DNA of 64,000 nucleotides, from NCBI GenBank assembly GCA_002256485.1, contig NNSG01000008.1, forward strand, positions 62,001 to 126,000, given 5' to 3'. Positions 1-64,000 of this stretch are shown here, piece by piece. Under the pieces are notes generated by a model. It searched no databases, was not told the origin of the DNA, and worked only from the letters and a program-made list of their open reading frames with translations. The translations under genes and the position numbers were made by a program. Each line of letters begins with the position of its first letter. The stretch's first letter is position 1. Source of the DNA: Fidelibacterota bacterium 408169 (GTDB lineage: Bacteria > Fidelibacterota > Marinisomatia > Marinisomatales > TCS55).

Positions 1-1329
1 AATAATCGTCGCAGGATTAAAGGGATTTGGAAAAGCAGGGAAAAGTGAAAATGCTTCCGGTACAGCCGGTGAATCATTTACCGATAATGGATCTGCCACA
101 AAGGGAATGGGGTCAAACGTATCCTGAAAAACAGATTGAGAAACGGAAGGATCCAGTCCAAACCAGTCTTCAATCAATGTTGAGTACACCTGCCGAAAAT
201 CATGTTCAGTTAAAAGGTTTCCATTATTATCCAAATTGGATAAACTGGGTTGGGAACCGAATACATCACCAATGGTTGTTGAGCCAAATGTAAAAATCGG
301 ACCGCTGGTCCCATGATCTGTTCCGCTGGAACCATTCTCGTCTACCCGCCGTCCAAACTCGGATGTGGTGACGGTCAAAACACGGTCGTCCAAACCCTGG
401 TTTTTCAGATCCTGTAAAAAAGCACTAATAGCTGTAGACATCTGGTTAAGTCGCTGGGGATGAGCATTACCCTGTCCTGCGTGGTTATCAAAACCGCGAA
501 TGTGAAGGCGGTAGACAGGTGTTGTTAATCCACCGGAAATGAGTTTGGCCGTTACGGCTAACTGATCTCCTAAATTATTATTGGGATATTCAATGGTTAA
601 GTTACCATTTTGGCCGGCGGCATATATTTCTTCAGAATACTCTAATGTGGTTAAATCCAATTCACGGACAAAACTCAATTCATCACCGCCATAGGTTTCC
701 GGTGGAGGATCATTTGAACCAGGCACATAATTATCGTTCACGATATAATACATGATTTCCGGGTCGAAAAGCATCGTAGCAAAATTTGACTGCTCACTTT
801 GAAATTCCAATAAGTTGGCACTGCCGAATTGAATGGCAATTGGATGCTCCGGTGCACCAACAGGAAAATTGGGGTATTCATTATTAAAGAGCCTACCCAA
901 CCAACCGGACAACCAAATTTCATTCTCCGGGGAACCTGTTACCCAAATATCTGACGATCGGAAATGGGATAAGTTGCTTTGAGGATAACCCACACCATGA
1001 ATAATACCCATTTCACCATTTTGAAAAATGGGTACAAGGGAAGCCATTTGGGGATGAAATCCGCTGTCATCAGTTACCATCAATGCTTCATTTTCATCGA
1101 AAGCCAGCGTGGGTCGAGCTTGATGATAAAGTGAATCATAAACAGGAATAACTGAATTCAACCCATCGTTGCCGCCATCCAGTTTGATGAGTACCAGGAT
1201 TCGGTCCGAATCCCATGTTCCTGTTTTCCTACGAATAGTTTGCTGTGTTTTTCCCAAAGCCATAAGCGGTATTTGGGTACCCATAATGGACAATGCTAAA
1301 CTTGATTTTATAAAATCCCTGCGTTTCAT
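1..1329 (-). CDS. DUF1501 family exported protein with C-terminal sorting domain (partial)
   Basis: The minus frame stays open from the ATG at 1329 to base 1, giving 443 codons without a stop; the 3' end lies outside the window. The N-terminus MKRRDFIKSSLALSIMG is a twin-arginine type signal. It is followed by the DUF1501 core (VLIKLDGGNDGLNSVIP near residue 45, then SNLSHFRSSDIW, HIRGFDNHAGQGN and TSEFGRRVDENGSSGTDHG), a family related to the alkaline phosphatase/sulfatase fold and found at the cell surface. The last visible residues are FPNPFNPATI, the start of a type IX-like sorting domain, so only a few dozen residues are probably missing. Its start overlaps the stop of the DUF1800 gene by 4 bp (ATGA), so the two are likely translated together. 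The enzymatic role of the DUF1501/DUF1800 pair is unknown. Confidence 0.9.
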   Translation of the reverse strand, partial: MKRRDFIKSSLALSIMGTQIPLMALGKTQQTIRRKTGTWDSDRILVLIKLDGGNDGLNSVIPVYDSLYHQARPTLAFDENEALMVTDDSGFHPQMASLVPIFQNGEMGIIHGVGYPQSNLSHFRSSDIWVTGSPENEIWLSGWLGRLFNNEYPNFPVGAPEHPIAIQFGSANLLEFQSEQSNFATMLFDPEIMYYIVNDNYVPGSNDPPPETYGGDELSFVRELDLTTLEYSEEIYAAGQNGNLTIEYPNNNLGDQLAVTAKLISGGLTTPVYRLHIRGFDNHAGQGNAHPQRLNQMSTAISAFLQDLKNQGLDDRVLTVTTSEFGRRVDENGSSGTDHGTSGPIFTFGSTTIGDVFGSQPSLSNLDNNGNLLTEHDFRQVYSTLIEDWFGLDPSVSQSVFQDTFDPIPFVADPLSVNDSPAVPEAFSLFPAFPNPFNPATII

Positions 1330-2951
1330 ATGAGTTGAAACTCCGGTTTGCGTAGTATGTATTTGATCAAATTTCGTAAACGAAGAGGAGCTCCCGGATC
1401 ATTAATATCCCAGTCATATACAGCTGCACCTTCCAGAAGTGCATACAATAATTGTTCTTCTAATTCATCTGATATGGGCAGGGGGAAAAAGAGTTTGGCC
1501 ATATCTTGTACAAGAACTTCCGCATCTTCGGGATCACTTAATGTTTGAGCCAATGCAACCACATCCGGTTCAAAATCGAAATTTCCCCCAAATGGATTTA
1601 TGCCGTCCACTAAAGCAGATGCAAACAATTTTCGCATGGGTAATGTAATAGAATTAAGCCAGGAACGATAGCCTGCCCAGCCATTTACATTGGGGGGCAT
1701 GTTTGGTATCATTCCCATAAAATATTGAAGGTCAATTAAATAATTAATAGGTAGGTTTTCCTCTGCAATATCCAATTGTCGAAATACACCCTGTGTTACG
1801 GTTAATGGATTACGGATGATACAACCACGAAAATTTTCATCGTAAAAATGATCACTGGTAAAAAGGTGCTCCATAACGGGTAAAATTTCATAATTGTTAT
1901 TTCTGAAGATAGTGGCCATTTCATTCACAATAGTATCATCAGGTACTTCGTAAACAAACCATCTGTATATTTTTTCACAAATAAAATTGGCTGTCTGATC
2001 CTGTTGCAAAATAATGTCAATAATATCATCACCATTGAAATTGCCTGTTTGTCCTAAAAATGTTTTTTGTCCAAAATCATGGTGTTGCTGCCAGTGATTT
2101 CCAAATCCGGTTGCTTGATCATAGTTGTAATTAGTCGCCACACCGTTTGTCCCATACCCTGTAAATGCTCGTGCTGCTTCTTCCACATCTGTTTGGGTAT
2201 AATTGTCAACACCAATTGTGAATAATTCAAGGAGTTCCCGGGCAAAATTTTCATTGGGATGGTTTACAGTATTGGCATTGATATTCAGCCAGATCATCAT
2301 AGCGGGGCCAAAAGAAACGCGTCGCAATAATTCTCTGAAATCGCCTAGGCAATGTTCCCGGAAGATTGCGTTTTGTTCATACATAGCTTGAGGATAAAAC
2401 ACACCTTCGAAGGACGTGGCAAAATGATCATGCCAAAAAAGGGTCATATTTTCCACAATGGACATGGGTTGAATGGCCATACGTTTCATCCACCAACCGA
2501 TAAGTTCAAATTGCCGTTGGAAGTAAGTTTCGATCAATTCCATTATTTCTTCTTCTGTCATGGCATCCCATTGAGGCGGTGGTTCATTCACCCAATCTCC
2601 AGGTGGATCCGGCTGACCCTGAACAGCGAGAAGAGTATCAACTGTATTTGTCATGGTGTCAGAGCCTGATGAGGTCATTTCAGAAAATGTGGGAGCAAAT
2701 AATGTTCTGCGCAATAGGTGAGCAGCAGTGTCATCATTCCAATCAATACTGGTTCGGCGTCTGGAAGGTGTTATCGGAACGGGAGTATAGTCTTTTACAG
2801 GTGGATAATAAGGTACCGGTTTATCTTCCAGAAATTTTCGATATAAATTCGCGACTCGTGCTGTTGGCCAGTCTTTTTTGGCGAGACTGGGGTGGTCCGC
2901 TTTTCGGTGGTGCTTGGTTAAAAAGTCTCGTCTGGTAATGGATTCAACCAT
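1326..2951 (-). CDS. DUF1800 family protein
   Basis: A 541-residue protein with the DUF1800 landmarks: LLRRTLFAPT near residue 83, ENMTLFWHDHFATS near 166, then NENFARELLELFTIGV and the C-terminal NVNGWAGYRSW region. DUF1800 genes almost always sit immediately upstream of a DUF1501 gene, as here with a 4-bp overlap. The N-terminus contains TRRDFL, like a twin-arginine motif, but no clear hydrophobic segment follows, so export is uncertain. Unlike its partner it has no PNPFNP sorting motif. Function is not known; surface polymer processing has been suggested for such pairs, but nothing in this sequence proves it. Confidence 0.9.
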   Translation of the reverse strand: MVESITRRDFLTKHHRKADHPSLAKKDWPTARVANLYRKFLEDKPVPYYPPVKDYTPVPITPSRRRTSIDWNDDTAAHLLRRTLFAPTFSEMTSSGSDTMTNTVDTLLAVQGQPDPPGDWVNEPPPQWDAMTEEEIMELIETYFQRQFELIGWWMKRMAIQPMSIVENMTLFWHDHFATSFEGVFYPQAMYEQNAIFREHCLGDFRELLRRVSFGPAMMIWLNINANTVNHPNENFARELLELFTIGVDNYTQTDVEEAARAFTGYGTNGVATNYNYDQATGFGNHWQQHHDFGQKTFLGQTGNFNGDDIIDIILQQDQTANFICEKIYRWFVYEVPDDTIVNEMATIFRNNNYEILPVMEHLFTSDHFYDENFRGCIIRNPLTVTQGVFRQLDIAEENLPINYLIDLQYFMGMIPNMPPNVNGWAGYRSWLNSITLPMRKLFASALVDGINPFGGNFDFEPDVVALAQTLSDPEDAEVLVQDMAKLFFPLPISDELEEQLLYALLEGAAVYDWDINDPGAPLRLRNLIKYILRKPEFQLI

Positions 2952-3005
2952 ATAAAACTAAAATTACGCTACGCATGTGTAATTATAAAAGGTAGTCATT
3001 ATTTC

Positions 3006-3650
3006 TTAAACAGACTCCGTTAGTGAAGATAGGTTAAATGTGCTATCATTCATAAAATCTTGAATGAGTTTACCGGCTCGCAGAGGAATTTTATGAGGAA
3101 CCTTATATGTTTCATGGCGGACGCAATAACCATGATTCTTCAAGAGGGTATACGCTTCCTTACCTAATTCAGGTTTAACAATTTCATCTTCAGTACCATG
3201 GAGAATCAGGATGGGCGTTTGGCGGCTCAGGTCTGTAGCATCATTAAAAAGACGATCGGGATTGCGAATAAAACCAGCGATTGGAATAATGCCGCCAATG
3301 GCAAAATCCAGTCGAAGCGCAACATGTAAACATAATCCGGCACCCATTGAAAAACCGATTAAATAAATATCCTTCGGAGAAAAACCATCTTCCAATACTT
3401 GAGAAATAAGAGCGGTTGTAAGTTCAAATGTTTTTGCATATTCCCAGCCGGTTTCATCATTTCCGCTGAACCAAGTAAAGCCTTTTCCAACATCAGCTTT
3501 ATAAGGTGCCCGGGGAATATACCATTTGGTATCTTTCAATCTCATGGATTTTGCCACGGGAACCATGGCATGTTCATCTCCCGTCCAGCCGTGAAGACCG
3601 ATGACCGCCCGTTTGGAGTTGTCACAGTCTTGGAAATAGTTAATATTCAA
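3006..3650 (-). CDS. alpha/beta hydrolase, phospholipase/carboxylesterase type
   Basis: A 214-residue cytoplasmic hydrolase without a signal peptide. It shows the oxyanion segment GLHGWTGDE (residues 18-26), the nucleophile elbow GFSMG with Ser101, the acid Asp155 in HGTEDEIV and the catalytic His186 in VPHKIP, which is the order and spacing of the Abhydrolase_2 carboxylesterase/thioesterase family (usual length about 200-220). The substrate is probably an acyl ester but cannot be read from the sequence. It lies 3 bp after the small lipoprotein gene, so it probably ends a four-gene minus-strand operon starting at 4909. Confidence 0.85.
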   Translation of the reverse strand: MNINYFQDCDNSKRAVIGLHGWTGDEHAMVPVAKSMRLKDTKWYIPRAPYKADVGKGFTWFSGNDETGWEYAKTFELTTALISQVLEDGFSPKDIYLIGFSMGAGLCLHVALRLDFAIGGIIPIAGFIRNPDRLFNDATDLSRQTPILILHGTEDEIVKPELGKEAYTLLKNHGYCVRHETYKVPHKIPLRAGKLIQDFMNDSTFNLSSLTESV

Positions 3651-3653
3651 TAC

Positions 3654-3911
3654 TTACTGATCGCAGCAGCAATCATCCACAACTTTCACCGTTTCCAGAT
3701 CGAATTCAACCCCGTCCAGTTTATAGCGGATGCAGACTCCCACTTCAATGTTATCAATCGTCCCAAGTGCCGTAAGATCTTCCGTTGTAACTTCATTGAA
3801 TAAATATCCATCCAGAATAGTACCTCCGCAATTATCACATCCTTCTTCTTTTTCGCAGGCAGGAAAGGTGAACATTGCCAAACATGATATTATTAGAATA
3901 CTCGCTTTCAT
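3654..3911 (-). CDS. small cysteine-rich lipoprotein
   Basis: An 85-residue protein starting MKASILIISCLAMFTFPAC, a signal peptide with a plausible lipobox (FPAC), so it is probably lipidated at Cys19. The mature part has seven further cysteines, including CDNC shortly after the anchor and a terminal CCC, which suggests metal binding or disulfides. No family is recognised. It lies 8 bp after the 3920-4234 gene and 3 bp before the esterase gene. Confidence 0.7.
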   Translation of the reverse strand: MKASILIISCLAMFTFPACEKEEGCDNCGGTILDGYLFNEVTTEDLTALGTIDNIEVGVCIRYKLDGVEFDLETVKVVDDCCCDQ

Positions 3912-3919
3912 TTTTTACC

Positions 3920-4234
3920 TCAAGGCCTTTCAAAATTAGCCGCAGACATTAATGTCCATTTCGCATTTTCCGGTGTGCGGCTTGGTTCTAGGCGAAATAA
4001 CTCTCCAGTTTCTGTATCAAGCAAATAATGCCAGTGTGTACGGTCAATGCTGAAACTTTGCAATTGATACCGGCCTGTTTCATCTTTCTTTCCTATTTCA
4101 TCACGCATGAATTGCTCCAAGCGAGTTAATAGGGAATGGAGTGAATCTTCTTCCGTTTCTGCTGCTCCGACAAATACGAAGAATGATACTGTTAGAAGCA
4201 TACCGGAAATGATTCCGATGATGGTTTTTTTCAT
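3920..4234 (-). CDS. exported hypothetical protein, 104 aa
   Basis: Starts MKKTIIGIISGMLLTVSFFVFVGA, a clear signal peptide with a probable cleavage after VGA. The mature part is about 80 residues, with a helical acidic stretch (EEDSLHSLLTRLEQFMRDEIG) and then a short beta-rich segment containing WHYLLDTETGELFRLEP, similar to small periplasmic proteins that end in a tandem beta unit. No family is recognised. It sits 15 bp after the metallo-beta-lactamase gene and 8 bp before the lipoprotein gene, so it is presumably co-transcribed. Confidence 0.7.
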   Translation of the reverse strand: MKKTIIGIISGMLLTVSFFVFVGAAETEEDSLHSLLTRLEQFMRDEIGKKDETGRYQLQSFSIDRTHWHYLLDTETGELFRLEPSRTPENAKWTLMSAANFERP

Positions 4235-4249
4235 GACGTCTCCTTGTAT

Positions 4250-4909
4250 TTATAAGGGTTGATTACGGCTGGCTTCAAATGCAGCCATACGTTCAATAAA
4301 GTCTTGTTCATTCGCCGCCTGCAATAACGGACTGATTTCAATATTTTTGGCAATTGTAATAGTAGGCGATTTGCCATAGTCATGACCGGGATATATTATG
4401 GTGTCTTGAGGAAGTGTCAACAGTTTATCATATACAGATCGGTATAATTTTCCTGTATCACTTCCCTGGCTGATAGTGCGGCCGGTCCGTCCGACAAATA
4501 GAGTATCACCAGTGAAAATAACATTTTCTAATTTGTAGCAGCACGAATCTGGGAAATGTCCCGGAGTATGCAGCACATCAATTAAGAGTTGACCGATTTG
4601 TATTTGTTCTCCATCCAGGGCGGGATGAACATTTAGAGCACTGATACGGCCGGCTGATTTTTCGTGAATAACGATTAATAATTCTGGAAATGCATCCAGA
4701 TATTCATCGATAAACGCTATATGATCACCGTGTGTATGAGTAATAAGCATGGTGACAAATGCGCCATTGATAAAAGGACGAACTGTTTCAAAAGGTAAAG
4801 CAGCGTCAACACAAATTTGTGCTCTACTCTGCAAGCAGGTTAGGATGAACTGGAAATTGTCATCATACCCGCCTTTAAATGATCGAATTGCAAAATCGGT
4901 GTTTATCAT
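4250..4909 (-). CDS. MBL-fold metallohydrolase (glyoxalase II-like)
   Basis: A 219-residue metallo-beta-lactamase fold protein. The metal motif THTHGDH (His58, His60, Asp62, His63) is followed by HTPGHFPDSC, FTGDTLFVGRTGR and a final YPGHDYG, the usual ligand order for hydroxyacylglutathione hydrolase-like and persulfide dioxygenase-like enzymes. It lacks the long C-terminal substrate domain of true GloB, so the thioester substrate is open. It is the first gene of the minus-strand run to 3006 and diverges from the 5003 gene across about 93 bp, where the promoters of both must lie. Confidence 0.85.
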   Translation of the reverse strand: MINTDFAIRSFKGGYDDNFQFILTCLQSRAQICVDAALPFETVRPFINGAFVTMLITHTHGDHIAFIDEYLDAFPELLIVIHEKSAGRISALNVHPALDGEQIQIGQLLIDVLHTPGHFPDSCCYKLENVIFTGDTLFVGRTGRTISQGSDTGKLYRSVYDKLLTLPQDTIIYPGHDYGKSPTITIAKNIEISPLLQAANEQDFIERMAAFEASRNQPL

Positions 4910-5002
4910 AATAAAATCATACTGATTCTAATAAATGAAAAGTTTATCTTCAACCAGTTAAAAACATGCAAATTAATTTAGTTAATTAGGAAAAATACAC
5001 TC

Positions 5003-5215
5003 ATGAAAGATACTGGACTATATTTAATCATAGCAGGTGTTGCTGTTTTCGTTTTGGTTTTTATTGGTAAAATATTCTCTTTCATTGCCAATAATCCAAT
5101 TCTTGGATTAGCACTCCTTGCAATCATTTGTGGAGTCATATTATTATTATTAAATATGATTAAGGAAACCAAACAATCCAAAAAAGATGAACCTTTTAGA
5201 GGGATAAATAAATGA
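5003..5215 (+). CDS. small two-helix membrane protein
   Basis: A 70-residue protein with two predicted membrane helices: residues about 6-26 (LYLIIAGVAVFVLVFIGKIF) and about 31-50 (NPILGLALLAIICGVILLLL), then a basic soluble tail. An AGGA lies about 10 bases before the ATG. Its stop overlaps the start of the UPF0145 gene by 4 bp (ATGA), which supports both being real and translationally coupled. No function can be assigned. Confidence 0.7.
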   Translation: MKDTGLYLIIAGVAVFVLVFIGKIFSFIANNPILGLALLAIICGVILLLLNMIKETKQSKKDEPFRGINK

Positions 5216-5538
5216 AAGTTTCCACAACAGAAACAATTGCAGGATATACAATTACTAAAAATCTAGGTGTTGTCATAGGCAATACAATCCGTGCGCGGCA
5301 TATTGGTAAAGACATTAAAGCTGGTCTTCGCAGTTTAGTTGGTGGTGAAATTACGGAATACACGGGAATGCTGGCTGAATCACGTGAACAGTCACTACAG
5401 CGAATGATTGAGCGGGCGATTGAATTGGAAGCAGATGCTATTATAGGAGTACGTTTTCAGACATCGATGATAATGCAGACAACTGCAGAATTGCTTGTGT
5501 ATGGCACAGCGGTAAAATTATCGCCAAAATCTGATTAA
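5212..5538 (+). CDS. UPF0145 / YbjQ-like heavy-metal-binding domain protein
   Basis: A 108-residue protein that matches the whole YbjQ family: TTETIAGYTITKNLGVVIGN at the N-terminus, the central GGEITEYTGMLAESREQSLQRM and the end ADAIIGVRFQTS...ELLVYGTAV. Members form pentameric rings; a metal-binding role is suggested by fold only. Coupled to the small membrane protein upstream by an ATGA overlap, which suggests that the two work together, perhaps at the membrane. Confidence 0.88.
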   Translation: MKVSTTETIAGYTITKNLGVVIGNTIRARHIGKDIKAGLRSLVGGEITEYTGMLAESREQSLQRMIERAIELEADAIIGVRFQTSMIMQTTAELLVYGTAVKLSPKSD

Positions 5539-5629
5539 GTCTTTTTTATTGCCCGATGCTCATCTGTATATTCGGCGGCATTTTTTTATACAAAAACTCA
5601 AATTCATACTTAAAGAAAAGGTAAACAAA

Positions 5630-6322
5630 ATGAAATTAAAATACTTTACACTTATAACAGGACTGTTTTTGATCGGATATGGATCATCAGATAGTCAACC
5701 GTCTGCGAAACTGGAAACGGCTATGGATTCAGTTAGCTATAGTATTGGTGTAGACATTGGAAAAAACATGAAAGCCCAAGATTTGGACATTAATGAAAAA
5801 GCAATGTTTGAAGGTTGGAGTTCATCTTATAAAGGTGAAGATCTAAAACTGACAGATGAAGATATGCTGGCTTCATTAAATAACTTCAGAAAAATTATGC
5901 AAGAAAAATCTCAACAAAAAGCGAAAGCACAAGCTGTTGAAAATCTCGCAAATGGTGAAGCCTTTTTAACTGAAAATTCAAAAAAAGAAGGCGTTATAAC
6001 AACAGAAAGTGGGTTACAGTATAAAATTGTTAATCAAGGCGATGGCCCCATTCCAACATCAGATGATAAAGTGACAGTTCATTATCGGGGAACTCTCATT
6101 GATGGCGAGGAATTTGATAGCTCCTATAAACGAGGTCAGCCGGCATCATTTGGCGTCACAGGTGTTATCAAGGGCTGGACAGAAGCACTGCAATTAATGC
6201 CTGTCGGTTCCAAGTGGGAATTATATATTCCGTCTAATTTGGCTTACGGAAATGGGCCACGCAGTCCAGGCGGACCGAATAGCACTCTCGTGTTTGAAGT
6301 GGAGTTAATTGGGATAGAGTGA
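5630..6322 (+). CDS. FKBP-type peptidyl-prolyl isomerase, exported
   Basis: The ATG at 5630 is chosen over the upstream in-frame ATG at 5549 because it starts a signal peptide (MKLKYFTLITGLFLIG) and has a purine stretch AAAGG upstream. The 230-residue product has the Mip/FklB layout: an N-terminal helical dimerisation domain (residues about 25-120, with VSYSIGVDIG) and a C-terminal FKBP domain (about 135-230; TVHYRGTLIDGEEFDSSY, GVIKGWTEALQLMPVGSKWELYIP, LAYG, LVFEVELIGI). It should catalyse proline isomerisation in the periplasm. Oddity: where relatives have a lipobox cysteine (GCGSS) this protein reads GYGSS, so the lipid anchor seems lost. It converges with the gene remnant ending at 6324. 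Confidence 0.92.
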   Translation: MKLKYFTLITGLFLIGYGSSDSQPSAKLETAMDSVSYSIGVDIGKNMKAQDLDINEKAMFEGWSSSYKGEDLKLTDEDMLASLNNFRKIMQEKSQQKAKAQAVENLANGEAFLTENSKKEGVITTESGLQYKIVNQGDGPIPTSDDKVTVHYRGTLIDGEEFDSSYKRGQPASFGVTGVIKGWTEALQLMPVGSKWELYIPSNLAYGNGPRSPGGPNSTLVFEVELIGIE

Positions 6323-6323
6323 C

Positions 6324-7156
6324 TTATTTGACCAGTAACATTTTATTGGTCAATACAATGTTCCCCGCAGACAGCCTGCAGAAATAAATTCCGCTGGATG
6401 CATTTTCTGCATCCCATTTTACATCATAAAATCCTGCATCCATTTTAGCTTGGATGAGCTTATCAACAAGCCGTCCTTTAATATCATAAATTGCGATTGT
6501 TACCAAACCAAGCTCACCAACATTATAACGGATGGATGTAATCGGGTTGAAAGGGTTGGGATAGTTGGGATAAAGTTTGAATTCATTGGGAGTTAAAACA
6601 TCCAACTTTTGTGTACCTGAACTGAACACATTTCCATCTTCACTATAATACACATGTGTAACAGTAATGCTGGTTGGATCATTTATATCCGGAAGAATAC
6701 ACATAGACTTTTCTTCCAATGTTTCTGCAGAACTTCCAAACTCTACCAAATATTTACCCGCTTGTTCATCATGGTGCTTTAATGAGATTCCCTGTGCTCC
6801 ATAAACGGGCGGTGTGATCTCTATTTGGCCATCAGTTGGATCATATTGAACATAGATTTGTCCGCTCATTGTTCGGGCAGGAATAGTCACAGATTTTGCA
6901 AGCCAATCAGGCTGCTCGCCGATTGTTTGCTGATTGAATCCCCCAAAACCAAAATTTTCCTGTGCCCAACCCCACATCTGAATAAAAACCATACCATCTT
7001 CCAAGCCAAATTCACTATCAAATGTTGGTAAGAAATGAGGTATCTTTCCCTGGGTTGGGCCTAATTCAAAGGCATAGTCCTTTGCTTTCCAACCATTAAT
7101 GAAATCTGTTAAGTCATTTACATCAATGGTATCATTCAAATCGTAATCCTCTTGCG
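6324..7156 (-). pseudogene. 3' remnant of a type IX-sorted secreted protein
   Basis: The minus frame ends at 6324 and encodes a C-terminal sorting domain (LYPNYPNPFNPITSIRYNVGELG ... SSGIYFCRLSAGN). There is no signal peptide and no convincing start: the only candidate near the 5' end is a TTG at 7139, inside an acidic calcium-loop-like segment (DLNDTIDVNDLTDFINGW) that normally lies deep in such proteins. Upstream the frame runs into a TAG at 7181-7179, inside the CRISPR-like repeat. The gene therefore looks truncated at its 5' end at or next to base 7157. At least 271 residues of frame survive intact, so the break may be recent. Confidence 0.75.
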
Positions 7157-7192
7157 GCCTAGAACGAATACCAAATTTCTACTGTTGTAGAT
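7157..7192 (+). repeat. solitary type V-A (Cas12a)-like CRISPR repeat
   Basis: A 36-base unit that begins GCCTAGAAC and ends with AATTTCTACTGTTGTAGAT (7174-7192). That 19-base end is identical to the processed crRNA handle of Francisella-type Cas12a as I recall it: the stem TCTAC/GTAGA with a TGTT loop. The 36-base length and the G-CTA-like 5' end also fit type V-A repeats. Only one copy is present; I found no second repeat in 7193-7495 or elsewhere in the window and no cas gene, so this is an orphan repeat, not an array. On the plus strand any guide would start at 7193. Confidence 0.6.
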
Positions 7193-7347
7193 TTGAGGTT
7201 TTTCCTGTTATTTGCTCCGTCCTTAATTGGGCAAAGGTTTTTGAAAAGTTATTTTGGTCTTTGTTTTGCGTTTAGTCCTGCAAAGAAAACGTTGCAAAAG
7301 TTGAGGGATAAATACAAGAAGTGACATGAGCATTCTGTTCATGGTCT

Positions 7348-7368
7348 CATCCAACAGGATGTTGGATG
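7348..7368. repeat. perfect 9-bp inverted repeat
   Basis: CATCCAACA / TGTTGGATG separated by GGA. No T-run follows on either strand, so it is not a typical intrinsic terminator. It may be a mobile-element end, a transcript hairpin or a binding site. Confidence 0.5.
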
Positions 7369-7431
7369 CACAGAAACAGCGATTGCATTATTTTTCTATG
7401 TTTTATATATAAGATTATTCAAGTATAGTAC

Positions 7432-7466
7432 TACATGAAATACCTTGGTTATTCATGTATTATAAT
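7432..7466 (+). promoter_or_regulatory. probable promoter with operator-like inverted repeat
   Basis: TATAAT at 7461-7466 lies about 30 bases before the ATG of the DUF4143 gene. Directly upstream is the inverted repeat TACATGAA (7432-7439) / TTCATGTA (7452-7459), which would occupy the -35 region. No good -35 hexamer is visible, so activation or repression at the inverted repeat is plausible. This is inferred from position only. Confidence 0.3.
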
Positions 7467-7495
7467 GTATTTTTTAATAGGAAAAACAAACTGAA

Positions 7496-8746
7496 ATGAC
7501 ATTTTCAAGAGAAATTGAACCGGAATTGATAGAGAATATGTCGAATCGCAGGGCATTATTCATATTAGGTGCTCGCCAAACAGGCAAGACGACATTACTA
7601 AAAAGAATTCGGGACAAAATTCAAGATGAAAAAACATTGTATTTTGATCTGGAAAGACAAGATACTATTCGTCTCTTTAATAAGGGTATAGATTCTTTTA
7701 TCACGTATTTGAATGACCATGGATTCTCTGAATCGGAAAGGGTCGTTGTATTTATAGATGAAATCCAATATCTCGAGGAATTTTCGAATTTTATCAAATT
7801 GGCTGTTGATCATTATTCCCATAGATTGAAACTGATTGTTTCCGGATCTTCTGCAGCGCAAATAAAATATCAATTCAAAGATTCTTTAGTCGGGCGAAAA
7901 TTCATTTATAAACTGCATCCGCTTTCGTTCAGGGAATTTGTTATTTTTAAAAATGAATCCCCTATTTCAAAACATCTCGGTCCAAATTATCATGAAGCAG
8001 ATTTGGAAACACTTTTCCGAACATTCAAAAAAAGGATTTATGCATTATACCAGGAATTTATTTTATATGGCGGCTACCCGGAAGTCGTCCTGGCTCAATC
8101 TGTATCATTGAAAAAGAAAATCCTTGAAGAAATAATCCAAACGTACGTTTTAAAGGATATTCGCAATCTTTTTACGATTGAAAAGATTAATGAGTTTAAC
8201 CATCTCGTCCGCATTTTGGCATTACAATCGGGACAGTTATTTAACAGGGAGAATGTGGGAAATGAAATTAAATTAAATATGAGAACTCTGGATCGATACG
8301 TCCGAATTTTGGAAGACACCTATTTAATCCAGCCGGTAAAACCTTTATATAGTAATAAACCGAAAGAATTGAAAAAGATGCCAAAAATATTCCTAAATGA
8401 CACGGGATTGAAAAATTCGCTCATGAATAATTTTAATGGTTTGGATAATAGAACGGATACAGGAGAATTATTTGAATCAGCTGTTTTTTCCGCTTTATGG
8501 AAAAATATGGAGCCGTTGGATGAATTGTTTTTTTGGCGAACAACTGGCGGGAAAGAAATAGATTTTATTTTACAGCGAGGTCCTGAATATGTGCCTATTG
8601 AGGTGAAAGTCAAGCAGGGGAAGTCAAACCATTTGAATTATTTTAGTAATCTGTATGATTGCAGTGAATTGAATATGGTGTATCTAAGGCAAACAGGTCA
8701 GAAACTTTCAGAAGCCATAACCTATTTGCCAGCGTGGGTGATGTAA
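7496..8746 (+). CDS. AAA+ ATPase with DUF4143 (AAA_14 family)
   Basis: A 416-residue protein with Walker A GARQTGKTTLL (residues 25-35), Walker B VVVFIDEIQYLEEF near 85, sensor SGSSAAQI, then a winged-helix-like middle part and a C-terminal DUF4143 PD-(D/E)XK-like nuclease domain with GELFESAVF, WRTTGGKEIDFIL and VPIEVKVKQGK (Asp, Glu and Lys of the nuclease core). These single-gene ATPases are common in accessory regions; their role is uncertain, with links to defence or toxin-like systems. It stands alone between a broken gene with an orphan repeat and a tRNA, which fits an acquired gene. Confidence 0.85.
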   Translation: MTFSREIEPELIENMSNRRALFILGARQTGKTTLLKRIRDKIQDEKTLYFDLERQDTIRLFNKGIDSFITYLNDHGFSESERVVVFIDEIQYLEEFSNFIKLAVDHYSHRLKLIVSGSSAAQIKYQFKDSLVGRKFIYKLHPLSFREFVIFKNESPISKHLGPNYHEADLETLFRTFKKRIYALYQEFILYGGYPEVVLAQSVSLKKKILEEIIQTYVLKDIRNLFTIEKINEFNHLVRILALQSGQLFNRENVGNEIKLNMRTLDRYVRILEDTYLIQPVKPLYSNKPKELKKMPKIFLNDTGLKNSLMNNFNGLDNRTDTGELFESAVFSALWKNMEPLDELFFWRTTGGKEIDFILQRGPEYVPIEVKVKQGKSNHLNYFSNLYDCSELNMVYLRQTGQKLSEAITYLPAWVM

Positions 8747-8838
8747 TAAAAACTGAAATCCAAAACCGTCTTTACGAAATTGAAGCAGATTTTAATGTAA
8801 AGATAAAAAACGTTGAAGGAATTTTGGAAATAGAATAG
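8734..8838 (+). pseudogene. possible nucleotidyltransferase N-terminal scrap
   Basis: A 34-residue frame overlapping the end of the DUF4143 gene reads GDVIKTEIQNRLYEIEADFNVKI before ending at a TAG (8836-8838). This resembles the N-terminal helix and first strand of YcgL-type nucleotidyltransferases (pattern I...L..IE...NV.I), but the rest of the domain is absent. It may be a decayed gene start or chance coding. Confidence 0.25.
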
Positions 8839-8855
8839 TTCTAATTTGATTATTG

Positions 8856-8929
8856 TACCCCGGACAGGATTCGAACCTGTGGCCCACAGCTTAGAAGGCT
8901 GTTGCTCTATCCAGCTGAGCTACCGGGGC
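8856..8929 (-). tRNA. tRNA-Arg (anticodon TCT)
   Basis: Read on the minus strand: acceptor GCCCCGG, D-arm AGCTCAGCTGGATAGAGC, anticodon arm CAGCCTTCTAAGCTG with TCT in the loop, T-arm CAGGTTCGAATCCTG, acceptor CCGGGGT and discriminator A. CCA is not encoded. The first acceptor pair would be G-U. The gene stands alone, and part of its 5' end is duplicated about 80 bp away (8996-9010). Confidence 0.93.
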
Positions 8930-9010
8930 ATATCAAAAAACTTTTCCGGTAGCGAAGCTGGAAGCTGCCTGTCCGCCGAAACGTAGTGTAGGCGGGAGCT
9001 ACCGGGGCAT
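8917..9010. repeat. duplicated tRNA-Arg end with palindromic insert
   Basis: The 15 bases GAGCTACCGGGGCAT occur at 8917-8931 (covering the 5' end of tRNA-Arg) and again at 8996-9010. The DNA between them holds nested inverted repeats: CCGGTAGC (8946-8953) against GCTACCGG (8998-9005), and CCGCC/GGCGG around 8973-8995. Direct repeats of a tRNA end flanking foreign DNA are typical of integration, but the copy is the 5' end and the insert is only about 65 bp, so this is better read as a palindromic repeat unit or a degenerate scar. Confidence 0.6.
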
Positions 9011-9111
9011 TGAGCTTTATTTTGATAAAATTGCTGAAATTATAAGTAGAAAAATTAGTACACTTCGAGGGTAGGAGTTAAGTTCAATTTTGGATAAAAA
9101 AGTACTTATTA

Positions 9112-9170
9112 TTCTCGTCGAGGCACCGACGAGAAAAATCTTGACTTATTTACCGTCGGTAATGTAACAT
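9112..9170 (+). promoter_or_regulatory. hairpin plus promoter of the two-repeat small protein
   Basis: A perfect 9-bp inverted repeat TTCTCGTCG / CGACGAGAA (9112-9120, 9127-9135, loop AGGCAC) is followed by TTGACT (9141-9146) and a weak -10 such as TAACAT (9165-9170, spacing 18). ACCGTCG also occurs twice, at 9152 and near 9173. The palindrome directly upstream of the -35 suggests an activator site or the terminator-like end of an upstream transcript. A good ribosome binding site (AAAGGAG) precedes the ATG at 9227. Confidence 0.4.
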
Positions 9171-9226
9171 TCACCGTCGAGAGACGAAAAGCCTCTATTC
9201 ATTAATCAACAATAAAGGAGTCAATA

Positions 9227-9454
9227 ATGGCTGAAACAGTAAAAAGTACAGGCGTATCAAAAGAGAAAGGTTATCTCTACTACCTCGGTAAAGATGGCAA
9301 CGTCTGGCGTTCAAAGATGGCCCGTGCCGGTAAAGGCGGCGGTAATGCAGAACAAGTTGCATCAGCAGGTGTAACTCGTGAATCAGGCTATCTGTATTTC
9401 ATCGATAAAAATGGTGATGTGGCTCGTGCCCCAATGGCAAGAGGTCGTAAATAA
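9227..9454 (+). CDS. small protein of two GYLYF-type repeats
   Basis: A 75-residue basic protein made of two copies of one 28-residue unit: residues 9-36 (GVSKEKGYLYYLGKDGNVWR then SKMARAGK) and 48-75 (GVTRESGYLYFIDKNGDVAR then APMARGRK). The shared core is GV.(K/R)E.GYLY(F/Y)..K.G(N/D)V.R..MAR. No signal peptide or membrane helix. Single-unit relatives are known to me only as conserved hypothetical proteins. A strong ribosome binding site (AAAGGAG, 6 bases before the ATG), its own upstream hairpin and promoter, and a strong terminator point to a short, highly expressed monocistronic message. The function is unknown. Confidence 0.85.
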   Translation: MAETVKSTGVSKEKGYLYYLGKDGNVWRSKMARAGKGGGNAEQVASAGVTRESGYLYFIDKNGDVARAPMARGRK

Positions 9455-9474
9455 TAATCATACCAAGATGATTG

Positions 9475-9508
9475 AAAAGCCCTCCCAATTTCGGGGGGGC
9501 TTTTTTTT
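9475..9508 (+). terminator. intrinsic terminator
   Basis: AAAAGCCCTCCC (9475-9486), loop AATTTC, then GGGGGGGC and eight T. It is a strong rho-independent signal 20 bases after the stop of the 9227-9454 gene. Confidence 0.93.
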
Positions 9509-9548
9509 AATATGACTTTTCTGTAGATTACCCCTAATACACATACTT

Positions 9549-9962
9549 ATGATTAAACATTTTTCATATCCAAATACATTTATAATTGGATGTTCTCTAT
9601 TCATTATGTTTTGTTCTTGGAGTTGTTCTGATTTAGGAACAAATTCTGATGATGATGAAGATAATGATACAACAAACGTCATCAGTTATACTGTTGATAT
9701 TCAACCTATATTTAACAGCTACTGTATCGTTTGTCATGGTACATGGGGCGGATTAAATTTGACTACATATTCTTATCTGATGAATGGTGGTGATAACGGC
9801 ATTGTTGTTATACCCGGTAATAGTGAAGAAAGCAACTTAGTGCTTAAACTGGGAACAACACCTCCATTTGGCGAACAAATGCCATTGCAAAATCCACCAT
9901 TGAGTGATATACAAATTGACTTAATTAAAAACTGGATAAATGATGGTGCGAAAAATAATTAA
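9549..9962 (+). CDS. monoheme c-type cytochrome lipoprotein
   Basis: 137 residues. The N-terminus has a hydrophobic segment ending in a lipobox-like SWSC near residue 26, then an acidic linker (SDDDEDND), then SYTVDIQPIFNSYCIVCHG with the heme motif CIVCH, and a distal PFGEQMPLQNPPL that can supply the methionine ligand. The pattern (IQPIF...C..CH...NLVLKL...MPL....I..I..WI..GA) is that of the planctomycete-type small cytochrome domain. It should be a lipid-anchored periplasmic or surface electron carrier. First gene of a five-gene run; its end overlaps the next start by 23 bp. Confidence 0.88.
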   Translation: MIKHFSYPNTFIIGCSLFIMFCSWSCSDLGTNSDDDEDNDTTNVISYTVDIQPIFNSYCIVCHGTWGGLNLTTYSYLMNGGDNGIVVIPGNSEESNLVLKLGTTPPFGEQMPLQNPPLSDIQIDLIKNWINDGAKNN

Positions 9963-11049
9963 ACTCCAAATGATAATTATTGTCTCATCATATTTGACAG
10001 CGTTACCAAGATTTGCTGTTCAAGAGGGGACATCGTGCAATTTATGTCATGTGGATCCCAACGGTGGCAGTTTACGGAATGATTACGGTATGTCTGTAAC
10101 GAGCTTTGAATTGTCTAATCTTCCTGGTAGTGATAGAGTAACTGGTTATACTGGAATTATAAATGAACATTTACGCCTAGGGGGAGATATACGTTTTTTG
10201 AATTATAATACAAATGATAGAGGACAGTTAAAAAGTGCATTGTTTCCTATGCAGGCAGACATTGCAGGATATTGGCAAATTAACGAGGGGATGGGAGTAT
10301 TTGCTGAACAAGATCTTTTACGCGGACAAAATGAAATATGGCTGATGTGGACAGGACTGCCATTGAATGGTTATATAAAAGCAGGAAAAGATTTACCTGC
10401 ATATGGATTAAACGTGGATGATCATACATCGTTTATCCGCGGAGGTAATATTCGTAAAAAAGCACTTCAATATGAAGGGCTTGTTTTTTCACCTTATCTA
10501 TTTTCACCCGGACTGGTTGAAGTCGGTATAAATATTGGTAATTTCAATTTCAGCCAGAGTATTGCCAATGAGTTCATTAACAAATCCGGCAGTGCCGGTT
10601 TCGGGGAATATTTAAGTGATAAAGCCTATACTACACGGTTGGAGTGGTGGCCAACATTGGGTCGAATAAATGGTTTCCTTGGTGGCTCTATGCTACAACA
10701 AGGATTAATTCGCTTTAATGGTTTATTTGGTGGTATATCAGTGGGAAACATAACGTGGACCGGTGAAGTAGACATTTCAGAAGAATATGCCTCCACTGGT
10801 ACTGTTTTAGCATCTTATAGCGAAATAGACTATTATATTACAAAAGGATTGAATCTGTTATTGAAATATGATTTTTTTGATGAAAATATTGATGCATCCG
10901 GTTCATCCATAAATCGTATTACATTCGGGACAGAGTTTTACCCGATTCCTTTTATGGAAGTCCGATGCCAAGCACGGATTACGGATATAACAGGGAAAAC
11001 AATGGAGTTAAATCCAGAATATTTATTAATGGTTCATATATGGTTTTGA
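9940..11049 (+). CDS. predicted outer-membrane barrel with N-terminal heme motif
   Basis: 369 residues, starting at ATG 9940 or 9943 inside the previous gene. A signal peptide (IIKLQMIIIVSSYLTALP) is followed by RFAVQEGTSCNLCHVDPNGG, with a CNLCH heme c site, and RNDYGMS. The remaining 320 residues alternate polar and hydrophobic residues with glycine and aromatic girdles and end in an aromatic residue (YLLMVHIWF), as outer-membrane beta barrels do. Heme-carrying N-terminal plugs on such barrels suggest electron passage across the outer membrane, but that is inference. Flanked on both sides by genes for small cytochromes. Confidence 0.75.
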   Translation: MMVRKIIKLQMIIIVSSYLTALPRFAVQEGTSCNLCHVDPNGGSLRNDYGMSVTSFELSNLPGSDRVTGYTGIINEHLRLGGDIRFLNYNTNDRGQLKSALFPMQADIAGYWQINEGMGVFAEQDLLRGQNEIWLMWTGLPLNGYIKAGKDLPAYGLNVDDHTSFIRGGNIRKKALQYEGLVFSPYLFSPGLVEVGINIGNFNFSQSIANEFINKSGSAGFGEYLSDKAYTTRLEWWPTLGRINGFLGGSMLQQGLIRFNGLFGGISVGNITWTGEVDISEEYASTGTVLASYSEIDYYITKGLNLLLKYDFFDENIDASGSSINRITFGTEFYPIPFMEVRCQARITDITGKTMELNPEYLLMVHIWF

Positions 11050-11396
11050 TAGGAAAAAATGTTCGATTGATGTTATGCATTGTTTTATTCTCTTCAATTT
11101 TCGCTGAAGATGAAAAAAAGAGTGAGTTGAAAAATGTACAGGTTCTGTCTTATACTATAAAGGCAGAAATCATGAATTTCATGAAGAAATCTGTCGCTAA
11201 GGACTTAGGGGTCAAATGCAACTATTGTCATAATATAAAAGATTATGCCAGTGATGAAAAGGAACATAAACTTGCAGCTAGAGAAATGATGCGAATGGTA
11301 AAACATATAAATAAAACTACCATGCATCCTCTGGGACTGCATGAAGTGTCCTGCTGGGTATGTCATCAAGGCAAAAAACATCCTGATCATAAATGA
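11040..11396 (+). CDS. diheme c-type cytochrome, reaction-centre cytochrome-like
   Basis: 118 residues from the ATG at 11040, which overlaps the barrel stop by 10 bp; a longer frame upstream lies inside the barrel gene and lacks a signal peptide. The signal is VRLMLCIVLFSSIFA. Heme sites are CNYCH (in LGVKCNYCHNIKDYASD) and CWVCH (in HEVSCWVCHQGKKHP). The spacing, with REMMRMVKHIN between them, matches the small photosynthetic-reaction-centre cytochrome c subunit-like family of non-phototrophs. It is probably periplasmic and soluble, a likely partner of the neighbouring heme proteins. Confidence 0.88.
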   Translation: MVLIGKNVRLMLCIVLFSSIFAEDEKKSELKNVQVLSYTIKAEIMNFMKKSVAKDLGVKCNYCHNIKDYASDEKEHKLAAREMMRMVKHINKTTMHPLGLHEVSCWVCHQGKKHPDHK

Positions 11397-12112
11397 TGAA
11401 ACGTTATACTCTACTTACATTCTGCTTTTTCTGGGTAACCTGTACACCACCACAGGCACCTGAAGTGATGGATGTCATCAATGAAATTCCTGTGGTAACT
11501 CCTCCGAAAAAAACAGTTATTATTCCATTAAAAACATTGCCCAAAGGCTGGGTAATGAATCGCGAAACGCTTGCAGGATGGAAAGCAAGTTTACCTGAAG
11601 TTCTCGGAATTATAATTGATACATCCGCCTCTCCTGAATACTGGAATGATCCCATAACCTTGCCATCTGGAATTGAACTCCCTTTGAAACGAGCAAAGAT
11701 TACCTATCATCATAGGACACGTTTGACAAATGAAGTAGTCGAACTCCATTTTATTAATGTGGATAATATTTACAGCGTAACCAATTATGAATTATCTCAT
11801 TTTGAAATGAATGCTGTAGTAAAATCCGTAGAAATATTGGATACTGGTTTTCCTCAACTAACAGCCGATGATGTGTTAAAACACAAGGTTCTTATGAAAT
11901 ATGGCACACCCAAAGATTTTGATGGAGCATGGCATCGGTATGAAGATAAAGATTCTGAATTTGCAGTTAGGGTGATTGACGACAGACACCTTGCAGTACA
12001 AGTTCACAGCAGATTGGTTGAAAGACAAATCAAACAAGCGATTCAAGATGTTTATTCTGAAGAGGGTATTGAGCTGAGAAAACAACAGCTCATGGATGGT
12101 TTCGAACTTTAA
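11393..12112 (+). CDS. hypothetical lipoprotein, 239 aa
   Basis: Begins MMKRYTLLTFCFFWVTCTPPQAP, a signal peptide with a lipobox-like WVTC, so it is probably anchored at Cys17. The mature part is mixed alpha/beta with no family I recognise; it contains PLKTLPKGWVMNRETLAGWK and ends in a charged helix. It overlaps the diheme cytochrome gene by 4 bp (ATGA) and ends 14 bp before the BamA-like gene, so it belongs to the heme operon; an assembly or adaptor role for the barrel is possible. Confidence 0.7.
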   Translation: MMKRYTLLTFCFFWVTCTPPQAPEVMDVINEIPVVTPPKKTVIIPLKTLPKGWVMNRETLAGWKASLPEVLGIIIDTSASPEYWNDPITLPSGIELPLKRAKITYHHRTRLTNEVVELHFINVDNIYSVTNYELSHFEMNAVVKSVEILDTGFPQLTADDVLKHKVLMKYGTPKDFDGAWHRYEDKDSEFAVRVIDDRHLAVQVHSRLVERQIKQAIQDVYSEEGIELRKQQLMDGFEL

Positions 12113-12126
12113 AATATAGTTAAAAC

Positions 12127-13404
12127 ATGTTTAAAAATAGTATCTCTTTTATCGTCATGACGGCGATATCTTCTGCGCAAACTGTATCTAGTATTGATAT
12201 TCGTGGCCATCAAAATACCAAAGAATATGTTATCGAACGAGAAATACAGCATCCAATCCATGTTGCATTGGATAGTTCAATTGCCCAAACTGACAGAGAT
12301 AGGATTGAGAATTTAGGGATCTTTAGTGAAGTCAACTGGCAGGTTGTACCTTTAGAAGATGGTACCGTAAAATTGCGTTATTACGTTATTGAATCAACTC
12401 GGTTTTTTCCAATATTTTCTCCTACTTATGAAGAAGATACCGGATGGTCAGTTGTATTTGGAGGAATAATAAAAAATTTGAGAGGGCGCAATGAATCATT
12501 AGTCATCGGAGGATTGCTAGGAGGTATTGATGCCTATGGAATTGAATTCAACGATCCTTGGATTTTTGGAGATCATGTATCGGTATCATTTCAGGTAGGC
12601 AAGCATATCTCTAATCACGTATTTCTTCCATTTGAAAGACAAACATCTTCTTTCGAAATGAATGTTGGGCGATATTTTGGATATCAGAGAAGAGTAAGTA
12701 TTGGATTTGAATTTGAGAAAAAAGATTTTGTAGGAGATAGTACCACAATTGAATTTGATTATTTTGCGCCACAAGCCAGTATGGCCTATGATACACGGGA
12801 TATTTATAATGACCCATCACTAGGTATTTATATTTATCACTCTACCCAATATTTTAATTTTTTAAATGATGAAAGCCATGCATTGTTTTGGAATCAATCC
12901 TATAGCGCATTTTTTTCACCCATAAAAGGGAAGCGTAAAACAACTATAGGTTCGAATATTACGATCAACTCTACTCATGGAGATTTACATCAAGAATTGT
13001 TTAAGTTCGGATTGGGCGGTGGATATTCAGTGCGCGGTTGGCAAATTGAAAACCCAGAATTATATTCAAGTGGTAAACAAGAATACCGTTTCGGATATTT
13101 TAGCGCATTTTCTTCGACTGAACTTCGCCAGACAATTATTCCACGATTCTCAATTCAAAAGAATTCTCCCTTCGGTCCTATTAAATCTGAATTCGGTTTG
13201 CAGGGAATAATATTTGTTGATGGCGGTGTTGTTGGAAACAATTGGGGCGAATTATACGAAAAGAAACCCATGATGGGAATGGGTGTAGGGATCCGAGTAC
13301 CCGTGGCTATGGCAGGGAACGTTCGTTTAGATTATGGATGGTCATTTTATGATGGGGAAGCTGTGGAATCATCATTCCACTTTTCTGTCGGACAAAAATT
13401 TTAG
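12127..13404 (+). CDS. BamA/TamA-like outer-membrane protein
   Basis: 425 residues. After a short signal (IVMTAISSAQ) comes one POTRA-like domain (SSIDIRGHQNTKEYVIEREIQHP to about residue 90), then an Omp85-type barrel that includes GGGYSVRGWQIENPE, the conserved VRGW/Y motif of loop 6, and an aromatic last residue (HFSVGQKF). Full BamA has five POTRA domains and about 800 residues, so this is a short paralogue. It closes the cytochrome operon and may assemble the barrel at 9940-11049; that link is inferred from position. Confidence 0.85.
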   Translation: MFKNSISFIVMTAISSAQTVSSIDIRGHQNTKEYVIEREIQHPIHVALDSSIAQTDRDRIENLGIFSEVNWQVVPLEDGTVKLRYYVIESTRFFPIFSPTYEEDTGWSVVFGGIIKNLRGRNESLVIGGLLGGIDAYGIEFNDPWIFGDHVSVSFQVGKHISNHVFLPFERQTSSFEMNVGRYFGYQRRVSIGFEFEKKDFVGDSTTIEFDYFAPQASMAYDTRDIYNDPSLGIYIYHSTQYFNFLNDESHALFWNQSYSAFFSPIKGKRKTTIGSNITINSTHGDLHQELFKFGLGGGYSVRGWQIENPELYSSGKQEYRFGYFSAFSSTELRQTIIPRFSIQKNSPFGPIKSEFGLQGIIFVDGGVVGNNWGELYEKKPMMGMGVGIRVPVAMAGNVRLDYGWSFYDGEAVESSFHFSVGQKF

Positions 13405-13635
13405 ACTATTTTTCTTACTTTAAAATATATAAAAGACTCAATTTTAAGTTAGTTACACCCCAACTCTCCATCTTACTATACTATTCAATTTAGAAGTACG
13501 AACTATAAGAATAGAATGATAATACAATTTCTATAACATTCATAAACGGTTCGAAATTAAATTATTATTTTAACTTTTCTGACAGATCTATGTCTATATA
13601 CAAACTAAAACTTTAACCAAATTGGAATTATAATC

Positions 13636-15114
13636 ATGAAATCAACCTTAATTAAATTAATTTTTTCTGTGTTCGCATTTCAACTATGGGCACAAACTCT
13701 ACCCTATACCATTGTAGATACAGGAGTGGAAATATATTACAATAATAATCAAATTATCACAGAACCATCTGTCGGGGACTCATTTTATGGGCAAGACGCG
13801 ATCTATTCTGGAAATCAACCATCCTATACAAATAATAGTGATGGTACAATTACGGACAATCATACCGGGCTCATGTGGGAGCAGTTTATGGGCGAAAAAA
13901 TAAACTATCTGGAAGCAGTAATAAAAGCTGATACTTCTACTTTGGGTGGGTACATGGATTGGCGGGTGCCAACGTTGAAAGAGTTATATTCGCTTATTTT
14001 GTTTACCGGTGAATCTTTAGGCGAACAGGCAATTACTATGTATATCGATACTGTTTATTTTGACCAACCTCTCGGAGATGATTCAATCGGGGAACGGGAA
14101 ATTGATGCCCAAACTTGGTCATCTACTGAGTATGTGGGGCAAACCATGATGGGAACCGAAACTATTTTTGGTGTAAACTTTGTTGATGGTAGAATTAAAG
14201 GATATCCAAAATATACACCACCACAATTCACAGAATTAAACCGAATGTATTTCAGGATGGTTCGTGGAAATCTTGATTATGGAACTAACAATTTTGTGGA
14301 TAATAGCAATGGAACAATTAGCGATTTAAGCACAGGGCTAATGTGGCAAAAAGCAGATGATGGAAATTTTTACGATTGGGAGAATGCACTAAGTTATTCA
14401 GAAAACCTCGTATTGGCTGGTCATACTGATTGGCGACTTCCGAACCCAAAAGAACTCCACAGTATTGTAGACTATACTCGTTGCCCCGATATCACAAATT
14501 CCCCAGCGATTGATCCCATTTTCAATACAACAGAAATTCTTGATCCGAATGGCAATCCAAATCAATATCCCTATTTCTGGACAGGAACAACACATATAAA
14601 CAGTCCAAATGCTTATGCTACTGCTGCCTATTTTGCCTTTGGTGAAGCACAAGGAATTATTAATAATCAACTAATGGATGTTCATGGTGCAGGTTCTCAA
14701 CGAAGTGATTATAAAACGGGGAACCCAGATGACTATCCAAGCTCAATGGGGCCCCAAGGCGATATCCATTATGTGTTTAATGCAGTTCGCTGTGTTAGAG
14801 ATATTAGTGAAAGTGTTGGTATTGATGAAAATATTGGAGTTTTAAATCATTTTCAATTATTACCATCTTATCCAAATCCTTTCAATCCAACAACTACTTT
14901 ACGGTTTAATATTGACGATGAAACAACAAATAAATTGTCTCTTAAAATATTTGATATTAATGGACGACTTGTTGATACATTATTGGATGAAAATATTAAC
15001 GGTGGTTTTCATGAGATTCAGTGGAATGCTTCAAATGTTGCAAGTGGGATATATTTCGCTATCATTTCAGATGGAAGTCAAGTGCAATCCCAAAAATTGA
15101 TTTTGATGAAATAA
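13636..15114 (+). CDS. secreted DUF1566 (Lcl C-terminal) repeat protein with sorting domain
   Basis: 492 residues with a signal peptide (STLIKLIFSVFAFQLWAQ). Two DUF1566 domains follow: TDNHTGLMWEQF...MDWRVPTLKEL (about 70-215) and SDLSTGLMWQKA...HTDWRLPNPKEL (about 220-385). The C-terminus is a type IX-like sorting domain (LLPSYPNPFNPTTTLRF ... VASGIYFAIIS). DUF1566 modules are found in surface adhesins and lectin-like proteins, so binding to polysaccharide or other cells is plausible. The 231 bp before it are AT-rich with no other feature. Confidence 0.9.
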   Translation: MKSTLIKLIFSVFAFQLWAQTLPYTIVDTGVEIYYNNNQIITEPSVGDSFYGQDAIYSGNQPSYTNNSDGTITDNHTGLMWEQFMGEKINYLEAVIKADTSTLGGYMDWRVPTLKELYSLILFTGESLGEQAITMYIDTVYFDQPLGDDSIGEREIDAQTWSSTEYVGQTMMGTETIFGVNFVDGRIKGYPKYTPPQFTELNRMYFRMVRGNLDYGTNNFVDNSNGTISDLSTGLMWQKADDGNFYDWENALSYSENLVLAGHTDWRLPNPKELHSIVDYTRCPDITNSPAIDPIFNTTEILDPNGNPNQYPYFWTGTTHINSPNAYATAAYFAFGEAQGIINNQLMDVHGAGSQRSDYKTGNPDDYPSSMGPQGDIHYVFNAVRCVRDISESVGIDENIGVLNHFQLLPSYPNPFNPTTTLRFNIDDETTNKLSLKIFDINGRLVDTLLDENINGGFHEIQWNASNVASGIYFAIISDGSQVQSQKLILMK

Positions 15115-15234
15115 CCTAGATAAATTTAAAACTCACATCTCCAATATAGGGAAAGAAGCATCATTGTTCTCATTCTTTATGATTTTATTGTGGGTAGTAT
15201 TCTCTCAATATGATAATGAAGAAAGATTCAGTTG

Positions 15235-15903
15235 CTAATTTGAATTATTTTTCCGAAAAATCATCGCTTTTACAAAACGATTTTCATCCCCGGAACGTAA
15301 GCGAGATAGGTTTCTCCTGTGGGTAAAAATGATAAACCACGGCACAAGTAAACTGAATATCAGTAATGATAAAGGTGGTGGTTGAGCCAGGCCAAGGGGT
15401 GGCAAAATAAAAAGAAGTATTGGCAGTGAAACTGATGCCATTATGGATCCGAGCGAAACATAACCAGTTAAAACCAGCACAATCGCAAAAACAATCAGGC
15501 ATAGAGGGACGGCTATTGGAAAAAGAGCAAGGAGCATTCCACCCAATGTTCCCACACCTTTGCCACCTTTGAATCCGGCAAAAACGGTGTAAGTATGCCC
15601 CAATACAGCCGCAAAACCGCATAAAATTTGAACAACGCCTATATCGTTAATCGGTTGACCTTTGAATAAAGTGGTAGCAAAAACAGCCGCTGGCAGCCAC
15701 CCTTTGAAAACATCAACCACAATAACAATTAGTGCTGATTTCCACCCCAGAACGCGAAAGACATTTGTTGCACCTGCATTGCCGCTACCATGTTCACGAA
15801 TATCTATCCCCTTGGTTATTTTACTGATGATGATACTGGTAGGAGTTGAGCCGGTTAGATAGCTGGCCAATAGAAGTAAAATTAATTCAATTGCTGAACT
15901 CAT
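15235..15903 (-). CDS. plsY: glycerol-3-phosphate acyltransferase PlsY
   Basis: 222 residues with five or more membrane helices. Conserved PlsY motifs are visible: SYLTGSTPTSIIISKITKGIDIREHGSGNAGATNVFRVLGWK near residues 14-55, VLGHTYTVFAGFKGGKGVGTLGG near 100-125, and the third loop with FTHRRNLSRLRSGDENRF. It transfers acyl from acyl-phosphate to glycerol-3-phosphate in the inner membrane, the first step of phospholipid synthesis. It lies 9 bp after the DUF502 gene and is probably co-transcribed with it. Confidence 0.95.
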   Translation of the reverse strand: MSSAIELILLLLASYLTGSTPTSIIISKITKGIDIREHGSGNAGATNVFRVLGWKSALIVIVVDVFKGWLPAAVFATTLFKGQPINDIGVVQILCGFAAVLGHTYTVFAGFKGGKGVGTLGGMLLALFPIAVPLCLIVFAIVLVLTGYVSLGSIMASVSLPILLFILPPLGLAQPPPLSLLIFSLLVPWFIIFTHRRNLSRLRSGDENRFVKAMIFRKNNSN

Positions 15904-15912
15904 GGAAAATGA

Positions 15913-16512
15913 TCATTTAGGAAAATTATGCAACTCATTTTCTGGTGGAGCAATCAATCCACCGGAAATAACCATTTTGATCCCTTCTTCAACTGTCATT
16001 TCCGTCAGCATTGTTTCACGTTTTGGAATCATAATAAAGAAACCTGAAGTAGGGTTGGGTGTTGTCGGCACAAATACATGATAGTATTCAACACTATTTG
16101 CATCAACAGATTCACCGGTAACAAATGCCAATGTCCAAACACCTTTCCTGGGATATTGCAGGAAAATAACTTTTTGGAAATTTTTACCATCGGCAGTTCC
16201 GGAAAATGCGCTGATAAACTGTTTGATTGTTTTATATATAGTGTTGACAATAGGTATTGTTAAAAGGATTTTTTCACCCCAACTAATCAAACGTCTTCCA
16301 ATTACATTACGAACGATTAAACCTAATGCATATACAGCAAGAATGGTCAGCAATAAGCCTAATCCAGGAATATGAAAACCAATTATTCTCAAAATTGGAG
16401 CAGAAACACCATCCAGAAAACGGAATAAAAATGTGAGTATATATATAGTCAGCACTAAGGGTACAATGGTAAATACACCGGCCAGTATCGTTCGTTTAAT
16501 ATGAGTCCACAT
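15913..16512 (-). CDS. DUF502 family membrane protein
   Basis: 199 residues from the ATG at 16512; an upstream in-frame ATG at 16572 would overlap the methyltransferase gene and adds no hydrophobic sequence. AAGGGA precedes the chosen start. Two membrane helices (about 10-30 and 45-65) are followed by a soluble domain with IPIVNTIYKTIKQFISAF, GVWTLAFVTGE and FVPTTPNPTSGFFIMIP, the DUF502 signature. The family has no established biochemical role; it often sits near lipid or envelope genes, here plsY. Confidence 0.9.
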   Translation of the reverse strand: MWTHIKRTILAGVFTIVPLVLTIYILTFLFRFLDGVSAPILRIIGFHIPGLGLLLTILAVYALGLIVRNVIGRRLISWGEKILLTIPIVNTIYKTIKQFISAFSGTADGKNFQKVIFLQYPRKGVWTLAFVTGESVDANSVEYYHVFVPTTPNPTSGFFIMIPKRETMLTEMTVEEGIKMVISGGLIAPPENELHNFPK

Positions 16513-16516
16513 TATA

Positions 16517-17014
16517 TTATAATATCCCTTCCAATTCAAGCAGGTACGCTTTACGTTGTAAATTGCCGCCATATCCCCCTAAACCACCGTTTGTATTAAT
16601 TATACGATGACAGGGTATAACAATGGGTAATGGATTATTGGCATTGGCTGATCCAGCCGCCCGAACGGCTTTTGAATTACCGGCCCGTTCTGCAATATAT
16701 TTATATGAAGCTGTTTTACCAAAAGGAATGTTGTTTACTTCTTTAAGCACTTTTTTATAAAATGGTGGGCATTGTAAATCCAAGTCTAAATCAAATGTTT
16801 TTCTTTTTCCTGAAAAATATTCTTCTATCTGTTTTTTGATTTCACCACAGGCAATATCATTTTTGACGCATTTATCATTTGGGAAATCTTTTTTCAGCGC
16901 TTTTATAAAAGGAGCTTCTTCCGGGAAATAGATACGACATAACCCTTTGTCTGATTTGGAAATACCCATAATTCCAAAAGGAGTTTTAACAGTGCTGTAA
17001 ATAATAGTTTTCAT
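16517..17014 (-). CDS. ogt: methylated-DNA--protein-cysteine methyltransferase
   Basis: 165 residues with the active-site motif PIVIPCHRII (Cys about 136), the preceding AAGSANANNPLP and the DNA-binding helix IPFGKTASYKYIAERAGNSKAVR. The protein moves the methyl group from O6-methylguanine to its own cysteine, a suicide repair reaction. The N-terminal domain (GIMGISKSDKGLCRIYF) and the length fit the Ogt/MGMT family; ada or ogt naming is by convention. Its stop is 5 bp before the DUF502 start. Confidence 0.93.
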   Translation of the reverse strand: MKTIIYSTVKTPFGIMGISKSDKGLCRIYFPEEAPFIKALKKDFPNDKCVKNDIACGEIKKQIEEYFSGKRKTFDLDLDLQCPPFYKKVLKEVNNIPFGKTASYKYIAERAGNSKAVRAAGSANANNPLPIVIPCHRIINTNGGLGGYGGNLQRKAYLLELEGIL

Positions 17015-17057
17015 TCGTATTAAGTCTTGAATTTAACCAGTGTTTATGAGATTTGCT

Positions 17058-17930
17058 CTAGTGTTTGAGATTAACAGCAACAGCTCCTGTAATAACCAAC
17101 ATAGCTCCAAGGATTGCAACTGGCGTTAATGCTTCACCTAAAAACGTCCAACCAAGAAATAATGCTATAACGGGAGGTGGAAAAGCTACATAAGCAATCT
17201 GAGTCATGGTCAAATGTTTGAAAAGCCAAACATAAATAAGCCATGCAGCTATGGAGCCGAATAATGTTAAATATACCATAGCAAAAATATTAAAAGGACT
17301 CCAAATCATCACCTGGTCTTTTTCCAAAAAACTGGAAATAGTAAGTAATATTATACCGGCACCTGTTTGACAGACAGCATTCATGGTTAAGGTATCGATT
17401 GCCTTGGCGTTCTTTTTCAAATAAACATTCGGCCACGCTGCTAAAATCACAGCAACGATAATAACAGACATACCCATAATCACATTTTCACCCCCAAAAG
17501 CCTTTCCTTGCGATAGAATTAATAGTACGCCTGTTGTACCGATAACAAGGGAAATGGTTTTGTGTAAATTTATTTTTTCATTCGGAAGATAAAAATGTGA
17601 CATAATTACAATAATTATTGGAAAACCTGTCCAAAGAATTGATGCCAGGTTGGAATAAATATATTGTGTTGCCCAATAAGTTACGCCATAGCCAACAACT
17701 AAGTTTAAAAGACCAAAAGAGGTATAAATATTGATTGCTTCACGTGTCCGAGGGATGGGACGTTTTTGGAAAAATGAAATTAATAGTAAAATGATGCCTG
17801 CTGCAAAAAAACGTAATCCAACACCATAAATAGCAGGCGTGCCTTCAATTAAACTTTTTTTAAGAATAACCCACGTGGTTCCCCAGATGAGACAAATAGC
17901 CACATATAAAAAGTAGGTTTTTGATTTCAT
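17058..17930 (-). CDS. EamA-family (DMT superfamily) permease
   Basis: 290 residues with ten predicted helices in two EamA halves. YFLYVAICLIWGTTWVILK at the N-terminus has the conserved WG..W, and the second half has TLFGSIAAWLIYVWLFKHL and the end PPPVIALFLGWTFLGEAL, the typical final motif. Members export or import metabolites, often amino acids or nucleotides; the substrate is not readable here. A bidirectional terminator (17942-17968) isolates it from secF upstream. Confidence 0.9.
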   Translation of the reverse strand: MKSKTYFLYVAICLIWGTTWVILKKSLIEGTPAIYGVGLRFFAAGIILLLISFFQKRPIPRTREAINIYTSFGLLNLVVGYGVTYWATQYIYSNLASILWTGFPIIIVIMSHFYLPNEKINLHKTISLVIGTTGVLLILSQGKAFGGENVIMGMSVIIVAVILAAWPNVYLKKNAKAIDTLTMNAVCQTGAGIILLTISSFLEKDQVMIWSPFNIFAMVYLTLFGSIAAWLIYVWLFKHLTMTQIAYVAFPPPVIALFLGWTFLGEALTPVAILGAMLVITGAVAVNLKH

Positions 17931-17941
17931 ATTTCTGAAAT

Positions 17942-17968
17942 AAAAAACTCCGCATCAGCGGAGTTTTT
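17942..17968 (-). terminator. terminator after secDF (bidirectional shape)
   Basis: AAAAACTCCGC (17943-17953), loop ATCA, GCGGAGTTTTT (17958-17968). A-runs and T-runs on both sides make it work in both directions; on the minus strand it follows secF. Confidence 0.88.
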
Positions 17969-17994
17969 ATTATTTAATTGAGACTGTGTAAGAA

Positions 17995-18924
17995 TTAGGA
18001 TTTTACTCCTTTATGAAGCTGTACCACAATGGGACAGGCAACATATATACTGGAATACGTCCCTACAATAACACCGATCAACATGGCAAAAGCAAAGTAA
18101 TGAATAACTTCACCGCCAAATGCATACAAAATAAATACTACCATAAAAGTAGTAATGGATGTAATGATAGTTCTACTGAGTGAATCATTTATACTTCGAT
18201 CCACCATATCATTGTATGATGTGCGTTTCATTGATTTTACATTTTCTCTAACTCTATCTAATATAACAATTGTATCATTTAGAGAATATCCGACAATTGT
18301 TAAAAATGCAGCAATAATTGGTAGGGATATTTCATAGTCCATTATAGAAAAAATGCCCAATGTGATAATTACATCATGACTCAATGCAGCAATCGCACCT
18401 ACAGCAAATTTGAATTCAAAACGGATGGAAATATAAATCAAAATCAATAATAAGGCAGACATGATTGCCATAATTGCCTTACCGCTTAATTCGGAACCAA
18501 TTTTTGGTCCAACTTTTTCGATGGATAAAATAAAATCATTTTGATCATCCGGTATAGCACCCGGAAATGATTCATATAAATGATTTACAATTAATTGAGG
18601 AAAATTCTCCGGTTGATTTTCCTGGATAGGAAGTCTGACGGAAATATCCCTTGCGCTGCCAAATTGTTTTATCTCTGCGCGGCTATAGTCATGAATTTGA
18701 CCTTCAATTGAAACGGTCCCCATGGCTTGGCGTACATCATTTACATCTATTTCTTCAGTGAATTGTACAGCAACAAGTGAACCGCCCTTGAAATCGATAC
18801 TCAATCGGGGGCCGCCCTGTAGAAATAAGGAAATTAATCCAGCAAGAATGACGGCTCCGGATAGAAAATATCCAAAGCGACTTTGGCTTAAAAATTTGAT
18901 ATCAGTCTCTTTGATAAGTCTCAT
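17995..18924 (-). CDS. secF: protein translocase subunit SecF
   Basis: 309 residues, six membrane helices. SecF motifs: SIDFKGGSLVAVQF in the periplasmic domain after helix 1, VGPKIGSELSGKAIMA before helix 2, FAVGAIAALSHDVIITLG, and the final VGYSLNDTIVILDRVREN with SLSRTIITS. With SecD it uses the proton gradient to pull proteins out of the SecYEG channel. Its start overlaps the secD stop by 4 bp (ATGA). Confidence 0.97.
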   Translation of the reverse strand: MRLIKETDIKFLSQSRFGYFLSGAVILAGLISLFLQGGPRLSIDFKGGSLVAVQFTEEIDVNDVRQAMGTVSIEGQIHDYSRAEIKQFGSARDISVRLPIQENQPENFPQLIVNHLYESFPGAIPDDQNDFILSIEKVGPKIGSELSGKAIMAIMSALLLILIYISIRFEFKFAVGAIAALSHDVIITLGIFSIMDYEISLPIIAAFLTIVGYSLNDTIVILDRVRENVKSMKRTSYNDMVDRSINDSLSRTIITSITTFMVVFILYAFGGEVIHYFAFAMLIGVIVGTYSSIYVACPIVVQLHKGVKS

Positions 18925-20840
18925 ATGCTTAATCTCTGTAAGCCCCTACGTTCTGTAAGAGTATTAAAAATAGTTCGAGTAACAAAAATAGCAGTAAACA
19001 TGGAAATAATAATTCCCCAAAAAAGTACTGTCGCAAAGCCGCGGATTGGACCGGTACCAAACTGATATAATACCAGCGCTGCAACTAATGTAGTTACATT
19101 TGCATCGATAATGGTTGTTAAAGCACGATCATAACCAGCATCAATAGCTGCCCGAGGTGTTTTGCCTTTACGCTGCTCTTCGCGAATTCTTTCAAATATG
19201 ATTACATTTGCATCGATCGACATTCCCACTGTTAAAATAAGAGCTGCAATACCCGGGAGTGTTAATGTCGCATCCAACATAGCTAATATGGCCAAAACGA
19301 GCATAATATTCCAGATCAATGCAAAATTTGCAATAACGCCGGACAGTTTATAATAGAAGATCATAAATACAAGCACCAATGCCAATCCAATTATAACAGA
19401 CAGTGTTCCCTTTGCAACTGAATCAGCGCCTAATGAAGGTCCCACAACCCGTTCTTCTATAATGTTTACCGGTGCCGGTAATGCACCTGCCCGAAGCACA
19501 ATAGCAATATCTTTTGCTTCATCCATATTTGCAAAACCTTCGATCATTGTACCGCCATCAGAAATTTTTGTACGAATCACTGGAGCCATATGAACTTTTT
19601 TATCCAGAACAAGTGCAACTCTGCGTCCTATATTCCCACCTGTAACTCTAGACCATGTTCTTGAACCTTCCGAATTCATATCCAGCAATACGATGGATTG
19701 CCCCGAAGCAGAACTGCCCGTTCCGCCGATTGTGGCGCTGGCTTTTTCTACGACACCACCTGTGAGTTCAGATTCACCTTCAAGGTAGAACATGCGATAC
19801 ATTGTTTCTTGACCGCCATCAATGTTGGTAAATGATTCAGGTGCATCACTCAAAAGAAATTGGCCATTGGCAGCATCCAGCTTATCCAGAACATCATCCA
19901 TGGCAAGAATCTTTTTGATTATATAAACATTTTTATCCGGCACACCAATATCGTTACCCAGTGCTCTTAAAAGAGAAGAGAAAGGCCTGTCCTCCAAAAG
20001 ATTTTGATCAACAACAACAGATGTATCGGAGGTATCTGCGGCAGCTTGAGCAGCTTGCTCTCCAAATAGTTCGCTGACAGAAATTGTTTTATCTTCGCTG
20101 ACAGGAGTAGGTGAATCATCCGTTGATGTTTCTTCTACTGTTTTCGTGAGTCCAACAAGTTCTTCACTACCTTTGATTACTTTATCAATACGCAGTAACA
20201 TGTCATTTGTAAGGTCAGGAGATTTGACAAGGATAAATTCAAGCAATGCTGTGCTTTGCAGTAAATCTCGAGCTCGTTCAGAATCATGAATACCAGCTAA
20301 TTCGACAATAATTCTACGGTTGCCTTGTTTTTGAATTGTAGGTTCTGATACACCAAACTGGTCCACACGGTTTTGGAGAATCTCCAAAACACGATTAATC
20401 GCATCATCGGCTTGGTCTCTAAGGCTTACAACAATTTCATCCATGTTGCCGCCAAAATCCACATCAAAATAACGGTGAATGCGCAAACCTTCAGAATTTA
20501 TTTCATCTTTAAAAACCTGGAAAAAGTCCAGTTCTGAATCTACCTTAATTCGAGAACTTATTTTCGCCAGTGCCTGTTCAAAGCGCCTATCTTTATTGAT
20601 AGCAAGATTGCTCACCAATGTAGGGAGGTCAACTTCAAGAACAATGTAAATACCACCTTTTAAATCCAGTCCCTGTTTAATTATTTTATTTTCCAAGTCC
20701 TGTAAAGAGCCTTCTTCCCGTAGAGTTTCAATTTCATCTGCAGAAAGATTTTGATACTGTACCGTCGGCCATATGGCATAAAATGCCCAGACCAGCACTA
20801 ATGCGATAATAATATATCGGGGTGTTAATTTACTTTTCAT
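18921..20840 (-). CDS. secD: protein translocase subunit SecD
   Basis: 639 residues with helix 1 at the N-terminus, LDLKGGIYIVLEVD, the P1 head domain (ILQNRVDQFGVSEPTIQKQG.RRIIVELAGI), SIVLLDMNSEGSRTWSRVT, and the membrane part GPSLGADSVAKGT...SIDANVIIFERIREE. The periplasmic domain carries a low-complexity acidic insert (about residues 225-275, rich in T, S, D and A, including EETSTDDSPTPVSED) that bacterial model SecD proteins lack. It probably forms an operon with secF. Confidence 0.97.
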   Translation of the reverse strand: MKSKLTPRYIIIALVLVWAFYAIWPTVQYQNLSADEIETLREEGSLQDLENKIIKQGLDLKGGIYIVLEVDLPTLVSNLAINKDRRFEQALAKISSRIKVDSELDFFQVFKDEINSEGLRIHRYFDVDFGGNMDEIVVSLRDQADDAINRVLEILQNRVDQFGVSEPTIQKQGNRRIIVELAGIHDSERARDLLQSTALLEFILVKSPDLTNDMLLRIDKVIKGSEELVGLTKTVEETSTDDSPTPVSEDKTISVSELFGEQAAQAAADTSDTSVVVDQNLLEDRPFSSLLRALGNDIGVPDKNVYIIKKILAMDDVLDKLDAANGQFLLSDAPESFTNIDGGQETMYRMFYLEGESELTGGVVEKASATIGGTGSSASGQSIVLLDMNSEGSRTWSRVTGGNIGRRVALVLDKKVHMAPVIRTKISDGGTMIEGFANMDEAKDIAIVLRAGALPAPVNIIEERVVGPSLGADSVAKGTLSVIIGLALVLVFMIFYYKLSGVIANFALIWNIMLVLAILAMLDATLTLPGIAALILTVGMSIDANVIIFERIREEQRKGKTPRAAIDAGYDRALTTIIDANVTTLVAALVLYQFGTGPIRGFATVLFWGIIISMFTAIFVTRTIFNTLTERRGLQRLSI

Positions 20841-21018
20841 GGATTAAATAATATTTTAGCTACGAAAAAAGCTTGGGAATATACCGAGCATGTAAAAGAG
20901 GTGTCAAACTATTTACTTGAAATAAATAAAAATTATTTGATTTGTTATATCTTATATGATTCATGAGTCAGCTAGCTATCTAAAGAAAGTGCCACTATAA
21001 TGATGGTAAGAGAAATCA

Positions 21019-21825
21019 TTAACGAATATTGAATGCAAGAATATTGATTATAAAAAAGAAAATGGCATGAAACAATTCAATAAAACCAGTCTGTTTCGGA
21101 TTTAGTGCTGCTTTAGTTTTCCACGTAAAAATTCCTATAATTGATTTTATGATGTATGGACCAAACGCCAAAAGAAAAAGCCAGGTGTAGCCCCTCATCC
21201 ATATGGTAATCCATAAAAATAAAATTAAAATCATATTATAGACTAGCAAGGACATTGCTTTTTGTATTTTAATTTGAGTGGGTGGTTCGGAAAGATTAGG
21301 TTGAATTCGCAATTTCAATTTGATATAATATATACTTCCTGCAAAATAGAGAAAATTGATCAACCATAATATCCAGCCTCTGGCATCCATACTTTGATGA
21401 AGAAATAAATAAATAACTGGTGCGGAGGATGTTAAACCAAAAACACCCACAAGTTCTCCGGGAATGGACATATTCTGTTTATTCACTGTTAACCATAAAT
21501 GAATAATCATCGTTAATGCAACAACGCAACCAAAATAGAGAGCGTTCCATTGTCCGTATCGAATGAATACGATTACAGCTATTAGCACTCCGGAACCGGC
21601 AAAACGGATTATCCAACGCAATTGTTCTTTAGCAAGAATACGCCTGTTTTTCCATCTGCGAACGACGCGAACTGCTGGTTCATAAGAAAGAAAAATCAAT
21701 ATAAATGATACAATTAAAAACAGGGCTGCCCAATTCCATTCACCTGCAAGGCTGGCTGCCATAAAAGCAGGAATAAGAAACATTGCCCATGCACCATGTT
21801 GACGGGGTTTGGGGAAGGGATTCAT
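21019..21825 (-). CDS. YwiC-like family membrane protein
   Basis: 268 residues with seven or eight membrane helices. The N-terminus PKPRQHGAWAMFLIPAFMA is the YwiC family hallmark. The family is widespread in Firmicutes and other phyla without a known function, although some members lie next to respiratory or nitrate genes. Here it follows kbl with a 39-bp gap and may belong to the threonine cluster transcript only by read-through. Confidence 0.85.
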   Translation of the reverse strand: MNPFPKPRQHGAWAMFLIPAFMAASLAGEWNWAALFLIVSFILIFLSYEPAVRVVRRWKNRRILAKEQLRWIIRFAGSGVLIAVIVFIRYGQWNALYFGCVVALTMIIHLWLTVNKQNMSIPGELVGVFGLTSSAPVIYLFLHQSMDARGWILWLINFLYFAGSIYYIKLKLRIQPNLSEPPTQIKIQKAMSLLVYNMILILFLWITIWMRGYTWLFLLAFGPYIIKSIIGIFTWKTKAALNPKQTGFIELFHAIFFFIINILAFNIR

Positions 21826-21864
21826 AATTTTATAAAGTTTAGAATGACGAGTAATTAAAATGTA

Positions 21865-23049
21865 TTAAATAATGTTAAGACTTTTTCCTACTGAAGAAAA
21901 CGCTTCTATGGCTCGATCCAAATGATCTTTTTCCATGGCAGCAGAAATTTGTACACGAATTCGGGCTTCTCCTTTGGGGACAACTGGAAAGAAAAAGCCT
22001 ATAACATAAATTCCTTTTTCCAATAATGATGCTGCCATTTTCTGGGCAAGGTTTGCATCATAAAGCATAATGGGAACAATGGGATGATCACCTTCTTTTA
22101 TATCAAATCCGGCTTCACTCATTTTCTTCCGAAAGTAGAGTGTGTTTTCCTCTAATTTGTCCCGGAGCTCAGTGGAGGACGATAGAATATCGAACACCTT
22201 AATTCCTGCCGCAACAATAGCTGGAGCAAGAGTATTAGAGAAAAGGTAGGGACGTGATCGCTGACGGAGCATGTCGATAATTTCCTGTCTACCTGTGGTA
22301 AATCCGCCTGAAGCACCACCCATTGCTTTTCCAAGCGTGGATGTCCAGATATCCACTTTGTCCATCACATTATGATATTCAGCAGAACCCCGACCTGTCT
22401 TTCCTACAAAGCCGGTTGCGTGGGAGTCGTCAACCATGACCATGGCATCATATTTTTCAGCTAAACTCGTAATTTTATCTAATTTTGCCACAAAACCATC
22501 CATTGAAAAAACGCCATCCGTGGCAATCATCTTGATTTTAGCATCTTTGGCTTCAACTAACCGTTTTTCAAGTTCAGCCATATCACTATTGGCATAACGA
22601 AAGCGTTGTGCTTTGCAAAGTCGAACTCCATCAATTATGGAAGCGTGGTTCAATGCATCGGAAATGATGGCATCTTCCGGTCCCAATAATGTTTCAAACA
22701 ATCCGCCATTAGCATCAAAACAAGACGTATATAATATGGCATCATCTGAACCAAAAAAGTCTGATATTTTTCTTTCCAATTCCTTGTGAATATCCTGTGT
22801 TCCGCAAATAAACCGTACGGAAGACATCCCAAATCCATGATCGTCAAGAGCATCATGGGCAGCAGCTTTAATTTCTGGATTATTTGATAAACCTAAATAG
22901 TTATTGGCGCAAAAATTGAAAACCTCTCCGCCTTCTTTAGTATTGATTATAACACCTTGGGGTGTGGTGATCGTGCGTTCGGTTTTATACAATCCATCGT
23001 CTTGAATCTGTTTGAGTGTATTTTGATAAATCAATTTTGTGTGTTTCAT
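21865..23049 (-). CDS. kbl: glycine C-acetyltransferase (2-amino-3-ketobutyrate CoA ligase)
   Basis: 394 residues from the ATG at 23049, which has AGAGAG nine bases upstream; a TTG start at 23058 is less likely. Class II alpha-oxoamine synthase signatures: [52 protein letters not shown] with the PLP-contacting Asp and His, and [15 protein letters not shown] with the Schiff-base Lys. It converts 2-amino-3-ketobutyrate and CoA to glycine and acetyl-CoA, the second step after Tdh, which is encoded upstream in the same cluster. Confidence 0.96.
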
Positions 23050-23069
23050 CTTTAACAACTCTCTAAAAA

Positions 23070-23651
23070 TTATTTATCGTAATTACGTCTGATTGATTTA
23101 TATTTTCTCCGATAATTTTCCGCATCGCCGTAATCAAAGAATTTGTAATAACGTGAATGTGGGTCTTTTATTCTGGATGCATGTTTAATAGGGCACCAGT
23201 ATTGCTCTGTTCGGGCGATGGTTTCTTTGGTGTAGGCGGCCACTGCATTGCCATATCCGCAGTATACACAATTGAATTTTTCCAGCATATTCAAATAGGA
23301 TAAGTTCTGACGGTCAATGACAAAATATTCACTGCGTTTTACCCTTGGAATTTGGAACACACGAAAACAAATATGCTGAAAAATAAAAATACATACATCC
23401 ATGAACACAATTGGAACAATCATGGCATAGATGATCGGTGTGATTATAACATGGCGAATTTTTGCAGTAAAAATATATTTTAATAGATGGGTTTTATATT
23501 TTTTCTGTTGGCTTCGGATGCTCTTTTCGAACTGTATCTTGCGTTTTTTGAAGTTATGTGCCAGTTCTTTACTGATGATGGAAAATTCCTTTTCCAATTC
23601 TCCTTCCAGTTGACGAATTTTTTTCAACTGTTTTTCAAATATATTATTCAT
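23070..23651 (-). CDS. unknown protein between tdh and kbl
   Basis: 193 residues. The N-terminal 60 residues form a strongly charged helix, likely a coiled coil ([18 protein letters not shown] and onwards). Residues about 72-98 are hydrophobic ([25 protein letters not shown]), one long or two short membrane helices. The C-terminal part has [19 protein letters not shown]-like sequence (CVYCGYGN), then [18 protein letters not shown]. The three cysteines and histidine could bind metal. I do not recognise the family. Gaps of 28 and 20 bp to tdh and kbl indicate one operon, so a role linked to threonine breakdown or its membrane location is possible. Confidence 0.75.
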
Positions 23652-23679
23652 TTATCATTCCTGTTGTTTAATATAAATA

Positions 23680-24702
23680 TTACCACTCAAGGACAACTTT
23701 TCCACAATTTCCCGATTCCATAATATCGAATCCTTTTTGGAATTCATCTACAGGAAAGCGATGGGTCAACACACCGGAAATATCAAGCCCGCTTCGGAGC
23801 ATCTGGGTCATTTTATACCATGTTTCAAACATTTCTCTTCCGTAGATACCTTTGATATGCAATCCTTTAAAGATGATTTCATCCCAGTTAATTGTTGTGT
23901 CTTCAGGGAAAATTCCCAATACAGCAATTTTACCCCCGTGGTACATTGTACGAATCATATCCTGTAATGCATTTTGATTGCCGGACATTTCAAGTCCAAT
24001 ATCAAATCCATTATCTATTTTTAATTCAGGAAAAGAATCTTCAATATTTTCTTCAGTTACATTGATGATGCGATCTGCTCCCATTTTTTGTGCAAGGTTC
24101 AAGCGAAAATCATTTATATCTGTCACAACAACATTACGAGCTCCGATTTTTTTACAGATCGCGGTAGCCATGCAGCCGATAGGACCGGCGCCTGTAATAA
24201 GTACGTCTTCGGCAACCATTTCAAAACTCAACACACTGTGAACGGCATTGCCTAATGGATCGAAGAAAGAAGCAATATCAGTATCAATATCTTCGTGAAC
24301 CGGCCAGACATTTCCTTCTGGAAGTGTCATGTATTCAGCAAAAGAGCCGTCGCGATGAATTCCAATGCCAATCGTTTCGTTGCACAAATGTCGCTGTCCG
24401 GCACGGCAATTACGACAATAACCACACGTAATATGTCCTTCCCCAGAAACTACATCGCCGGCATTATAATGGGTGACACCGGGGCCGGTATCTTCAACGA
24501 TTCCAACAAATTCATGGCCAATAACCAGCGGTGGTTTAATGGTGGACTGTGACCATTCATTCCAATGATAAATATGGAGATCCGTACCGCAAATGGCTGT
24601 TTTTGTGATTTTAATTAATACATCGTTCGTTCCCACGTCCGGTTTGGGAACATCGTTCAGCCACAGACCGGGTTCAGGTTTTGATTTGCAGATTGCTTTC
24701 AT
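23680..24702 (-). CDS. tdh: L-threonine 3-dehydrogenase
   Basis: 340 residues, the usual length, zinc-dependent MDR type. Catalytic zinc site [14 protein letters not shown] with [10 protein letters not shown], the structural zinc cysteines [15 protein letters not shown], the NAD-binding [18 protein letters not shown] and a following Asp for NAD. It oxidises threonine to 2-amino-3-ketobutyrate using NAD. With kbl downstream this makes a complete threonine-to-glycine route giving acetyl-CoA and NADH. Confidence 0.96.
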
Positions 24703-24838
24703 AAATTTAATTTAAGATAGTTGAATCAGAATTTAATGGACTTGATTTGATCCACCAATGGGATAAGAAAATAAATTTTACACAAATGATGAGAATGTTG
24801 TATTTAAATTTTATTAGACTAATTACATTTGAAAGGAT

Positions 24839-25333
24839 ATGAAAAAGAAAAAAGACCTGAAAGCCGAAAATTTTGCCATGAAGGCTGAATTGATTGCCAA
24901 CGGTGGTTTGCTGGGTGGTAAGTCAGATGTCCCGGACGAAATTGAAAATCAATTTTTGAAACATGTGCTTGAATATGAACGAGCGCCATATGTTAAAACG
25001 AAATCGTTAATCCCCGAATTCCCATCTGAGGATAGCCTTAACGATAAGGAATTGGAAAAAGAACTTGCCCGTTTAATTGGGGAACTAGCCTCTCAGCATA
25101 TTCAATACGGTTTATGTAAAAAACTGCCTATACGCATTGCGTATAAATATTTAACGGAGGAATATATTAACGGCGAAGTTAAACTTCTGAAAGGCGGTGG
25201 GAATACTTTTATTGACGGCTGCAGCGGTGATTGTCCCAGTTGTTTCCAAGTGGATTACTGTGACTCTGTTTCTGAAATTTGGGAAAAGGATGAACTGGAG
25301 AAAGAACGGAGGTTAATAGGTAATATAAAATGA
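24839..25333 (+). CDS. unknown protein with C-terminal cysteine cluster
   Basis: 164 residues, no signal peptide, highly charged, mostly helical. The end carries IDGCSGDCPSCFQVDYCD, a CX3CX2CX5C cluster that could hold zinc or an iron-sulfur cluster. An AAAGGAT precedes the ATG. I do not recognise the family. It is divergent from tdh (137 bp apart) and 202 bp before parA on the same strand, so it is probably its own transcription unit. Confidence 0.65.
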   Translation: MKKKKDLKAENFAMKAELIANGGLLGGKSDVPDEIENQFLKHVLEYERAPYVKTKSLIPEFPSEDSLNDKELEKELARLIGELASQHIQYGLCKKLPIRIAYKYLTEEYINGEVKLLKGGGNTFIDGCSGDCPSCFQVDYCDSVSEIWEKDELEKERRLIGNIK

Positions 25334-25397
25334 AAAATGGAATAGAGAACTTTAAGGAACCATTTTGGCACCTAAAAAGTTGACGTTTTTTAAAATA

Positions 25398-25430
25398 AAC
25401 TTTGCGGAAGTTGAAAACTTTCGCAAAGTT
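25398..25430. repeat. inverted repeat upstream of parA
   Basis: AACTTTGCG (25398-25406) pairs with CGCAAAGTT (25422-25430), and the inner part GAAGTTGAAAACTTT extends the stem. No T-run follows, so it may be a binding site or transcript hairpin. It does not match the parS consensus. Confidence 0.5.
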
Positions 25431-25535
25431 ATAACCAAGAATTAAGGGGTATCCGTGGGCATCCTTGTTTCTCTAAAAACTCTACTCCTAAATTCCACAG
25501 CTTATTTCATGTTGCAAATTTTATAAAACCCAATT

Positions 25536-26303
25536 ATGTCACGCATTATAGCACTCACAAACCAGAAAGGTGGCGTCGGTAAAACCACATCCGCTGTAAA
25601 TATTGCTGTAAGCCTTGCAGTATCAGAAGAAAAAACATTACTCATTGATTTAGATCCCCAAGCCAATGCCACTACCGGTGTTTCCAGCTTAATAAACGGC
25701 GAAGATGTTAACACGATTTATGATGTTTTGATTCGCGGTACAGCAATCAAAGATGCCATTATCAATACTCAATTCAATCATTTAGACGTGATTACATCAA
25801 ACAGCGATTTGGTGGGTGCAGAGGTTGAACTAGTAAGTCTCATGGCCAGAGAATTTCATTTGCAAAAAGCTTTGAAATCATTAAAACAGAAATACAAATT
25901 TATTTTGATCGATTGCCCCCCTTCTTTAGGCTTGCTAACTGTGAATGCCCTCACAACTGCACATTCGATTATAATCCCCATTCAAGCTGAATATTATGCA
26001 TTGGAAGGATTAGGCCAGCTTTTGAATACCATCAGGCTGGTCCAGCGTAATTTGAATAAAAAACTTAAAATTGAAGGTGTATTGCTAACCATGTTTGACA
26101 GCAGGTTGAATTTATCGAAACAGGTCGCAGATGAAATTAAGAGCTATTTCGGAGATAAATTGTTCAAGACAATCATTCATCGTAACGTCCGCCTCGGCGA
26201 AGCACCCAGTTTTGGTAAACCAGCGTTATTATATGATGCCAATTCTGTGGGAGCAAGAGATTATATGAATTTAGTAGAGGAGTTATTAGATAGTGGTAAC
26301 TAA
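25536..26303 (+). CDS. parA: chromosome partitioning ATPase ParA (Soj)
   Basis: 255 residues with the deviant Walker [15 protein letters not shown] (residues 10-23), the Walker [15 protein letters not shown] and the end motif [17 protein letters not shown], all typical of chromosomal ParA/Soj. It binds DNA as an ATP dimer and drives segregation of ParB-parS complexes. The parB start lies 11 bp inside its 3' end. Confidence 0.96.
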
Positions 26304-27162
26304 AAGATTAGGTAAAGGTTTAGAAGCACTTATTCGGCCATATGAAGAAACGCAAGTAGCAGCGTCTCCAGCAAGTATAACTGACATTTTATTATCCAAG
26401 ATTAAGGCTAATCCTAACCAACCCCGTAAAGACGGGTTGGATAAATCAAGCTTGGAAGATTTGGTCGCATCTATAAAAGAAAAAGGTGTAATTACACCCA
26501 TTACCGTTCAGGAAGTGGATAAGGGCTTTATGTTAGTTGCCGGAGAAAGACGTTGGCGGGCAGCCAGACTAGCCGGACTGAAAAAGATTCCAGCATATCT
26601 AATTAATGTTGCAGATGATGCCGAACTAATGGAAATGGCTCTAATCGAAAACATTCAAAGGGAAAACCTGAATTCCATTGAAGAGGCTGAAGCATTTGAT
26701 GTTTTACAACATGAGTTTAAACTTAATCAAACAGCTATCGCCAAAGCTGTCGGGAAAAAAAGAGTCACCATTTCAAATTCATTGCGCTTGTTGAATTTGC
26801 CGGCGGAAATTAAAGCCAGTCTTCGAAAAGGTGAAATTAGCGCTGGTCATGGTAGGGCAATTTTAGTTTTGAAAACACCCACCTCTCAAAAAAAAATATG
26901 GCAGCGTATTCTAAGTGAAAAATTGAGTGTCCGTGCGGCAGAGGATATTGTAAAAGGGAAATCTATTCCAAAACAAAAACTCAAGAAAAAGAAAATACGT
27001 AAATCAACCGCGGCTGTAAGATCTTTTGAAAATGAATTAATCACACTGCTCGGCACTAAAGTTCGCATAAGTTATAAAGGTGGTGAAGGGACAATTGAAA
27101 TTCAATATTTTTCTAATGACGATTTTGAACGCGTCATGGACCTCCTGCGAACTATAAAATAA
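26293..27162 (+). CDS. parB: chromosome partitioning protein ParB (Spo0J)
   Basis: 289 residues from a GTG at 26293 overlapping parA by 11 bp. N-terminal [11 protein letters not shown], the [11 protein letters not shown] segment, the CTP-binding boxes [13 protein letters not shown] and [14 protein letters not shown], a helix-turn-helix ([24 protein letters not shown]) and a C-terminal dimer domain. A perfect parS (TGTTTCACGTGAAACA) was not seen in the window, so the binding sites probably lie elsewhere near the origin. Confidence 0.96.
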
Positions 27163-27170
27163 TTTACGCC

Positions 27171-27941
27171 ATGAAATCTAATCGTTATACAGTTCATATT
27201 GTTTCAGATAATGTGGACACTCAAAAGCGTTTCTCCATTAGCCGATTCTGGCTACGTGCATTATTATTTTTCATTGTTTTAACACTAATTAGTATTGGGG
27301 GAGTTTTAGTATACTATATCCCTCAATTTGATGAAATCAGTAAAAAAAATCAACAATTTGAAAAAATGGTCGCTGAGCGTACTCGAGTTTTGGAGCTTTA
27401 TCATGATCTAAATCGCTTGGGACAAATGGAAGAAATAATCCGTAACAATTTGAGTATTGTAAATGATGATAAACAATCTTCTTCGATTGAAAAAACGAAT
27501 TCCTTTGTCATCTCTTACATAGAAAATATTCCTTCTCAGGCACCTGTAGATGGATTTTTGACTCAACGAATGTTAGATAAATCCCACTTTTGGCAAAAGA
27601 ACCATTATGGAATAGATATTGCTGTTCAAGAAGGGGAGCCCGTTCTGGCTGCAGCGGGTGGAAGGGTGATATTTTCAGGCTGGACCTATGATTTGGGGAA
27701 TTTAATTATCATCTATCATGGCGATGATTATTTTACACATTATGGTCATAACCAATTAAATCTCTTTGAAAATCATGGGATTGTAAAAAGAGGAGATGTT
27801 ATTGCCTTGGCAGGTAGTACAGGTATATCTTCTGGTCCGCATTTGCACTTTGAAATCTGGAAAGACAGCGATGCGATTGATCCATTGGTGTTTTTTCCGG
27901 AATATAAGGAAAGAGATATAAGCATTGAAAAAAATGGCTAA
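27171..27941 (+). CDS. M23 family metallopeptidase, membrane-anchored
   Basis: 256 residues: a cytoplasmic start, one membrane helix (about 25-50, FWLRALLFFIVLTLISIGGVLVYY), a short coiled coil, then an M23 peptidase domain with KNHYGIDIAVQEGEPVLAAAGG (zinc His and Asp), FTHYGHNQ and PHLHFEIW (zinc His). It should cut peptidoglycan cross-links. The bactofilin gene overlaps its 3' end by 8 bp; an M23 peptidase next to a bactofilin is a known cell-shape pair. Confidence 0.92.
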   Translation: MKSNRYTVHIVSDNVDTQKRFSISRFWLRALLFFIVLTLISIGGVLVYYIPQFDEISKKNQQFEKMVAERTRVLELYHDLNRLGQMEEIIRNNLSIVNDDKQSSSIEKTNSFVISYIENIPSQAPVDGFLTQRMLDKSHFWQKNHYGIDIAVQEGEPVLAAAGGRVIFSGWTYDLGNLIIIYHGDDYFTHYGHNQLNLFENHGIVKRGDVIALAGSTGISSGPHLHFEIWKDSDAIDPLVFFPEYKERDISIEKNG

Positions 27942-28350
27942 AATAAATTTTCAGAACATGAATAGTATGGTCGGGCAGGATGCTGTTTTCCAAGGTGATA
28001 TTAAACTGGAAGAAGGCATCATTGTTTATGGAACAGTTTACGGTAATATTCAAACACGAGGAGCTGTTCGCGTTTCAAGAACAGGTAAAGTTCATGGTGA
28101 CATTATTAGCAGTGATGTTCATATTGGGGGCAATGTAGAAGGGAATGTTGTGGTAGAAGATAGAGCTGTCCTTGGTGAATCTTCAATTTTGAATGGTAAT
28201 TTGACTTATAAATCGCTTATTATTGAAGAAGGTGCCCAATTTCAAGGTCAGTGTATAATTCTAAATAATGAAAAAAATATTGATGATCCTCAAGTTATTG
28301 AAGGAGGATTATCATCATTATCAGAAGATTCGCCAGTATACGATGATTGA
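27934..28350 (+). CDS. bactofilin (polymer-forming cytoskeletal protein)
   Basis: 138 residues from the ATG at 27934; the TTG nine bases earlier is less likely. The central part is the right-handed beta-helix of bactofilins: FQGDIKLEEGIIVYGTVYGN, RVSRTGKVHGDIISSDVHIGGNVEGNV, AVLGESSILNGNL. Bactofilins polymerise without nucleotide and place cell-wall enzymes, which fits the overlapping M23 peptidase gene upstream. Its stop overlaps the start of the atpZ-like gene, which joins the shape genes to the ATP synthase operon. Confidence 0.93.
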   Translation: MAKINFQNMNSMVGQDAVFQGDIKLEEGIIVYGTVYGNIQTRGAVRVSRTGKVHGDIISSDVHIGGNVEGNVVVEDRAVLGESSILNGNLTYKSLIIEEGAQFQGQCIILNNEKNIDDPQVIEGGLSSLSEDSPVYDD

Positions 28351-28585
28351 AAACAATGAGGATTATTTAGCTCGCTCATTTCAGTATTTACAAAAAATAA
28401 TTAAAGATTCAAGCCCCGCTGCTTCCGCATCATATACACTTATTGGAGGTGTATTGATTATGGGACTATTAGGGTATTTTTTGGATAATTGGCTGGGTAC
28501 AAAACCGTGGCTGATGCTGATTGGTTTTTTAATGGGTCTTTTTACTGGCTTCTATGAATTAGCAAAAACTGTTTGGCGTAAATAA
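28343..28585 (+). CDS. AtpZ/AtpI-like ATP synthase assembly protein
   Basis: 80 residues from the ATG at 28343; a longer frame upstream lies within the bactofilin gene. Two membrane helices (SASYTLIGGVLIMGLLGYFLDNWL and KPWLMLIGFLMGLFTGFYEL) with GYFLDNWLGTKPWLMLIGFLMG, the AtpZ/AtpQ signature. Such proteins assist c-ring assembly or carry magnesium. First gene of the ATP synthase run. Confidence 0.85.
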   Translation: MIENNEDYLARSFQYLQKIIKDSSPAASASYTLIGGVLIMGLLGYFLDNWLGTKPWLMLIGFLMGLFTGFYELAKTVWRK

Positions 28586-28587
28586 TC

Positions 28588-28944
28588 GTGCCACCAGTTA
28601 AATTTTTAATATATATAACTGTGTTTTGTATAGGAACGTGGGGGTTAATTGTTGGTGGATTAGAACAATTTGCCATTGAAATTTTTCTGGGAATGATTGC
28701 CCCATTAATCGTAGGTATCATTTCAATATTTGTTCTTTCGGCAATACATAAAAAGTCACCTGAAAGAGTAACAAATGTTTTAATAAAATCATTTGGTATC
28801 AAGATGATATTCTACGGGATGTATTTTATATACATTTTTACTTTTTACACTTTTAATCCAATGCCATTTATACTTAGTTTTGTTGGCTATTTCGTAACGC
28901 TTCACATTTGTGAAGCGTTGTTTTTAAGATCCATATTCAAGTAG
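28588..28944 (+). CDS. AtpI-like small membrane protein
   Basis: 118 residues from a GTG at 28588, 2 bp after the previous stop. Four predicted membrane helices. Position between atpZ and atpB and size suggest the highly variable AtpI/subunit-I family, but the sequence itself is not diagnostic. Its last 17 codons contain a perfect 11-bp inverted repeat followed by T residues (28896-28925), which may modulate transcription into atpB. Confidence 0.65.
   Translation: MPPVKFLIYITVFCIGTWGLIVGGLEQFAIEIFLGMIAPLIVGIISIFVLSAIHKKSPERVTNVLIKSFGIKMIFYGMYFIYIFTFYTFNPMPFILSFVGYFVTLHICEALFLRSIFK
28896..28925 (+). promoter_or_regulatory. hairpin with T-run inside the atpI-like 3' end
   Basis: AACGCTTCACA (28896-28906) and TGTGAAGCGTT (28909-28919) are exact inverse complements two bases apart, followed by GTTTTTA. 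It has the form of an intrinsic terminator or attenuator, within coding sequence and about 45 bases before atpB. Confidence 0.5.
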
Positions 28945-28963
28945 GTAAAATTTAAATCATCAA

Positions 28964-29899
28964 ATGAGTGCAGCTGTTGAGCAAAGCCACACCACTGGCA
29001 CAAGTGTATTGGACCAGGTTGGCGACAATATTATCCATCATGTTTCTAATAGTTCGTTGGAGCATCCATTAATTCATTTACCCCATATCTTTGGAATTGA
29101 TATATCAGTTACCAAACATGTACTTATGTTATGGGTTATTGCAATCTTGGTTTCCTGTGCTGTGATTATTCCTGTCAGAAAATATTTACAGAAAGATAAA
29201 GCAATTCCCGGCGGTTGGATGAATGCATTGGAAGCGGTTGTAAAATTTATTCGCGATTCAATTGTAAAGCCCAATGTGGGTGCAAAATCTGTAGATATAT
29301 GGGCACCTATGATTTTGACTTTTTTCTTTTTTATCTTATTTGCAAATGGAATAGGGCTTTTACCGATTTTTGATATGCTTGGATCGATTAACAGATTTAT
29401 ATTTCAGGTACCTGCCTCTGATAGCCATAACGTTGTGAATTCATTACTCCACGGAGGCTCAACAGTTACTGCTAATTTTAATGTAACAGCAGGATTGGCA
29501 GTCATTACATTTATATCTATTATTATTGCAGGTACGAAAGCCCATGGATTTATATCCCACTGGAAAAATTTAGTACCCCATGGCCTGGCTTGGCCAATTT
29601 ATATCATTCTAATACCCATTGAAATTATTGGCATGTTTGTAAGACCATTTGCATTAACCATGCGATTGGCAGCTAACATGACAGGTGGCCATATCGCCAT
29701 TTTAGCGATACTGTCTTTTATGGCCATTTTCGCTGACATGTTTAACAGCGTATTAGCGGGAGTGGGTATGGCTTTTATATCTGTGCCCATGGCAGCAGCA
29801 ATCAATGGACTTGAGATCATTGTTGTGCTGGTACAGGCGTATGTATTTACTCTATTGTCATCTGTATTTATCGGAATGGCAATTAATGTTCACCATTAA
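28964..29899 (+). CDS. atpB: F-type ATP synthase subunit a
   Basis: 311 residues, membrane protein. Key part: GMFVRPFALTMRLAANMTGGHIAIL with the essential arginine of the proton channel (in ALTMRLAANM), and the last helices IVVLVQAYVFTLLSSVFIGMAI. The N-terminal 60 residues are an extended periplasmic or soluble leader before the first helix, as in other FCB bacteria. Forms the proton half-channels with the c-ring. Confidence 0.96.
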   Translation: MSAAVEQSHTTGTSVLDQVGDNIIHHVSNSSLEHPLIHLPHIFGIDISVTKHVLMLWVIAILVSCAVIIPVRKYLQKDKAIPGGWMNALEAVVKFIRDSIVKPNVGAKSVDIWAPMILTFFFFILFANGIGLLPIFDMLGSINRFIFQVPASDSHNVVNSLLHGGSTVTANFNVTAGLAVITFISIIIAGTKAHGFISHWKNLVPHGLAWPIYIILIPIEIIGMFVRPFALTMRLAANMTGGHIAILAILSFMAIFADMFNSVLAGVGMAFISVPMAAAINGLEIIVVLVQAYVFTLLSSVFIGMAINVHH

Positions 29900-29922
29900 A
29901 CAATAGTAAGGAGAAACAAACG

Positions 29923-30147
29923 ATGGAAAACCTACATTACTTTGGAGCAGCCCTAGGACTGGGCGCAATTGTAATTGGTGCAGGTCTGGGAATTGGACGG
30001 TTAGCCGCCGCAGCCGCAGAAGGAATTGCCCGGCAACCTGAAGCCTCTGATAAAATAACTGGAGCAGTCAACCTTCCTTTATTCCTACTCGAAGGTGTGG
30101 CTATTCTGGGTGAAGTGTTCGCCCTGTTGATCGTCTTGATGAAATAA
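29923..30147 (+). CDS. atpE: F-type ATP synthase subunit c
   Basis: 74 residues, two helices with a polar loop (GIARQPEA). The proton-binding carboxylate is most likely Glu57 in FLLEGVAILGEVF; no Gln/Glu-Thr sodium pattern is seen, so protons are the expected ion. Strong RBS AAGGAG before the ATG. Confidence 0.95.
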   Translation: MENLHYFGAALGLGAIVIGAGLGIGRLAAAAAEGIARQPEASDKITGAVNLPLFLLEGVAILGEVFALLIVLMK

Positions 30148-30165
30148 TAACCTTTAGGACATCAT

Positions 30166-30669
30166 ATGAATAACCCTTTAGTGCAGCTCGATCCCGGACT
30201 GTTCATTTGGACCATTGTCACCTTCTTATTGCTCTTTGGAGTCCTGGCAAAGTTTGCCTGGAAACCATTGTTGAAAATGCTAAAAGACAGGGAAGATTTT
30301 ATCAAATCTTCCTTAGAAGATGCAGAAAAAGCACAAGAAACATTGACAAGGTTGAATGAAGAAGGAGAGGAAATTATCAACAAGGCTCGCGGAGAAGCAC
30401 AGACTATCCTTTCACAGGGAAAAGCTGCCGCAACAAAGTTAAAAGAAGATACTCTCAACGATGCCAAGGAAACAGCCAAGGCGATTATAACTGATGCTGA
30501 AAAACAGATTTTGGTGGAAAAAGAAAAGGCAATCGCAGAAATAAAAGGTGAAGTGGTCAACTTATCACTATCTGTGGCAGAAAAACTCATCAAGAAAAAT
30601 TTGAGTGTTGACGCTAATAAAACACTTATTGATGAATCTCTCTCTCATGTAAAGAAATATGAAACATAA
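30166..30669 (+). CDS. atpF: F-type ATP synthase subunit b
   Basis: 167 residues: one N-terminal membrane helix (PGLFIWTIVTFLLLFGVLAKFAW) and a long charged helix ending in SVAEKLIKKNLS. Serves as the peripheral stalk. The 3' end overlaps atpH by 11 bp. Confidence 0.94.
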   Translation: MNNPLVQLDPGLFIWTIVTFLLLFGVLAKFAWKPLLKMLKDREDFIKSSLEDAEKAQETLTRLNEEGEEIINKARGEAQTILSQGKAAATKLKEDTLNDAKETAKAIITDAEKQILVEKEKAIAEIKGEVVNLSLSVAEKLIKKNLSVDANKTLIDESLSHVKKYET

Positions 30670-31192
30670 CCAACGAGCAAAAAAACTCGCAGCAATCCTA
30701 CTGGACATTTCTGACGAAAGTGCCGAAGCAGTTCATTCTTCTCTACAGCTAATTGATATTTTAATCAGAAAAGACGCACGGTTTCGATCTTTATTGCAAT
30801 CAAAACGAATTTCCCATGATAAAAAAATGACTATTATCAGGAAGGTGCTTGCAGATATTTGCCACCCAAATGCTATTGAATTTCTGGGACTAATGACAGA
30901 AGAAAAATCTGTAAAAATCATTCGTCAAGTCATAAATGTCTTTGATGTGTTGTACAAGGAAAAAGAAGGGATAGTTGCTGTTCAAGCTCATGTTGCTAAA
31001 GAGTTGAACAGTGATGAAGTTGATGCATTACAGCATAATTTGCAAAAGGCAATGAACAAGAAGGCGGATATGAATATTGAAGTTGATGAAAAACTATTGG
31101 GCGGAATTAAGTTAAGAATTGAAAACACGTTTTTGGATGCATCTCTGAAAAGCAATTTAAATCGCTTGCAGAGTGAATTATTGCAATCCTAG
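30659..31192 (+). CDS. atpH: F-type ATP synthase subunit delta
   Basis: 177 residues, all-helical N-terminal domain, then the C-terminal signature KKADMNIEVDEKLLGGIKLRIENTFLDASLKSNLNRL (residues about 140-172), including the GG(I/V)..R....D.S....L pattern. Joins the F1 head to the b stalk. Start overlaps atpF. Confidence 0.94.
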   Translation: MKHNQRAKKLAAILLDISDESAEAVHSSLQLIDILIRKDARFRSLLQSKRISHDKKMTIIRKVLADICHPNAIEFLGLMTEEKSVKIIRQVINVFDVLYKEKEGIVAVQAHVAKELNSDEVDALQHNLQKAMNKKADMNIEVDEKLLGGIKLRIENTFLDASLKSNLNRLQSELLQS

Positions 31193-31207
31193 AACCAAGG
31201 GAAAAAA

Positions 31208-32731
31208 ATGGATATAAAAACAGAAAATATAACTGAATTACTAAGACAACAGATTGAAAAATTTGAGACTGCGATTGACGTATCAGAAGTGGGTGAAGTC
31301 ATAGAAATCGGTGACGGAGTTGCTCGTGTCAGCGGACTTGAAAATGTTATGAGTTCCGAGCTGGTAGAGCTACCGAACGGAGTGTTTGGTATGGCGTTGA
31401 ATCTTGAAGACGATAATGTTGGTTTAGTTCTTTTCGGAGAAAGCAGTAAAGTAAAAGAAGGCGATCTGGCTAAGCGTACCGAACGTGTGGTGGAAGTCCC
31501 CGTAGGAAAAAGTATGTTAGGCAGAGTTGTGAATCCACTCGGACAACCTCTCGATGGTAAAGGACCTATTGATTCCAAACATTTTTTACCCATTGAGCGT
31601 AAAGCATTGGGTGTGATGCAGCGTCAACCTGTGAAACAGCCTTTGCAAACTGGAATCAAAGCGATTGATTCCATGATTCCCATCGGCCGAGGCCAGCGTG
31701 AATTGATCATTGGTGATCGTCAAACGGGAAAAACGGCTATTGCTGTTGATACGATTATCAATCAAAAATATACTCACAAGACTGATGAACCCGTCTATTG
31801 TATTTATGTCGCCATTGGCCAAAAGGCGTCTACCGTAGCGACTATTACAGCAGAATTGGAAGCGAACGGTGCTATGGAATACACAACGATCGTAGCAGCC
31901 AATGCATCTGATCCGGCGCCGATGCAATACATTGCTCCTTATTCCGGTTGTGCAATGGGTGAACATTTTCGTGACAATGGCAAACATGCGTTAATCATTT
32001 ATGATGATTTATCGAAACAGGCTGTTTCGTATCGGCAAATGTCTTTAGTATTGCGCAGACCTCCCGGCCGAGAAGCTTTCCCCGGTGATGTGTTTTATCT
32101 TCATAGCCGTTTGCTGGAACGTTCATCTAAACTAGCGGATGAATTGGGTGGTGGTTCCTTGACAGCCTTACCCATCATTGAAACACAGGAAGGTGATGTA
32201 GCAGCCTATATTCCTACCAATGTAATCTCCATTACGGATGGTCAGATTTACCTTGAGACTAATTTATTTAATTCGGGAGTTCGTCCGGCGATTGATGTGG
32301 GTTTATCCGTTTCCCGTGTAGGGGGTAACGCCCAGATAAAAGCAATGAAAAGTGTGGCCGGAACGTTGCGTTTGGATTTAGCTCAATACCGTGAACTTGA
32401 GGCCTTTGCAAAATTTGGATCCGATCTGGATAAAGAAACCCAGGCTCAACTTACACGAGGTGAGCGAATGGTAGAGATTCTAAAACAAAACCAGTATGTT
32501 CCCATGGATATCGAAAAACAAATTGCCATTCTTTATGCCGGTACAAAAGGCTTTTTAGATGAAATACCTGCAAATAAAGTGGATGACTTTGAAAAAGGAT
32601 TGTTTGATTATTTAGATGCAAATAATTCTGATGAACTGAAAACCATTGTGAATGAGGGTAAAATAAGCGATGACGTTAGTGCGAAATTGGACGAAGCAAT
32701 TGTAGCATTTAAAGGAGGATTTACAGCATGA
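31208..32731 (+). CDS. atpA: F-type ATP synthase subunit alpha
   Basis: 507 residues, normal length. Walker [14 protein letters not shown] near residue 170, [37 protein letters not shown] and the ATP synthase alpha/beta signature [14 protein letters not shown]. Regulatory, non-catalytic nucleotide-binding subunit of F1. Followed by an atypical 133-bp gap instead of a direct junction with atpG. Confidence 0.98.
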
Positions 32732-32864
32732 GCAAGATGGAACATGGAATATGGTAAAGGTCAGAAGGAAGATTATTCAAATGCCTAATACCGAATTCCC
32801 AATGCCATTTGTGGAACGTATTGGAACAAACAAATTCCCAATCAGTCAATCGATCTCTTAAATA
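32732..32864. repeat. repeat-like insertion in the atpA-atpG gap
   Basis: Non-coding gap in an otherwise tight operon. It contains short degenerate repeats, GGAACATGGAATATGG (32740-32755) and AATTCCCAATGCC / AAATTCCCAATC (about 32793-32842), of the kind that flank four-helix-bundle genes in related bacteria. No gene or intact repeat pair is seen; it may be a scar of a past insertion. Confidence 0.4.
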
Positions 32865-33719
32865 ATGGCTAATCTGAAAGATATACGCGATCGGATTAAA
32901 TCCGTAAAAAGCATTCAAAAGGTAACCAAAGCCATGAAAATGGTTGCGGCTGCTAAAATGCGCAGGGCGCAAGAACACATGGAAGAAGCAAGACCTTATG
33001 CCGATCGTCTTTCCACTGTGATCAATCATCTTCTTCCGGATGTGGATCGAGACCTGTTGGAATTGTTGGATGTCCGTGAAGTAAACCGTGTTGGGTATGT
33101 CGTAGTAACATCAGATAGGGGCATGGCCGGTTCATTTAATACAAATGTTTTAAAAATAGCACAAAATGAAATCGATACAATCGGGAAAGAAAATGTGGAT
33201 CTGTTCTGTATTGGAAAAAAAGCACGGGATCATTTTAAAAGACGGGGCTACACTATAATTGAAAATCATACGGAATTCTGGAATGAGTTGAGCTATGGCC
33301 ACGCCATAAAAATAGGTGAAGGAGTCATCAGTCATTTTACGAATCATCATGTGGATGAAATACATGTCGTATACAATGAATTTGTGAATGTGGCTAGGCA
33401 AAATATTCAATCTGAAATGTTAGTACCTCTTACTTTTGAAGAAGAAAACGGTCAGTATTTAGGTCGGCTGTATGAACCAAACAGAGAAGAAATTGTAAAG
33501 AGTTTAATTCCCCGTCACCTAAATATTCAAATGTGGAAGTACTTATTGGAATCTTATGCCAGTGAGCAAGCTGCACGCATGTTGGCTATGGAAAATGCTA
33601 CAGAGAATGCTCAAGATATGATTAAAGAATTAACATTGGAATTCAACAAGGCTCGCCAAGCTGCAATTACGACTGAAATGTTGGAAATCGTCAGTGGTGC
33701 CGAAGCCTTACAAACTTAA
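32865..33719 (+). CDS. atpG: F-type ATP synthase subunit gamma
   Basis: 284 residues. N-terminal ANLKDIRDRIKSVKSIQKVTKAMKMVAAAKMRRAQ and C-terminal ENATENAQDMIKELTLEFNKARQAAITTEMLEIVSGAEAL are the two helices of the rotor coiled coil with the gamma signature (T.E..EI..GA.A). No clear ribosome binding site is visible before the ATG, unlike most genes in the operon, which fits sequence change in the gap upstream. Confidence 0.97.
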   Translation: MANLKDIRDRIKSVKSIQKVTKAMKMVAAAKMRRAQEHMEEARPYADRLSTVINHLLPDVDRDLLELLDVREVNRVGYVVVTSDRGMAGSFNTNVLKIAQNEIDTIGKENVDLFCIGKKARDHFKRRGYTIIENHTEFWNELSYGHAIKIGEGVISHFTNHHVDEIHVVYNEFVNVARQNIQSEMLVPLTFEEENGQYLGRLYEPNREEIVKSLIPRHLNIQMWKYLLESYASEQAARMLAMENATENAQDMIKELTLEFNKARQAAITTEMLEIVSGAEALQT

Positions 33720-33783
33720 TAAATACTATTGCCATAAAATGAATATAAATAAAAAAGAAAAGATGAGAAAGTTTGGGATTCAA

Positions 33784-33811
33784 GAGTCGATGAGTCGGGA
33801 GTCGATGAGTC
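33784..33811 (+). repeat. left GAGTC-rich repeat of the S23 cassette
   Basis: GAGTCGATGAGTC occurs twice in tandem (33784-33796 and 33799-33811). Its inverse complement form, GACTCATGGACTC, occurs downstream of the split gene (34521-34533), so the cassette is bracketed by imperfect inverted repeats. Confidence 0.6.
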
Positions 33812-33987
33812 TAATGAACCAAAGAGTTAGATATGGGAAAAATCGAAAAATTTGAAGATATTGAAGCGTGGCAACGGGCTAGGAAACTTGTAAAAGTGAT
33901 TTATGACATTTCAAAAAAAGGGAAATTCAACCAAGATTTTAAACTTCGAGCTCAAATTCGAGATGCTGGTGTATCTATTATGGGGAA

Positions 33988-34280
33988 CCCCGTGAAATAA
34001 AATGTATTTTGTCTATGTCATAAAGAGTTTAAAGGATGGAAATTTCTACATTGGATATACTTCTGATCTTGAAAAACGAATTCAGGAGCATAACGATTGT
34101 GTATCAAAGTCAACTGCACACAGAAGACCTTTTGAATTAATTTATTACGAAGGAAGTCGAAATATCAAAGATGCTATGCATAGAGAAAAATATCTCAAAA
34201 CAACCTATGGTCATCGTTATCTTAAAAATCGACTAAAAAATGATATGGAAAGTAGTTCATGATGTACTATTTCACAGGGG
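33988..34280 (+). mobile_element. minimal GIY-YIG element with inverted ends
   Basis: About 290 bp inserted in the four-helix-bundle gene. Left end CCCCGTGAAATA (33988-33999); right end TATTTCACAGGGG (34268-34280), the inverse complement apart from one extra A. The ATG of the nuclease gene begins three bases inside the left end and its stop is six bases before the right end, so the element is essentially one gene between its ends. No target duplication is obvious; removing 33989-34279 nearly restores the host frame. Exact borders are uncertain by a few bases because of the C and G runs. Confidence 0.75.
34002..34262 (+). CDS. GIY-YIG nuclease family protein
   Basis: 86 residues, a single URI-type GIY-YIG domain: YFVYVIKSLKDGNFYIGYTS gives the YV(I)-YIG pair, then the catalytic Arg in LEKRIQEHN, RRPFELIYYEG, and the metal-binding Glu in HREKYLKTTYGHRYLKNRL. 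No DNA-binding extension is present, so cleavage specificity must come from the domain itself or a partner. It fills the element at 33988-34280 and is the obvious candidate for moving it, like a homing nuclease or transposase. That role is inferred. Confidence 0.92.
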   Translation: MYFVYVIKSLKDGNFYIGYTSDLEKRIQEHNDCVSKSTAHRRPFELIYYEGSRNIKDAMHREKYLKTTYGHRYLKNRLKNDMESSS

Positions 34281-34495
34281 CCGAAGGTTTTGGGCGTCGA
34301 AGTAATATGGAATTTGCTAATTTTTTAAATTATTCTCATGCTTCGTGTGCAGAAGTTCAATCTCATCTTTATGTCGCATTAGACCAAGACTATATCCACA
34401 AAGATTTATTTCAAAATATCTATGACGAATGTGATGAAATTTCACGAATGATTTTATCTTTTCAAATTTATCTAAGAAAATAATGAATATTACAA

Positions 34496-34533
34496 AGACT
34501 CAAAGACTCATAGACGCATAGACTCATGGACTC
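34496..34533 (+). repeat. right GACTC-rich repeat of the S23 cassette
   Basis: A run of AGACTC-like units: AGACTCAAAGACTCATAGAC, then GCATAGACTCATGGACTC. The last part, GACTCATGGACTC, is the inverse complement (one mismatch) of the GAGTCGATGAGTC units at 33784-33811 on the other side of the split gene. Confidence 0.6.
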
Positions 34534-34576
34534 AATAATCCTCAAAGAAGAAAAAAATGATTAAAACACTATCTAA

Positions 34577-36001
<1,425 letters not shown>

Positions 36002-36055
36002 TGAGTGTTTGTCCAGAATACTCAATTTCTGTGTTATGTGCTCCCAAACAATTAA

Positions 36056-36166
36056 TGTCATTGCGAATGGATCCGCCAACTGGCGGAGGAATGTGGCAAT
36101 CTCCTATCTTTAACAGACTTAAAAGACTTAATGAGATCACTCCGTCACAAACTCCTCGTGATGACA
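36056..36166. repeat. TGTCATTGCGA palindromic repeat between atpD and atpC
   Basis: TGTCATTGCGA (36056-36066) pairs with TCGTGATGACA (36156-36166), counting two G-U pairs, and inside lies the perfect hairpin TCCGCCA / TGGCGGA (36072-36087). Between are GGCAATCTCCT and GAGATCACTCCGTCAC, which also pair partly. This is the plan of the widely dispersed CATTGCGA...GCAATGACA hairpin repeats of bacterial genomes. It makes atpD-atpC 229 bp apart where they normally nearly touch. Confidence 0.65.
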
Positions 36167-36230
36167 AAATACAGATTGTGAAATTATTACAATCGCTATC
36201 GCTTTTTATTCATATTAAAAGTAGATGTTC

Positions 36231-36623
36231 ATGAGTTCTTTTCAACTGGAAATTGTAACACCAACAAAAATCAGCGATGAAGGGCATATAGACTATGTAC
36301 GCTGCCCGGGATTGGATGGTTACTTCGGGGTGATGGCCAACCACCGGGAAGCCATTATTGCACTTGGAATTGGCGAAATCAAAATCACCCGGAACGGCAA
36401 GGATCATTTTTTGGCTACCAGCGGCGGTTTTGTCGAAGTCACAAAAGAAAAAGTAGAACTATTGCTGGAAACATTTGAACGAGCTGAAGAAATTGATTCA
36501 TCACGAGCGGAATCTGCGCTGCAAAGAGCACAAGACAGGAAACATCAAAAATCCATTGATGATGCACGGAATGACGCTTCTTTCTTGCGAGCTGTGAACC
36601 GATTAAACGTATCGAAACGTTGA
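36231..36623 (+). CDS. atpC: F-type ATP synthase subunit epsilon
   Basis: 130 residues from the ATG at 36231; the ATG six bases upstream leaves only three bases to the AAAAG. SFQLEIVTPTKI, GYFGVMANHREAIIALGIGEIKI and LATSGGFVEVTKEKVELL are the beta-sandwich of epsilon; a helical end follows. Couples rotation and inhibits ATP hydrolysis. Last gene of the operon, before a terminator. Confidence 0.94.
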   Translation: MSSFQLEIVTPTKISDEGHIDYVRCPGLDGYFGVMANHREAIIALGIGEIKITRNGKDHFLATSGGFVEVTKEKVELLLETFERAEEIDSSRAESALQRAQDRKHQKSIDDARNDASFLRAVNRLNVSKR

Positions 36624-36644
36624 TTTCCATTACAATCATTCACC

Positions 36645-36676
36645 AGCCGCTCGTAACTTTGTGCGGCTTTTTTTTA
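36645..36676 (+). terminator. terminator of the atp operon
   Basis: AGCCGC (36645-36650) pairs with GCGGCT (36663-36668), then eight T. The loop is 12 bases, weaker than the others but well placed after atpC. Confidence 0.8.
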
Positions 36677-36694
36677 TGCAATAATAATTAATTT

Positions 36695-38455
36695 ATGTTA
36701 AAAAGAACACACACCTGCGGAGAACTACGCAAAACACACATTGGCGAATCAGTCAGTCTGAATGGCTGGGTGAATACGGTCCGTCTCCATGGGCAAGTTA
36801 TATTTATAGACCTTCGTGATCGTTTTGGTAAAACACAGATCGTTTTTAATTCAGAAGATTATGAAGGTGATTTTGAATCAGTAAAAAAATTGTCTATTGA
36901 AGATGTATTGTCTATTAAAGGTACTGTTCAACTACGAAATACTGGAGCAATCAACCCTGATATGCCTACCGGAGAAATAGAAGTGATGGTTGACTCTATG
37001 GTATTATTAACTGAAACAAAACCATTACCTTTCGTGATTACTGATCGAGACAGCGCGCTTGAAGATTTGAGATTGAAGTACCGATATCTTGAATTGCGCA
37101 CCGATGAATTGCAGAGCAATTTGTTGACTCGCCATAAGACATATCAGTCAGTACGGAAGTATTTAGCTGATCATGATTTTGTGGAAGTAGAAACGCCTAT
37201 TTTGATGAAATCCACACCTGAAGGAGCTCGAGATTTTCTTGTACCAAGTAGAATCCATCATGGAAAATTTTATGCATTACCGCAATCACCACAGATATAC
37301 AAGCAAATTTTAATGATTTCAGGTTTTGACCGCTATTTCCAGATTGTTAAATGTTTCCGGGATGAAGACTTTCGTGCAGACCGCCAGCCTGAGTTTACCC
37401 AGATAGATATTGAAATGTCCTTTATCGATGAAGAAGATATTTTTGAAAATATGGAAGGGTTAACAAGGCATGTATTTAAGGAGGTTAAAAATATTGATCT
37501 TCCAGATCCGTTCCCAAGAATTACATTCGATGAAGCAATGTCAAAATATGGTTCTGATAAACCTGATACCCGTTATGATTTATTTTTACAGGATGTAAAA
37601 CAATTTACCGATCAGTCAGATTTCAATGCGTTTAAATCAGCTGAATGTGTAAAGGCAATTGTGTTAAAAGGCGGTGAAAAGTATTCCAGAAAAATCATTG
37701 ATGAATTAACAGAACTTGTGAAGAAATTCAACGCTAAAGGTTTAACCTGGATGGAAATGGAAGAAAATCTACTTTCGGGGGGGATATCCAAATTTTTTAG
37801 TGGTGAATTGCAACAGCAGATTATTGATACAACAGGAATGCAAAATGGGGATATTATTTTTCTTGTAGGCGATGAACGTAATATTGTCGAAACAGCTTTG
37901 GGTGTCTTACGAGTTGAATTGGCAAAAAGGGAAGGTTTAGCAGATGAAAATGAATTTAAACCTCTCTGGATTACATCTTTTCCCATGTTTGAGTATGACA
38001 AAAATGAAAACAGGTATTCAGCAATGCACCATCCTTTTACTGCCCCGCGTGAAGCAGATATTGAAAAACTGGAATCTGATCCCGGTTCAGTTCTCTCTCG
38101 CGGTTATGACTTAACGTTAAATGGCTATGAAATAGCAGGCGGTTCCATTCGTATTCATTTACCAAAAATACAAAATAAAGTGTTTTCACTTTTAGGTTTG
38201 AGTGTAAATGAAGCAAAAGAAAAATTTGGATTCTTAGTTGAAGCATTGACTTATGGTGCACCTCCACACGGAGGAATTGCTTTTGGCTTCGACAGATTAG
38301 TTATGATATTAACAGGTTCTCATAATATCCGTGATGTGATTGCATTTCCTAAAACAGCTTCTGCAGTATCGTTAATGGATGATGCACCAAATATAGTAAG
38401 CCAACACCAGTTGGATGAATTGGGCATTCAAATTAAAAATGGAGATAAGTCCTAA
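36695..38455 (+). CDS. aspS: aspartyl-tRNA synthetase
   Basis: 586 residues, bacterial type with the GAD insertion. N-terminal OB fold (NGWVNTVRLHGQVIFIDLRDRFGKTQIVF), class II motif 2 FRDEDFRADRQPEFTQIDIEMSF, and motif 3 GAPPHGGIAFGFDRLVMILTG. Attaches aspartate to tRNA-Asp. AT-rich spacer of 19 bp after the atp terminator suggests its own promoter overlaps that terminator. Confidence 0.98.
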   Translation: MLKRTHTCGELRKTHIGESVSLNGWVNTVRLHGQVIFIDLRDRFGKTQIVFNSEDYEGDFESVKKLSIEDVLSIKGTVQLRNTGAINPDMPTGEIEVMVDSMVLLTETKPLPFVITDRDSALEDLRLKYRYLELRTDELQSNLLTRHKTYQSVRKYLADHDFVEVETPILMKSTPEGARDFLVPSRIHHGKFYALPQSPQIYKQILMISGFDRYFQIVKCFRDEDFRADRQPEFTQIDIEMSFIDEEDIFENMEGLTRHVFKEVKNIDLPDPFPRITFDEAMSKYGSDKPDTRYDLFLQDVKQFTDQSDFNAFKSAECVKAIVLKGGEKYSRKIIDELTELVKKFNAKGLTWMEMEENLLSGGISKFFSGELQQQIIDTTGMQNGDIIFLVGDERNIVETALGVLRVELAKREGLADENEFKPLWITSFPMFEYDKNENRYSAMHHPFTAPREADIEKLESDPGSVLSRGYDLTLNGYEIAGGSIRIHLPKIQNKVFSLLGLSVNEAKEKFGFLVEALTYGAPPHGGIAFGFDRLVMILTGSHNIRDVIAFPKTASAVSLMDDAPNIVSQHQLDELGIQIKNGDKS

Positions 38456-38506
38456 AAAGATAACAGTCTTTCTTTTCTTTTACTTTTTCCTATACTACAT
38501 TCAATC

Positions 38507-39223
38507 ATGAAACGCTTTTTTTACCTGTTGTGTGTTTATTTTTGGATTCATAACTCCATTTTCCCTCAATTAATTAATTGGCAGGAAAAAGCCAGCAAAA
38601 TGGTGGAAACACAGATTCTTGCCAGAGGAGTAACAGATGAAAAAACATTAAATATTATGAGAACTACTCCCCGCCATATGTTTATTCCTGATCAACAGCA
38701 TCCTTTTGCTTATATGGATTCTGCTTTACCAATTGGATATAATCAAACAATTTCACAACCATACATAGTTGGACTAATGACATCTTTGTTGCAGTTAAAG
38801 GAAAAAGATAAAGTGCTTGAAATTGGTACAGGTTCAGGGTATCAGGCTGCAATATTATCCCCACTTTGTAAATTAGTGTTTACAATAGAAATAGTTAAAG
38901 AATTGGCAGATCAGTCTAAAAAAACATTACAACAATTAGGTTATAATAATGTTCTTACAAGGTGGGGTGACGGATATCAAGGATGGCCGGAGGAAGCGCC
39001 ATTTGATGCAATTATTGTAACAGCAGCTCCCCCAGAAATTCCGCAAAAATTGATAGAACAATTGAAAATTGGTGGAAGGTTAGTAATACCCGTTGGAAAT
39101 TACTGGCAGGAGTTGAAGGTAATTACAAAACAGAATGATGGTACACTGGATAAACAATTTATCATACCGGTTCGATTTGTGCCTATGGTACATCCAAAAA
39201 AGCCTATACCCAATCAAAAATAA
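38507..39223 (+). CDS. pcm: protein-L-isoaspartate O-methyltransferase, exported form
   Basis: 238 residues. Motifs: ARGVTDEKTLNIMRTTPRHMFIP, ALPIGYNQTISQPYIVGLM, the SAM site VLEIGTGSGYQAAILS and AAPPEIPQKLIEQLKIGGRLVIPVG. It repairs isoaspartyl residues. The N-terminus (FFYLLCVYFWIHNSIF) is a signal-peptide-like segment, so this form may act outside the cytoplasm, where SAM supply is unclear, or stay membrane-tethered. Follows aspS by 51 bp. Confidence 0.93.
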   Translation: MKRFFYLLCVYFWIHNSIFPQLINWQEKASKMVETQILARGVTDEKTLNIMRTTPRHMFIPDQQHPFAYMDSALPIGYNQTISQPYIVGLMTSLLQLKEKDKVLEIGTGSGYQAAILSPLCKLVFTIEIVKELADQSKKTLQQLGYNNVLTRWGDGYQGWPEEAPFDAIIVTAAPPEIPQKLIEQLKIGGRLVIPVGNYWQELKVITKQNDGTLDKQFIIPVRFVPMVHPKKPIPNQK

Positions 39224-39255
39224 TTGATGAAAATTAAAATGAATACATTTTAGAA

Positions 39256-39966
39256 ATGAAAATTGATTCAATTAATATTGACAGTTTTAAGCAAATCGTT
39301 TTTTTTACCGGAGCAGGAATGTCTGCCGAATCGGGTGTTCCGACATATAGGGGAGAAGGAGGTGTTTGGCACGAATATAATTGGCAGGAATACGCTTGTC
39401 AGGAAGCATGGGAACTGAATCCGGAGAAAGTATTTGATTTTCATGATCTCCGCAGGGCCGAAGCATTGAAATGTTTTCCTCATAAGGGACATGATGTTAT
39501 CACTGCTCTACAAAACACTCATCCAAATGTATTAATTGTAACTCAAAATATAGACGGTATGCACCAGCGTGCGGGATCGGAAAATGTGATAGAACTCCAT
39601 GGTAGCATTTGGCGAATAAGGTGTGAAAAGGAAGGCTGGGTAAAAGAAGATTTAATTACTTCAAATTTTGAAAAACGAAAATGTGATTGCGGTACATGGC
39701 TTCGCCCGGATATTATCTGGTTTAGTGATATGTTGAATCCGGATACCGTTCAGCAGGCAAATGAAGCTATTTCCAAATGCGATTTATTTATCAGTATCGG
39801 TACTTCCGGAGTGGTATGGCCCGCTGCCGGCTATCCTCAACTGGCTAAATCTACCGGAGCAATGTGTGTTGAAGTGAATCCAGAACCCAGCGAACAAGCT
39901 TGGATGGTTGACGATGTATATAAAGGTAAAGCAGGAGAAATGCTGCCTCTATTATTCGATGTGTGA
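39256..39966 (+). CDS. cobB: NAD-dependent protein deacylase (sirtuin, CobB type)
   Basis: 236 residues. FFTGAGMSAESGVPTYRGEGGVWHEYNW, the NAD pocket TQNIDGMHQRAGSENVIELHG with catalytic His, then WLRPDIIWFSDML and the end ISIGTSGVVWPAAGYPQLAK, VEVNPEPS. The HEYNWQEYACQ part and the R in FHDLRR resemble class III desuccinylases. The zinc site has one cysteine before and a CDC after, as in Escherichia CobB rather than the CX2C..CX2C form. Follows pcm by 32 bp. Confidence 0.93.
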   Translation: MKIDSINIDSFKQIVFFTGAGMSAESGVPTYRGEGGVWHEYNWQEYACQEAWELNPEKVFDFHDLRRAEALKCFPHKGHDVITALQNTHPNVLIVTQNIDGMHQRAGSENVIELHGSIWRIRCEKEGWVKEDLITSNFEKRKCDCGTWLRPDIIWFSDMLNPDTVQQANEAISKCDLFISIGTSGVVWPAAGYPQLAKSTGAMCVEVNPEPSEQAWMVDDVYKGKAGEMLPLLFDV

Positions 39967-40030
39967 TGGTGAACACGGCTTCAGGTCATTTTTTGCTGTA
40001 GTTTCAGTTGTAATTCAGAAAGGATGTACC

Positions 40031-40198
40031 ATGAAAAAAGATACATATGCTGAAAATCAGATTCGTCAATATTTAAACCAATTACACATTCAACGCCGTT
40101 GTGGATTAATTATTACAGACACTAAGGACGAAAAAGAAAAATATAAAAATAAATTCCTACGCTTATTAGAAATCAAAGGCCCATTAGCAAAAGCGTAA
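40031..40198 (+). CDS. small basic hypothetical protein
   Basis: 55 residues from the ATG at 40031, which is preceded by AGAAAGGATG; a longer frame starting at 39908 overlaps the sirtuin gene and is not credible. No signal or membrane segment; charged, helical ends. No family recognised. Confidence 0.5.
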   Translation: MKKDTYAENQIRQYLNQLHIQRRCGLIITDTKDEKEKYKNKFLRLLEIKGPLAKA

Positions 40199-40231
40199 AA
40201 ATATATTGAATAATATTAATAATAACTGTAT

Positions 40232-40254
40232 ATTATTCATAATTAATGAATAAT
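40232..40254. repeat. AT-rich perfect inverted repeat
   Basis: ATTATTCAT (40232-40240) and ATGAATAAT (40246-40254), loop AATTA, 20 bases before the start of the secreted protein gene. Possibly an operator or part of its promoter. Confidence 0.4.
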
Positions 40255-40274
40255 CAAATCATAGTGAGGCAACC

Positions 40275-41747
40275 ATGAAACAGATAATCATTTCAGTAAC
40301 ATTTATTTCCGTGTGCTTTGGTGGAGATAAAATTGCGAATCTTTTTAAAGATCAAATTCAGCAATTGCCGCTGGAAATCCAGCAGAAAATTTCCAAGAAA
40401 GGATATTCTTGGAAAAATATTTCAGGTAAACCATCGAACCGTTCCATGATGGATCCCAGCGATTTATTGGGCGAATGGATGCATGAAGATGAAAATGCAA
40501 CAGTTTGGATGACTGTGGGAACAGATCAGTCAATAATGAATTTTATGCAACTAAATGGTTTGGAACCTGCTGAAGGGGGAGTAGATGTAACAGGGACAGT
40601 TTCAGATACAATGAACTATATGTTTGCAATGGCTGAAAGTTATTATGGGTATGATATATCAATGGTCGTTCTGTCTAATAATCCATTCGATATTGATGAA
40701 GATTACGATGATTATGATGAAGATGAAATTCCTGATAATTTAGAATTACCGTTTCTTGCATTTATGCATATGTCATTTTTTGGATATGGCGAAACTGCGT
40801 TTATTGTTGCTGATACTGTTAATGGAGAACCTGTAGAATATTGGTATGAAATTAATGATTCCACAGATTATTTGACTATTGATTCTACAACGATGAGAAT
40901 TGATATGTCTGAATTAACAGTTTCAAATGATGCAGGTGATTCTACATACACTATTTCGGGTTCAGTTTGGCCTGGGACAATAGACCTGGTAGCTGATACT
41001 CCCTTTGAGATGCCCTTTTTAGCACAAGATTTTGGTCCTGACCCTGACGATAATGAATCCTTATATTTTCAATTCTTTGATGATGGAACCGGTTATGAAA
41101 TATCAGAAGTCTATGATGATTATTATTACTATGAGTATACAGATACATCAGAATTCGAATGGTCTGCTACCGATGATTCCCTAACTCTGATATTTTCTGA
41201 ATATGATGATTATTATGGTTACGAATATTCAGATACAATCTCACTTGCTTACGCAGTAGAGAATGATACGATAACAATTGAAGCAGAGTTTGATTTTTGC
41301 GACATGATGGAAGATGATTACTATTACTACTATGATAGTCTCGATTGTTTTGACATGTTCGAAGAAGACTTTGGCATGACAGATATCCAGGATATCACAA
41401 TCGATTTTTGGATGGAATTGAGTTATGTGGGCCCATTGGCCATTGCCGGAGAAATTGCATTGCAGCCCGGTCAATTCAAACTGCATCAAGCGTATCCAAA
41501 TCCATTCAACCCTACAACAACGCTAAAGTATGAAATGGGTTCAGCCGGGCCGGTGTCCATTGACGTATTTGATGTAAATGGACGGAAGATTCGCAGTTTA
41601 CATACTGGCATTCAAACTCCCGGACAGCATGAAGTACGATGGGATGCAAAGAATGATAATGGGCGAAGTATGAGTTCCGGTGTTTACTTGTTTAAAGTAA
41701 ATGTGAATGGAAAGACACATACAGCCAAGACGCTATTGCTAAAATAA
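40275..41747 (+). CDS. secreted acidic tyrosine-rich protein with sorting domain
   Basis: 490 residues: a short signal peptide (KQIIISVTFISVCFG), a globular part and a C-terminal sorting domain (LHQAYPNPFNPTTTLKYEMG ... SSGVYLFKVNVNG). The middle is unusually rich in D, E and Y, with clusters such as EDYDDYDEDEIPD, YDDYYYYEYTDTSEFEW, YDDYYGYEYSD and EDDYYYYYDSLD. Acidic clusters of this kind often bind calcium or other cations. It has no recognised domain. A terminator follows. Confidence 0.85.
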   Translation: MKQIIISVTFISVCFGGDKIANLFKDQIQQLPLEIQQKISKKGYSWKNISGKPSNRSMMDPSDLLGEWMHEDENATVWMTVGTDQSIMNFMQLNGLEPAEGGVDVTGTVSDTMNYMFAMAESYYGYDISMVVLSNNPFDIDEDYDDYDEDEIPDNLELPFLAFMHMSFFGYGETAFIVADTVNGEPVEYWYEINDSTDYLTIDSTTMRIDMSELTVSNDAGDSTYTISGSVWPGTIDLVADTPFEMPFLAQDFGPDPDDNESLYFQFFDDGTGYEISEVYDDYYYYEYTDTSEFEWSATDDSLTLIFSEYDDYYGYEYSDTISLAYAVENDTITIEAEFDFCDMMEDDYYYYYDSLDCFDMFEEDFGMTDIQDITIDFWMELSYVGPLAIAGEIALQPGQFKLHQAYPNPFNPTTTLKYEMGSAGPVSIDVFDVNGRKIRSLHTGIQTPGQHEVRWDAKNDNGRSMSSGVYLFKVNVNGKTHTAKTLLLK

Positions 41748-41768
41748 TTACACCCGTTTAAACTATAT

Positions 41769-41807
41769 AAAAGCCCTGTTTCGATTATTCGTGACGGGGC
41801 TTTTTTT
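41769..41807 (+). terminator. intrinsic terminator
   Basis: AAAAGCCC (41769-41776) and GGGGCTTTTTTT (41796-41807) with a paired inner stem (TGTTTCG / CGTGACG), 22 bases after the stop at 41747. Confidence 0.9.
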
Positions 41808-41822
41808 ATGTAAATTATATCA

Positions 41823-42425
41823 ATGAATCACCTACTTATCATTACGGCTCTCCAATCTGAAGCAGAACCAATAATTAAACAGTATCGATTAGAGAAAAAA
41901 TATCATTCTGAAAAATTATTCTATTTTCAACGGGATGAAATAACATGTTTAACAACTGGAGTTGGGGAAAGTAATGTCCGTAAACGGTTGGGTGCTTTTC
42001 TTGAAAGAATGGATTGCTCAAATACAGTTCTTGTTAATATTGGCATTGCCGGTGGGAAAAAATCTGTAACCGAAATCGGAAAAATGTATTTAGTCAATAA
42101 AATCATTTCTGAAACGAATAAAAATGTTTGGCTGTTAAATAATTTGTTAAAGACAGAAATCCCAGAAATTCAGTTAACGACAGTAACTAAAAGTGTAACG
42201 AATGGAGGTGAAAAATATGAAGGACTAGTTGACATGGAAGCTGCTGCAATATTTGAAACAGCTTCAAAATTTATATCTGCTCAACAATTATATTTTTTGA
42301 AAATTGTCTCCGATTATATGGAACAAGTTTTGGATAGTCCGGAGCAAGTTTTACCGCTTATAACAAATAAATTGCCAAAGATTGAATGTTTTATAAATCT
42401 CCTAAAGAAAACTAAAAAAGAATAA
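41823..42425 (+). CDS. purine nucleosidase-like protein (phosphorylase superfamily)
   Basis: 200 residues, in the size range of futalosine hydrolases and MTA/SAH nucleosidases. NHLLIITALQSEAEPIIKQY at the N-terminus, LTTGVGESNVRKRLG, NIGIAGG and VDMEAAAIFETAS (catalytic Glu for ribose contact) are visible. The final catalytic Asp motif (SD.AD in MTAN) appears as SDYMEQ, so the substrate might differ; futalosine hydrolase (mqnB) is possible but not proven. Confidence 0.75.
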   Translation: MNHLLIITALQSEAEPIIKQYRLEKKYHSEKLFYFQRDEITCLTTGVGESNVRKRLGAFLERMDCSNTVLVNIGIAGGKKSVTEIGKMYLVNKIISETNKNVWLLNNLLKTEIPEIQLTTVTKSVTNGGEKYEGLVDMEAAAIFETASKFISAQQLYFLKIVSDYMEQVLDSPEQVLPLITNKLPKIECFINLLKKTKKE

Positions 42426-42433
42426 TTAGATAA

Positions 42434-43108
42434 TTATTCCAACAATTTTTTCAATGGTTTTAATGCCCCATAAACACATTCATTGACCGCATTTGTCAAA
42501 CTAATAGATGAATACCAATATGTGTTTGTCCAAAGCACATCTCCATTTGAAGCATTCAAAAGTTGCACAGTCATTCCTACACGCGAAGAAACATATTCTA
42601 CCGATTCTCTTTCCGTTAAGGATCCTTTTTTTGTAGATGTTGTTTCAGTTATTGTTGTTTCGTAGTGTACGATTTCATTTCCGCTTTGATCTTTTGTGAC
42701 AATCGGTTCGTCAATTGTCTCTACAGTTTTAACGGATGATCCTTTATCTCTCGTAGTTATGGGTACAACAAATACCTGATGATCTTTGAATTCAGTGAGT
42801 GTGCATAACAATGCGAAGTCAGAAGATGTCATCTTAACATCAATTTCATTCTGTGTAATTCCAGTCTGGGATAATGATGCTTCTTTAATTAATGCCGGAG
42901 TCGTTTCTCTTTCCACAATATTGATCCCCATTTTCATTAAATGGTACACAATACTTTTATTGATAATAGTACCGGATCCGGAAAATGTACGGAAATCTGG
43001 AGTAGGATAAATAACGATTGTTTCGATACTGGTAAAATCAAAATCCGGTTTTACGACCGGTTTATCTGTACATGAAAAAAGAAAAATAAAAACAAAAACT
43101 CTTCTCAT
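42434..43108 (-). CDS. hypothetical lipoprotein, CsgG/LpoB-like fold possible
   Basis: 224 residues. MRRVFVFIFLFSCTDKP is a short signal with lipobox LFSC, so it is likely anchored at Cys13. The order IETIVIYPTPDF...HLMKMGINIVERETTPALIKE...ADFALLCTLTEFKDHQV...VGMTVQLLNASNGDVLWTNTY is that of CsgG/LpoB-like outer-membrane lipoproteins. The gene converges with 41823-42425, 8 bp apart, and ends a six-gene minus run. Confidence 0.7.
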   Translation of the reverse strand: MRRVFVFIFLFSCTDKPVVKPDFDFTSIETIVIYPTPDFRTFSGSGTIINKSIVYHLMKMGINIVERETTPALIKEASLSQTGITQNEIDVKMTSSDFALLCTLTEFKDHQVFVVPITTRDKGSSVKTVETIDEPIVTKDQSGNEIVHYETTITETTSTKKGSLTERESVEYVSSRVGMTVQLLNASNGDVLWTNTYWYSSISLTNAVNECVYGALKPLKKLLE

Positions 43109-43111
43109 AAC

Positions 43112-43489
43112 TCAGTCTCGTAAATGTTTAAGGTGAACCTCAGCTTCTCTTTTTAATGCGTCTGTCTTTGCATAATTCAAACAATTATACCACGCAGATA
43201 TCGCTTCATCTTTTTTACCCAGTAATTCCAGTAATTGTCCTTCCATTTGGTATATTTCTGCTAATGTTGAATCAACCGTTTTGGTCTTTCGAAGACTAGA
43301 GTTTGTATAATTGACATTTTTGGCTTGATTAATAAATGATAGTGCCTTCTCATATTCTTTATCTTGTATGGCCATGATACTTTTATTAATTAGAGAATTG
43401 ATATCTTCTTTGTTAGTCTCATCCGCTATTATTATTGTTAGAAATAGTGCGGTGAGTATAACTATGAATTTGTTATGGTATCTTTTCAT
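43112..43489 (-). CDS. exported TPR-like protein
   Basis: 125 residues: signal peptide (KFIVILTALFLTIIIA), then about three TPR-like helical pairs (ALSFINQAKNVNY, AEIYQMEGQLLELLGKKDEAISAWYNCLNYA). Probably a periplasmic binding scaffold. It is 3 bp before the lipoprotein gene and 10 bp after the CBS gene. Confidence 0.75.
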   Translation of the reverse strand: MKRYHNKFIVILTALFLTIIIADETNKEDINSLINKSIMAIQDKEYEKALSFINQAKNVNYTNSSLRKTKTVDSTLAEIYQMEGQLLELLGKKDEAISAWYNCLNYAKTDALKREAEVHLKHLRD

Positions 43490-43499
43490 TTCTAATCCA

Positions 43500-43895
43500 C
43501 TACGATAGTTTTTGAATCGCCCTTAATACATCTCTACGACTTACCTGTCCTACAAGTTTTCCATTATCTACAACCGGCAGGCGGCGAAAATGAGTTTCTT
43601 GAAAATATTCTGCAAGATCTACAATTCCCATTGAAGATGAAATCGTTTTCACATTAGTAGACATGAAGTCTTTTACTAATCCACCTATTTCATTGTGATA
43701 CGCAGATTGTACAAACGTCTCCATGCAGTCAATCTCCGAGAGCATTCCCACCAAGTTTCCTTCATCATCTAACACCGGTGCACCGGATATTCTGTATGAA
43801 ATTAACGTGTCAATAGCGTTCAACACCTGAGTTTCGGGTGTAAACGTAATCAGCTTTTTTGTCATTATATCGCCACCATTCAATTCTTTATTCAT
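43500..43895 (-). CDS. CBS domain protein
   Basis: 131 residues, two CBS motifs (about 10-65: VLNAIDTLISYRISGAPVLDDEGNLVGMLSEIDCM; about 77-128: IVDLAEYFQETHFRRLPVVDNGKLVGQVSRRDVL). Such free-standing pairs bind adenosyl nucleotides and act as sensors. It overlaps the GerW-type gene by 4 bp (ATGA), so the two are coupled. Confidence 0.93.
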   Translation of the reverse strand: MNKELNGGDIMTKKLITFTPETQVLNAIDTLISYRISGAPVLDDEGNLVGMLSEIDCMETFVQSAYHNEIGGLVKDFMSTNVKTISSSMGIVDLAEYFQETHFRRLPVVDNGKLVGQVSRRDVLRAIQKLS

Positions 43896-44278
43896 GACGA
43901 TTCCTCCTCATTAATTCCACTATTTTCGGTTTTGTTGTCCACCATTTCTTTAACTGTTTCCATGACTTTTGGTGCAAGATCAAACAATTTTCCGGCGACA
44001 CTTTCTTTGTCGCCGATTGTGAGCATTTTAGCACCGTCAACCCCTAAAACGACAAAAGCGACCGGTTCAATACTCCAACCACCACCAATTCCGGATCCTT
44101 CCCCGGATTGTTTCGATTCTGTACCGGCTCCACCTCCGGCACCAAATCCAAAGGTTACTTTGGAAACAGGAATAACAGTATTCTCGCCGGCTGTGATAGG
44201 CTCACCCACAACTGTTCGTGTCAACATCAGGTTTTGGACTTCTTTTAACGTACTTTTAATTAAGTCTGCTACATTCAT
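43892..44278 (-). CDS. GerW/YtfJ-family protein
   Basis: 128 residues. ADLIKSTLKEVQNLMLTRTVVGEPI, GENTVIPVSKVTFGFGAGGGAG (the GerW hallmark), GSGIGGGWSIEPVAFVVL are all present. First named from spore-forming Firmicutes, but found in many non-spore formers, where its role is unknown. The DUF2953 gene lies directly upstream, the same pairing as ytfI-ytfJ in Bacillus. Confidence 0.92.
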   Translation of the reverse strand: MNVADLIKSTLKEVQNLMLTRTVVGEPITAGENTVIPVSKVTFGFGAGGGAGTESKQSGEGSGIGGGWSIEPVAFVVLGVDGAKMLTIGDKESVAGKLFDLAPKVMETVKEMVDNKTENSGINEEESS

Positions 44279-44289
44279 AATAATCCTCT

Positions 44290-44892
44290 TTATTTTCGAA
44301 ATTTAAAATATGTAAATCCAACTTGGATAATTGTAACCAACGGCGAAAAGCGTACATGCAAAGTTCCTTCAACATCCGTAATCATTTTTTGAGTAAATAC
44401 CGGTTCCAAAGCTAATATAAATTTATGGGGTCTGACTAATCCTTTAAAGGAATTCATAAAACCAAAGATCATACCTGTTTGCATAGGATTGGGTAATCCC
44501 ATTTTTCCTTTTAAGGAGAATTCTTCCCAACGGGTTGAACGGATGATTGACTTTGTCAATTGCATAATAGGAATTTTACGGAAAAACTGATATTTCTCCT
44601 TGATTGATTTTTTCCCTTTTGTATGTTTTTTCTTATTCATTTTTTGGGATTTACGACTCAGTGTTTTAACATATATAGGTTTATGATATGTTCCAATGTT
44701 GATGGTTTTTTCCGGATAAAAATTTATACCAATGCCCCGTTTACCATATCCAAACATTAAGCGGGCGTTTCCATGTAAGTGAGATTCTTGAAATTTCAAT
44801 TTACCTTTTAACTTCATTCGTATTGGACATATGAGCACGATCAATAAAACACTCAAAATGAAAAGAAGTGTATATAAAATGATGTTTAACAC
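44290..44892 (-). CDS. DUF2953 family protein
   Basis: 200 residues, N-terminal membrane helix (MLNIILYTLLFILSVLLIVLICPIRMK) and a soluble domain with KGKLKFQESHLHGNARLMFGYGKRGIGI. Its position next to the GerW-type gene supports assignment to DUF2953 (YtfI). Likely membrane-bound partner. Confidence 0.82.
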   Translation of the reverse strand: MLNIILYTLLFILSVLLIVLICPIRMKLKGKLKFQESHLHGNARLMFGYGKRGIGINFYPEKTINIGTYHKPIYVKTLSRKSQKMNKKKHTKGKKSIKEKYQFFRKIPIMQLTKSIIRSTRWEEFSLKGKMGLPNPMQTGMIFGFMNSFKGLVRPHKFILALEPVFTQKMITDVEGTLHVRFSPLVTIIQVGFTYFKFRK

Positions 44893-44937
44893 AATAGACT
44901 AATTTGATACATGAAAAAATTATTTCCCAAACTTTTT

Positions 44938-45825
44938 CTACTCAAATAACATTTCTTTTTGATCCAGTAAAAATTGGGCCTTTTTCTGTTCAAAAAGGTT
45001 TTCCGCCATTACCTCGGGAATCAGTGCTGCATCCGCATTTATAACGTGCATTAAATCTGATTCAAATTTTTCCCTGTTTCCTGCTTTTGTATGCAGAAAC
45101 TGCGCTCTTAAAACATATGTTCCTAAATAATCTGGAAAAGTTGTAATCGCTTTTTGGAAATAGTCTTCAGATCTTGACAATTCTACTCCGGGTAAACGGG
45201 CATACAATGCGCCAAAAAAACGGTAAGGTCCGCCATAGAAGAAATCAGGATCCAAGGCCAAAATTCGGTGCACCACAGCTTCCACCAGTTCTCTATTATT
45301 GAGTCGCATTCGTACAGATTTTCGAGAAAGATATCGCCCCATATTTGCTGCCCACCAGTACAAGGCGTTTATATATTTTTTTTCAACAACAGCTACTGCT
45401 TCAATGACTTTAAGCATCGAATCACCTTGAGCAGTAACTATTATATGTTGATATGCAGGCGATTGCTCAACTATGTGTAGAGCTAATCGGGCTCCCATCA
45501 TGTACAAACTATCTTTTTGAATAGGATCACTCTCTATATAATAGGCCTCGAAATGATATGCGCGGCTTAATAATAAAGCTATTTCAAGATTATCTGGTTC
45601 TAATGAATGAGCTTTTTCAAGGAAAAATGTAGCAACGGCAGCATTTTTACGATTGGAACGCTTATTCCAGTTATCATAAGCTTGTGACTTGATGTATTGC
45701 ACATTTTCCTGATATGCTTCCTCCTGAGTAAACGGTTGAGGTGTTTTGCACGCAGTGAAGCCTAACACAAAAAGTATAAAAAATTGTGTAAATTGGATGA
45801 GTGGTATTTTATAAAATTTGCACAT
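44938..45825 (-). CDS. TatT-like TRAP-associated lipoprotein
   Basis: 295 residues. A lipobox-like FTAC near residue 26, TPR-like helices (NLEIALLLSRAYHFEAYYIE) and the signature ALDPDFFYGGPYRFFGALYARLPGVELSRSEDYFQKAI, which matches the TatT component family of TRAP transporters. It probably sits in the periplasm and helps pass a ligand to a transporter. No other TRAP gene lies nearby. First gene of the minus run to 42434, but with 45 bp before DUF2953. Confidence 0.82.
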   Translation of the reverse strand: MCKFYKIPLIQFTQFFILFVLGFTACKTPQPFTQEEAYQENVQYIKSQAYDNWNKRSNRKNAAVATFFLEKAHSLEPDNLEIALLLSRAYHFEAYYIESDPIQKDSLYMMGARLALHIVEQSPAYQHIIVTAQGDSMLKVIEAVAVVEKKYINALYWWAANMGRYLSRKSVRMRLNNRELVEAVVHRILALDPDFFYGGPYRFFGALYARLPGVELSRSEDYFQKAITTFPDYLGTYVLRAQFLHTKAGNREKFESDLMHVINADAALIPEVMAENLFEQKKAQFLLDQKEMLFE

Positions 45826-45899
45826 TCAAGGAAGTAATTCTTATGACGCCTAATTTCTGCCTGTTTCGTATGGCTGAAAACTTAATACAGATTCTTTAA

Positions 45900-46844
45900 T
45901 TGATGAAGAAGACTATTGAATTAAAAGGTGTTGATTTACAAACGCTTCTCGGCGTTGCAGATGAACATGTTCGTTTGTTAAATGAATCATTTTCTAATGA
46001 TATATTAGTCCGGGGGAATGAAATAAAACTAGACGGACAAAAAAACGATGTGGAAATGGTCCATGAGATTGTGCATGAAATGATCCAGACTTTGAGTCGA
46101 AAAGGGACATTAACTAAAAAAGATGTTCTCAAACTAATCAAAGTTATCCGATCAGAAAATGGACATACGGAAGATGTTCCAAAAGAAGTTATACATTATG
46201 GTAAAAAAGGTGCTATTGTTCCACGGACTGTTGGACAAAAAGAGTACGTAAAGATGGTCAATGGGAATGATATAGTATTTTCCATTGGTCCTGCCGGAAC
46301 AGGTAAAACATTTATTGCAGTAGCCTTTGCTGTTGCAGCATTAGAAAATCATGATATAGACCGAATTATATTGTGCCGACCGGCTGTGGAAGCCGGTGAG
46401 AGTCTTGGATTTCTTCCCGGCGATTTGAAAGAAAAAGTTGACCCATACCTAACACCGCTTTATGATGCCCTGAATGAAATGATGCCCTCAAATAAACTGA
46501 AACCACTTTTAAACAAAAATATTATCGAAATAATCCCACTGGCTTATATGCGCGGTAGAACATTGAACAATGCTTTTCTCATCTTGGATGAAGCTCAGAA
46601 TTCAACTATGATGCAGATGAAGATGTTCCTGACCCGTCTGGGTGTAAATTCCAAAGCGGTCATTACTGGCGATATTACACAAATAGACTTACCCAAACGA
46701 TCTGACTCAGGGTTGATTGATGTCCTAAGAGTTTTGAAAGGTGTGGATGGCATCGGATTTGCCCAATTGAATGAAAGTGATGTTGTACGTCACAGATTGG
46801 TGCGGGATATTATTAAAGCTTATGATAAAGCCAATGGAGGATAA
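45900..46844 (+). CDS. phoH: PhoH family ATPase
   Basis: 314 residues. N-terminal KH-like half, then IVFSIGPAGTGKTFIAVAFAVAAL (Walker A near 130), GESLGFLPGDLKEKVDPYLTPLYDAL, FLILDEAQNSTMMQMKMFLTRLG (Walker B) and ITGDITQIDLPK. Widespread NTPase with likely RNA function; not tied to phosphate. The following 241 bp hold no clear gene. Confidence 0.95.
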   Translation: MMKKTIELKGVDLQTLLGVADEHVRLLNESFSNDILVRGNEIKLDGQKNDVEMVHEIVHEMIQTLSRKGTLTKKDVLKLIKVIRSENGHTEDVPKEVIHYGKKGAIVPRTVGQKEYVKMVNGNDIVFSIGPAGTGKTFIAVAFAVAALENHDIDRIILCRPAVEAGESLGFLPGDLKEKVDPYLTPLYDALNEMMPSNKLKPLLNKNIIEIIPLAYMRGRTLNNAFLILDEAQNSTMMQMKMFLTRLGVNSKAVITGDITQIDLPKRSDSGLIDVLRVLKGVDGIGFAQLNESDVVRHRLVRDIIKAYDKANGG

Positions 46845-47085
46845 ATAAAGTAAAGTTGATAGTTTGTTAATCTTGAAAAATCCATGCTTCTCGGGATAAA
46901 CAATACTAAATTCCGGCGCACTTTTCAGAAATAAACGGTGCAAGACGGAAACAGGAAAAAATACCAAATTAACGATGTTTTTTTACATATATCAGGGCTT
47001 TACGAGGCAACTGTGTTTAAATCACTAAATGGTTGTTATCTTTACAATCAATCCATTAACTGCAACATAAAAACAAGGTTTTATT

Positions 47086-48270
47086 ATGTCTTCAAATGAT
47101 GTTGTAATCATTACAGCTAAACGAACTCCAGTGGGTGCCTTTCAAGGCAGTTTATCCTCTGTTGTTGCACCAAAACTTGGTGCTGTTACTATTAAATCAT
47201 TATTGGATGAAACTGGAATTCCTGTCGATACTGTTGATGAAGTGATTATGGGGAATGTTCTTTCAGCAGGAATAGGTCAAGCTCCGGCGCGACAAGCGGC
47301 TCTCTACGCAGGATTACCAAATAGGGTTGAATGTCTAACAATAAATAAAATGTGCGGATCAGGTTTAAAAGCTGTCATGTTGGGCGCACAGGCAATTCAA
47401 TGTGGTGATGCCCATATAGTAATTGCCGGCGGTATGGAAAATATGTCCGCTGCTCCCTATTTACTACCAAAGGGGAGAACGGGACATCGCTTGGGACATG
47501 GAACTGTTGAAGATAGTATCATTAAAGATGGTTTGTGGGATGTATACAACAACCAGCATATGGGCAACTGTGCAGAACTATGCGCCCGAGAAAAAAATTA
47601 TAGTCGTGAAGAACAAGATACATTTGCAGAACAATCCTACAGCCGAGCGCTCAATGCCCAAAAAGAAGGTTTGTTTAAGGATGAAATTGTTCCTGTTGAA
47701 GTTCCTCAACGTAAGGGTGATCCAATTATTGTTTCCAAAGATGATGAGCCGGCGAAGGCTAACTTTGATAAAATGAAATCTCTTCGCCCGGCGTTTGAAA
47801 AAGACGGTACAATCACTGCTGCAAATGCGTCCAAGATTAATGATGGCGCCGCGGCTGTATTAATGATGTCAGCAGAGAAAGCAGAAGAACTGGGACTAAA
47901 ACCTATGGTAAAAATTATTAATCAAGCCTCAGCAGCCCATGAACCTGAATGGTTCACTACGGCTCCAAGCAAAGCAATTAAAAGTGTTTTGGATAAGGCC
48001 GGGATGAAAGCAGATACAATCGATCTATGGGAAATTAATGAAGCATTTGCCCCGGTTGCAAAAGCAGCCATTGATGATTTTAAATTGGATGAAAATAAAG
48101 TGAATGTTAATGGTGGTGCAATTGCTTTGGGTCATCCCATCGGTGCCAGTGGTGCGCGTATTTTAACTACGTTGATTCATGCCATGGAAAAAAATGATGC
48201 TAAAACAGGTCTAGCTACATTATGTATCGGCGGTGGAGAGGCATCTGCAATAATCGTGGAAAAGGTTTAA
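47086..48270 (+). CDS. acetyl-CoA C-acetyltransferase (thiolase)
   Basis: 394 residues. Catalytic Cys in TINKMCGSGLKAVMLG (about 90), IAGGMENMSAAPYL, the His in NVNGGAIALGHPIGASGARI and the second Cys in LCIGGGEASA. Joins or cleaves acetyl-CoA units; degradative or biosynthetic direction cannot be told. The acyl-CoA dehydrogenase start overlaps its stop by one base (TAATG), so the two are coupled, suggesting a short-chain acyl or butyrate-type or beta-oxidation route. Confidence 0.96.
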   Translation: MSSNDVVIITAKRTPVGAFQGSLSSVVAPKLGAVTIKSLLDETGIPVDTVDEVIMGNVLSAGIGQAPARQAALYAGLPNRVECLTINKMCGSGLKAVMLGAQAIQCGDAHIVIAGGMENMSAAPYLLPKGRTGHRLGHGTVEDSIIKDGLWDVYNNQHMGNCAELCAREKNYSREEQDTFAEQSYSRALNAQKEGLFKDEIVPVEVPQRKGDPIIVSKDDEPAKANFDKMKSLRPAFEKDGTITAANASKINDGAAAVLMMSAEKAEELGLKPMVKIINQASAAHEPEWFTTAPSKAIKSVLDKAGMKADTIDLWEINEAFAPVAKAAIDDFKLDENKVNVNGGAIALGHPIGASGARILTTLIHAMEKNDAKTGLATLCIGGGEASAIIVEKV

Positions 48271-49412
48271 TGGATTTCTCCTACACAGAAGAACAGCAGC
48301 TTATACAAAAAACAGCTCGCGAATTTGCCCAAGAGTATTTAGCTCCGGGTGTAATCGAGAGGGATGATAAAGCTGAATTTCCAAAAGAACAATTAAGACT
48401 ACTGGGAGAGTTAGGTTTTATGGGAATGATGGTCCCCGAAAAATGGGGTGGAGCCGGCTTTGATACAATCAGTTATTGTATTGCTATGGAAGAAATCAGT
48501 GCTGTTGATGCATCCATGGGTGTTATTATGTCGGTTAATAATTCATTGGTATGCCAATTATTATGGAAATACGCAAACGATTATCAGCGTGAGAAATATT
48601 TGAAAAAACTGGCCTCTGGTAAATGGTTGGGAGCATTTTCATTAAGTGAACCTCAATCGGGGTCAGATGCCAGCAATATGCTTACTAATGCAGTAAGAGA
48701 GGATGATCATTATGTGATCAACGGAACGAAAAATTGGGTGAGCAATGGAATTAATTCTGATGTTGTAGTTGTTTTTTTAATGACAGAAAAAGGTGTGGGC
48801 CATAAAGGAATTTCTGCATTTATTGTTGAAAAAGGGACACTGGGTTTATCCCATGGAAAAAAGGAAGATAAATTGGGTATTCGCGGTTCTGATACATGTG
48901 AATTATATTTTGATAATTGCAATATTCCTGTTGAAAACTTAATAGGTGAAGAAGGCAAGGGATTTAAAGTAGCGTTGGGGACACTTGATGGGGGAAGAAT
49001 AGGTATTGCAAGTCAAGCCTTGGGAATTGCCAGGGCATCGCTCGATCGATCAGTCGAGTATGCTAACGAACGAAAACAGTTTGGGAAAACGATTGGTTCA
49101 TTTGGTGCCATCAAAGATAAGATTGCGACCATGGCAACCCGTGTAGACGCATCAAGATTGCTGATTCATCGTGCTGCAAAATTGAAAGATGAAGGAAAAC
49201 CTTATAGCAAGGAAGCGGCTATGGCGAAAGTATTTTCATCTCAAACAGCTATGGATAATTCAACTCAATGTGTGCAAATTTTTGGCGGATATGGATATAT
49301 GCAAGAATATGGCGTGGAACGATTAATGCGTGATGCTAAAATTACACAGATCTATGAAGGAACATCTGAAATTCAACAATTAGTAATCGCACGAACAATT
49401 TTAGGAAATTAA
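48270..49412 (+). CDS. short/medium-chain acyl-CoA dehydrogenase
   Basis: 380 residues from the ATG at 48270; a longer upstream frame overlaps the thiolase. DFSYTEEQQLIQKTAREFAQEYLAPG, GAFSLSEPQSGSDASN, DKLGIRGSDTCELYFDNC, the FAD motif and QIYEGTSEIQQLVIARTIL with the catalytic Glu. Oxidises acyl-CoA to enoyl-CoA and needs ETF, absent here. Followed after 2 bp by ilvE, so probably a three-gene operon that could serve branched-chain amino acid breakdown. Confidence 0.96.
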   Translation: MDFSYTEEQQLIQKTAREFAQEYLAPGVIERDDKAEFPKEQLRLLGELGFMGMMVPEKWGGAGFDTISYCIAMEEISAVDASMGVIMSVNNSLVCQLLWKYANDYQREKYLKKLASGKWLGAFSLSEPQSGSDASNMLTNAVREDDHYVINGTKNWVSNGINSDVVVVFLMTEKGVGHKGISAFIVEKGTLGLSHGKKEDKLGIRGSDTCELYFDNCNIPVENLIGEEGKGFKVALGTLDGGRIGIASQALGIARASLDRSVEYANERKQFGKTIGSFGAIKDKIATMATRVDASRLLIHRAAKLKDEGKPYSKEAAMAKVFSSQTAMDNSTQCVQIFGGYGYMQEYGVERLMRDAKITQIYEGTSEIQQLVIARTILGN

Positions 49413-49414
49413 TT

Positions 49415-50443
49415 ATGGGAAATGATCCAAAGACAATCGATTGGGATAGTATTGGTTTTAATCTTATTGAAACAAGAAGTATGTATAAAGCTATTTGTAA
49501 AAAAGAAGACTCATGGTCCTCAGGGGGATTAGTCCCATTTGGAAACATTGCCCTTTCCCCGGCAGCCGGAGTTTTGAATTATGGTCAAGGGGTGTTTGAA
49601 GGTATGAAAGCGTATCGGACTGTAAAGAACCGTATTGTTCTTTTCCGACCCGATATGAATGCAAAAAGAATATCCATTTCTACCAAGCGATTGTGTATGC
49701 CTGAAATGGATGAAGGGTTATTTATAAAAGCAGCAAAAGAAATTGTGAAAGATAACACGGATTACATTCCTCCCTATGGAAAGGGAAGCTTATACCTTCG
49801 ACCTGTCATATGGGGAACAGCACCTGTATTAGGTGTTAAACCCTCAGACGAGTATACATTTATCATTTATGCTTCGCCTGTAGGTCCATATTTCAAAGGA
49901 GGTGTCAAGCCATTAAGTCTTAAAGTTACAAGAGATTTTCACCGTGCAGCGCCAAATGGTATCGGAAATGTTAAAGCAATTGGAAATTATTCAGCATCTT
50001 TATTCCCACTTATTAAAGCAAAAAAAGAAGGATTTGATGAAGTCATTTATTTGAATGCCGGAAATGAACAATTAATAGAAGAAGTCGGATCAGCAAATTT
50101 GTTTATTCTTAAAGATAATGTTTTAAAAACCCCAAAGCTTGCCGGTTCTATTTTACCCGGTGTTACTAGGGATTCGGTTCTTACTCTTGCCAGAGAGATT
50201 TTGAAAATTGAAGTTCAAGAAACAGATGTTACATTAAAAGAAGTATGTTCTGCTGATGAAGTTTTTTGCACAGGAACTGCTGTTGTTGTAACTCCTGTAG
50301 GAAAAATTACAAGTGAATACGGTGAGCATAACTTCAATGATGGTGAAATGGGTAAAGTAACTCATAAATTAAGATCATTACTCATTGGTCTTCAAAGGGA
50401 AGAAAAAGAAGATATATTTAATTGGTTATACCCCATTGACTAA
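49415..50443 (+). CDS. ilvE: branched-chain-amino-acid aminotransferase
   Basis: 342 residues, fold-type IV PLP enzyme of the eukaryotic-like BCAT group. GVFEGMKAYRT, the catalytic Lys in GNVKAIGNYSASLFPLIKAK, VIYLNAGNEQLIEEVGSANLFI, GVTRDSVLTLAREIL and ADEVFCTGTAVVVTPVG. Transfers the amino group of Val, Leu or Ile to 2-oxoglutarate. Its place 2 bp after the acyl-CoA dehydrogenase gene suggests degradative use. Confidence 0.95.
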   Translation: MGNDPKTIDWDSIGFNLIETRSMYKAICKKEDSWSSGGLVPFGNIALSPAAGVLNYGQGVFEGMKAYRTVKNRIVLFRPDMNAKRISISTKRLCMPEMDEGLFIKAAKEIVKDNTDYIPPYGKGSLYLRPVIWGTAPVLGVKPSDEYTFIIYASPVGPYFKGGVKPLSLKVTRDFHRAAPNGIGNVKAIGNYSASLFPLIKAKKEGFDEVIYLNAGNEQLIEEVGSANLFILKDNVLKTPKLAGSILPGVTRDSVLTLAREILKIEVQETDVTLKEVCSADEVFCTGTAVVVTPVGKITSEYGEHNFNDGEMGKVTHKLRSLLIGLQREEKEDIFNWLYPID

Positions 50444-50478
50444 TCATAATTTCATAAAAAACCAGAGCCATACGTAAA

Positions 50479-50913
50479 ATGCACCCCAGAAGAAAAGCAA
50501 GGATTGGAGTTCTGGAAGCTGTATATGCAGAATCACAAATACATGAAAAGCCTGAAAAAATACTGAAGGACGTTTTTCAGCGTGAAGAATATGGCAATGG
50601 AAATGAGGAATTTTTAAAATCGTTATTTTTTGAAACCGTTTCTCAATCGGATGAGTGTGATAAATTAATTGATAGTCATTTAAAAAATTGGGAATTTAAC
50701 CGGATCGCACTGTTGGATAAATTAATTTTACGCATGGCAATTACTGAAATGGTATTTATGAATGAAACTCCACCAAAAGTGGTGATTAGTGAAGCGATTG
50801 AAATAGCTAAAGAATACAGCACTGAGGAAAGTTCCAGCTTTGTTAATGGCATTCTGGATGCGGTTTACAAACATTCAAAATTTAAAAAATCTAAACAGGA
50901 AAAAGCCGGGTAA
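50479..50913 (+). CDS. nusB: transcription antitermination factor NusB
   Basis: 144 residues, all-helical. HPRRKARIGVLEAVYAES, DKLIDSHLKNWEFNRIALLDKLILRMAITEMVFM and PPKVVISEAIEIAKEYSTEESSSFVNGILDAV are diagnostic. Binds boxA with NusE. The secA GTG start lies 5 bp after its stop. Confidence 0.95.
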   Translation: MHPRRKARIGVLEAVYAESQIHEKPEKILKDVFQREEYGNGNEEFLKSLFFETVSQSDECDKLIDSHLKNWEFNRIALLDKLILRMAITEMVFMNETPPKVVISEAIEIAKEYSTEESSSFVNGILDAVYKHSKFKKSKQEKAG

Positions 50914-50917
50914 TTAC

Positions 50918-53900
50918 GTGAATATTTTAAAAAAGATTTTCGGTACAAAGTCTGAGCGAGATGTAAAAAACATTCAACACTTGGTGGATGACATTAATGT
51001 AATTTATAAAACGATGGATGGAAAGTCAGATGATGATCTTGTTAGCCGCACATCAGAAATGCGTAATGAAATAATATCTGCGAAAGAGACTGCAAAGAAA
51101 AAAGCCAAAGCCAAGGGATTAGAAACTGAGGAGTTCAACAAAGTAACCCTAGAAGTAGAAACGGCTAAATTGGATGAATTTCTTCCTGAAGCATTTGCAA
51201 TAGTTAAAGAAACGTGTAGGCGTCTCATGGGACAATCCTGGCGCATTGTTGGCCAAGAGATCACGTGGGAAATGATTCCTTACGATGTACAGCTAATTGG
51301 TGCGATAGCTTTGCATCAGGGAAAAGTAGCTGAAATGAAAACAGGTGAAGGTAAAACATTGGCAGCCACAATGCCATTATACCTAAATGCATTGGCGGGT
51401 CGGGGTGCACATTTAATTACAGTGAATGATTACCTTGCTCAACGCGATGCTGAATGGATGGGTGAGATCTATAAGCGCCTTGGCTTATCCGTAGGATATA
51501 TTTTGAATTCCATGGACAATGAAGCACGTCAAGCTGCTTATAATTGCGATATTACATATGGAACAAATAATGAATTTGGGTTTGATTATCTCCGAGATAA
51601 TATGGCTTTATCGGCAGAAGAAAAAGTGCAACGGGATCATTTTTATGCCATCGTGGATGAAGTAGATAGTGTTCTTATTGATGAAGCCAGAACACCTTTG
51701 ATTATTTCCGGTGCCGTAGACGCACCTACGGATACGACTTCTCGCGACCTTAAACCCTTGGTACAAACACTAATTAAAAAACAACAAACTCTTGTTACAG
51801 AATTAGTTCAAAGTGCAGAGAAACTTCTTGCGGATGAAAAAGAAGATGAAGCTGGCTTAAAATTATTGCAAGCGACTCGAGGTATGCCCAAACACAAACG
51901 ACTATTAAAGGTGTTCCAGGAAAAAGGCATGCAGACGTTGACACAATCTATTGAGTCCGCTTATTTACGCGATAAGAAACTGCATGAAGTTGACGAAGAC
52001 CTTTATTTCAGTATTGATGAAAAATCACACGTAATTGATATTACAGATATGGGTCGTGAAGCATTAGCGCCAGATAATCCTGAAATGTTTGTCATCCCCG
52101 ATTTGGGAGAAATGCTTCTTGATATAGATGAAAATGATTCATTGAACACAAGTGAAAAACAACAAGAAAAAGAACAGGCGCACCAACTCCACGCAGAACG
52201 AAGCTCAAAAATTCATACCATCAGTCAATTGCTACGTGCCTTTTCATTATACGAGAAAGATATTGAGTATGTTGTCCAGGATGGCCAAGTGCTTATTGTA
52301 GATGAATTTACAGGCCGTATTCTTCCTGGACGCAGGTACAGCGATGGTTTACATCAGGCAATTGAAGCCAAGGAGAATGTTGAGATTAAACGAGAAACTC
52401 AAACGCTGGCCACTATAACTATTCAAAATTATTTTCGAATGTTTGATAAATTATCTGGGATGACAGGAACCGCTGAAACGGAAGCTGAAGAATTAGGAAG
52501 TATTTATAATCTGGACGTAATGGTAATACCTCCAAATGAAGATATTATACGAGATGACAGGGACGATTTAGTCTATAAAACAAAACGAGAGAAATACAAT
52601 GCTGTTATAGATGAAATAGCGAATGCACATAGAGATGGACAACCTACATTGGTTGGTACAATTTCAGTTGAAGCATCTGAATTACTGTCCAGAATGCTTA
52701 AGCGGCGTGGCATCCCTCATAATGTTTTAAATGCCAAGCAGCACAAAAGTGAAGCCGAAATTGTTACCAGAGCGGGACAACCTGGAGCAGTCACCATAGC
52801 CACAAACATGGCCGGTAGGGGTACAGATATCAAATTGGGTACTGGAGTTCAGGAATTAGGCGGATTACACATTCTGGGGACTGAACGTCATGAATCACGA
52901 AGGATAGATGATCAACTTCGCGGAAGATCCGGACGGCAAGGCGATCCGGGCTCATCCAGATTTTATTTATCCCTGGAAGATGACTTAATGCGCTTATTTA
53001 ATTCTCAACGTGTGGCGACTATTATGGATAAAATGGGTGTTGAAGAGGGAGAAGTGATAACTCATAAAATGGTGACTCGAGCTATAGGTAATGCTCAAAA
53101 GAAAGTAGAACAACGGAACTTCGGTATCCGAAAACATTTGTTGGAATATGACGATGTTATGAATCAACAACGTCAGGTTGTTTATGATTTGCGTAATCAA
53201 GCATTGCAAGGTGAAAATCTCCGAGAAACTGTTTTGAATCTTATTTCTGATTATATTGATGAAGAATTCGAATCACAAGATAGCGATAATCCAAGAGATT
53301 GGGATTGGGAACATTTAAAGCATATTTTTTCATCCGTGTTGATGGTTAATGTAAATATTGATGAGATTCAACCGGAAAATGGTAATGAACTGAATATTGA
53401 TGAAATGCATCAACATATCATGGATGAAGCTGTATCAATGTATCAAGCCCGAGAAACGCTCATCCCTGAAGACGTAATGCGTAGTTTTGAACGTTTTGTA
53501 ATCTTGCGATCAATTGATGAAAAATGGAAAGACCATCTTTATGGTATGGATCAATTACGAGAAGGTATAAATCTCAGGGCTTATGGCCAGAAAAATCCAC
53601 TGTTGGAATATAAATCTGAAGGGTTTCAAATGTTTAGAGAAATGATGTCTTCTACTAGCAAAATAACATTGCAACGCTTATTTAGAACTCAAATTCAAGG
53701 AGTAGAGCAACAGCCTCACGTTCAACAGAAATCGCCAAGAAATATACAACTTCAGCATCAAGATACTACAGGAATGGGTATGGCTGCGCAACCTCAGCAA
53801 GAACAACAGGCAAATAGACCACAGCAAGCTCAAATGACACCTATACACTCAGAAAAGAAAATTGGAAGAAATGAAAAAATCAAATTAATCAGCCCTAATG

Positions 53901-53971
53901 GAGAAAAAATAGAAGTAAAATATAAAAAACTCCAGGATTATTTAAACAAAGGATATACACAAACAGTATGA
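50918..53971 (+). CDS. secA: preprotein translocase ATPase SecA
   Basis: 1017 residues from a GTG at 50918 (NILKKIFGTKSERDVK); an ATG frame starting at 50840 lies in nusB. Walker A EMKTGEGKTLAATMPLYLNAL, VDEVDSVLIDEARTPLIISG, the DEAD-like second motor TNMAGRGTDIKLG, SGRQGDPGSSRFYLSLEDDLMRLF. A long insert (about residues 265-355) lies in the first half, as in FCB bacteria. The C-terminus is Q-rich and ends EKKIGRNEKIKLI..., with no CXCX8CH zinc motif. Confidence 0.97.
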   Translation: MNILKKIFGTKSERDVKNIQHLVDDINVIYKTMDGKSDDDLVSRTSEMRNEIISAKETAKKKAKAKGLETEEFNKVTLEVETAKLDEFLPEAFAIVKETCRRLMGQSWRIVGQEITWEMIPYDVQLIGAIALHQGKVAEMKTGEGKTLAATMPLYLNALAGRGAHLITVNDYLAQRDAEWMGEIYKRLGLSVGYILNSMDNEARQAAYNCDITYGTNNEFGFDYLRDNMALSAEEKVQRDHFYAIVDEVDSVLIDEARTPLIISGAVDAPTDTTSRDLKPLVQTLIKKQQTLVTELVQSAEKLLADEKEDEAGLKLLQATRGMPKHKRLLKVFQEKGMQTLTQSIESAYLRDKKLHEVDEDLYFSIDEKSHVIDITDMGREALAPDNPEMFVIPDLGEMLLDIDENDSLNTSEKQQEKEQAHQLHAERSSKIHTISQLLRAFSLYEKDIEYVVQDGQVLIVDEFTGRILPGRRYSDGLHQAIEAKENVEIKRETQTLATITIQNYFRMFDKLSGMTGTAETEAEELGSIYNLDVMVIPPNEDIIRDDRDDLVYKTKREKYNAVIDEIANAHRDGQPTLVGTISVEASELLSRMLKRRGIPHNVLNAKQHKSEAEIVTRAGQPGAVTIATNMAGRGTDIKLGTGVQELGGLHILGTERHESRRIDDQLRGRSGRQGDPGSSRFYLSLEDDLMRLFNSQRVATIMDKMGVEEGEVITHKMVTRAIGNAQKKVEQRNFGIRKHLLEYDDVMNQQRQVVYDLRNQALQGENLRETVLNLISDYIDEEFESQDSDNPRDWDWEHLKHIFSSVLMVNVNIDEIQPENGNELNIDEMHQHIMDEAVSMYQARETLIPEDVMRSFERFVILRSIDEKWKDHLYGMDQLREGINLRAYGQKNPLLEYKSEGFQMFREMMSSTSKITLQRLFRTQIQGVEQQPHVQQKSPRNIQLQHQDTTGMGMAAQPQQEQQANRPQQAQMTPIHSEKKIGRNEKIKLISPNGEKIEVKYKKLQDYLNKGYTQTV

Positions 53972-54072
53972 GCATTAAATTGGATATGAGTATTTCCAAT
54001 GGTCTTATACGTTTATCAATAAGTATTGAGGACCAAAGCAAATTGAAAAATGATTTATTACGGGTAGTGTGA
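53968..54072 (+). pseudogene. C-terminal scar of a cystathionine synthase/lyase-type gene
   Basis: A 34-residue frame overlapping the secA stop (ATGA) reads ISNGLIRLSISIEDQSKLKNDLL before TGA 54070-54072. This matches the C-terminal end of Cys/Met metabolism PLP enzymes (SDGLIRLSVGIED..DLI.DL). The other 350 residues are absent because secA coding sequence directly precedes it. It is most likely a deletion scar; translation by coupling to secA cannot be excluded. Confidence 0.5.
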
Positions 54073-54234
54073 CCTGTATCAAATTATGTAAATTATTGCT
54101 AGAAATTCCTCTTTAATTGATTACTTTCACAGACTTGTATTTAGAAAGAATAACATAGATCATATGAAATTATTTTTCAGAAAGATACTTAAAAACTTCA
54201 CCTCTTACCGATCTTATTAAACCGGAGGCAATTT

Positions 54235-57200
54235 ATGATTACGTGGAAACTCACAAAATTCTACCTGACAATGTTGTGTTGCACAGCACCGATTCTAGCG
54301 CAAAGTGTTTCTGTATCAATAGGTGATGCGACTGTTGACGGGTATACGTCAGATATTGAAGTACCCGTTATTTTAACGAACCCTAACGATGCTGTAGCAG
54401 GTATTCAGTTTGATATGGAAGTAGCTCCAGGTAACGTCATTTTTTTGTCGAGTATAGATGCTGTAGGTGAAGCAACAGGATTTTCTACAGATTTTAATAC
54501 ATTATCTGATGATGTATACAGAGTGATATTATTTAATGCGGGTAGCAACTCGGTTATTTCCGCTAATGCTGATACAGTGATGACCTTGCATTTTGATGGT
54601 TCTTCTGTTGTTTCAAGCCAAATTGATTTACTTGTTTCAGGATTAATTGTCAGTGATTCTTCGGGTGGAACAATTTCATCTTCCAGTGGTAACGGCAGCA
54701 TTACAATAGGATATGTTGTGTCATTAGATCTTTCAGATGGTCAAGGTGATGTTGATGAAACAGTTTCTGTTACAGTAGATATGGATAATGGCGGCACAGT
54801 AGGTGGTGTGCAATTTGATTTGTTTGATACACCGGATTACGTTACAGTCTCGAATATATCAACTACAGACCGTACAACTGGTTTTACTGTTACAACGACT
54901 GAAATTGGCAGTGGTACTAGAGTCCTTGTTTATGATAATACCGGTAGCAATATATCTGCCGGCACAGGACCCATTTTGAATGTGGATTTTTCAATTCATA
55001 GCAATGCTTACGGTGGTGATGTATCTGTGTTTTTCAGCGAAGTAGTTGTTTCGGATGATATAGGTGGTGTGTATTGGATTGCTGCACTTGATACAGGTGT
55101 TGTAACAGTATTCCCCGGGTATATGGAAGAACCACATAATTTAATTGCCATTTCAGGTCTTGATGGTGAAGTCCCTTTGAGTTGGGATCCGCCAGTTGGG
55201 CCCATTCCACCGACGGTCCCTTTTACGATCGAGATTTTGACTGATGATTGGCCTACTGAAACATCATGGGATTTAGTCCATGTCGATGCAGATACTGTTG
55301 TTGGGAGTATCATAGCAGGTGATTTAACATCAACGGGAACATTATATACTTGGGATTTTGAATTAGCATCAGGTGGATATATGTTTACGATCTACGATAC
55401 TTACGGAGATGGTATATGTTGTGCGTATGGAGAAGGGTATTATAGTTTAATTTTAAACGGAAATGAAATTGCATCTGGGGGTGAATTTGCTGCTTCAGAA
55501 AGTGTTACGTTTAATACGAATGATGGACGATATAACATCGTGCAATATAATTATGTTACTCAACTGCAGTCAGAAAAAGAAATCAATACACATATTACAA
55601 GAAAAGATTTTACGATGAATACACCTATATTTCTTGAAAGAGGTCTGTTTGAAACATCTTATTTAAATGATGTAAATATTAATGTACGAGAAAATGAACG
55701 TAATGTACCAGTAACCGGATATAATCTATATCGTTCCACAGATGGAGTAACCTATGACATGATAGCATCGGTTGGCTCTGATGAATTAACTTATACAGAT
55801 GATGATGTAATTAATGGTTTGCTCCACTATTATTATGTTACAGCTGATTATTCTCCAGATGGTACTGAATCAGGTCCCTCAAATATTGCAGATGCGACAC
55901 CGGTTGAATGGGTTGAGTTATCCATGAGTAATGGAGCTGCATTATCAGGTACAATTGATACATTGGAATTATTTATCAACAGTGATTCTGAAATCAGCTC
56001 TTTTTACTTTGTAATAGAGGATGAACCTGATTATTTAATTGCTCAGTTTGGTGAGATTATTGAGACAGACCGTACATCTGGATGGTATTTAGACGTCAAT
56101 GAAGTTGGAGGAAACTTAGTGGTGACTGGTTCATCTATCCTAACAAGTGCTAATCCTATGCCACCTGGAGATGGAGCTGTTTGTAAAGTGCTAGTTATGG
56201 CTGTTAGCCAAGATCCAACTATATGCGATTTAATATTTACAACATCAACAGAAGTTAAAGATGCAAATGAAAATGAAATGAATTGGACTGCTGATAACGC
56301 CACATTTGATGTATCTGTGGAAACGCAATTCCTAGTTATGCCTAGTGCTTATGGTGAACCTGGGGTTGAGATTACAATTCCATTATTACTTAAAAATACA
56401 CAAGATGTGTATGGAGTGCAGGTGTATCTTACAGACGTTCCTAATTATGTGAGTGGAGTGTCTGTAACTCCTACGGATTACTACGATTTTAGTAACTGGA
56501 TTGTAGATGGTAATAATTCTGGAAATGAATTTCGAATTTTATTATATGATAATTCATTTAACAACCCAATTCCAGCAGGAACAGGTCATATAGCTGATAT
56601 AAACTTTAGTATAAATTCTAATGCACCATCTGGTGAATATGTAGAATTGTCGATGGGTGAAGTGCTTGTGGTCGATCAAAATAGTAATCCAATTCATACA
56701 GAATATTATGAAAGCAGTATTTATGTTGGAACACCAGAAGCAATCTTTAGCATTGGTGAGGTCAATCAAGTTTCCCAAACAATTACTATTGAATTGGAAA
56801 ATACAATTCCTGTTAATGTTTTGGAATTAGATTTGGCTGATGTACCGGAAGGCATTGAAGTAACGAGTGTATCCGGAACTGGTCGCTTTAATGGTCAAAT
56901 AGATGGGCTTTCGGGTGAACAAGATAATGGAATGGGCTATATTTTAGCATATGATTTAGCAAATGGAATATCGGTTGGATCAGGACCAATCTTGGAAATT
57001 AGTTATAATGTTTTAATGGATACTGGACTTTATGGTGATGTTCTTTCATGGCTAAGTAATGTTAATTCTACATATACAAATGGAAATTCTATTTTATCTA
57101 TTGGAACAGGATTTGCTGTACTTGATGCTAACTTGACCGTAGAAAATGATCTTGATATACCGAATACATTTGCTTTACACACAGCATTCCCAAATCCATT

Positions 57201-57441
57201 CAATCCAATAACACATATTCGTTATGATTTACCCGAAGCTGGGTTAGTTGATCTACGAGTATATGACCTTGCTGGTAGGGAAGTGCGGACATTAGCCAAA
57301 GGGTTTGAGCAGGCTGGTGAAAAATCAGTTGTTTGGAATGCCAAGGATAACCAGGGTCGCAGTGTGAGTGCCGGTGTTTATATTTACAGATTGGAGACTA
57401 AAGGACAATTTGAATCACAGAAAATGATTTTACTTAAGTAA
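54235..57441 (+). CDS. large secreted protein of cohesin-like repeats with sorting domain
   Basis: 1068 residues. Signal peptide TKFYLTMLCCTAPILAQ. Then repeated cohesin-like beta domains each with a (V/I)GGVQFDL(.)D(T/V)PDYV-type start and T.R(T/F).G(F/W) centre: about residues 22-155, 160-290, 600-720, 725-850, 850-980. A middle part has a DTYGDGICCAYGEGYY segment (about 385-410) and a fibronectin III-like segment (PVTGYNLYRSTDGVTYD). The end is LHTAFPNPFNPITHIRYDLPEAG, a sorting domain. Cohesin-like folds bind partners, so it may be a surface scaffold. No dockerin gene is seen nearby. Preceded by 162 bp with no gene. Confidence 0.9.
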   Translation: MITWKLTKFYLTMLCCTAPILAQSVSVSIGDATVDGYTSDIEVPVILTNPNDAVAGIQFDMEVAPGNVIFLSSIDAVGEATGFSTDFNTLSDDVYRVILFNAGSNSVISANADTVMTLHFDGSSVVSSQIDLLVSGLIVSDSSGGTISSSSGNGSITIGYVVSLDLSDGQGDVDETVSVTVDMDNGGTVGGVQFDLFDTPDYVTVSNISTTDRTTGFTVTTTEIGSGTRVLVYDNTGSNISAGTGPILNVDFSIHSNAYGGDVSVFFSEVVVSDDIGGVYWIAALDTGVVTVFPGYMEEPHNLIAISGLDGEVPLSWDPPVGPIPPTVPFTIEILTDDWPTETSWDLVHVDADTVVGSIIAGDLTSTGTLYTWDFELASGGYMFTIYDTYGDGICCAYGEGYYSLILNGNEIASGGEFAASESVTFNTNDGRYNIVQYNYVTQLQSEKEINTHITRKDFTMNTPIFLERGLFETSYLNDVNINVRENERNVPVTGYNLYRSTDGVTYDMIASVGSDELTYTDDDVINGLLHYYYVTADYSPDGTESGPSNIADATPVEWVELSMSNGAALSGTIDTLELFINSDSEISSFYFVIEDEPDYLIAQFGEIIETDRTSGWYLDVNEVGGNLVVTGSSILTSANPMPPGDGAVCKVLVMAVSQDPTICDLIFTTSTEVKDANENEMNWTADNATFDVSVETQFLVMPSAYGEPGVEITIPLLLKNTQDVYGVQVYLTDVPNYVSGVSVTPTDYYDFSNWIVDGNNSGNEFRILLYDNSFNNPIPAGTGHIADINFSINSNAPSGEYVELSMGEVLVVDQNSNPIHTEYYESSIYVGTPEAIFSIGEVNQVSQTITIELENTIPVNVLELDLADVPEGIEVTSVSGTGRFNGQIDGLSGEQDNGMGYILAYDLANGISVGSGPILEISYNVLMDTGLYGDVLSWLSNVNSTYTNGNSILSIGTGFAVLDANLTVENDLDIPNTFALHTAFPNPFNPITHIRYDLPEAGLVDLRVYDLAGREVRTLAKGFEQAGEKSVVWNAKDNQGRSVSAGVYIYRLETKGQFESQKMILLK

Positions 57442-57463
57442 GTACATTTGAAATTCATTTTTG

Positions 57464-57491
57464 AAAAAGGGCAGGTTTTCCTGCCCTTTTT
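57464..57491 (+). terminator. intrinsic terminator
   Basis: AAAAAGGGCAGG (57464-57475), loop TTTT, CCTGCCCTTTTT (57480-57491), then more T. Perfect 12-bp stem 22 bases after the 57441 stop. Confidence 0.95.
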
Positions 57492-57547
57492 CTTTTTCTA
57501 TCATATATAAAATCTTAACTTTGCCTTCTTTTTTTAAATGAAATTCG

Positions 57548-57630
57548 CCGCGGTGGTGGAATTGGTAGACACGCCAGATTTAGGATCTGGTGCCCCTTGG
57601 GTGTGAAGGTTCGACTCCTTTCCGCGGCAC
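57548..57630 (+). tRNA. tRNA-Leu (anticodon TAG)
   Basis: Acceptor GCCGCGG / CCGCGGC with discriminator A at 57630, D-arm TGGTGGAATTGGTAGACACG, anticodon arm CCAGATTTAGGATCTGG with TAG, a long variable arm (TGCCCCTTGGGTGT) and T-arm GAAGGTTCGACTCCTTT. Class II form with the long variable arm fits leucine. CCA is not encoded. Confidence 0.95.
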
Positions 57631-57638
57631 ATTAAAAG

Positions 57639-58514
57639 ATGAGTAAAGAAATCAATATAAAAAATATAGAAGCACAGGAACCTGAAAAAAAATCAACACT
57701 GCGAGTAATCGTACATAGTTTTTTCGTTGTTCCATTTCTAATTGCAATATTTGCTTTAATTGTATATTTAATGGTACGTGTTCTTACAGTAGAACCAAAT
57801 ACAGCGCAGGATTATCTAGAACATGTAAAGATTGGTGGCACAACCAAACGTTGGCAAGGTGCTTTCGAGCTTTCCAAAATTCTTTCAAATCCTAATATGG
57901 TTCCAAAAGATGAACGATTTGTTCAGGATATGATTTCTACGTTTGAGTATTCGACCCATGAACGTGATTCTCGTATTCGCTCTTATTTGGCAATGGCTAT
58001 GGGAAGAACAATGGATCGTCGCTATTCCCCAACTTTAATAAATGCCTTGCAAGAAAAAGACCATTCAATTGTTGCTGCAAGCGCTTATGCAATCGGATTA
58101 ATAAAAAGCCCTGAAGGATTTGTTGCATTATTAAATTTGTCAGATCATCAAGATGCCCAAGTACGGTTACAAACAATTATAGCCTTGGGTAATTATAAGA
58201 ATCCAGAAGCTGTAGAAATATTTCTGAATGCATTGTCTGACAATGAAGTAAATGTCCGATGGGATGCAGCTATAGCTTTGGCAAAGATTAAAAATATAAG
58301 TGGCCGCAGAATATTGTTAGACCTATTAGATAGAAAATATTTAGATTCTTTTCTAAATATTGATCTTGTCGAACAAGATCAAGCCATGTTGGTAACTATT
58401 CAAGTAATTTCAAATATAATTGATACAGAGATAGAGAAAGTATTAATAGAATTACGTGATAATGATCACAGTATGAAAGTAAGGGAAGCTGCGCGTAACG
58501 CATTAAATCTTTAA
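57639..58514 (+). CDS. HEAT-repeat membrane protein of the bc complex operon
   Basis: 291 residues. One membrane helix (about 28-50, FFVVPFLIAIFALIVYLMVRV) and then about six HEAT/PBS-lyase-like repeats (LAMAMGRTMDRRYSPTLINAL, VAASAYAIGLIKSPEGFVALL, RLQTIIALGNYKNPEAVEIFL, RWDAAIALAKIKNISGRRILL). The soluble part probably faces the periplasm and docks a partner. First gene of the respiratory operon, 8 bp before the Rieske gene, so likely an assembly or structural subunit of that complex. Its start is only 8 bp after tRNA-Leu. Confidence 0.85.
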   Translation: MSKEINIKNIEAQEPEKKSTLRVIVHSFFVVPFLIAIFALIVYLMVRVLTVEPNTAQDYLEHVKIGGTTKRWQGAFELSKILSNPNMVPKDERFVQDMISTFEYSTHERDSRIRSYLAMAMGRTMDRRYSPTLINALQEKDHSIVAASAYAIGLIKSPEGFVALLNLSDHQDAQVRLQTIIALGNYKNPEAVEIFLNALSDNEVNVRWDAAIALAKIKNISGRRILLDLLDRKYLDSFLNIDLVEQDQAMLVTIQVISNIIDTEIEKVLIELRDNDHSMKVREAARNALNL

Positions 58515-58522
58515 AAATAATT

Positions 58523-59095
58523 ATGACAGATTTAGAAATAAAAAAATCAGCAACCAAAGATCCGGGACGTCGTCCACCAGCAGCACTTGGAAAAGCTGAT
58601 TCTGTAGATCAAATAACTCGACGTTCATTCTTTTCATGGTTATCCATTGGCTGGTTGGCATTTATAGCTGCTACGGGTGGATTCTTTACCATGATGCTTC
58701 GTTTCTTTTTCCCCAATGTACTATTTGAACCAGTACAAACGTTTCGAGCCGGTTTTCCTGAAGATTATACTATTGGAGAAGTGGATTTAAGATGGAAAGA
58801 TAAATACGGTGTTTGGATTGTTCGGAATGAAGAAGGCATTTACGCTTTATCAACAACATGTACTCATCTTGGCTGCACACCGAATTGGTTGATTTCAGAA
58901 CAAAAATTTAAATGTCCTTGTCATGGAAGTGGATTTTTTAAAACAGGAATTAATTTTGAAGGACCTGCACCGCGACCTTTGGAGCGATACAAAATAATAT
59001 TAGCGGATGATGGCCAGGTTATTGTAGATAAAACAAAAAAATTCCAACAGGAAAAAGGCCAATGGGGAGACCCTGAAGCATTTATGAAAGTTTAA
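58523..59095 (+). CDS. Rieske [2Fe-2S] iron-sulfur protein
   Basis: 190 residues. An N-terminal membrane anchor (SIGWLAFIAATGGFFTMMLRFFF, with RRSFFSWLSI as a Tat-like motif) and the Rieske domain with CTHLGC (about 112) and CPCHGSGF (about 132). The cluster takes electrons from quinol at the Qo site of cytochrome b, which is encoded 10 bp downstream. Confidence 0.96.
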   Translation: MTDLEIKKSATKDPGRRPPAALGKADSVDQITRRSFFSWLSIGWLAFIAATGGFFTMMLRFFFPNVLFEPVQTFRAGFPEDYTIGEVDLRWKDKYGVWIVRNEEGIYALSTTCTHLGCTPNWLISEQKFKCPCHGSGFFKTGINFEGPAPRPLERYKIILADDGQVIVDKTKKFQQEKGQWGDPEAFMKV

Positions 59096-59105
59096 CGGAG
59101 AAAAG

Positions 59106-59876
59106 ATGTTAGAAAAATTTAGAGAAACTCAATTTTATAAATCAATTTTCCGTGGCGGTGGAGTACCAAAAAGTCGCCGTCAAAGGATGATGGTTGTTCT
59201 TAATAGTGTTTTTCTACATCTTCATCCGGTACGATTACCCAAGCACGCAGTAAAATTGAAATTTACATGGTGCATGGGTGGACTTTCCTTCTTCATATTT
59301 CTTATCCTGACAATTTCCGGTATTTTGCTTATGTTTTATTATCGCCCCACGATTGAATATGCTTATACGGATATTATTGATTTGGCAGAACAAGTACCAT
59401 TTGGTATAATGCGTGAAGTCCACCGCTGGGGAGCACATGCCATGGTTATAACAGTTTGGTTGCACATGTTTAGGGTATTTATGACAGGGTCATACAAACC
59501 ACCTCGTGAATTCAACTGGGCTGTAGGAGTAATTTTACTGCTATTAACTTTATTATTAAGTTTTACAGGATATTTACTTCCATGGGATCAGTTGGCAATT
59601 TGGGCTATTACTGTTGGATCAAACATGGCTCGAGCAACTCCATTTTTTGGGCATGAAGGTCCTGGAGCAGCATTGTTGGCCATTGGGGATATAAATTTTA
59701 TAACTATGGGGAGTGACGCACGATTTGCTTTGATTGGTGGACGATTTATGGGAGAAGCGGCCCTATTACGTTTTTACGTGCTACATTGTATTGGTCTACC
59801 CTTTATTATTATGATTTTTATGGCTGTTCATTTCTGGCGAATTCGCAAAGATGGTGGTATCTCTACGCCGGTTTAA
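59106..59876 (+). CDS. cytochrome b6-type N-terminal cytochrome b subunit
   Basis: 256 residues, four helices, like cytochrome b6 and shorter than full cytochrome b. Heme b ligands: His106 and His120 (HRWGAHAMVITVWLH), spaced 14, and a second pair in VLHCIGLPFIIMIFMAVH, spaced 15 as in b6. Cys56 in KFTWCMGG aligns with Cys35 of cytochrome b6, which carries the extra heme ci. FMTGSYKPPREFNW and SFTGYLLPWDQLAIWA complete the pattern. Oxidises quinol with the Rieske protein. Confidence 0.95.
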   Translation: MLEKFRETQFYKSIFRGGGVPKSRRQRMMVVLNSVFLHLHPVRLPKHAVKLKFTWCMGGLSFFIFLILTISGILLMFYYRPTIEYAYTDIIDLAEQVPFGIMREVHRWGAHAMVITVWLHMFRVFMTGSYKPPREFNWAVGVILLLLTLLLSFTGYLLPWDQLAIWAITVGSNMARATPFFGHEGPGAALLAIGDINFITMGSDARFALIGGRFMGEAALLRFYVLHCIGLPFIIMIFMAVHFWRIRKDGGISTPV

Positions 59877-59878
59877 AA

Positions 59879-60997
59879 ATGGAAAGTTTTAAACATATAA
59901 TTGATACAATTTCAAATCCGACAATTTTGTTTACGTCGACATTGATTATCTTTTTCTTTATTTTTCCGATTAATGATTGGTTTGATAAATGGAATCGCCG
60001 GTTGAAATTGTATGTATTGTGGTCGAAAAAATCAATGCTTCTGGCCGCAATACTTATGGCAGCATTTTTCTTATTTGGTTTAACAGATCCTGATTTTAGA
60101 TCAATTGTTCTTAAACCAGACAATGTCCCCATCTCTGGATTGATTTTTCTTGTTTACTTTTTTACATGGTTGTCGATGCATCAAGCATACGAAAATGATG
60201 CAAGACTGGAACGCGGTGAGTCGATTGATGAGCGATATGAAGCTCCAAATGATAAAGTGCTTGTATGGCCAGATTTGGTTTATATAGAATTCATTTCTCT
60301 TATTTTATGTTCTGCATTCTTACTGGTTTGGTCCATCGGACTGCAAGCACCAATTGAAGAACCTGCAAATCCCACCGAATCTCCAAACCCAGCTAAAGCA
60401 CCATGGTACTTTTTAGGTTTACAAGAGATGCTGGTTTATTTTGATCCGTGGATGGCCGGAGTTGTTTTACCAAGTTTAATTATTGTTGGATTGATTGCTA
60501 TCCCTTATATAGATAATGAACCTGCTGGTTCTGGTTATTACAGTTTTAAAAATAGAAAGTTATCAATCGCTTTATTCATGTTCGGCTGGTTAGTATTATG
60601 GGATATGCTTATTATCGTCGGAACAGTACTACGCGGACCTAACTGGAACTTTTTTGGTCCATTCGAATATTGGGATATTCATAAGCTGGAAGCGCTGACG
60701 AATATCAATTTATCAGAATTTATTTATATTAAATGGATGAATACCGGTCTACCGAATAATATTTTACTAAGAGAAATCTGGGGCATTTTTCTTTTATTGG
60801 GATACTTCCTGATTCTCCCTCCATTATTAGCTAGAACTATGTGTAAAAAAATCTATGAACGGTTAGGATCTTTTAAGTACTCAATATTTATTGTATTGAT
60901 TTTGATAGCATTAACGTTACCAATCAAAATGTATTTACGTTGGATGTTCAATATGAAATACATTATATCTATACCAGAATATTTCTTCAATTTTTAG
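59879..60997 (+). CDS. cytochrome b C-terminal (subunit IV-like) protein
   Basis: 372 residues from the ATG at 59879, 2 bp after the b6 gene. About eight membrane helices, more than the three of subunit IV: an extra N-terminal part (about 1-115), then VWPDLVYIEFISLILC and NPAKAPWYFLGLQEMLVYFDPWMAGV, the counterpart of the PEWY region. The PEWY Glu, a proton acceptor at Qo, is absent (APWY). Works with the 59106 product as a split cytochrome b. Confidence 0.9.
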   Translation: MESFKHIIDTISNPTILFTSTLIIFFFIFPINDWFDKWNRRLKLYVLWSKKSMLLAAILMAAFFLFGLTDPDFRSIVLKPDNVPISGLIFLVYFFTWLSMHQAYENDARLERGESIDERYEAPNDKVLVWPDLVYIEFISLILCSAFLLVWSIGLQAPIEEPANPTESPNPAKAPWYFLGLQEMLVYFDPWMAGVVLPSLIIVGLIAIPYIDNEPAGSGYYSFKNRKLSIALFMFGWLVLWDMLIIVGTVLRGPNWNFFGPFEYWDIHKLEALTNINLSEFIYIKWMNTGLPNNILLREIWGIFLLLGYFLILPPLLARTMCKKIYERLGSFKYSIFIVLILIALTLPIKMYLRWMFNMKYIISIPEYFFNF

Positions 60998-61007
60998 TTT
61001 TGATTAA

Positions 61008-64000
61008 ATGATTGACCAACAAGAACGATATTATAATATACTCAAGTTGAACCGCTGGTTTGCAATATCCAGCATTATATTTGCTGCTATTTGGTTGATT
61101 GTGTTTGCGGATGATTATAATCGTCCGTGGAAAAAGTTTCAAAAAGCTTTTCGCATACTTGAAACTGAACATATTAAAAATGATGTTTCTCTATTGGAGA
61201 ATAATTTACAGAATAACTCTGAATATTTGAATTTGGTTGAATCATTAACTACTGCAGAAAAATTTCTTAAGGAAAAAACGGATGAAATCGATCAGTTAGA
61301 ACAAAAAATTGATGAGTATGAAGCTCAAAAATATTCTATAAATCAAAAGTATCAGTTTGCAAAGGCTGAATACGATGTAGCAAAATATGAAATGGATCAA
61401 GCGAATCATGGATATGGTGATATTGAGGTAGCTATAAAAAAACTAAATGAATTAGATCATTTGGCAAGTGGTTATAAACTAGATCTGGAAGAAATTGATA
61501 AAACTATTAGTGGATTCAATGGTCAATTAAAATTATTATACACGGACAAAAAATCGATTAATGATCAATTAAGTATAATAACTCGTAAAAAAGATTTAAA
61601 ATCTCGAAAATTATCTAAAGTGGATCCTGAATCCATGACCTTCTCCAATAAAATTGCAAATATAGTTAGAGATTTACCCATACTTGATTTTATTGATCCG
61701 TATTATGAAATAAAACAAGTTGTAGTAAGTGACTTGGAAGAAGATTTGGTTTTTATGGGAATGCCGAAAGTGGACAGATGTATGACATGCCACGTTAGTA
61801 TTGACAAAAAAGGGTTTGAAGATGCTCCGCAACCTTTTACGACTCATCCAAAATTAGATTTAATGGTTGGAGCAAATTCAAATCATCCCTTAAGCGAATA
61901 TGGGTGTACTTCGTGTCATAGTGGACGAGGTAGAGGGACAGGTTTTATTACAACAGCCCATTCTCCATCAAGCGATGAGCAAGCTCAAGAATGGGAAGAA
62001 AAATATGATTGGCATCTGTTACATCATTGGGATACTCCCATGCTACCCATACAATATGTAGAATCGTCATGTTATAAATGCCATAGTGGAACCATGCCAG
62101 TCAAAGATGCGCCAACCTTAAGTCTGGGGTTGGCAATTGTTGAAAAAGGGGGCTGTTTTGGATGCCACCAGATTGATCGCTGGGAAGAAACCCCGAAACC
62201 CGGCCCAGGTTTAAGAAAAATTGCTGATAAAACAACGAAAGAATTCGCTTATAAATGGATCAATGCTCCACGAAATTTCCGTTACGGTACATGGATGCCC
62301 CACTTTTTCAATCAGATTAATACAAATGATGAATCTTCATTAAAACGTTCAAATCAAGAAATCCATGCAATTGTTCATTATTTGTTTGAAAATAGTGAAT
62401 CTTATAAAATGAATAAAGTCCCTATAAAAGGGGATCCGGATAGTGGAGAATTGTTGGTTAAAAGTTTAGGTTGTATGGGGTGTCATCGCATGGAAGAAGA
62501 TTCAAATGAAAACGGTAAACCATCATTTGATGGAATGCGAATTCAACAAGGACCTAATTTGATTTATTTAGGTTCTAAAACAAATCAGCAATGGGTTTAT
62601 AACTGGATTCAAAATCCACAAAGTTATCATCCAGATACAAAAATGCCTGACTTACGCTTAACAAAACAGGAGGCAGCAGATATATCCTCCTATCTTATTT
62701 CAAATGAAAATGTTGAATTTGATTCACAATTAATACCTGAATTAGATCTAAATGAACTGGATCAAATTGTTGTTTCGTTTTTAGAACAAACAAAACGGAA
62801 AACGGAAGTAGATGCTGAATTAGCGTCATGGGATATAAACGAAAAATTAAGCTTTGCAGGTTCAAAACTCATTCGTCATTATGGATGCTTTAGCTGTCAT
62901 GATATAGATGGTTTTGAAAATGCAAAACCAATCGGTACACCTCTGACTTTTGAGGGAAGCAAACTCATTACAAAATTAGACTTTGGATTTATGCATGACG
63001 AAATAGATCATACAAAATGGGATTGGTTCAATTTAAAGTTAGAAAATCCAAGAATCTATGATATGATTCCTCAGGATGAGGGAAACTACTCGCTTAAGGT
63101 TAAACGCCCATTAGAAAAATTAAGAATGCCTCATTTTGATTTAAACGAAGACGAGTTAAATGCCATAGTAACTGTTATAATGGGTTTTGTAAAAGATGAA
63201 ATTCCATCAACAAAATTACCGGAAAGAACGACTCGTAATTTAATCGTTGAAGAAGGGGAAAGGCTTCTCCAAACCTATAACTGTAAGGGGTGTCATTCAA
63301 TAGACGGTGATGGCGGTTCTATAAAACCATCGGTTGCGAATTGGCTTAGTTTAATCGCAGATCAGGTTACAGCAGAAGATGCTAGTCTTGTACAGTCGTT
63401 TTCTCCGCCTATGTTGGATACAGAAGGACGAAAAATTCAACCTGATTGGTTGTATAAATTCTTTAAAAACCCTATAATGATTCGACCTAATTTGCAAACC
63501 CGGATGCCAACTTTCTCGATGATTTCGGATGAAGATTGGAATAAGATTATAAAATATTTTCAGTATAAAGATGGCCAAATGCTGGCATATGAAAATAAAA
63601 TACATGTTAGCAAAAATTCCAATTCATATAAAGCTGGAATAGTTATTCAAGATTTAGGAGCCTGTGCAAATTGTCATTTTTATGGTAGTCAAAAGCCAAA
63701 ACAAGCTGCTTTAACATGGGCGCCAAATCTAGTTTTAGCGAAGGATAGGTTACGTGCTGATTGGTTATTGGGATTTTTTAGGAATCCACAGGATATAATG
63801 CCGGGGACTAAAATGCCAGCTCCTTATATACCTACTGAAGAACCTAAAGATGATGTAGTGGCAAATTGGGGACGTGCTGTGGCAAATATGGATGGTGACT
63901 CTACAAAGCTTTATCAGGGGCTCGTAGATTATCTTTGGGAACTTCATGGAAAAGAAGACATTACGAGAATTGTACAAGATCACTTAAAAGAAGTTGGATA
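61008..64000 (+). CDS. octaheme (or more) c-type cytochrome with coiled coil (partial)
   Basis: Open from the ATG at 61008 to the window edge, 997 codons plus two bases, stop not reached. A membrane helix at about 16-36 (LNRWFAISSIIFAAIWLIVF), then a long coiled coil (about 45-205; E/K/L-rich) and eight CXXCH sites: CMTCH 258, CTSCH 300, CYKCH 355, CFGCH 383, CMGCH 489, CFSCH 627, CKGCH 759, CANCH 886. Repeats such as P..MP.....QQ... (TKMPDLRL, TRMPTFSM, TKMPAPYI) supply axial Met. It follows the b genes by 10 bp, so it is the likely electron acceptor, in place of cytochrome c1 or f. Confidence 0.92.
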   Translation, partial: MIDQQERYYNILKLNRWFAISSIIFAAIWLIVFADDYNRPWKKFQKAFRILETEHIKNDVSLLENNLQNNSEYLNLVESLTTAEKFLKEKTDEIDQLEQKIDEYEAQKYSINQKYQFAKAEYDVAKYEMDQANHGYGDIEVAIKKLNELDHLASGYKLDLEEIDKTISGFNGQLKLLYTDKKSINDQLSIITRKKDLKSRKLSKVDPESMTFSNKIANIVRDLPILDFIDPYYEIKQVVVSDLEEDLVFMGMPKVDRCMTCHVSIDKKGFEDAPQPFTTHPKLDLMVGANSNHPLSEYGCTSCHSGRGRGTGFITTAHSPSSDEQAQEWEEKYDWHLLHHWDTPMLPIQYVESSCYKCHSGTMPVKDAPTLSLGLAIVEKGGCFGCHQIDRWEETPKPGPGLRKIADKTTKEFAYKWINAPRNFRYGTWMPHFFNQINTNDESSLKRSNQEIHAIVHYLFENSESYKMNKVPIKGDPDSGELLVKSLGCMGCHRMEEDSNENGKPSFDGMRIQQGPNLIYLGSKTNQQWVYNWIQNPQSYHPDTKMPDLRLTKQEAADISSYLISNENVEFDSQLIPELDLNELDQIVVSFLEQTKRKTEVDAELASWDINEKLSFAGSKLIRHYGCFSCHDIDGFENAKPIGTPLTFEGSKLITKLDFGFMHDEIDHTKWDWFNLKLENPRIYDMIPQDEGNYSLKVKRPLEKLRMPHFDLNEDELNAIVTVIMGFVKDEIPSTKLPERTTRNLIVEEGERLLQTYNCKGCHSIDGDGGSIKPSVANWLSLIADQVTAEDASLVQSFSPPMLDTEGRKIQPDWLYKFFKNPIMIRPNLQTRMPTFSMISDEDWNKIIKYFQYKDGQMLAYENKIHVSKNSNSYKAGIVIQDLGACANCHFYGSQKPKQAALTWAPNLVLAKDRLRADWLLGFFRNPQDIMPGTKMPAPYIPTEEPKDDVVANWGRAVANMDGDSTKLYQGLVDYLWELHGKEDITRIVQDHLKEVG

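Follow-up and report, generated by a model that had tools for sequence, protein, structure and literature searches.

Mobile GIY-YIG nuclease genes that stand free of any intron or reverse transcriptase are already known in the form of the Seg proteins (PMC1564403). The Seg-type homing endonucleases of T4 resemble the family described here in being stand-alone mobile nuclease genes within a conserved target, but members of this family encode only 80-90 aa without a separate DNA-binding domain, carry inverted ends, occupy many unrelated targets, have MITEs and, in one clade, are flanked by 4-bp target duplications (TSDs). DDE insertion sequences and their MITEs share terminal inverted repeats (TIRs), a TSD of fixed length and non-autonomous derivatives with the family, whereas they measure about 700 bp or more and the present units are 280 bp long and encode a GIY-YIG nuclease only, with no DDE transposase. 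RAYT/REP (IS200-like) systems are likewise made up of a single small protein and numerous short palindromic satellites, but their enzyme is of the HUH type; RAYT/REP elements are not known to have TSDs, and one unit of the present family is inserted in a RAYT gene (L057). The single-domain GIY-YIG proteins of UPF0213 / YhbQ-YazA are the closest solved relatives of the family protein and, unlike the family, have no mobility recorded in the sources that we searched. Insertions in CPR rRNA genes have also been found to contain GIY-YIG ORFs without fitting any intron class (PMC11270868); the relevant passages report no ends, TSDs or MITEs for these insertions, which likely belong to the same family.

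We examined an insert in an S23-type gene of the window, by which we mean the whole 64,000-nucleotide stretch of a Fidelibacterota contig that was analysed. This insert is likely (with a probability of roughly 0.72) a member of a minimal DNA transposon family, the units of which measure 270-300 bp, end in short inverted repeats and encode one GIY-YIG nuclease of 80-90 residues, although no experiment supports this and movement driven by the nuclease is inferred. The family is widespread and apparently undescribed, and may include the smallest known self-moving DNA transposons; no published account of such elements was found in the open-access literature searched (preprints lay outside that search). 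As free-standing GIY-YIG homing genes are already known, the novelty lies not in the lone nuclease gene, as had been implied in a preliminary description of the locus, but in the inverted ends, the target duplications and the MITEs.

Table 1. Features of the insert and of its host gene in the window.
Feature	Position	Strand	Evidence
Element, 292 bp	33988..34279	+	Sequence inspection and repeat search; terminal arms; no counterpart at orthologous site in G004 and G013
Left terminal inverted repeat, CCCCGTGAAATA	33988..33999	+	Repeat search; same arm type in L028, L030, L031, L043, L161
Right terminal inverted repeat, TATTTCACAGGG	34268..34279	+	Complements left arm at 11/12 positions
GIY-YIG nuclease gene, 86 aa	34002..34262	+	PF01541 E=3.3e-17; AlphaFold2 pLDDT 88; closest solved folds UPF0213, Slx1
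Interrupted host gene, S23/IVP-type four-helix bundle	33833..34483	+	PF05635 on both pieces; intact orthologues L204:1501-1863, L205:1495-1902
S23 N part	33833-34000	+	ORF list; PF05635
TAA stop formed at left end of element, just before nuclease ATG; ends S23 N part	33998..34000	+	ORF 33833-34000
S23 C part, opened by in-frame ATG overlapping nuclease stop (ATGA)	34259..34483	+	ORF 34259-34483

Most of what the preliminary description had claimed for the anatomy of the insert held. It has inverted ends and a single 86-residue GIY-YIG gene, with the length refined from 290 to 292 bp; the start and stop codons lie within a few bases of the ends (the ATG 2 nt inside the left arm and the stop 5 nt ahead of the right arm); and the host is an otherwise intact S23-type gene, the two pieces of which consecutively cover positions 1-45 and 47-104 of the 106 in PF05635 (23S_rRNA_IVP), the family of the 23S rRNA intervening-sequence (S23) protein. 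The claim that removal would restore all but one residue of the host is correct only when one of the C's is counted as part of the host gene. One extra G directly follows the right arm. When searched with at most one mismatch, the 12-mer arm matches the window only twice, at the two arms themselves, with 0.47 matches expected from shuffling. The host gene lies between what we take to be atpG (32865-33719) and atpD (34604-36001), both names being read off the ORF sequences. Repeated GAGTC/GACTC motifs flank the S23 gene within this atp operon (33782-33815 and 34500-34535), and the gene may itself be an older mobile insert.

A search of relatives of the window genome with the S23 protein recovered intact copies at 93% identity in a genome of the same genus (G004) and at 95% in one of the same family (G013). 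In the former the gene follows atpG (89% DNA identity) on a contig that ends soon after, while in the latter it is flanked by atpG and atpD-like DNA, so that the locus is orthologous in both. The empty sequence reads ATCATGGGGAA-TATT-GCCGAAGG and that of the window ATTATGGGGAA-[292 bp]-GCCGAAGG, such that 292 bp stand in place of the 4-bp TATT of the sister's intact gene, a net gain of 288 bp or 96 codons. The unit is thus a discrete insertion missing from orthologous loci, and the window copy has replaced 4 bp at its junction without a target duplication. An exact empty site was also sought in the family around Cecembia, where only diverged intact S23 genes were found. The element is present as a single copy in the window genome, the six other GIY-YIG genes of which have different surroundings.

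Some of those other genes (L002, L003, L005, L006), along with L125 in G001, abut tRNA genes (Val, Pro, Met, Leu), and several have a partial tRNA copy on their far side. The GIY-YIG gene abutting tRNA-Pro is found in a sister species too.

A family scan across the genomes of 84,980 species, most of the compared genomes being metagenome assemblies, returned 79 loci. Inverted ends, defined by an inverted-repeat score of at least 10 next to a GIY-YIG ORF, were found at 62/79 of the loci tested (78 from the scan and the window copy) and in 6/395 shuffled controls. Relatives with the same anatomy occur in more than 20 named phyla, and their length is tight (mostly 270-300 bp), with one GIY-YIG gene filling each unit. 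The ends fall into several families, namely YCCCGTTAGAG (the largest), CCCYGTTAAATA and CCCCGTGAAATA, and a tRNA-5'-end type, GCCCCTCACCCAG, between which left and right arms change together. On the protein tree, which is weakly resolved (78 columns), TIR class changes 9 times as compared to 25.8 times when shuffled, while host phylum changes 39 times. End type therefore tracks the protein and not the host phylum, which means that units have crossed phyla and taken their ends along. The check that the preliminary description had proposed, for constant ends at unrelated sites among relatives and for empty sites in sister genomes (G004 and G013), was positive on both counts, and none of the outcomes that it had named as refuting (unrelated flanks, no repeated ends, or insertion always in the same gene with no empty allele) occurred. 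Its suggestion of a new, very small class of element is supported overall, with the qualification that target duplications are lacking in the subclade of the window, which for the most part occupies S23 genes.

That subclade bears on one rival explanation, a free-standing homing endonuclease gene whose product cuts a conserved site, into which homologous repair then copies the gene, with the inverted ends as a secondary feature. In its favor, the window copy, its near-relatives in a deltaproteobacterial metagenome-assembled genome (L028), Cloacimonadota (L029) and Neomarinimicrobiota (L030), and a less firmly grouped copy in an isolate of Cecembia (Bacteroidota; L031) all interrupt S23 genes at or near the SNIAEG codons, spanning four phyla and without a TSD; moreover, S23 genes and prepilins are both multi-copy families. 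Against it, the larger clade has sequence-unrelated sites, 4-bp duplications and MITEs, and the 86-aa protein has no second DNA-binding domain. S23 junctions also differ by several bases between copies, which is therefore not the copying of one allele. For the family as a whole we consider homing very unlikely, but since the target duplication is missing, a homing-like, imprecise route stays possible for the S23 subclade of the window, to which intronless homing is perhaps best suited. Of the features of Seg/I-TevI-type homing endonucleases, the extra DNA-binding region (NUMOD or similar) is absent from 86 aa, and restriction to an allelic site without duplication fails for the main clade, with its unrelated sites and 4-bp TSDs. 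As a separate observation, one S23 gene (L030/L173) holds two different GIY-YIG units, the second further downstream.

The nuclease is under strong purifying selection, with a dN/dS of 0.05-0.18 in most close pairs, and its gene is therefore maintained. PF01541 was detected in 61/61 proteins, among the invariant residues of which are Y5, G18, R26, H30, E50, E62 and K66; Y5, G18, R26, H30 and E62 belong to the GIY-YIG signature, and the requirement for membership in the superfamily, a fold of this kind together with conserved Tyr/Tyr/Arg/His/Glu, is fulfilled. The AlphaFold2 model of the window protein (mean pLDDT 88) is nearest to the solved structures of UPF0213 (1zg2), Slx1 and the catalytic domain of I-TevI, the best structure-database matches being of UPF0213 type (1zg2, E=1.5e-13; 1ywl, 3.5e-9). 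Neither the domain search nor the model revealed a second or DNA-binding domain within the 86 aa, only GIY-YIG-type domains.

In one clade, that with GTTAGAG ends, insertion duplicates 4 bp of the target, and MITEs without a coding region share the ends. An exact 4-bp TSD flanks 21/43 of its autonomous units (permuted mean 6.9, maximum 15 in 5000 permutations), with a few duplications at 5 bp and nothing above chance at 3 or 6 bp, and 16/20 MITEs sampled from six genomes have an exact TSD. Genomes that carry these units are rich in short units with matching ends: counts of the 10-mer CCCGTTAGAG exceed those of its reversed control in G069 (94 v 3), G070 (38 v 6) and G080 (22 v 1). The 580 kb of the patescibacterial genome G069 contain 56 TIR pairs, comprising 53 MITEs (31-139 bp), two 278-bp GIY-YIG units and one long chance pair; 50/56 have a TSD, exactly 4 bp in 45 cases and 5 bp in 5 (permuted mean 5.6, maximum 14), and the 4-bp duplications begin with T in 44/45 and end with A or G in 45/45, being mostly TNNR. 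Since family loci were found via the GIY-YIG protein, only this whole-genome catalogue and the pattern lists escape that bias. Two criteria for a transposon with MITEs, namely TIRs with a fixed-length TSD and non-coding derivatives sharing both, are thus met by the GTTAGAG clade, although the window copy itself has no TSD. Ends of the window type also occur as MITEs (G062, G067, G068 and G077), only 1 of about 20 of which has a 4-bp TSD, and we therefore limit the TSD claim to the GTTAGAG clade and single cases. In G062 (Cloacimonadota), flanks of the window-type MITEs (L469-L478) are conserved beyond the arms, and the true MITE ends may therefore be further out. Separately, the G069 assembly breaks inside GIY-YIG units at contig ends (L168, L169, L171), so its copy number is underestimated.

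These data also bear on a passenger explanation, in which an unrelated host transposase moves a MITE family, to which the inverted ends belong, and the GIY-YIG gene is cargo. TIRs with a 4-bp TSD are typical of DDE elements, and genomes exist in which MITEs occur without a detected intact nuclease copy: among 287 Patescibacteria genomes, 13 have MITEs (0 for the reversed control) and 4 have intact units, with 2 genomes shared, which exceeds expectation (P=0.011, G069 itself included). On the other hand, the two GIY-YIG copies are the sole coding units between TIR pairs in the 580 kb of G069, where no longer pair has a TSD, and arms of the listed matches in G072, G080, G552 and G554 pair at MITE or nuclease spacing only. 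Nothing other than GIY-YIG is encoded at any of more than 60 loci, although these were found by that gene, and the purifying selection on the nuclease also argues against cargo. The passenger explanation is unlikely but not excluded. A DDE insertion sequence was rejected on the grounds that the only coding units between TSD-flanked ends in G069 and among the pattern matches are GIY-YIG. Viral contigs yielded 99 single matches of a 14-mer (approximately chance) and no relative of the GIY-YIG protein, and thus no sign of a phage carrier.

The sites of related units are unrelated to one another: some lie at housekeeping-gene start codons, others in S23 genes, at the FTLIE motif of prepilins, at the 5' ends of tRNA genes or in a gene for a REP-type transposase. 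The commonest site of the YCCCGTTAGAG clade is a start codon, where the order is host ATGAA, element and a rebuilt ATG or GTG. A possible restart codon ends 32/67 units, some of which open short frames only; restarted downstream genes identified with Pfam include fmt, tsaD, rpmE, folD, ychF and others, as well as an exonuclease III-like (xth-like) gene at L034. Several start-codon units have a nuclease ORF without its own ATG, open from that of the host (MNPVRD..), and a nuclease stop TGA that overlaps the restart ATGA/GTGA. At the prepilin GFTLIE motif, L081 and L166/L091 have an in-frame ..LTG|FTLIE junction, and in G080 copies occupy this motif in three prepilin genes of one cluster, the first and third of which are identical at 274/277 positions with unrelated flanks. 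A single genome thus holds near-identical copies at separate sites. A unit of the isolate Sunxiuqinia dokdonensis (L057) lies in a REP-type transposase gene (NCBIfam NF047646, E=1.5e-10, under the curated cut-off), and its TSD is backed at the protein level, with NNPV|HHGF continuous after the TCCA duplication.

A third rival, an RNA-level intervening sequence removed or processed via a stem of the two arms, would be consistent with the complementarity of the arms and with the intron-unlike GIY-YIG insertions in CPR rRNA genes (PMC11270868). However, an Rfam search (E up to 5) returned only chance snoRNA and lncRNA matches, TSDs are a DNA-level trace, and splicing is unnecessary for start-codon insertions, which restore the host start. 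We regard this explanation as all but excluded. A group I intron with a GIY-YIG gene was ruled out by the absence of a ribozyme (Rfam) and of room for one in 292 bp, and a Penelope-like or other GIY-YIG retroelement by the single 86-aa ORF and the lack of a reverse transcriptase.

Under the preferred reading of a minimal transposon, the GIY-YIG protein would recognize the inverted ends and make staggered cuts there and at the target, after which host repair would join the unit; filling of the stagger would give the 4-bp duplication of the GTTAGAG clade, and in the window copy joining would have occurred with the loss of about 4 bp. The ends may also keep the insertion tolerable for the host gene. 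At start codons, the host ATGAA would often drive the nuclease ORF, and the right end re-creates a host ATG or GTG in overlap with the nuclease stop; prepilins receive from the right end the Gly ahead of FTLIE; and in the window, the S23 gene is split into two ORFs that would be coupled. Several points count against this reading: the 3' overhangs left by known GIY-YIG enzymes span 1-2 nt and offer no obvious source of a 4-bp duplication; TSDs are missing from the S23 subclade of the window and from most MITEs with window-type ends; the window genome holds a single copy; and in some genomes MITEs occur without a detected intact nuclease copy. That a single-domain nuclease acts as the mobility protein, and hence that the element is autonomous, as the preliminary description suggested, is inferred and has not been shown. 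A bolder reading, to which we lean by a narrow margin, is that a new class of DNA transposon, approximately 280 bp long and the smallest autonomous one known, has this nuclease as its transposase, is present in more than 20 named phyla and moves its own MITEs; here too, nuclease-dependent excision and insertion are inferred.

The known enzyme chemistries of DNA transposition number only a handful (DDE, HUH, tyrosine and serine recombinases, and Cas1). If the preferred reading is true, a nuclease of 80-90 residues moving a 280-bp unit would add one such chemistry and lower the minimum size of an autonomous transposon; in Patescibacteria, Omnitrophota and related genomes, it would also account for many short palindromes and 'GIY-YIG' genes. 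Ends that rebuild start codons and prepilin cleavage sites would indicate how a transposon can persist in essential genes of streamlined genomes.

The left arms of most units encode N-P-V-[KR], a motif that is conserved in REP-type transposases; a gene of this type is among the targets (L057). The left arm varies at positions 1, 4 and 7, which are third positions of codons. An origin of the left arm from a REP-type transposase gene was considered, but this variation equally fits coding by the right arm (..LTG) combined with complementarity. In the tRNA-5'-end clade (L089, L096, L100, L101), apparent duplications are longer, at ~12 bp of the tRNA start, and the duplicated sequence reappears in the arms as its reverse complement.
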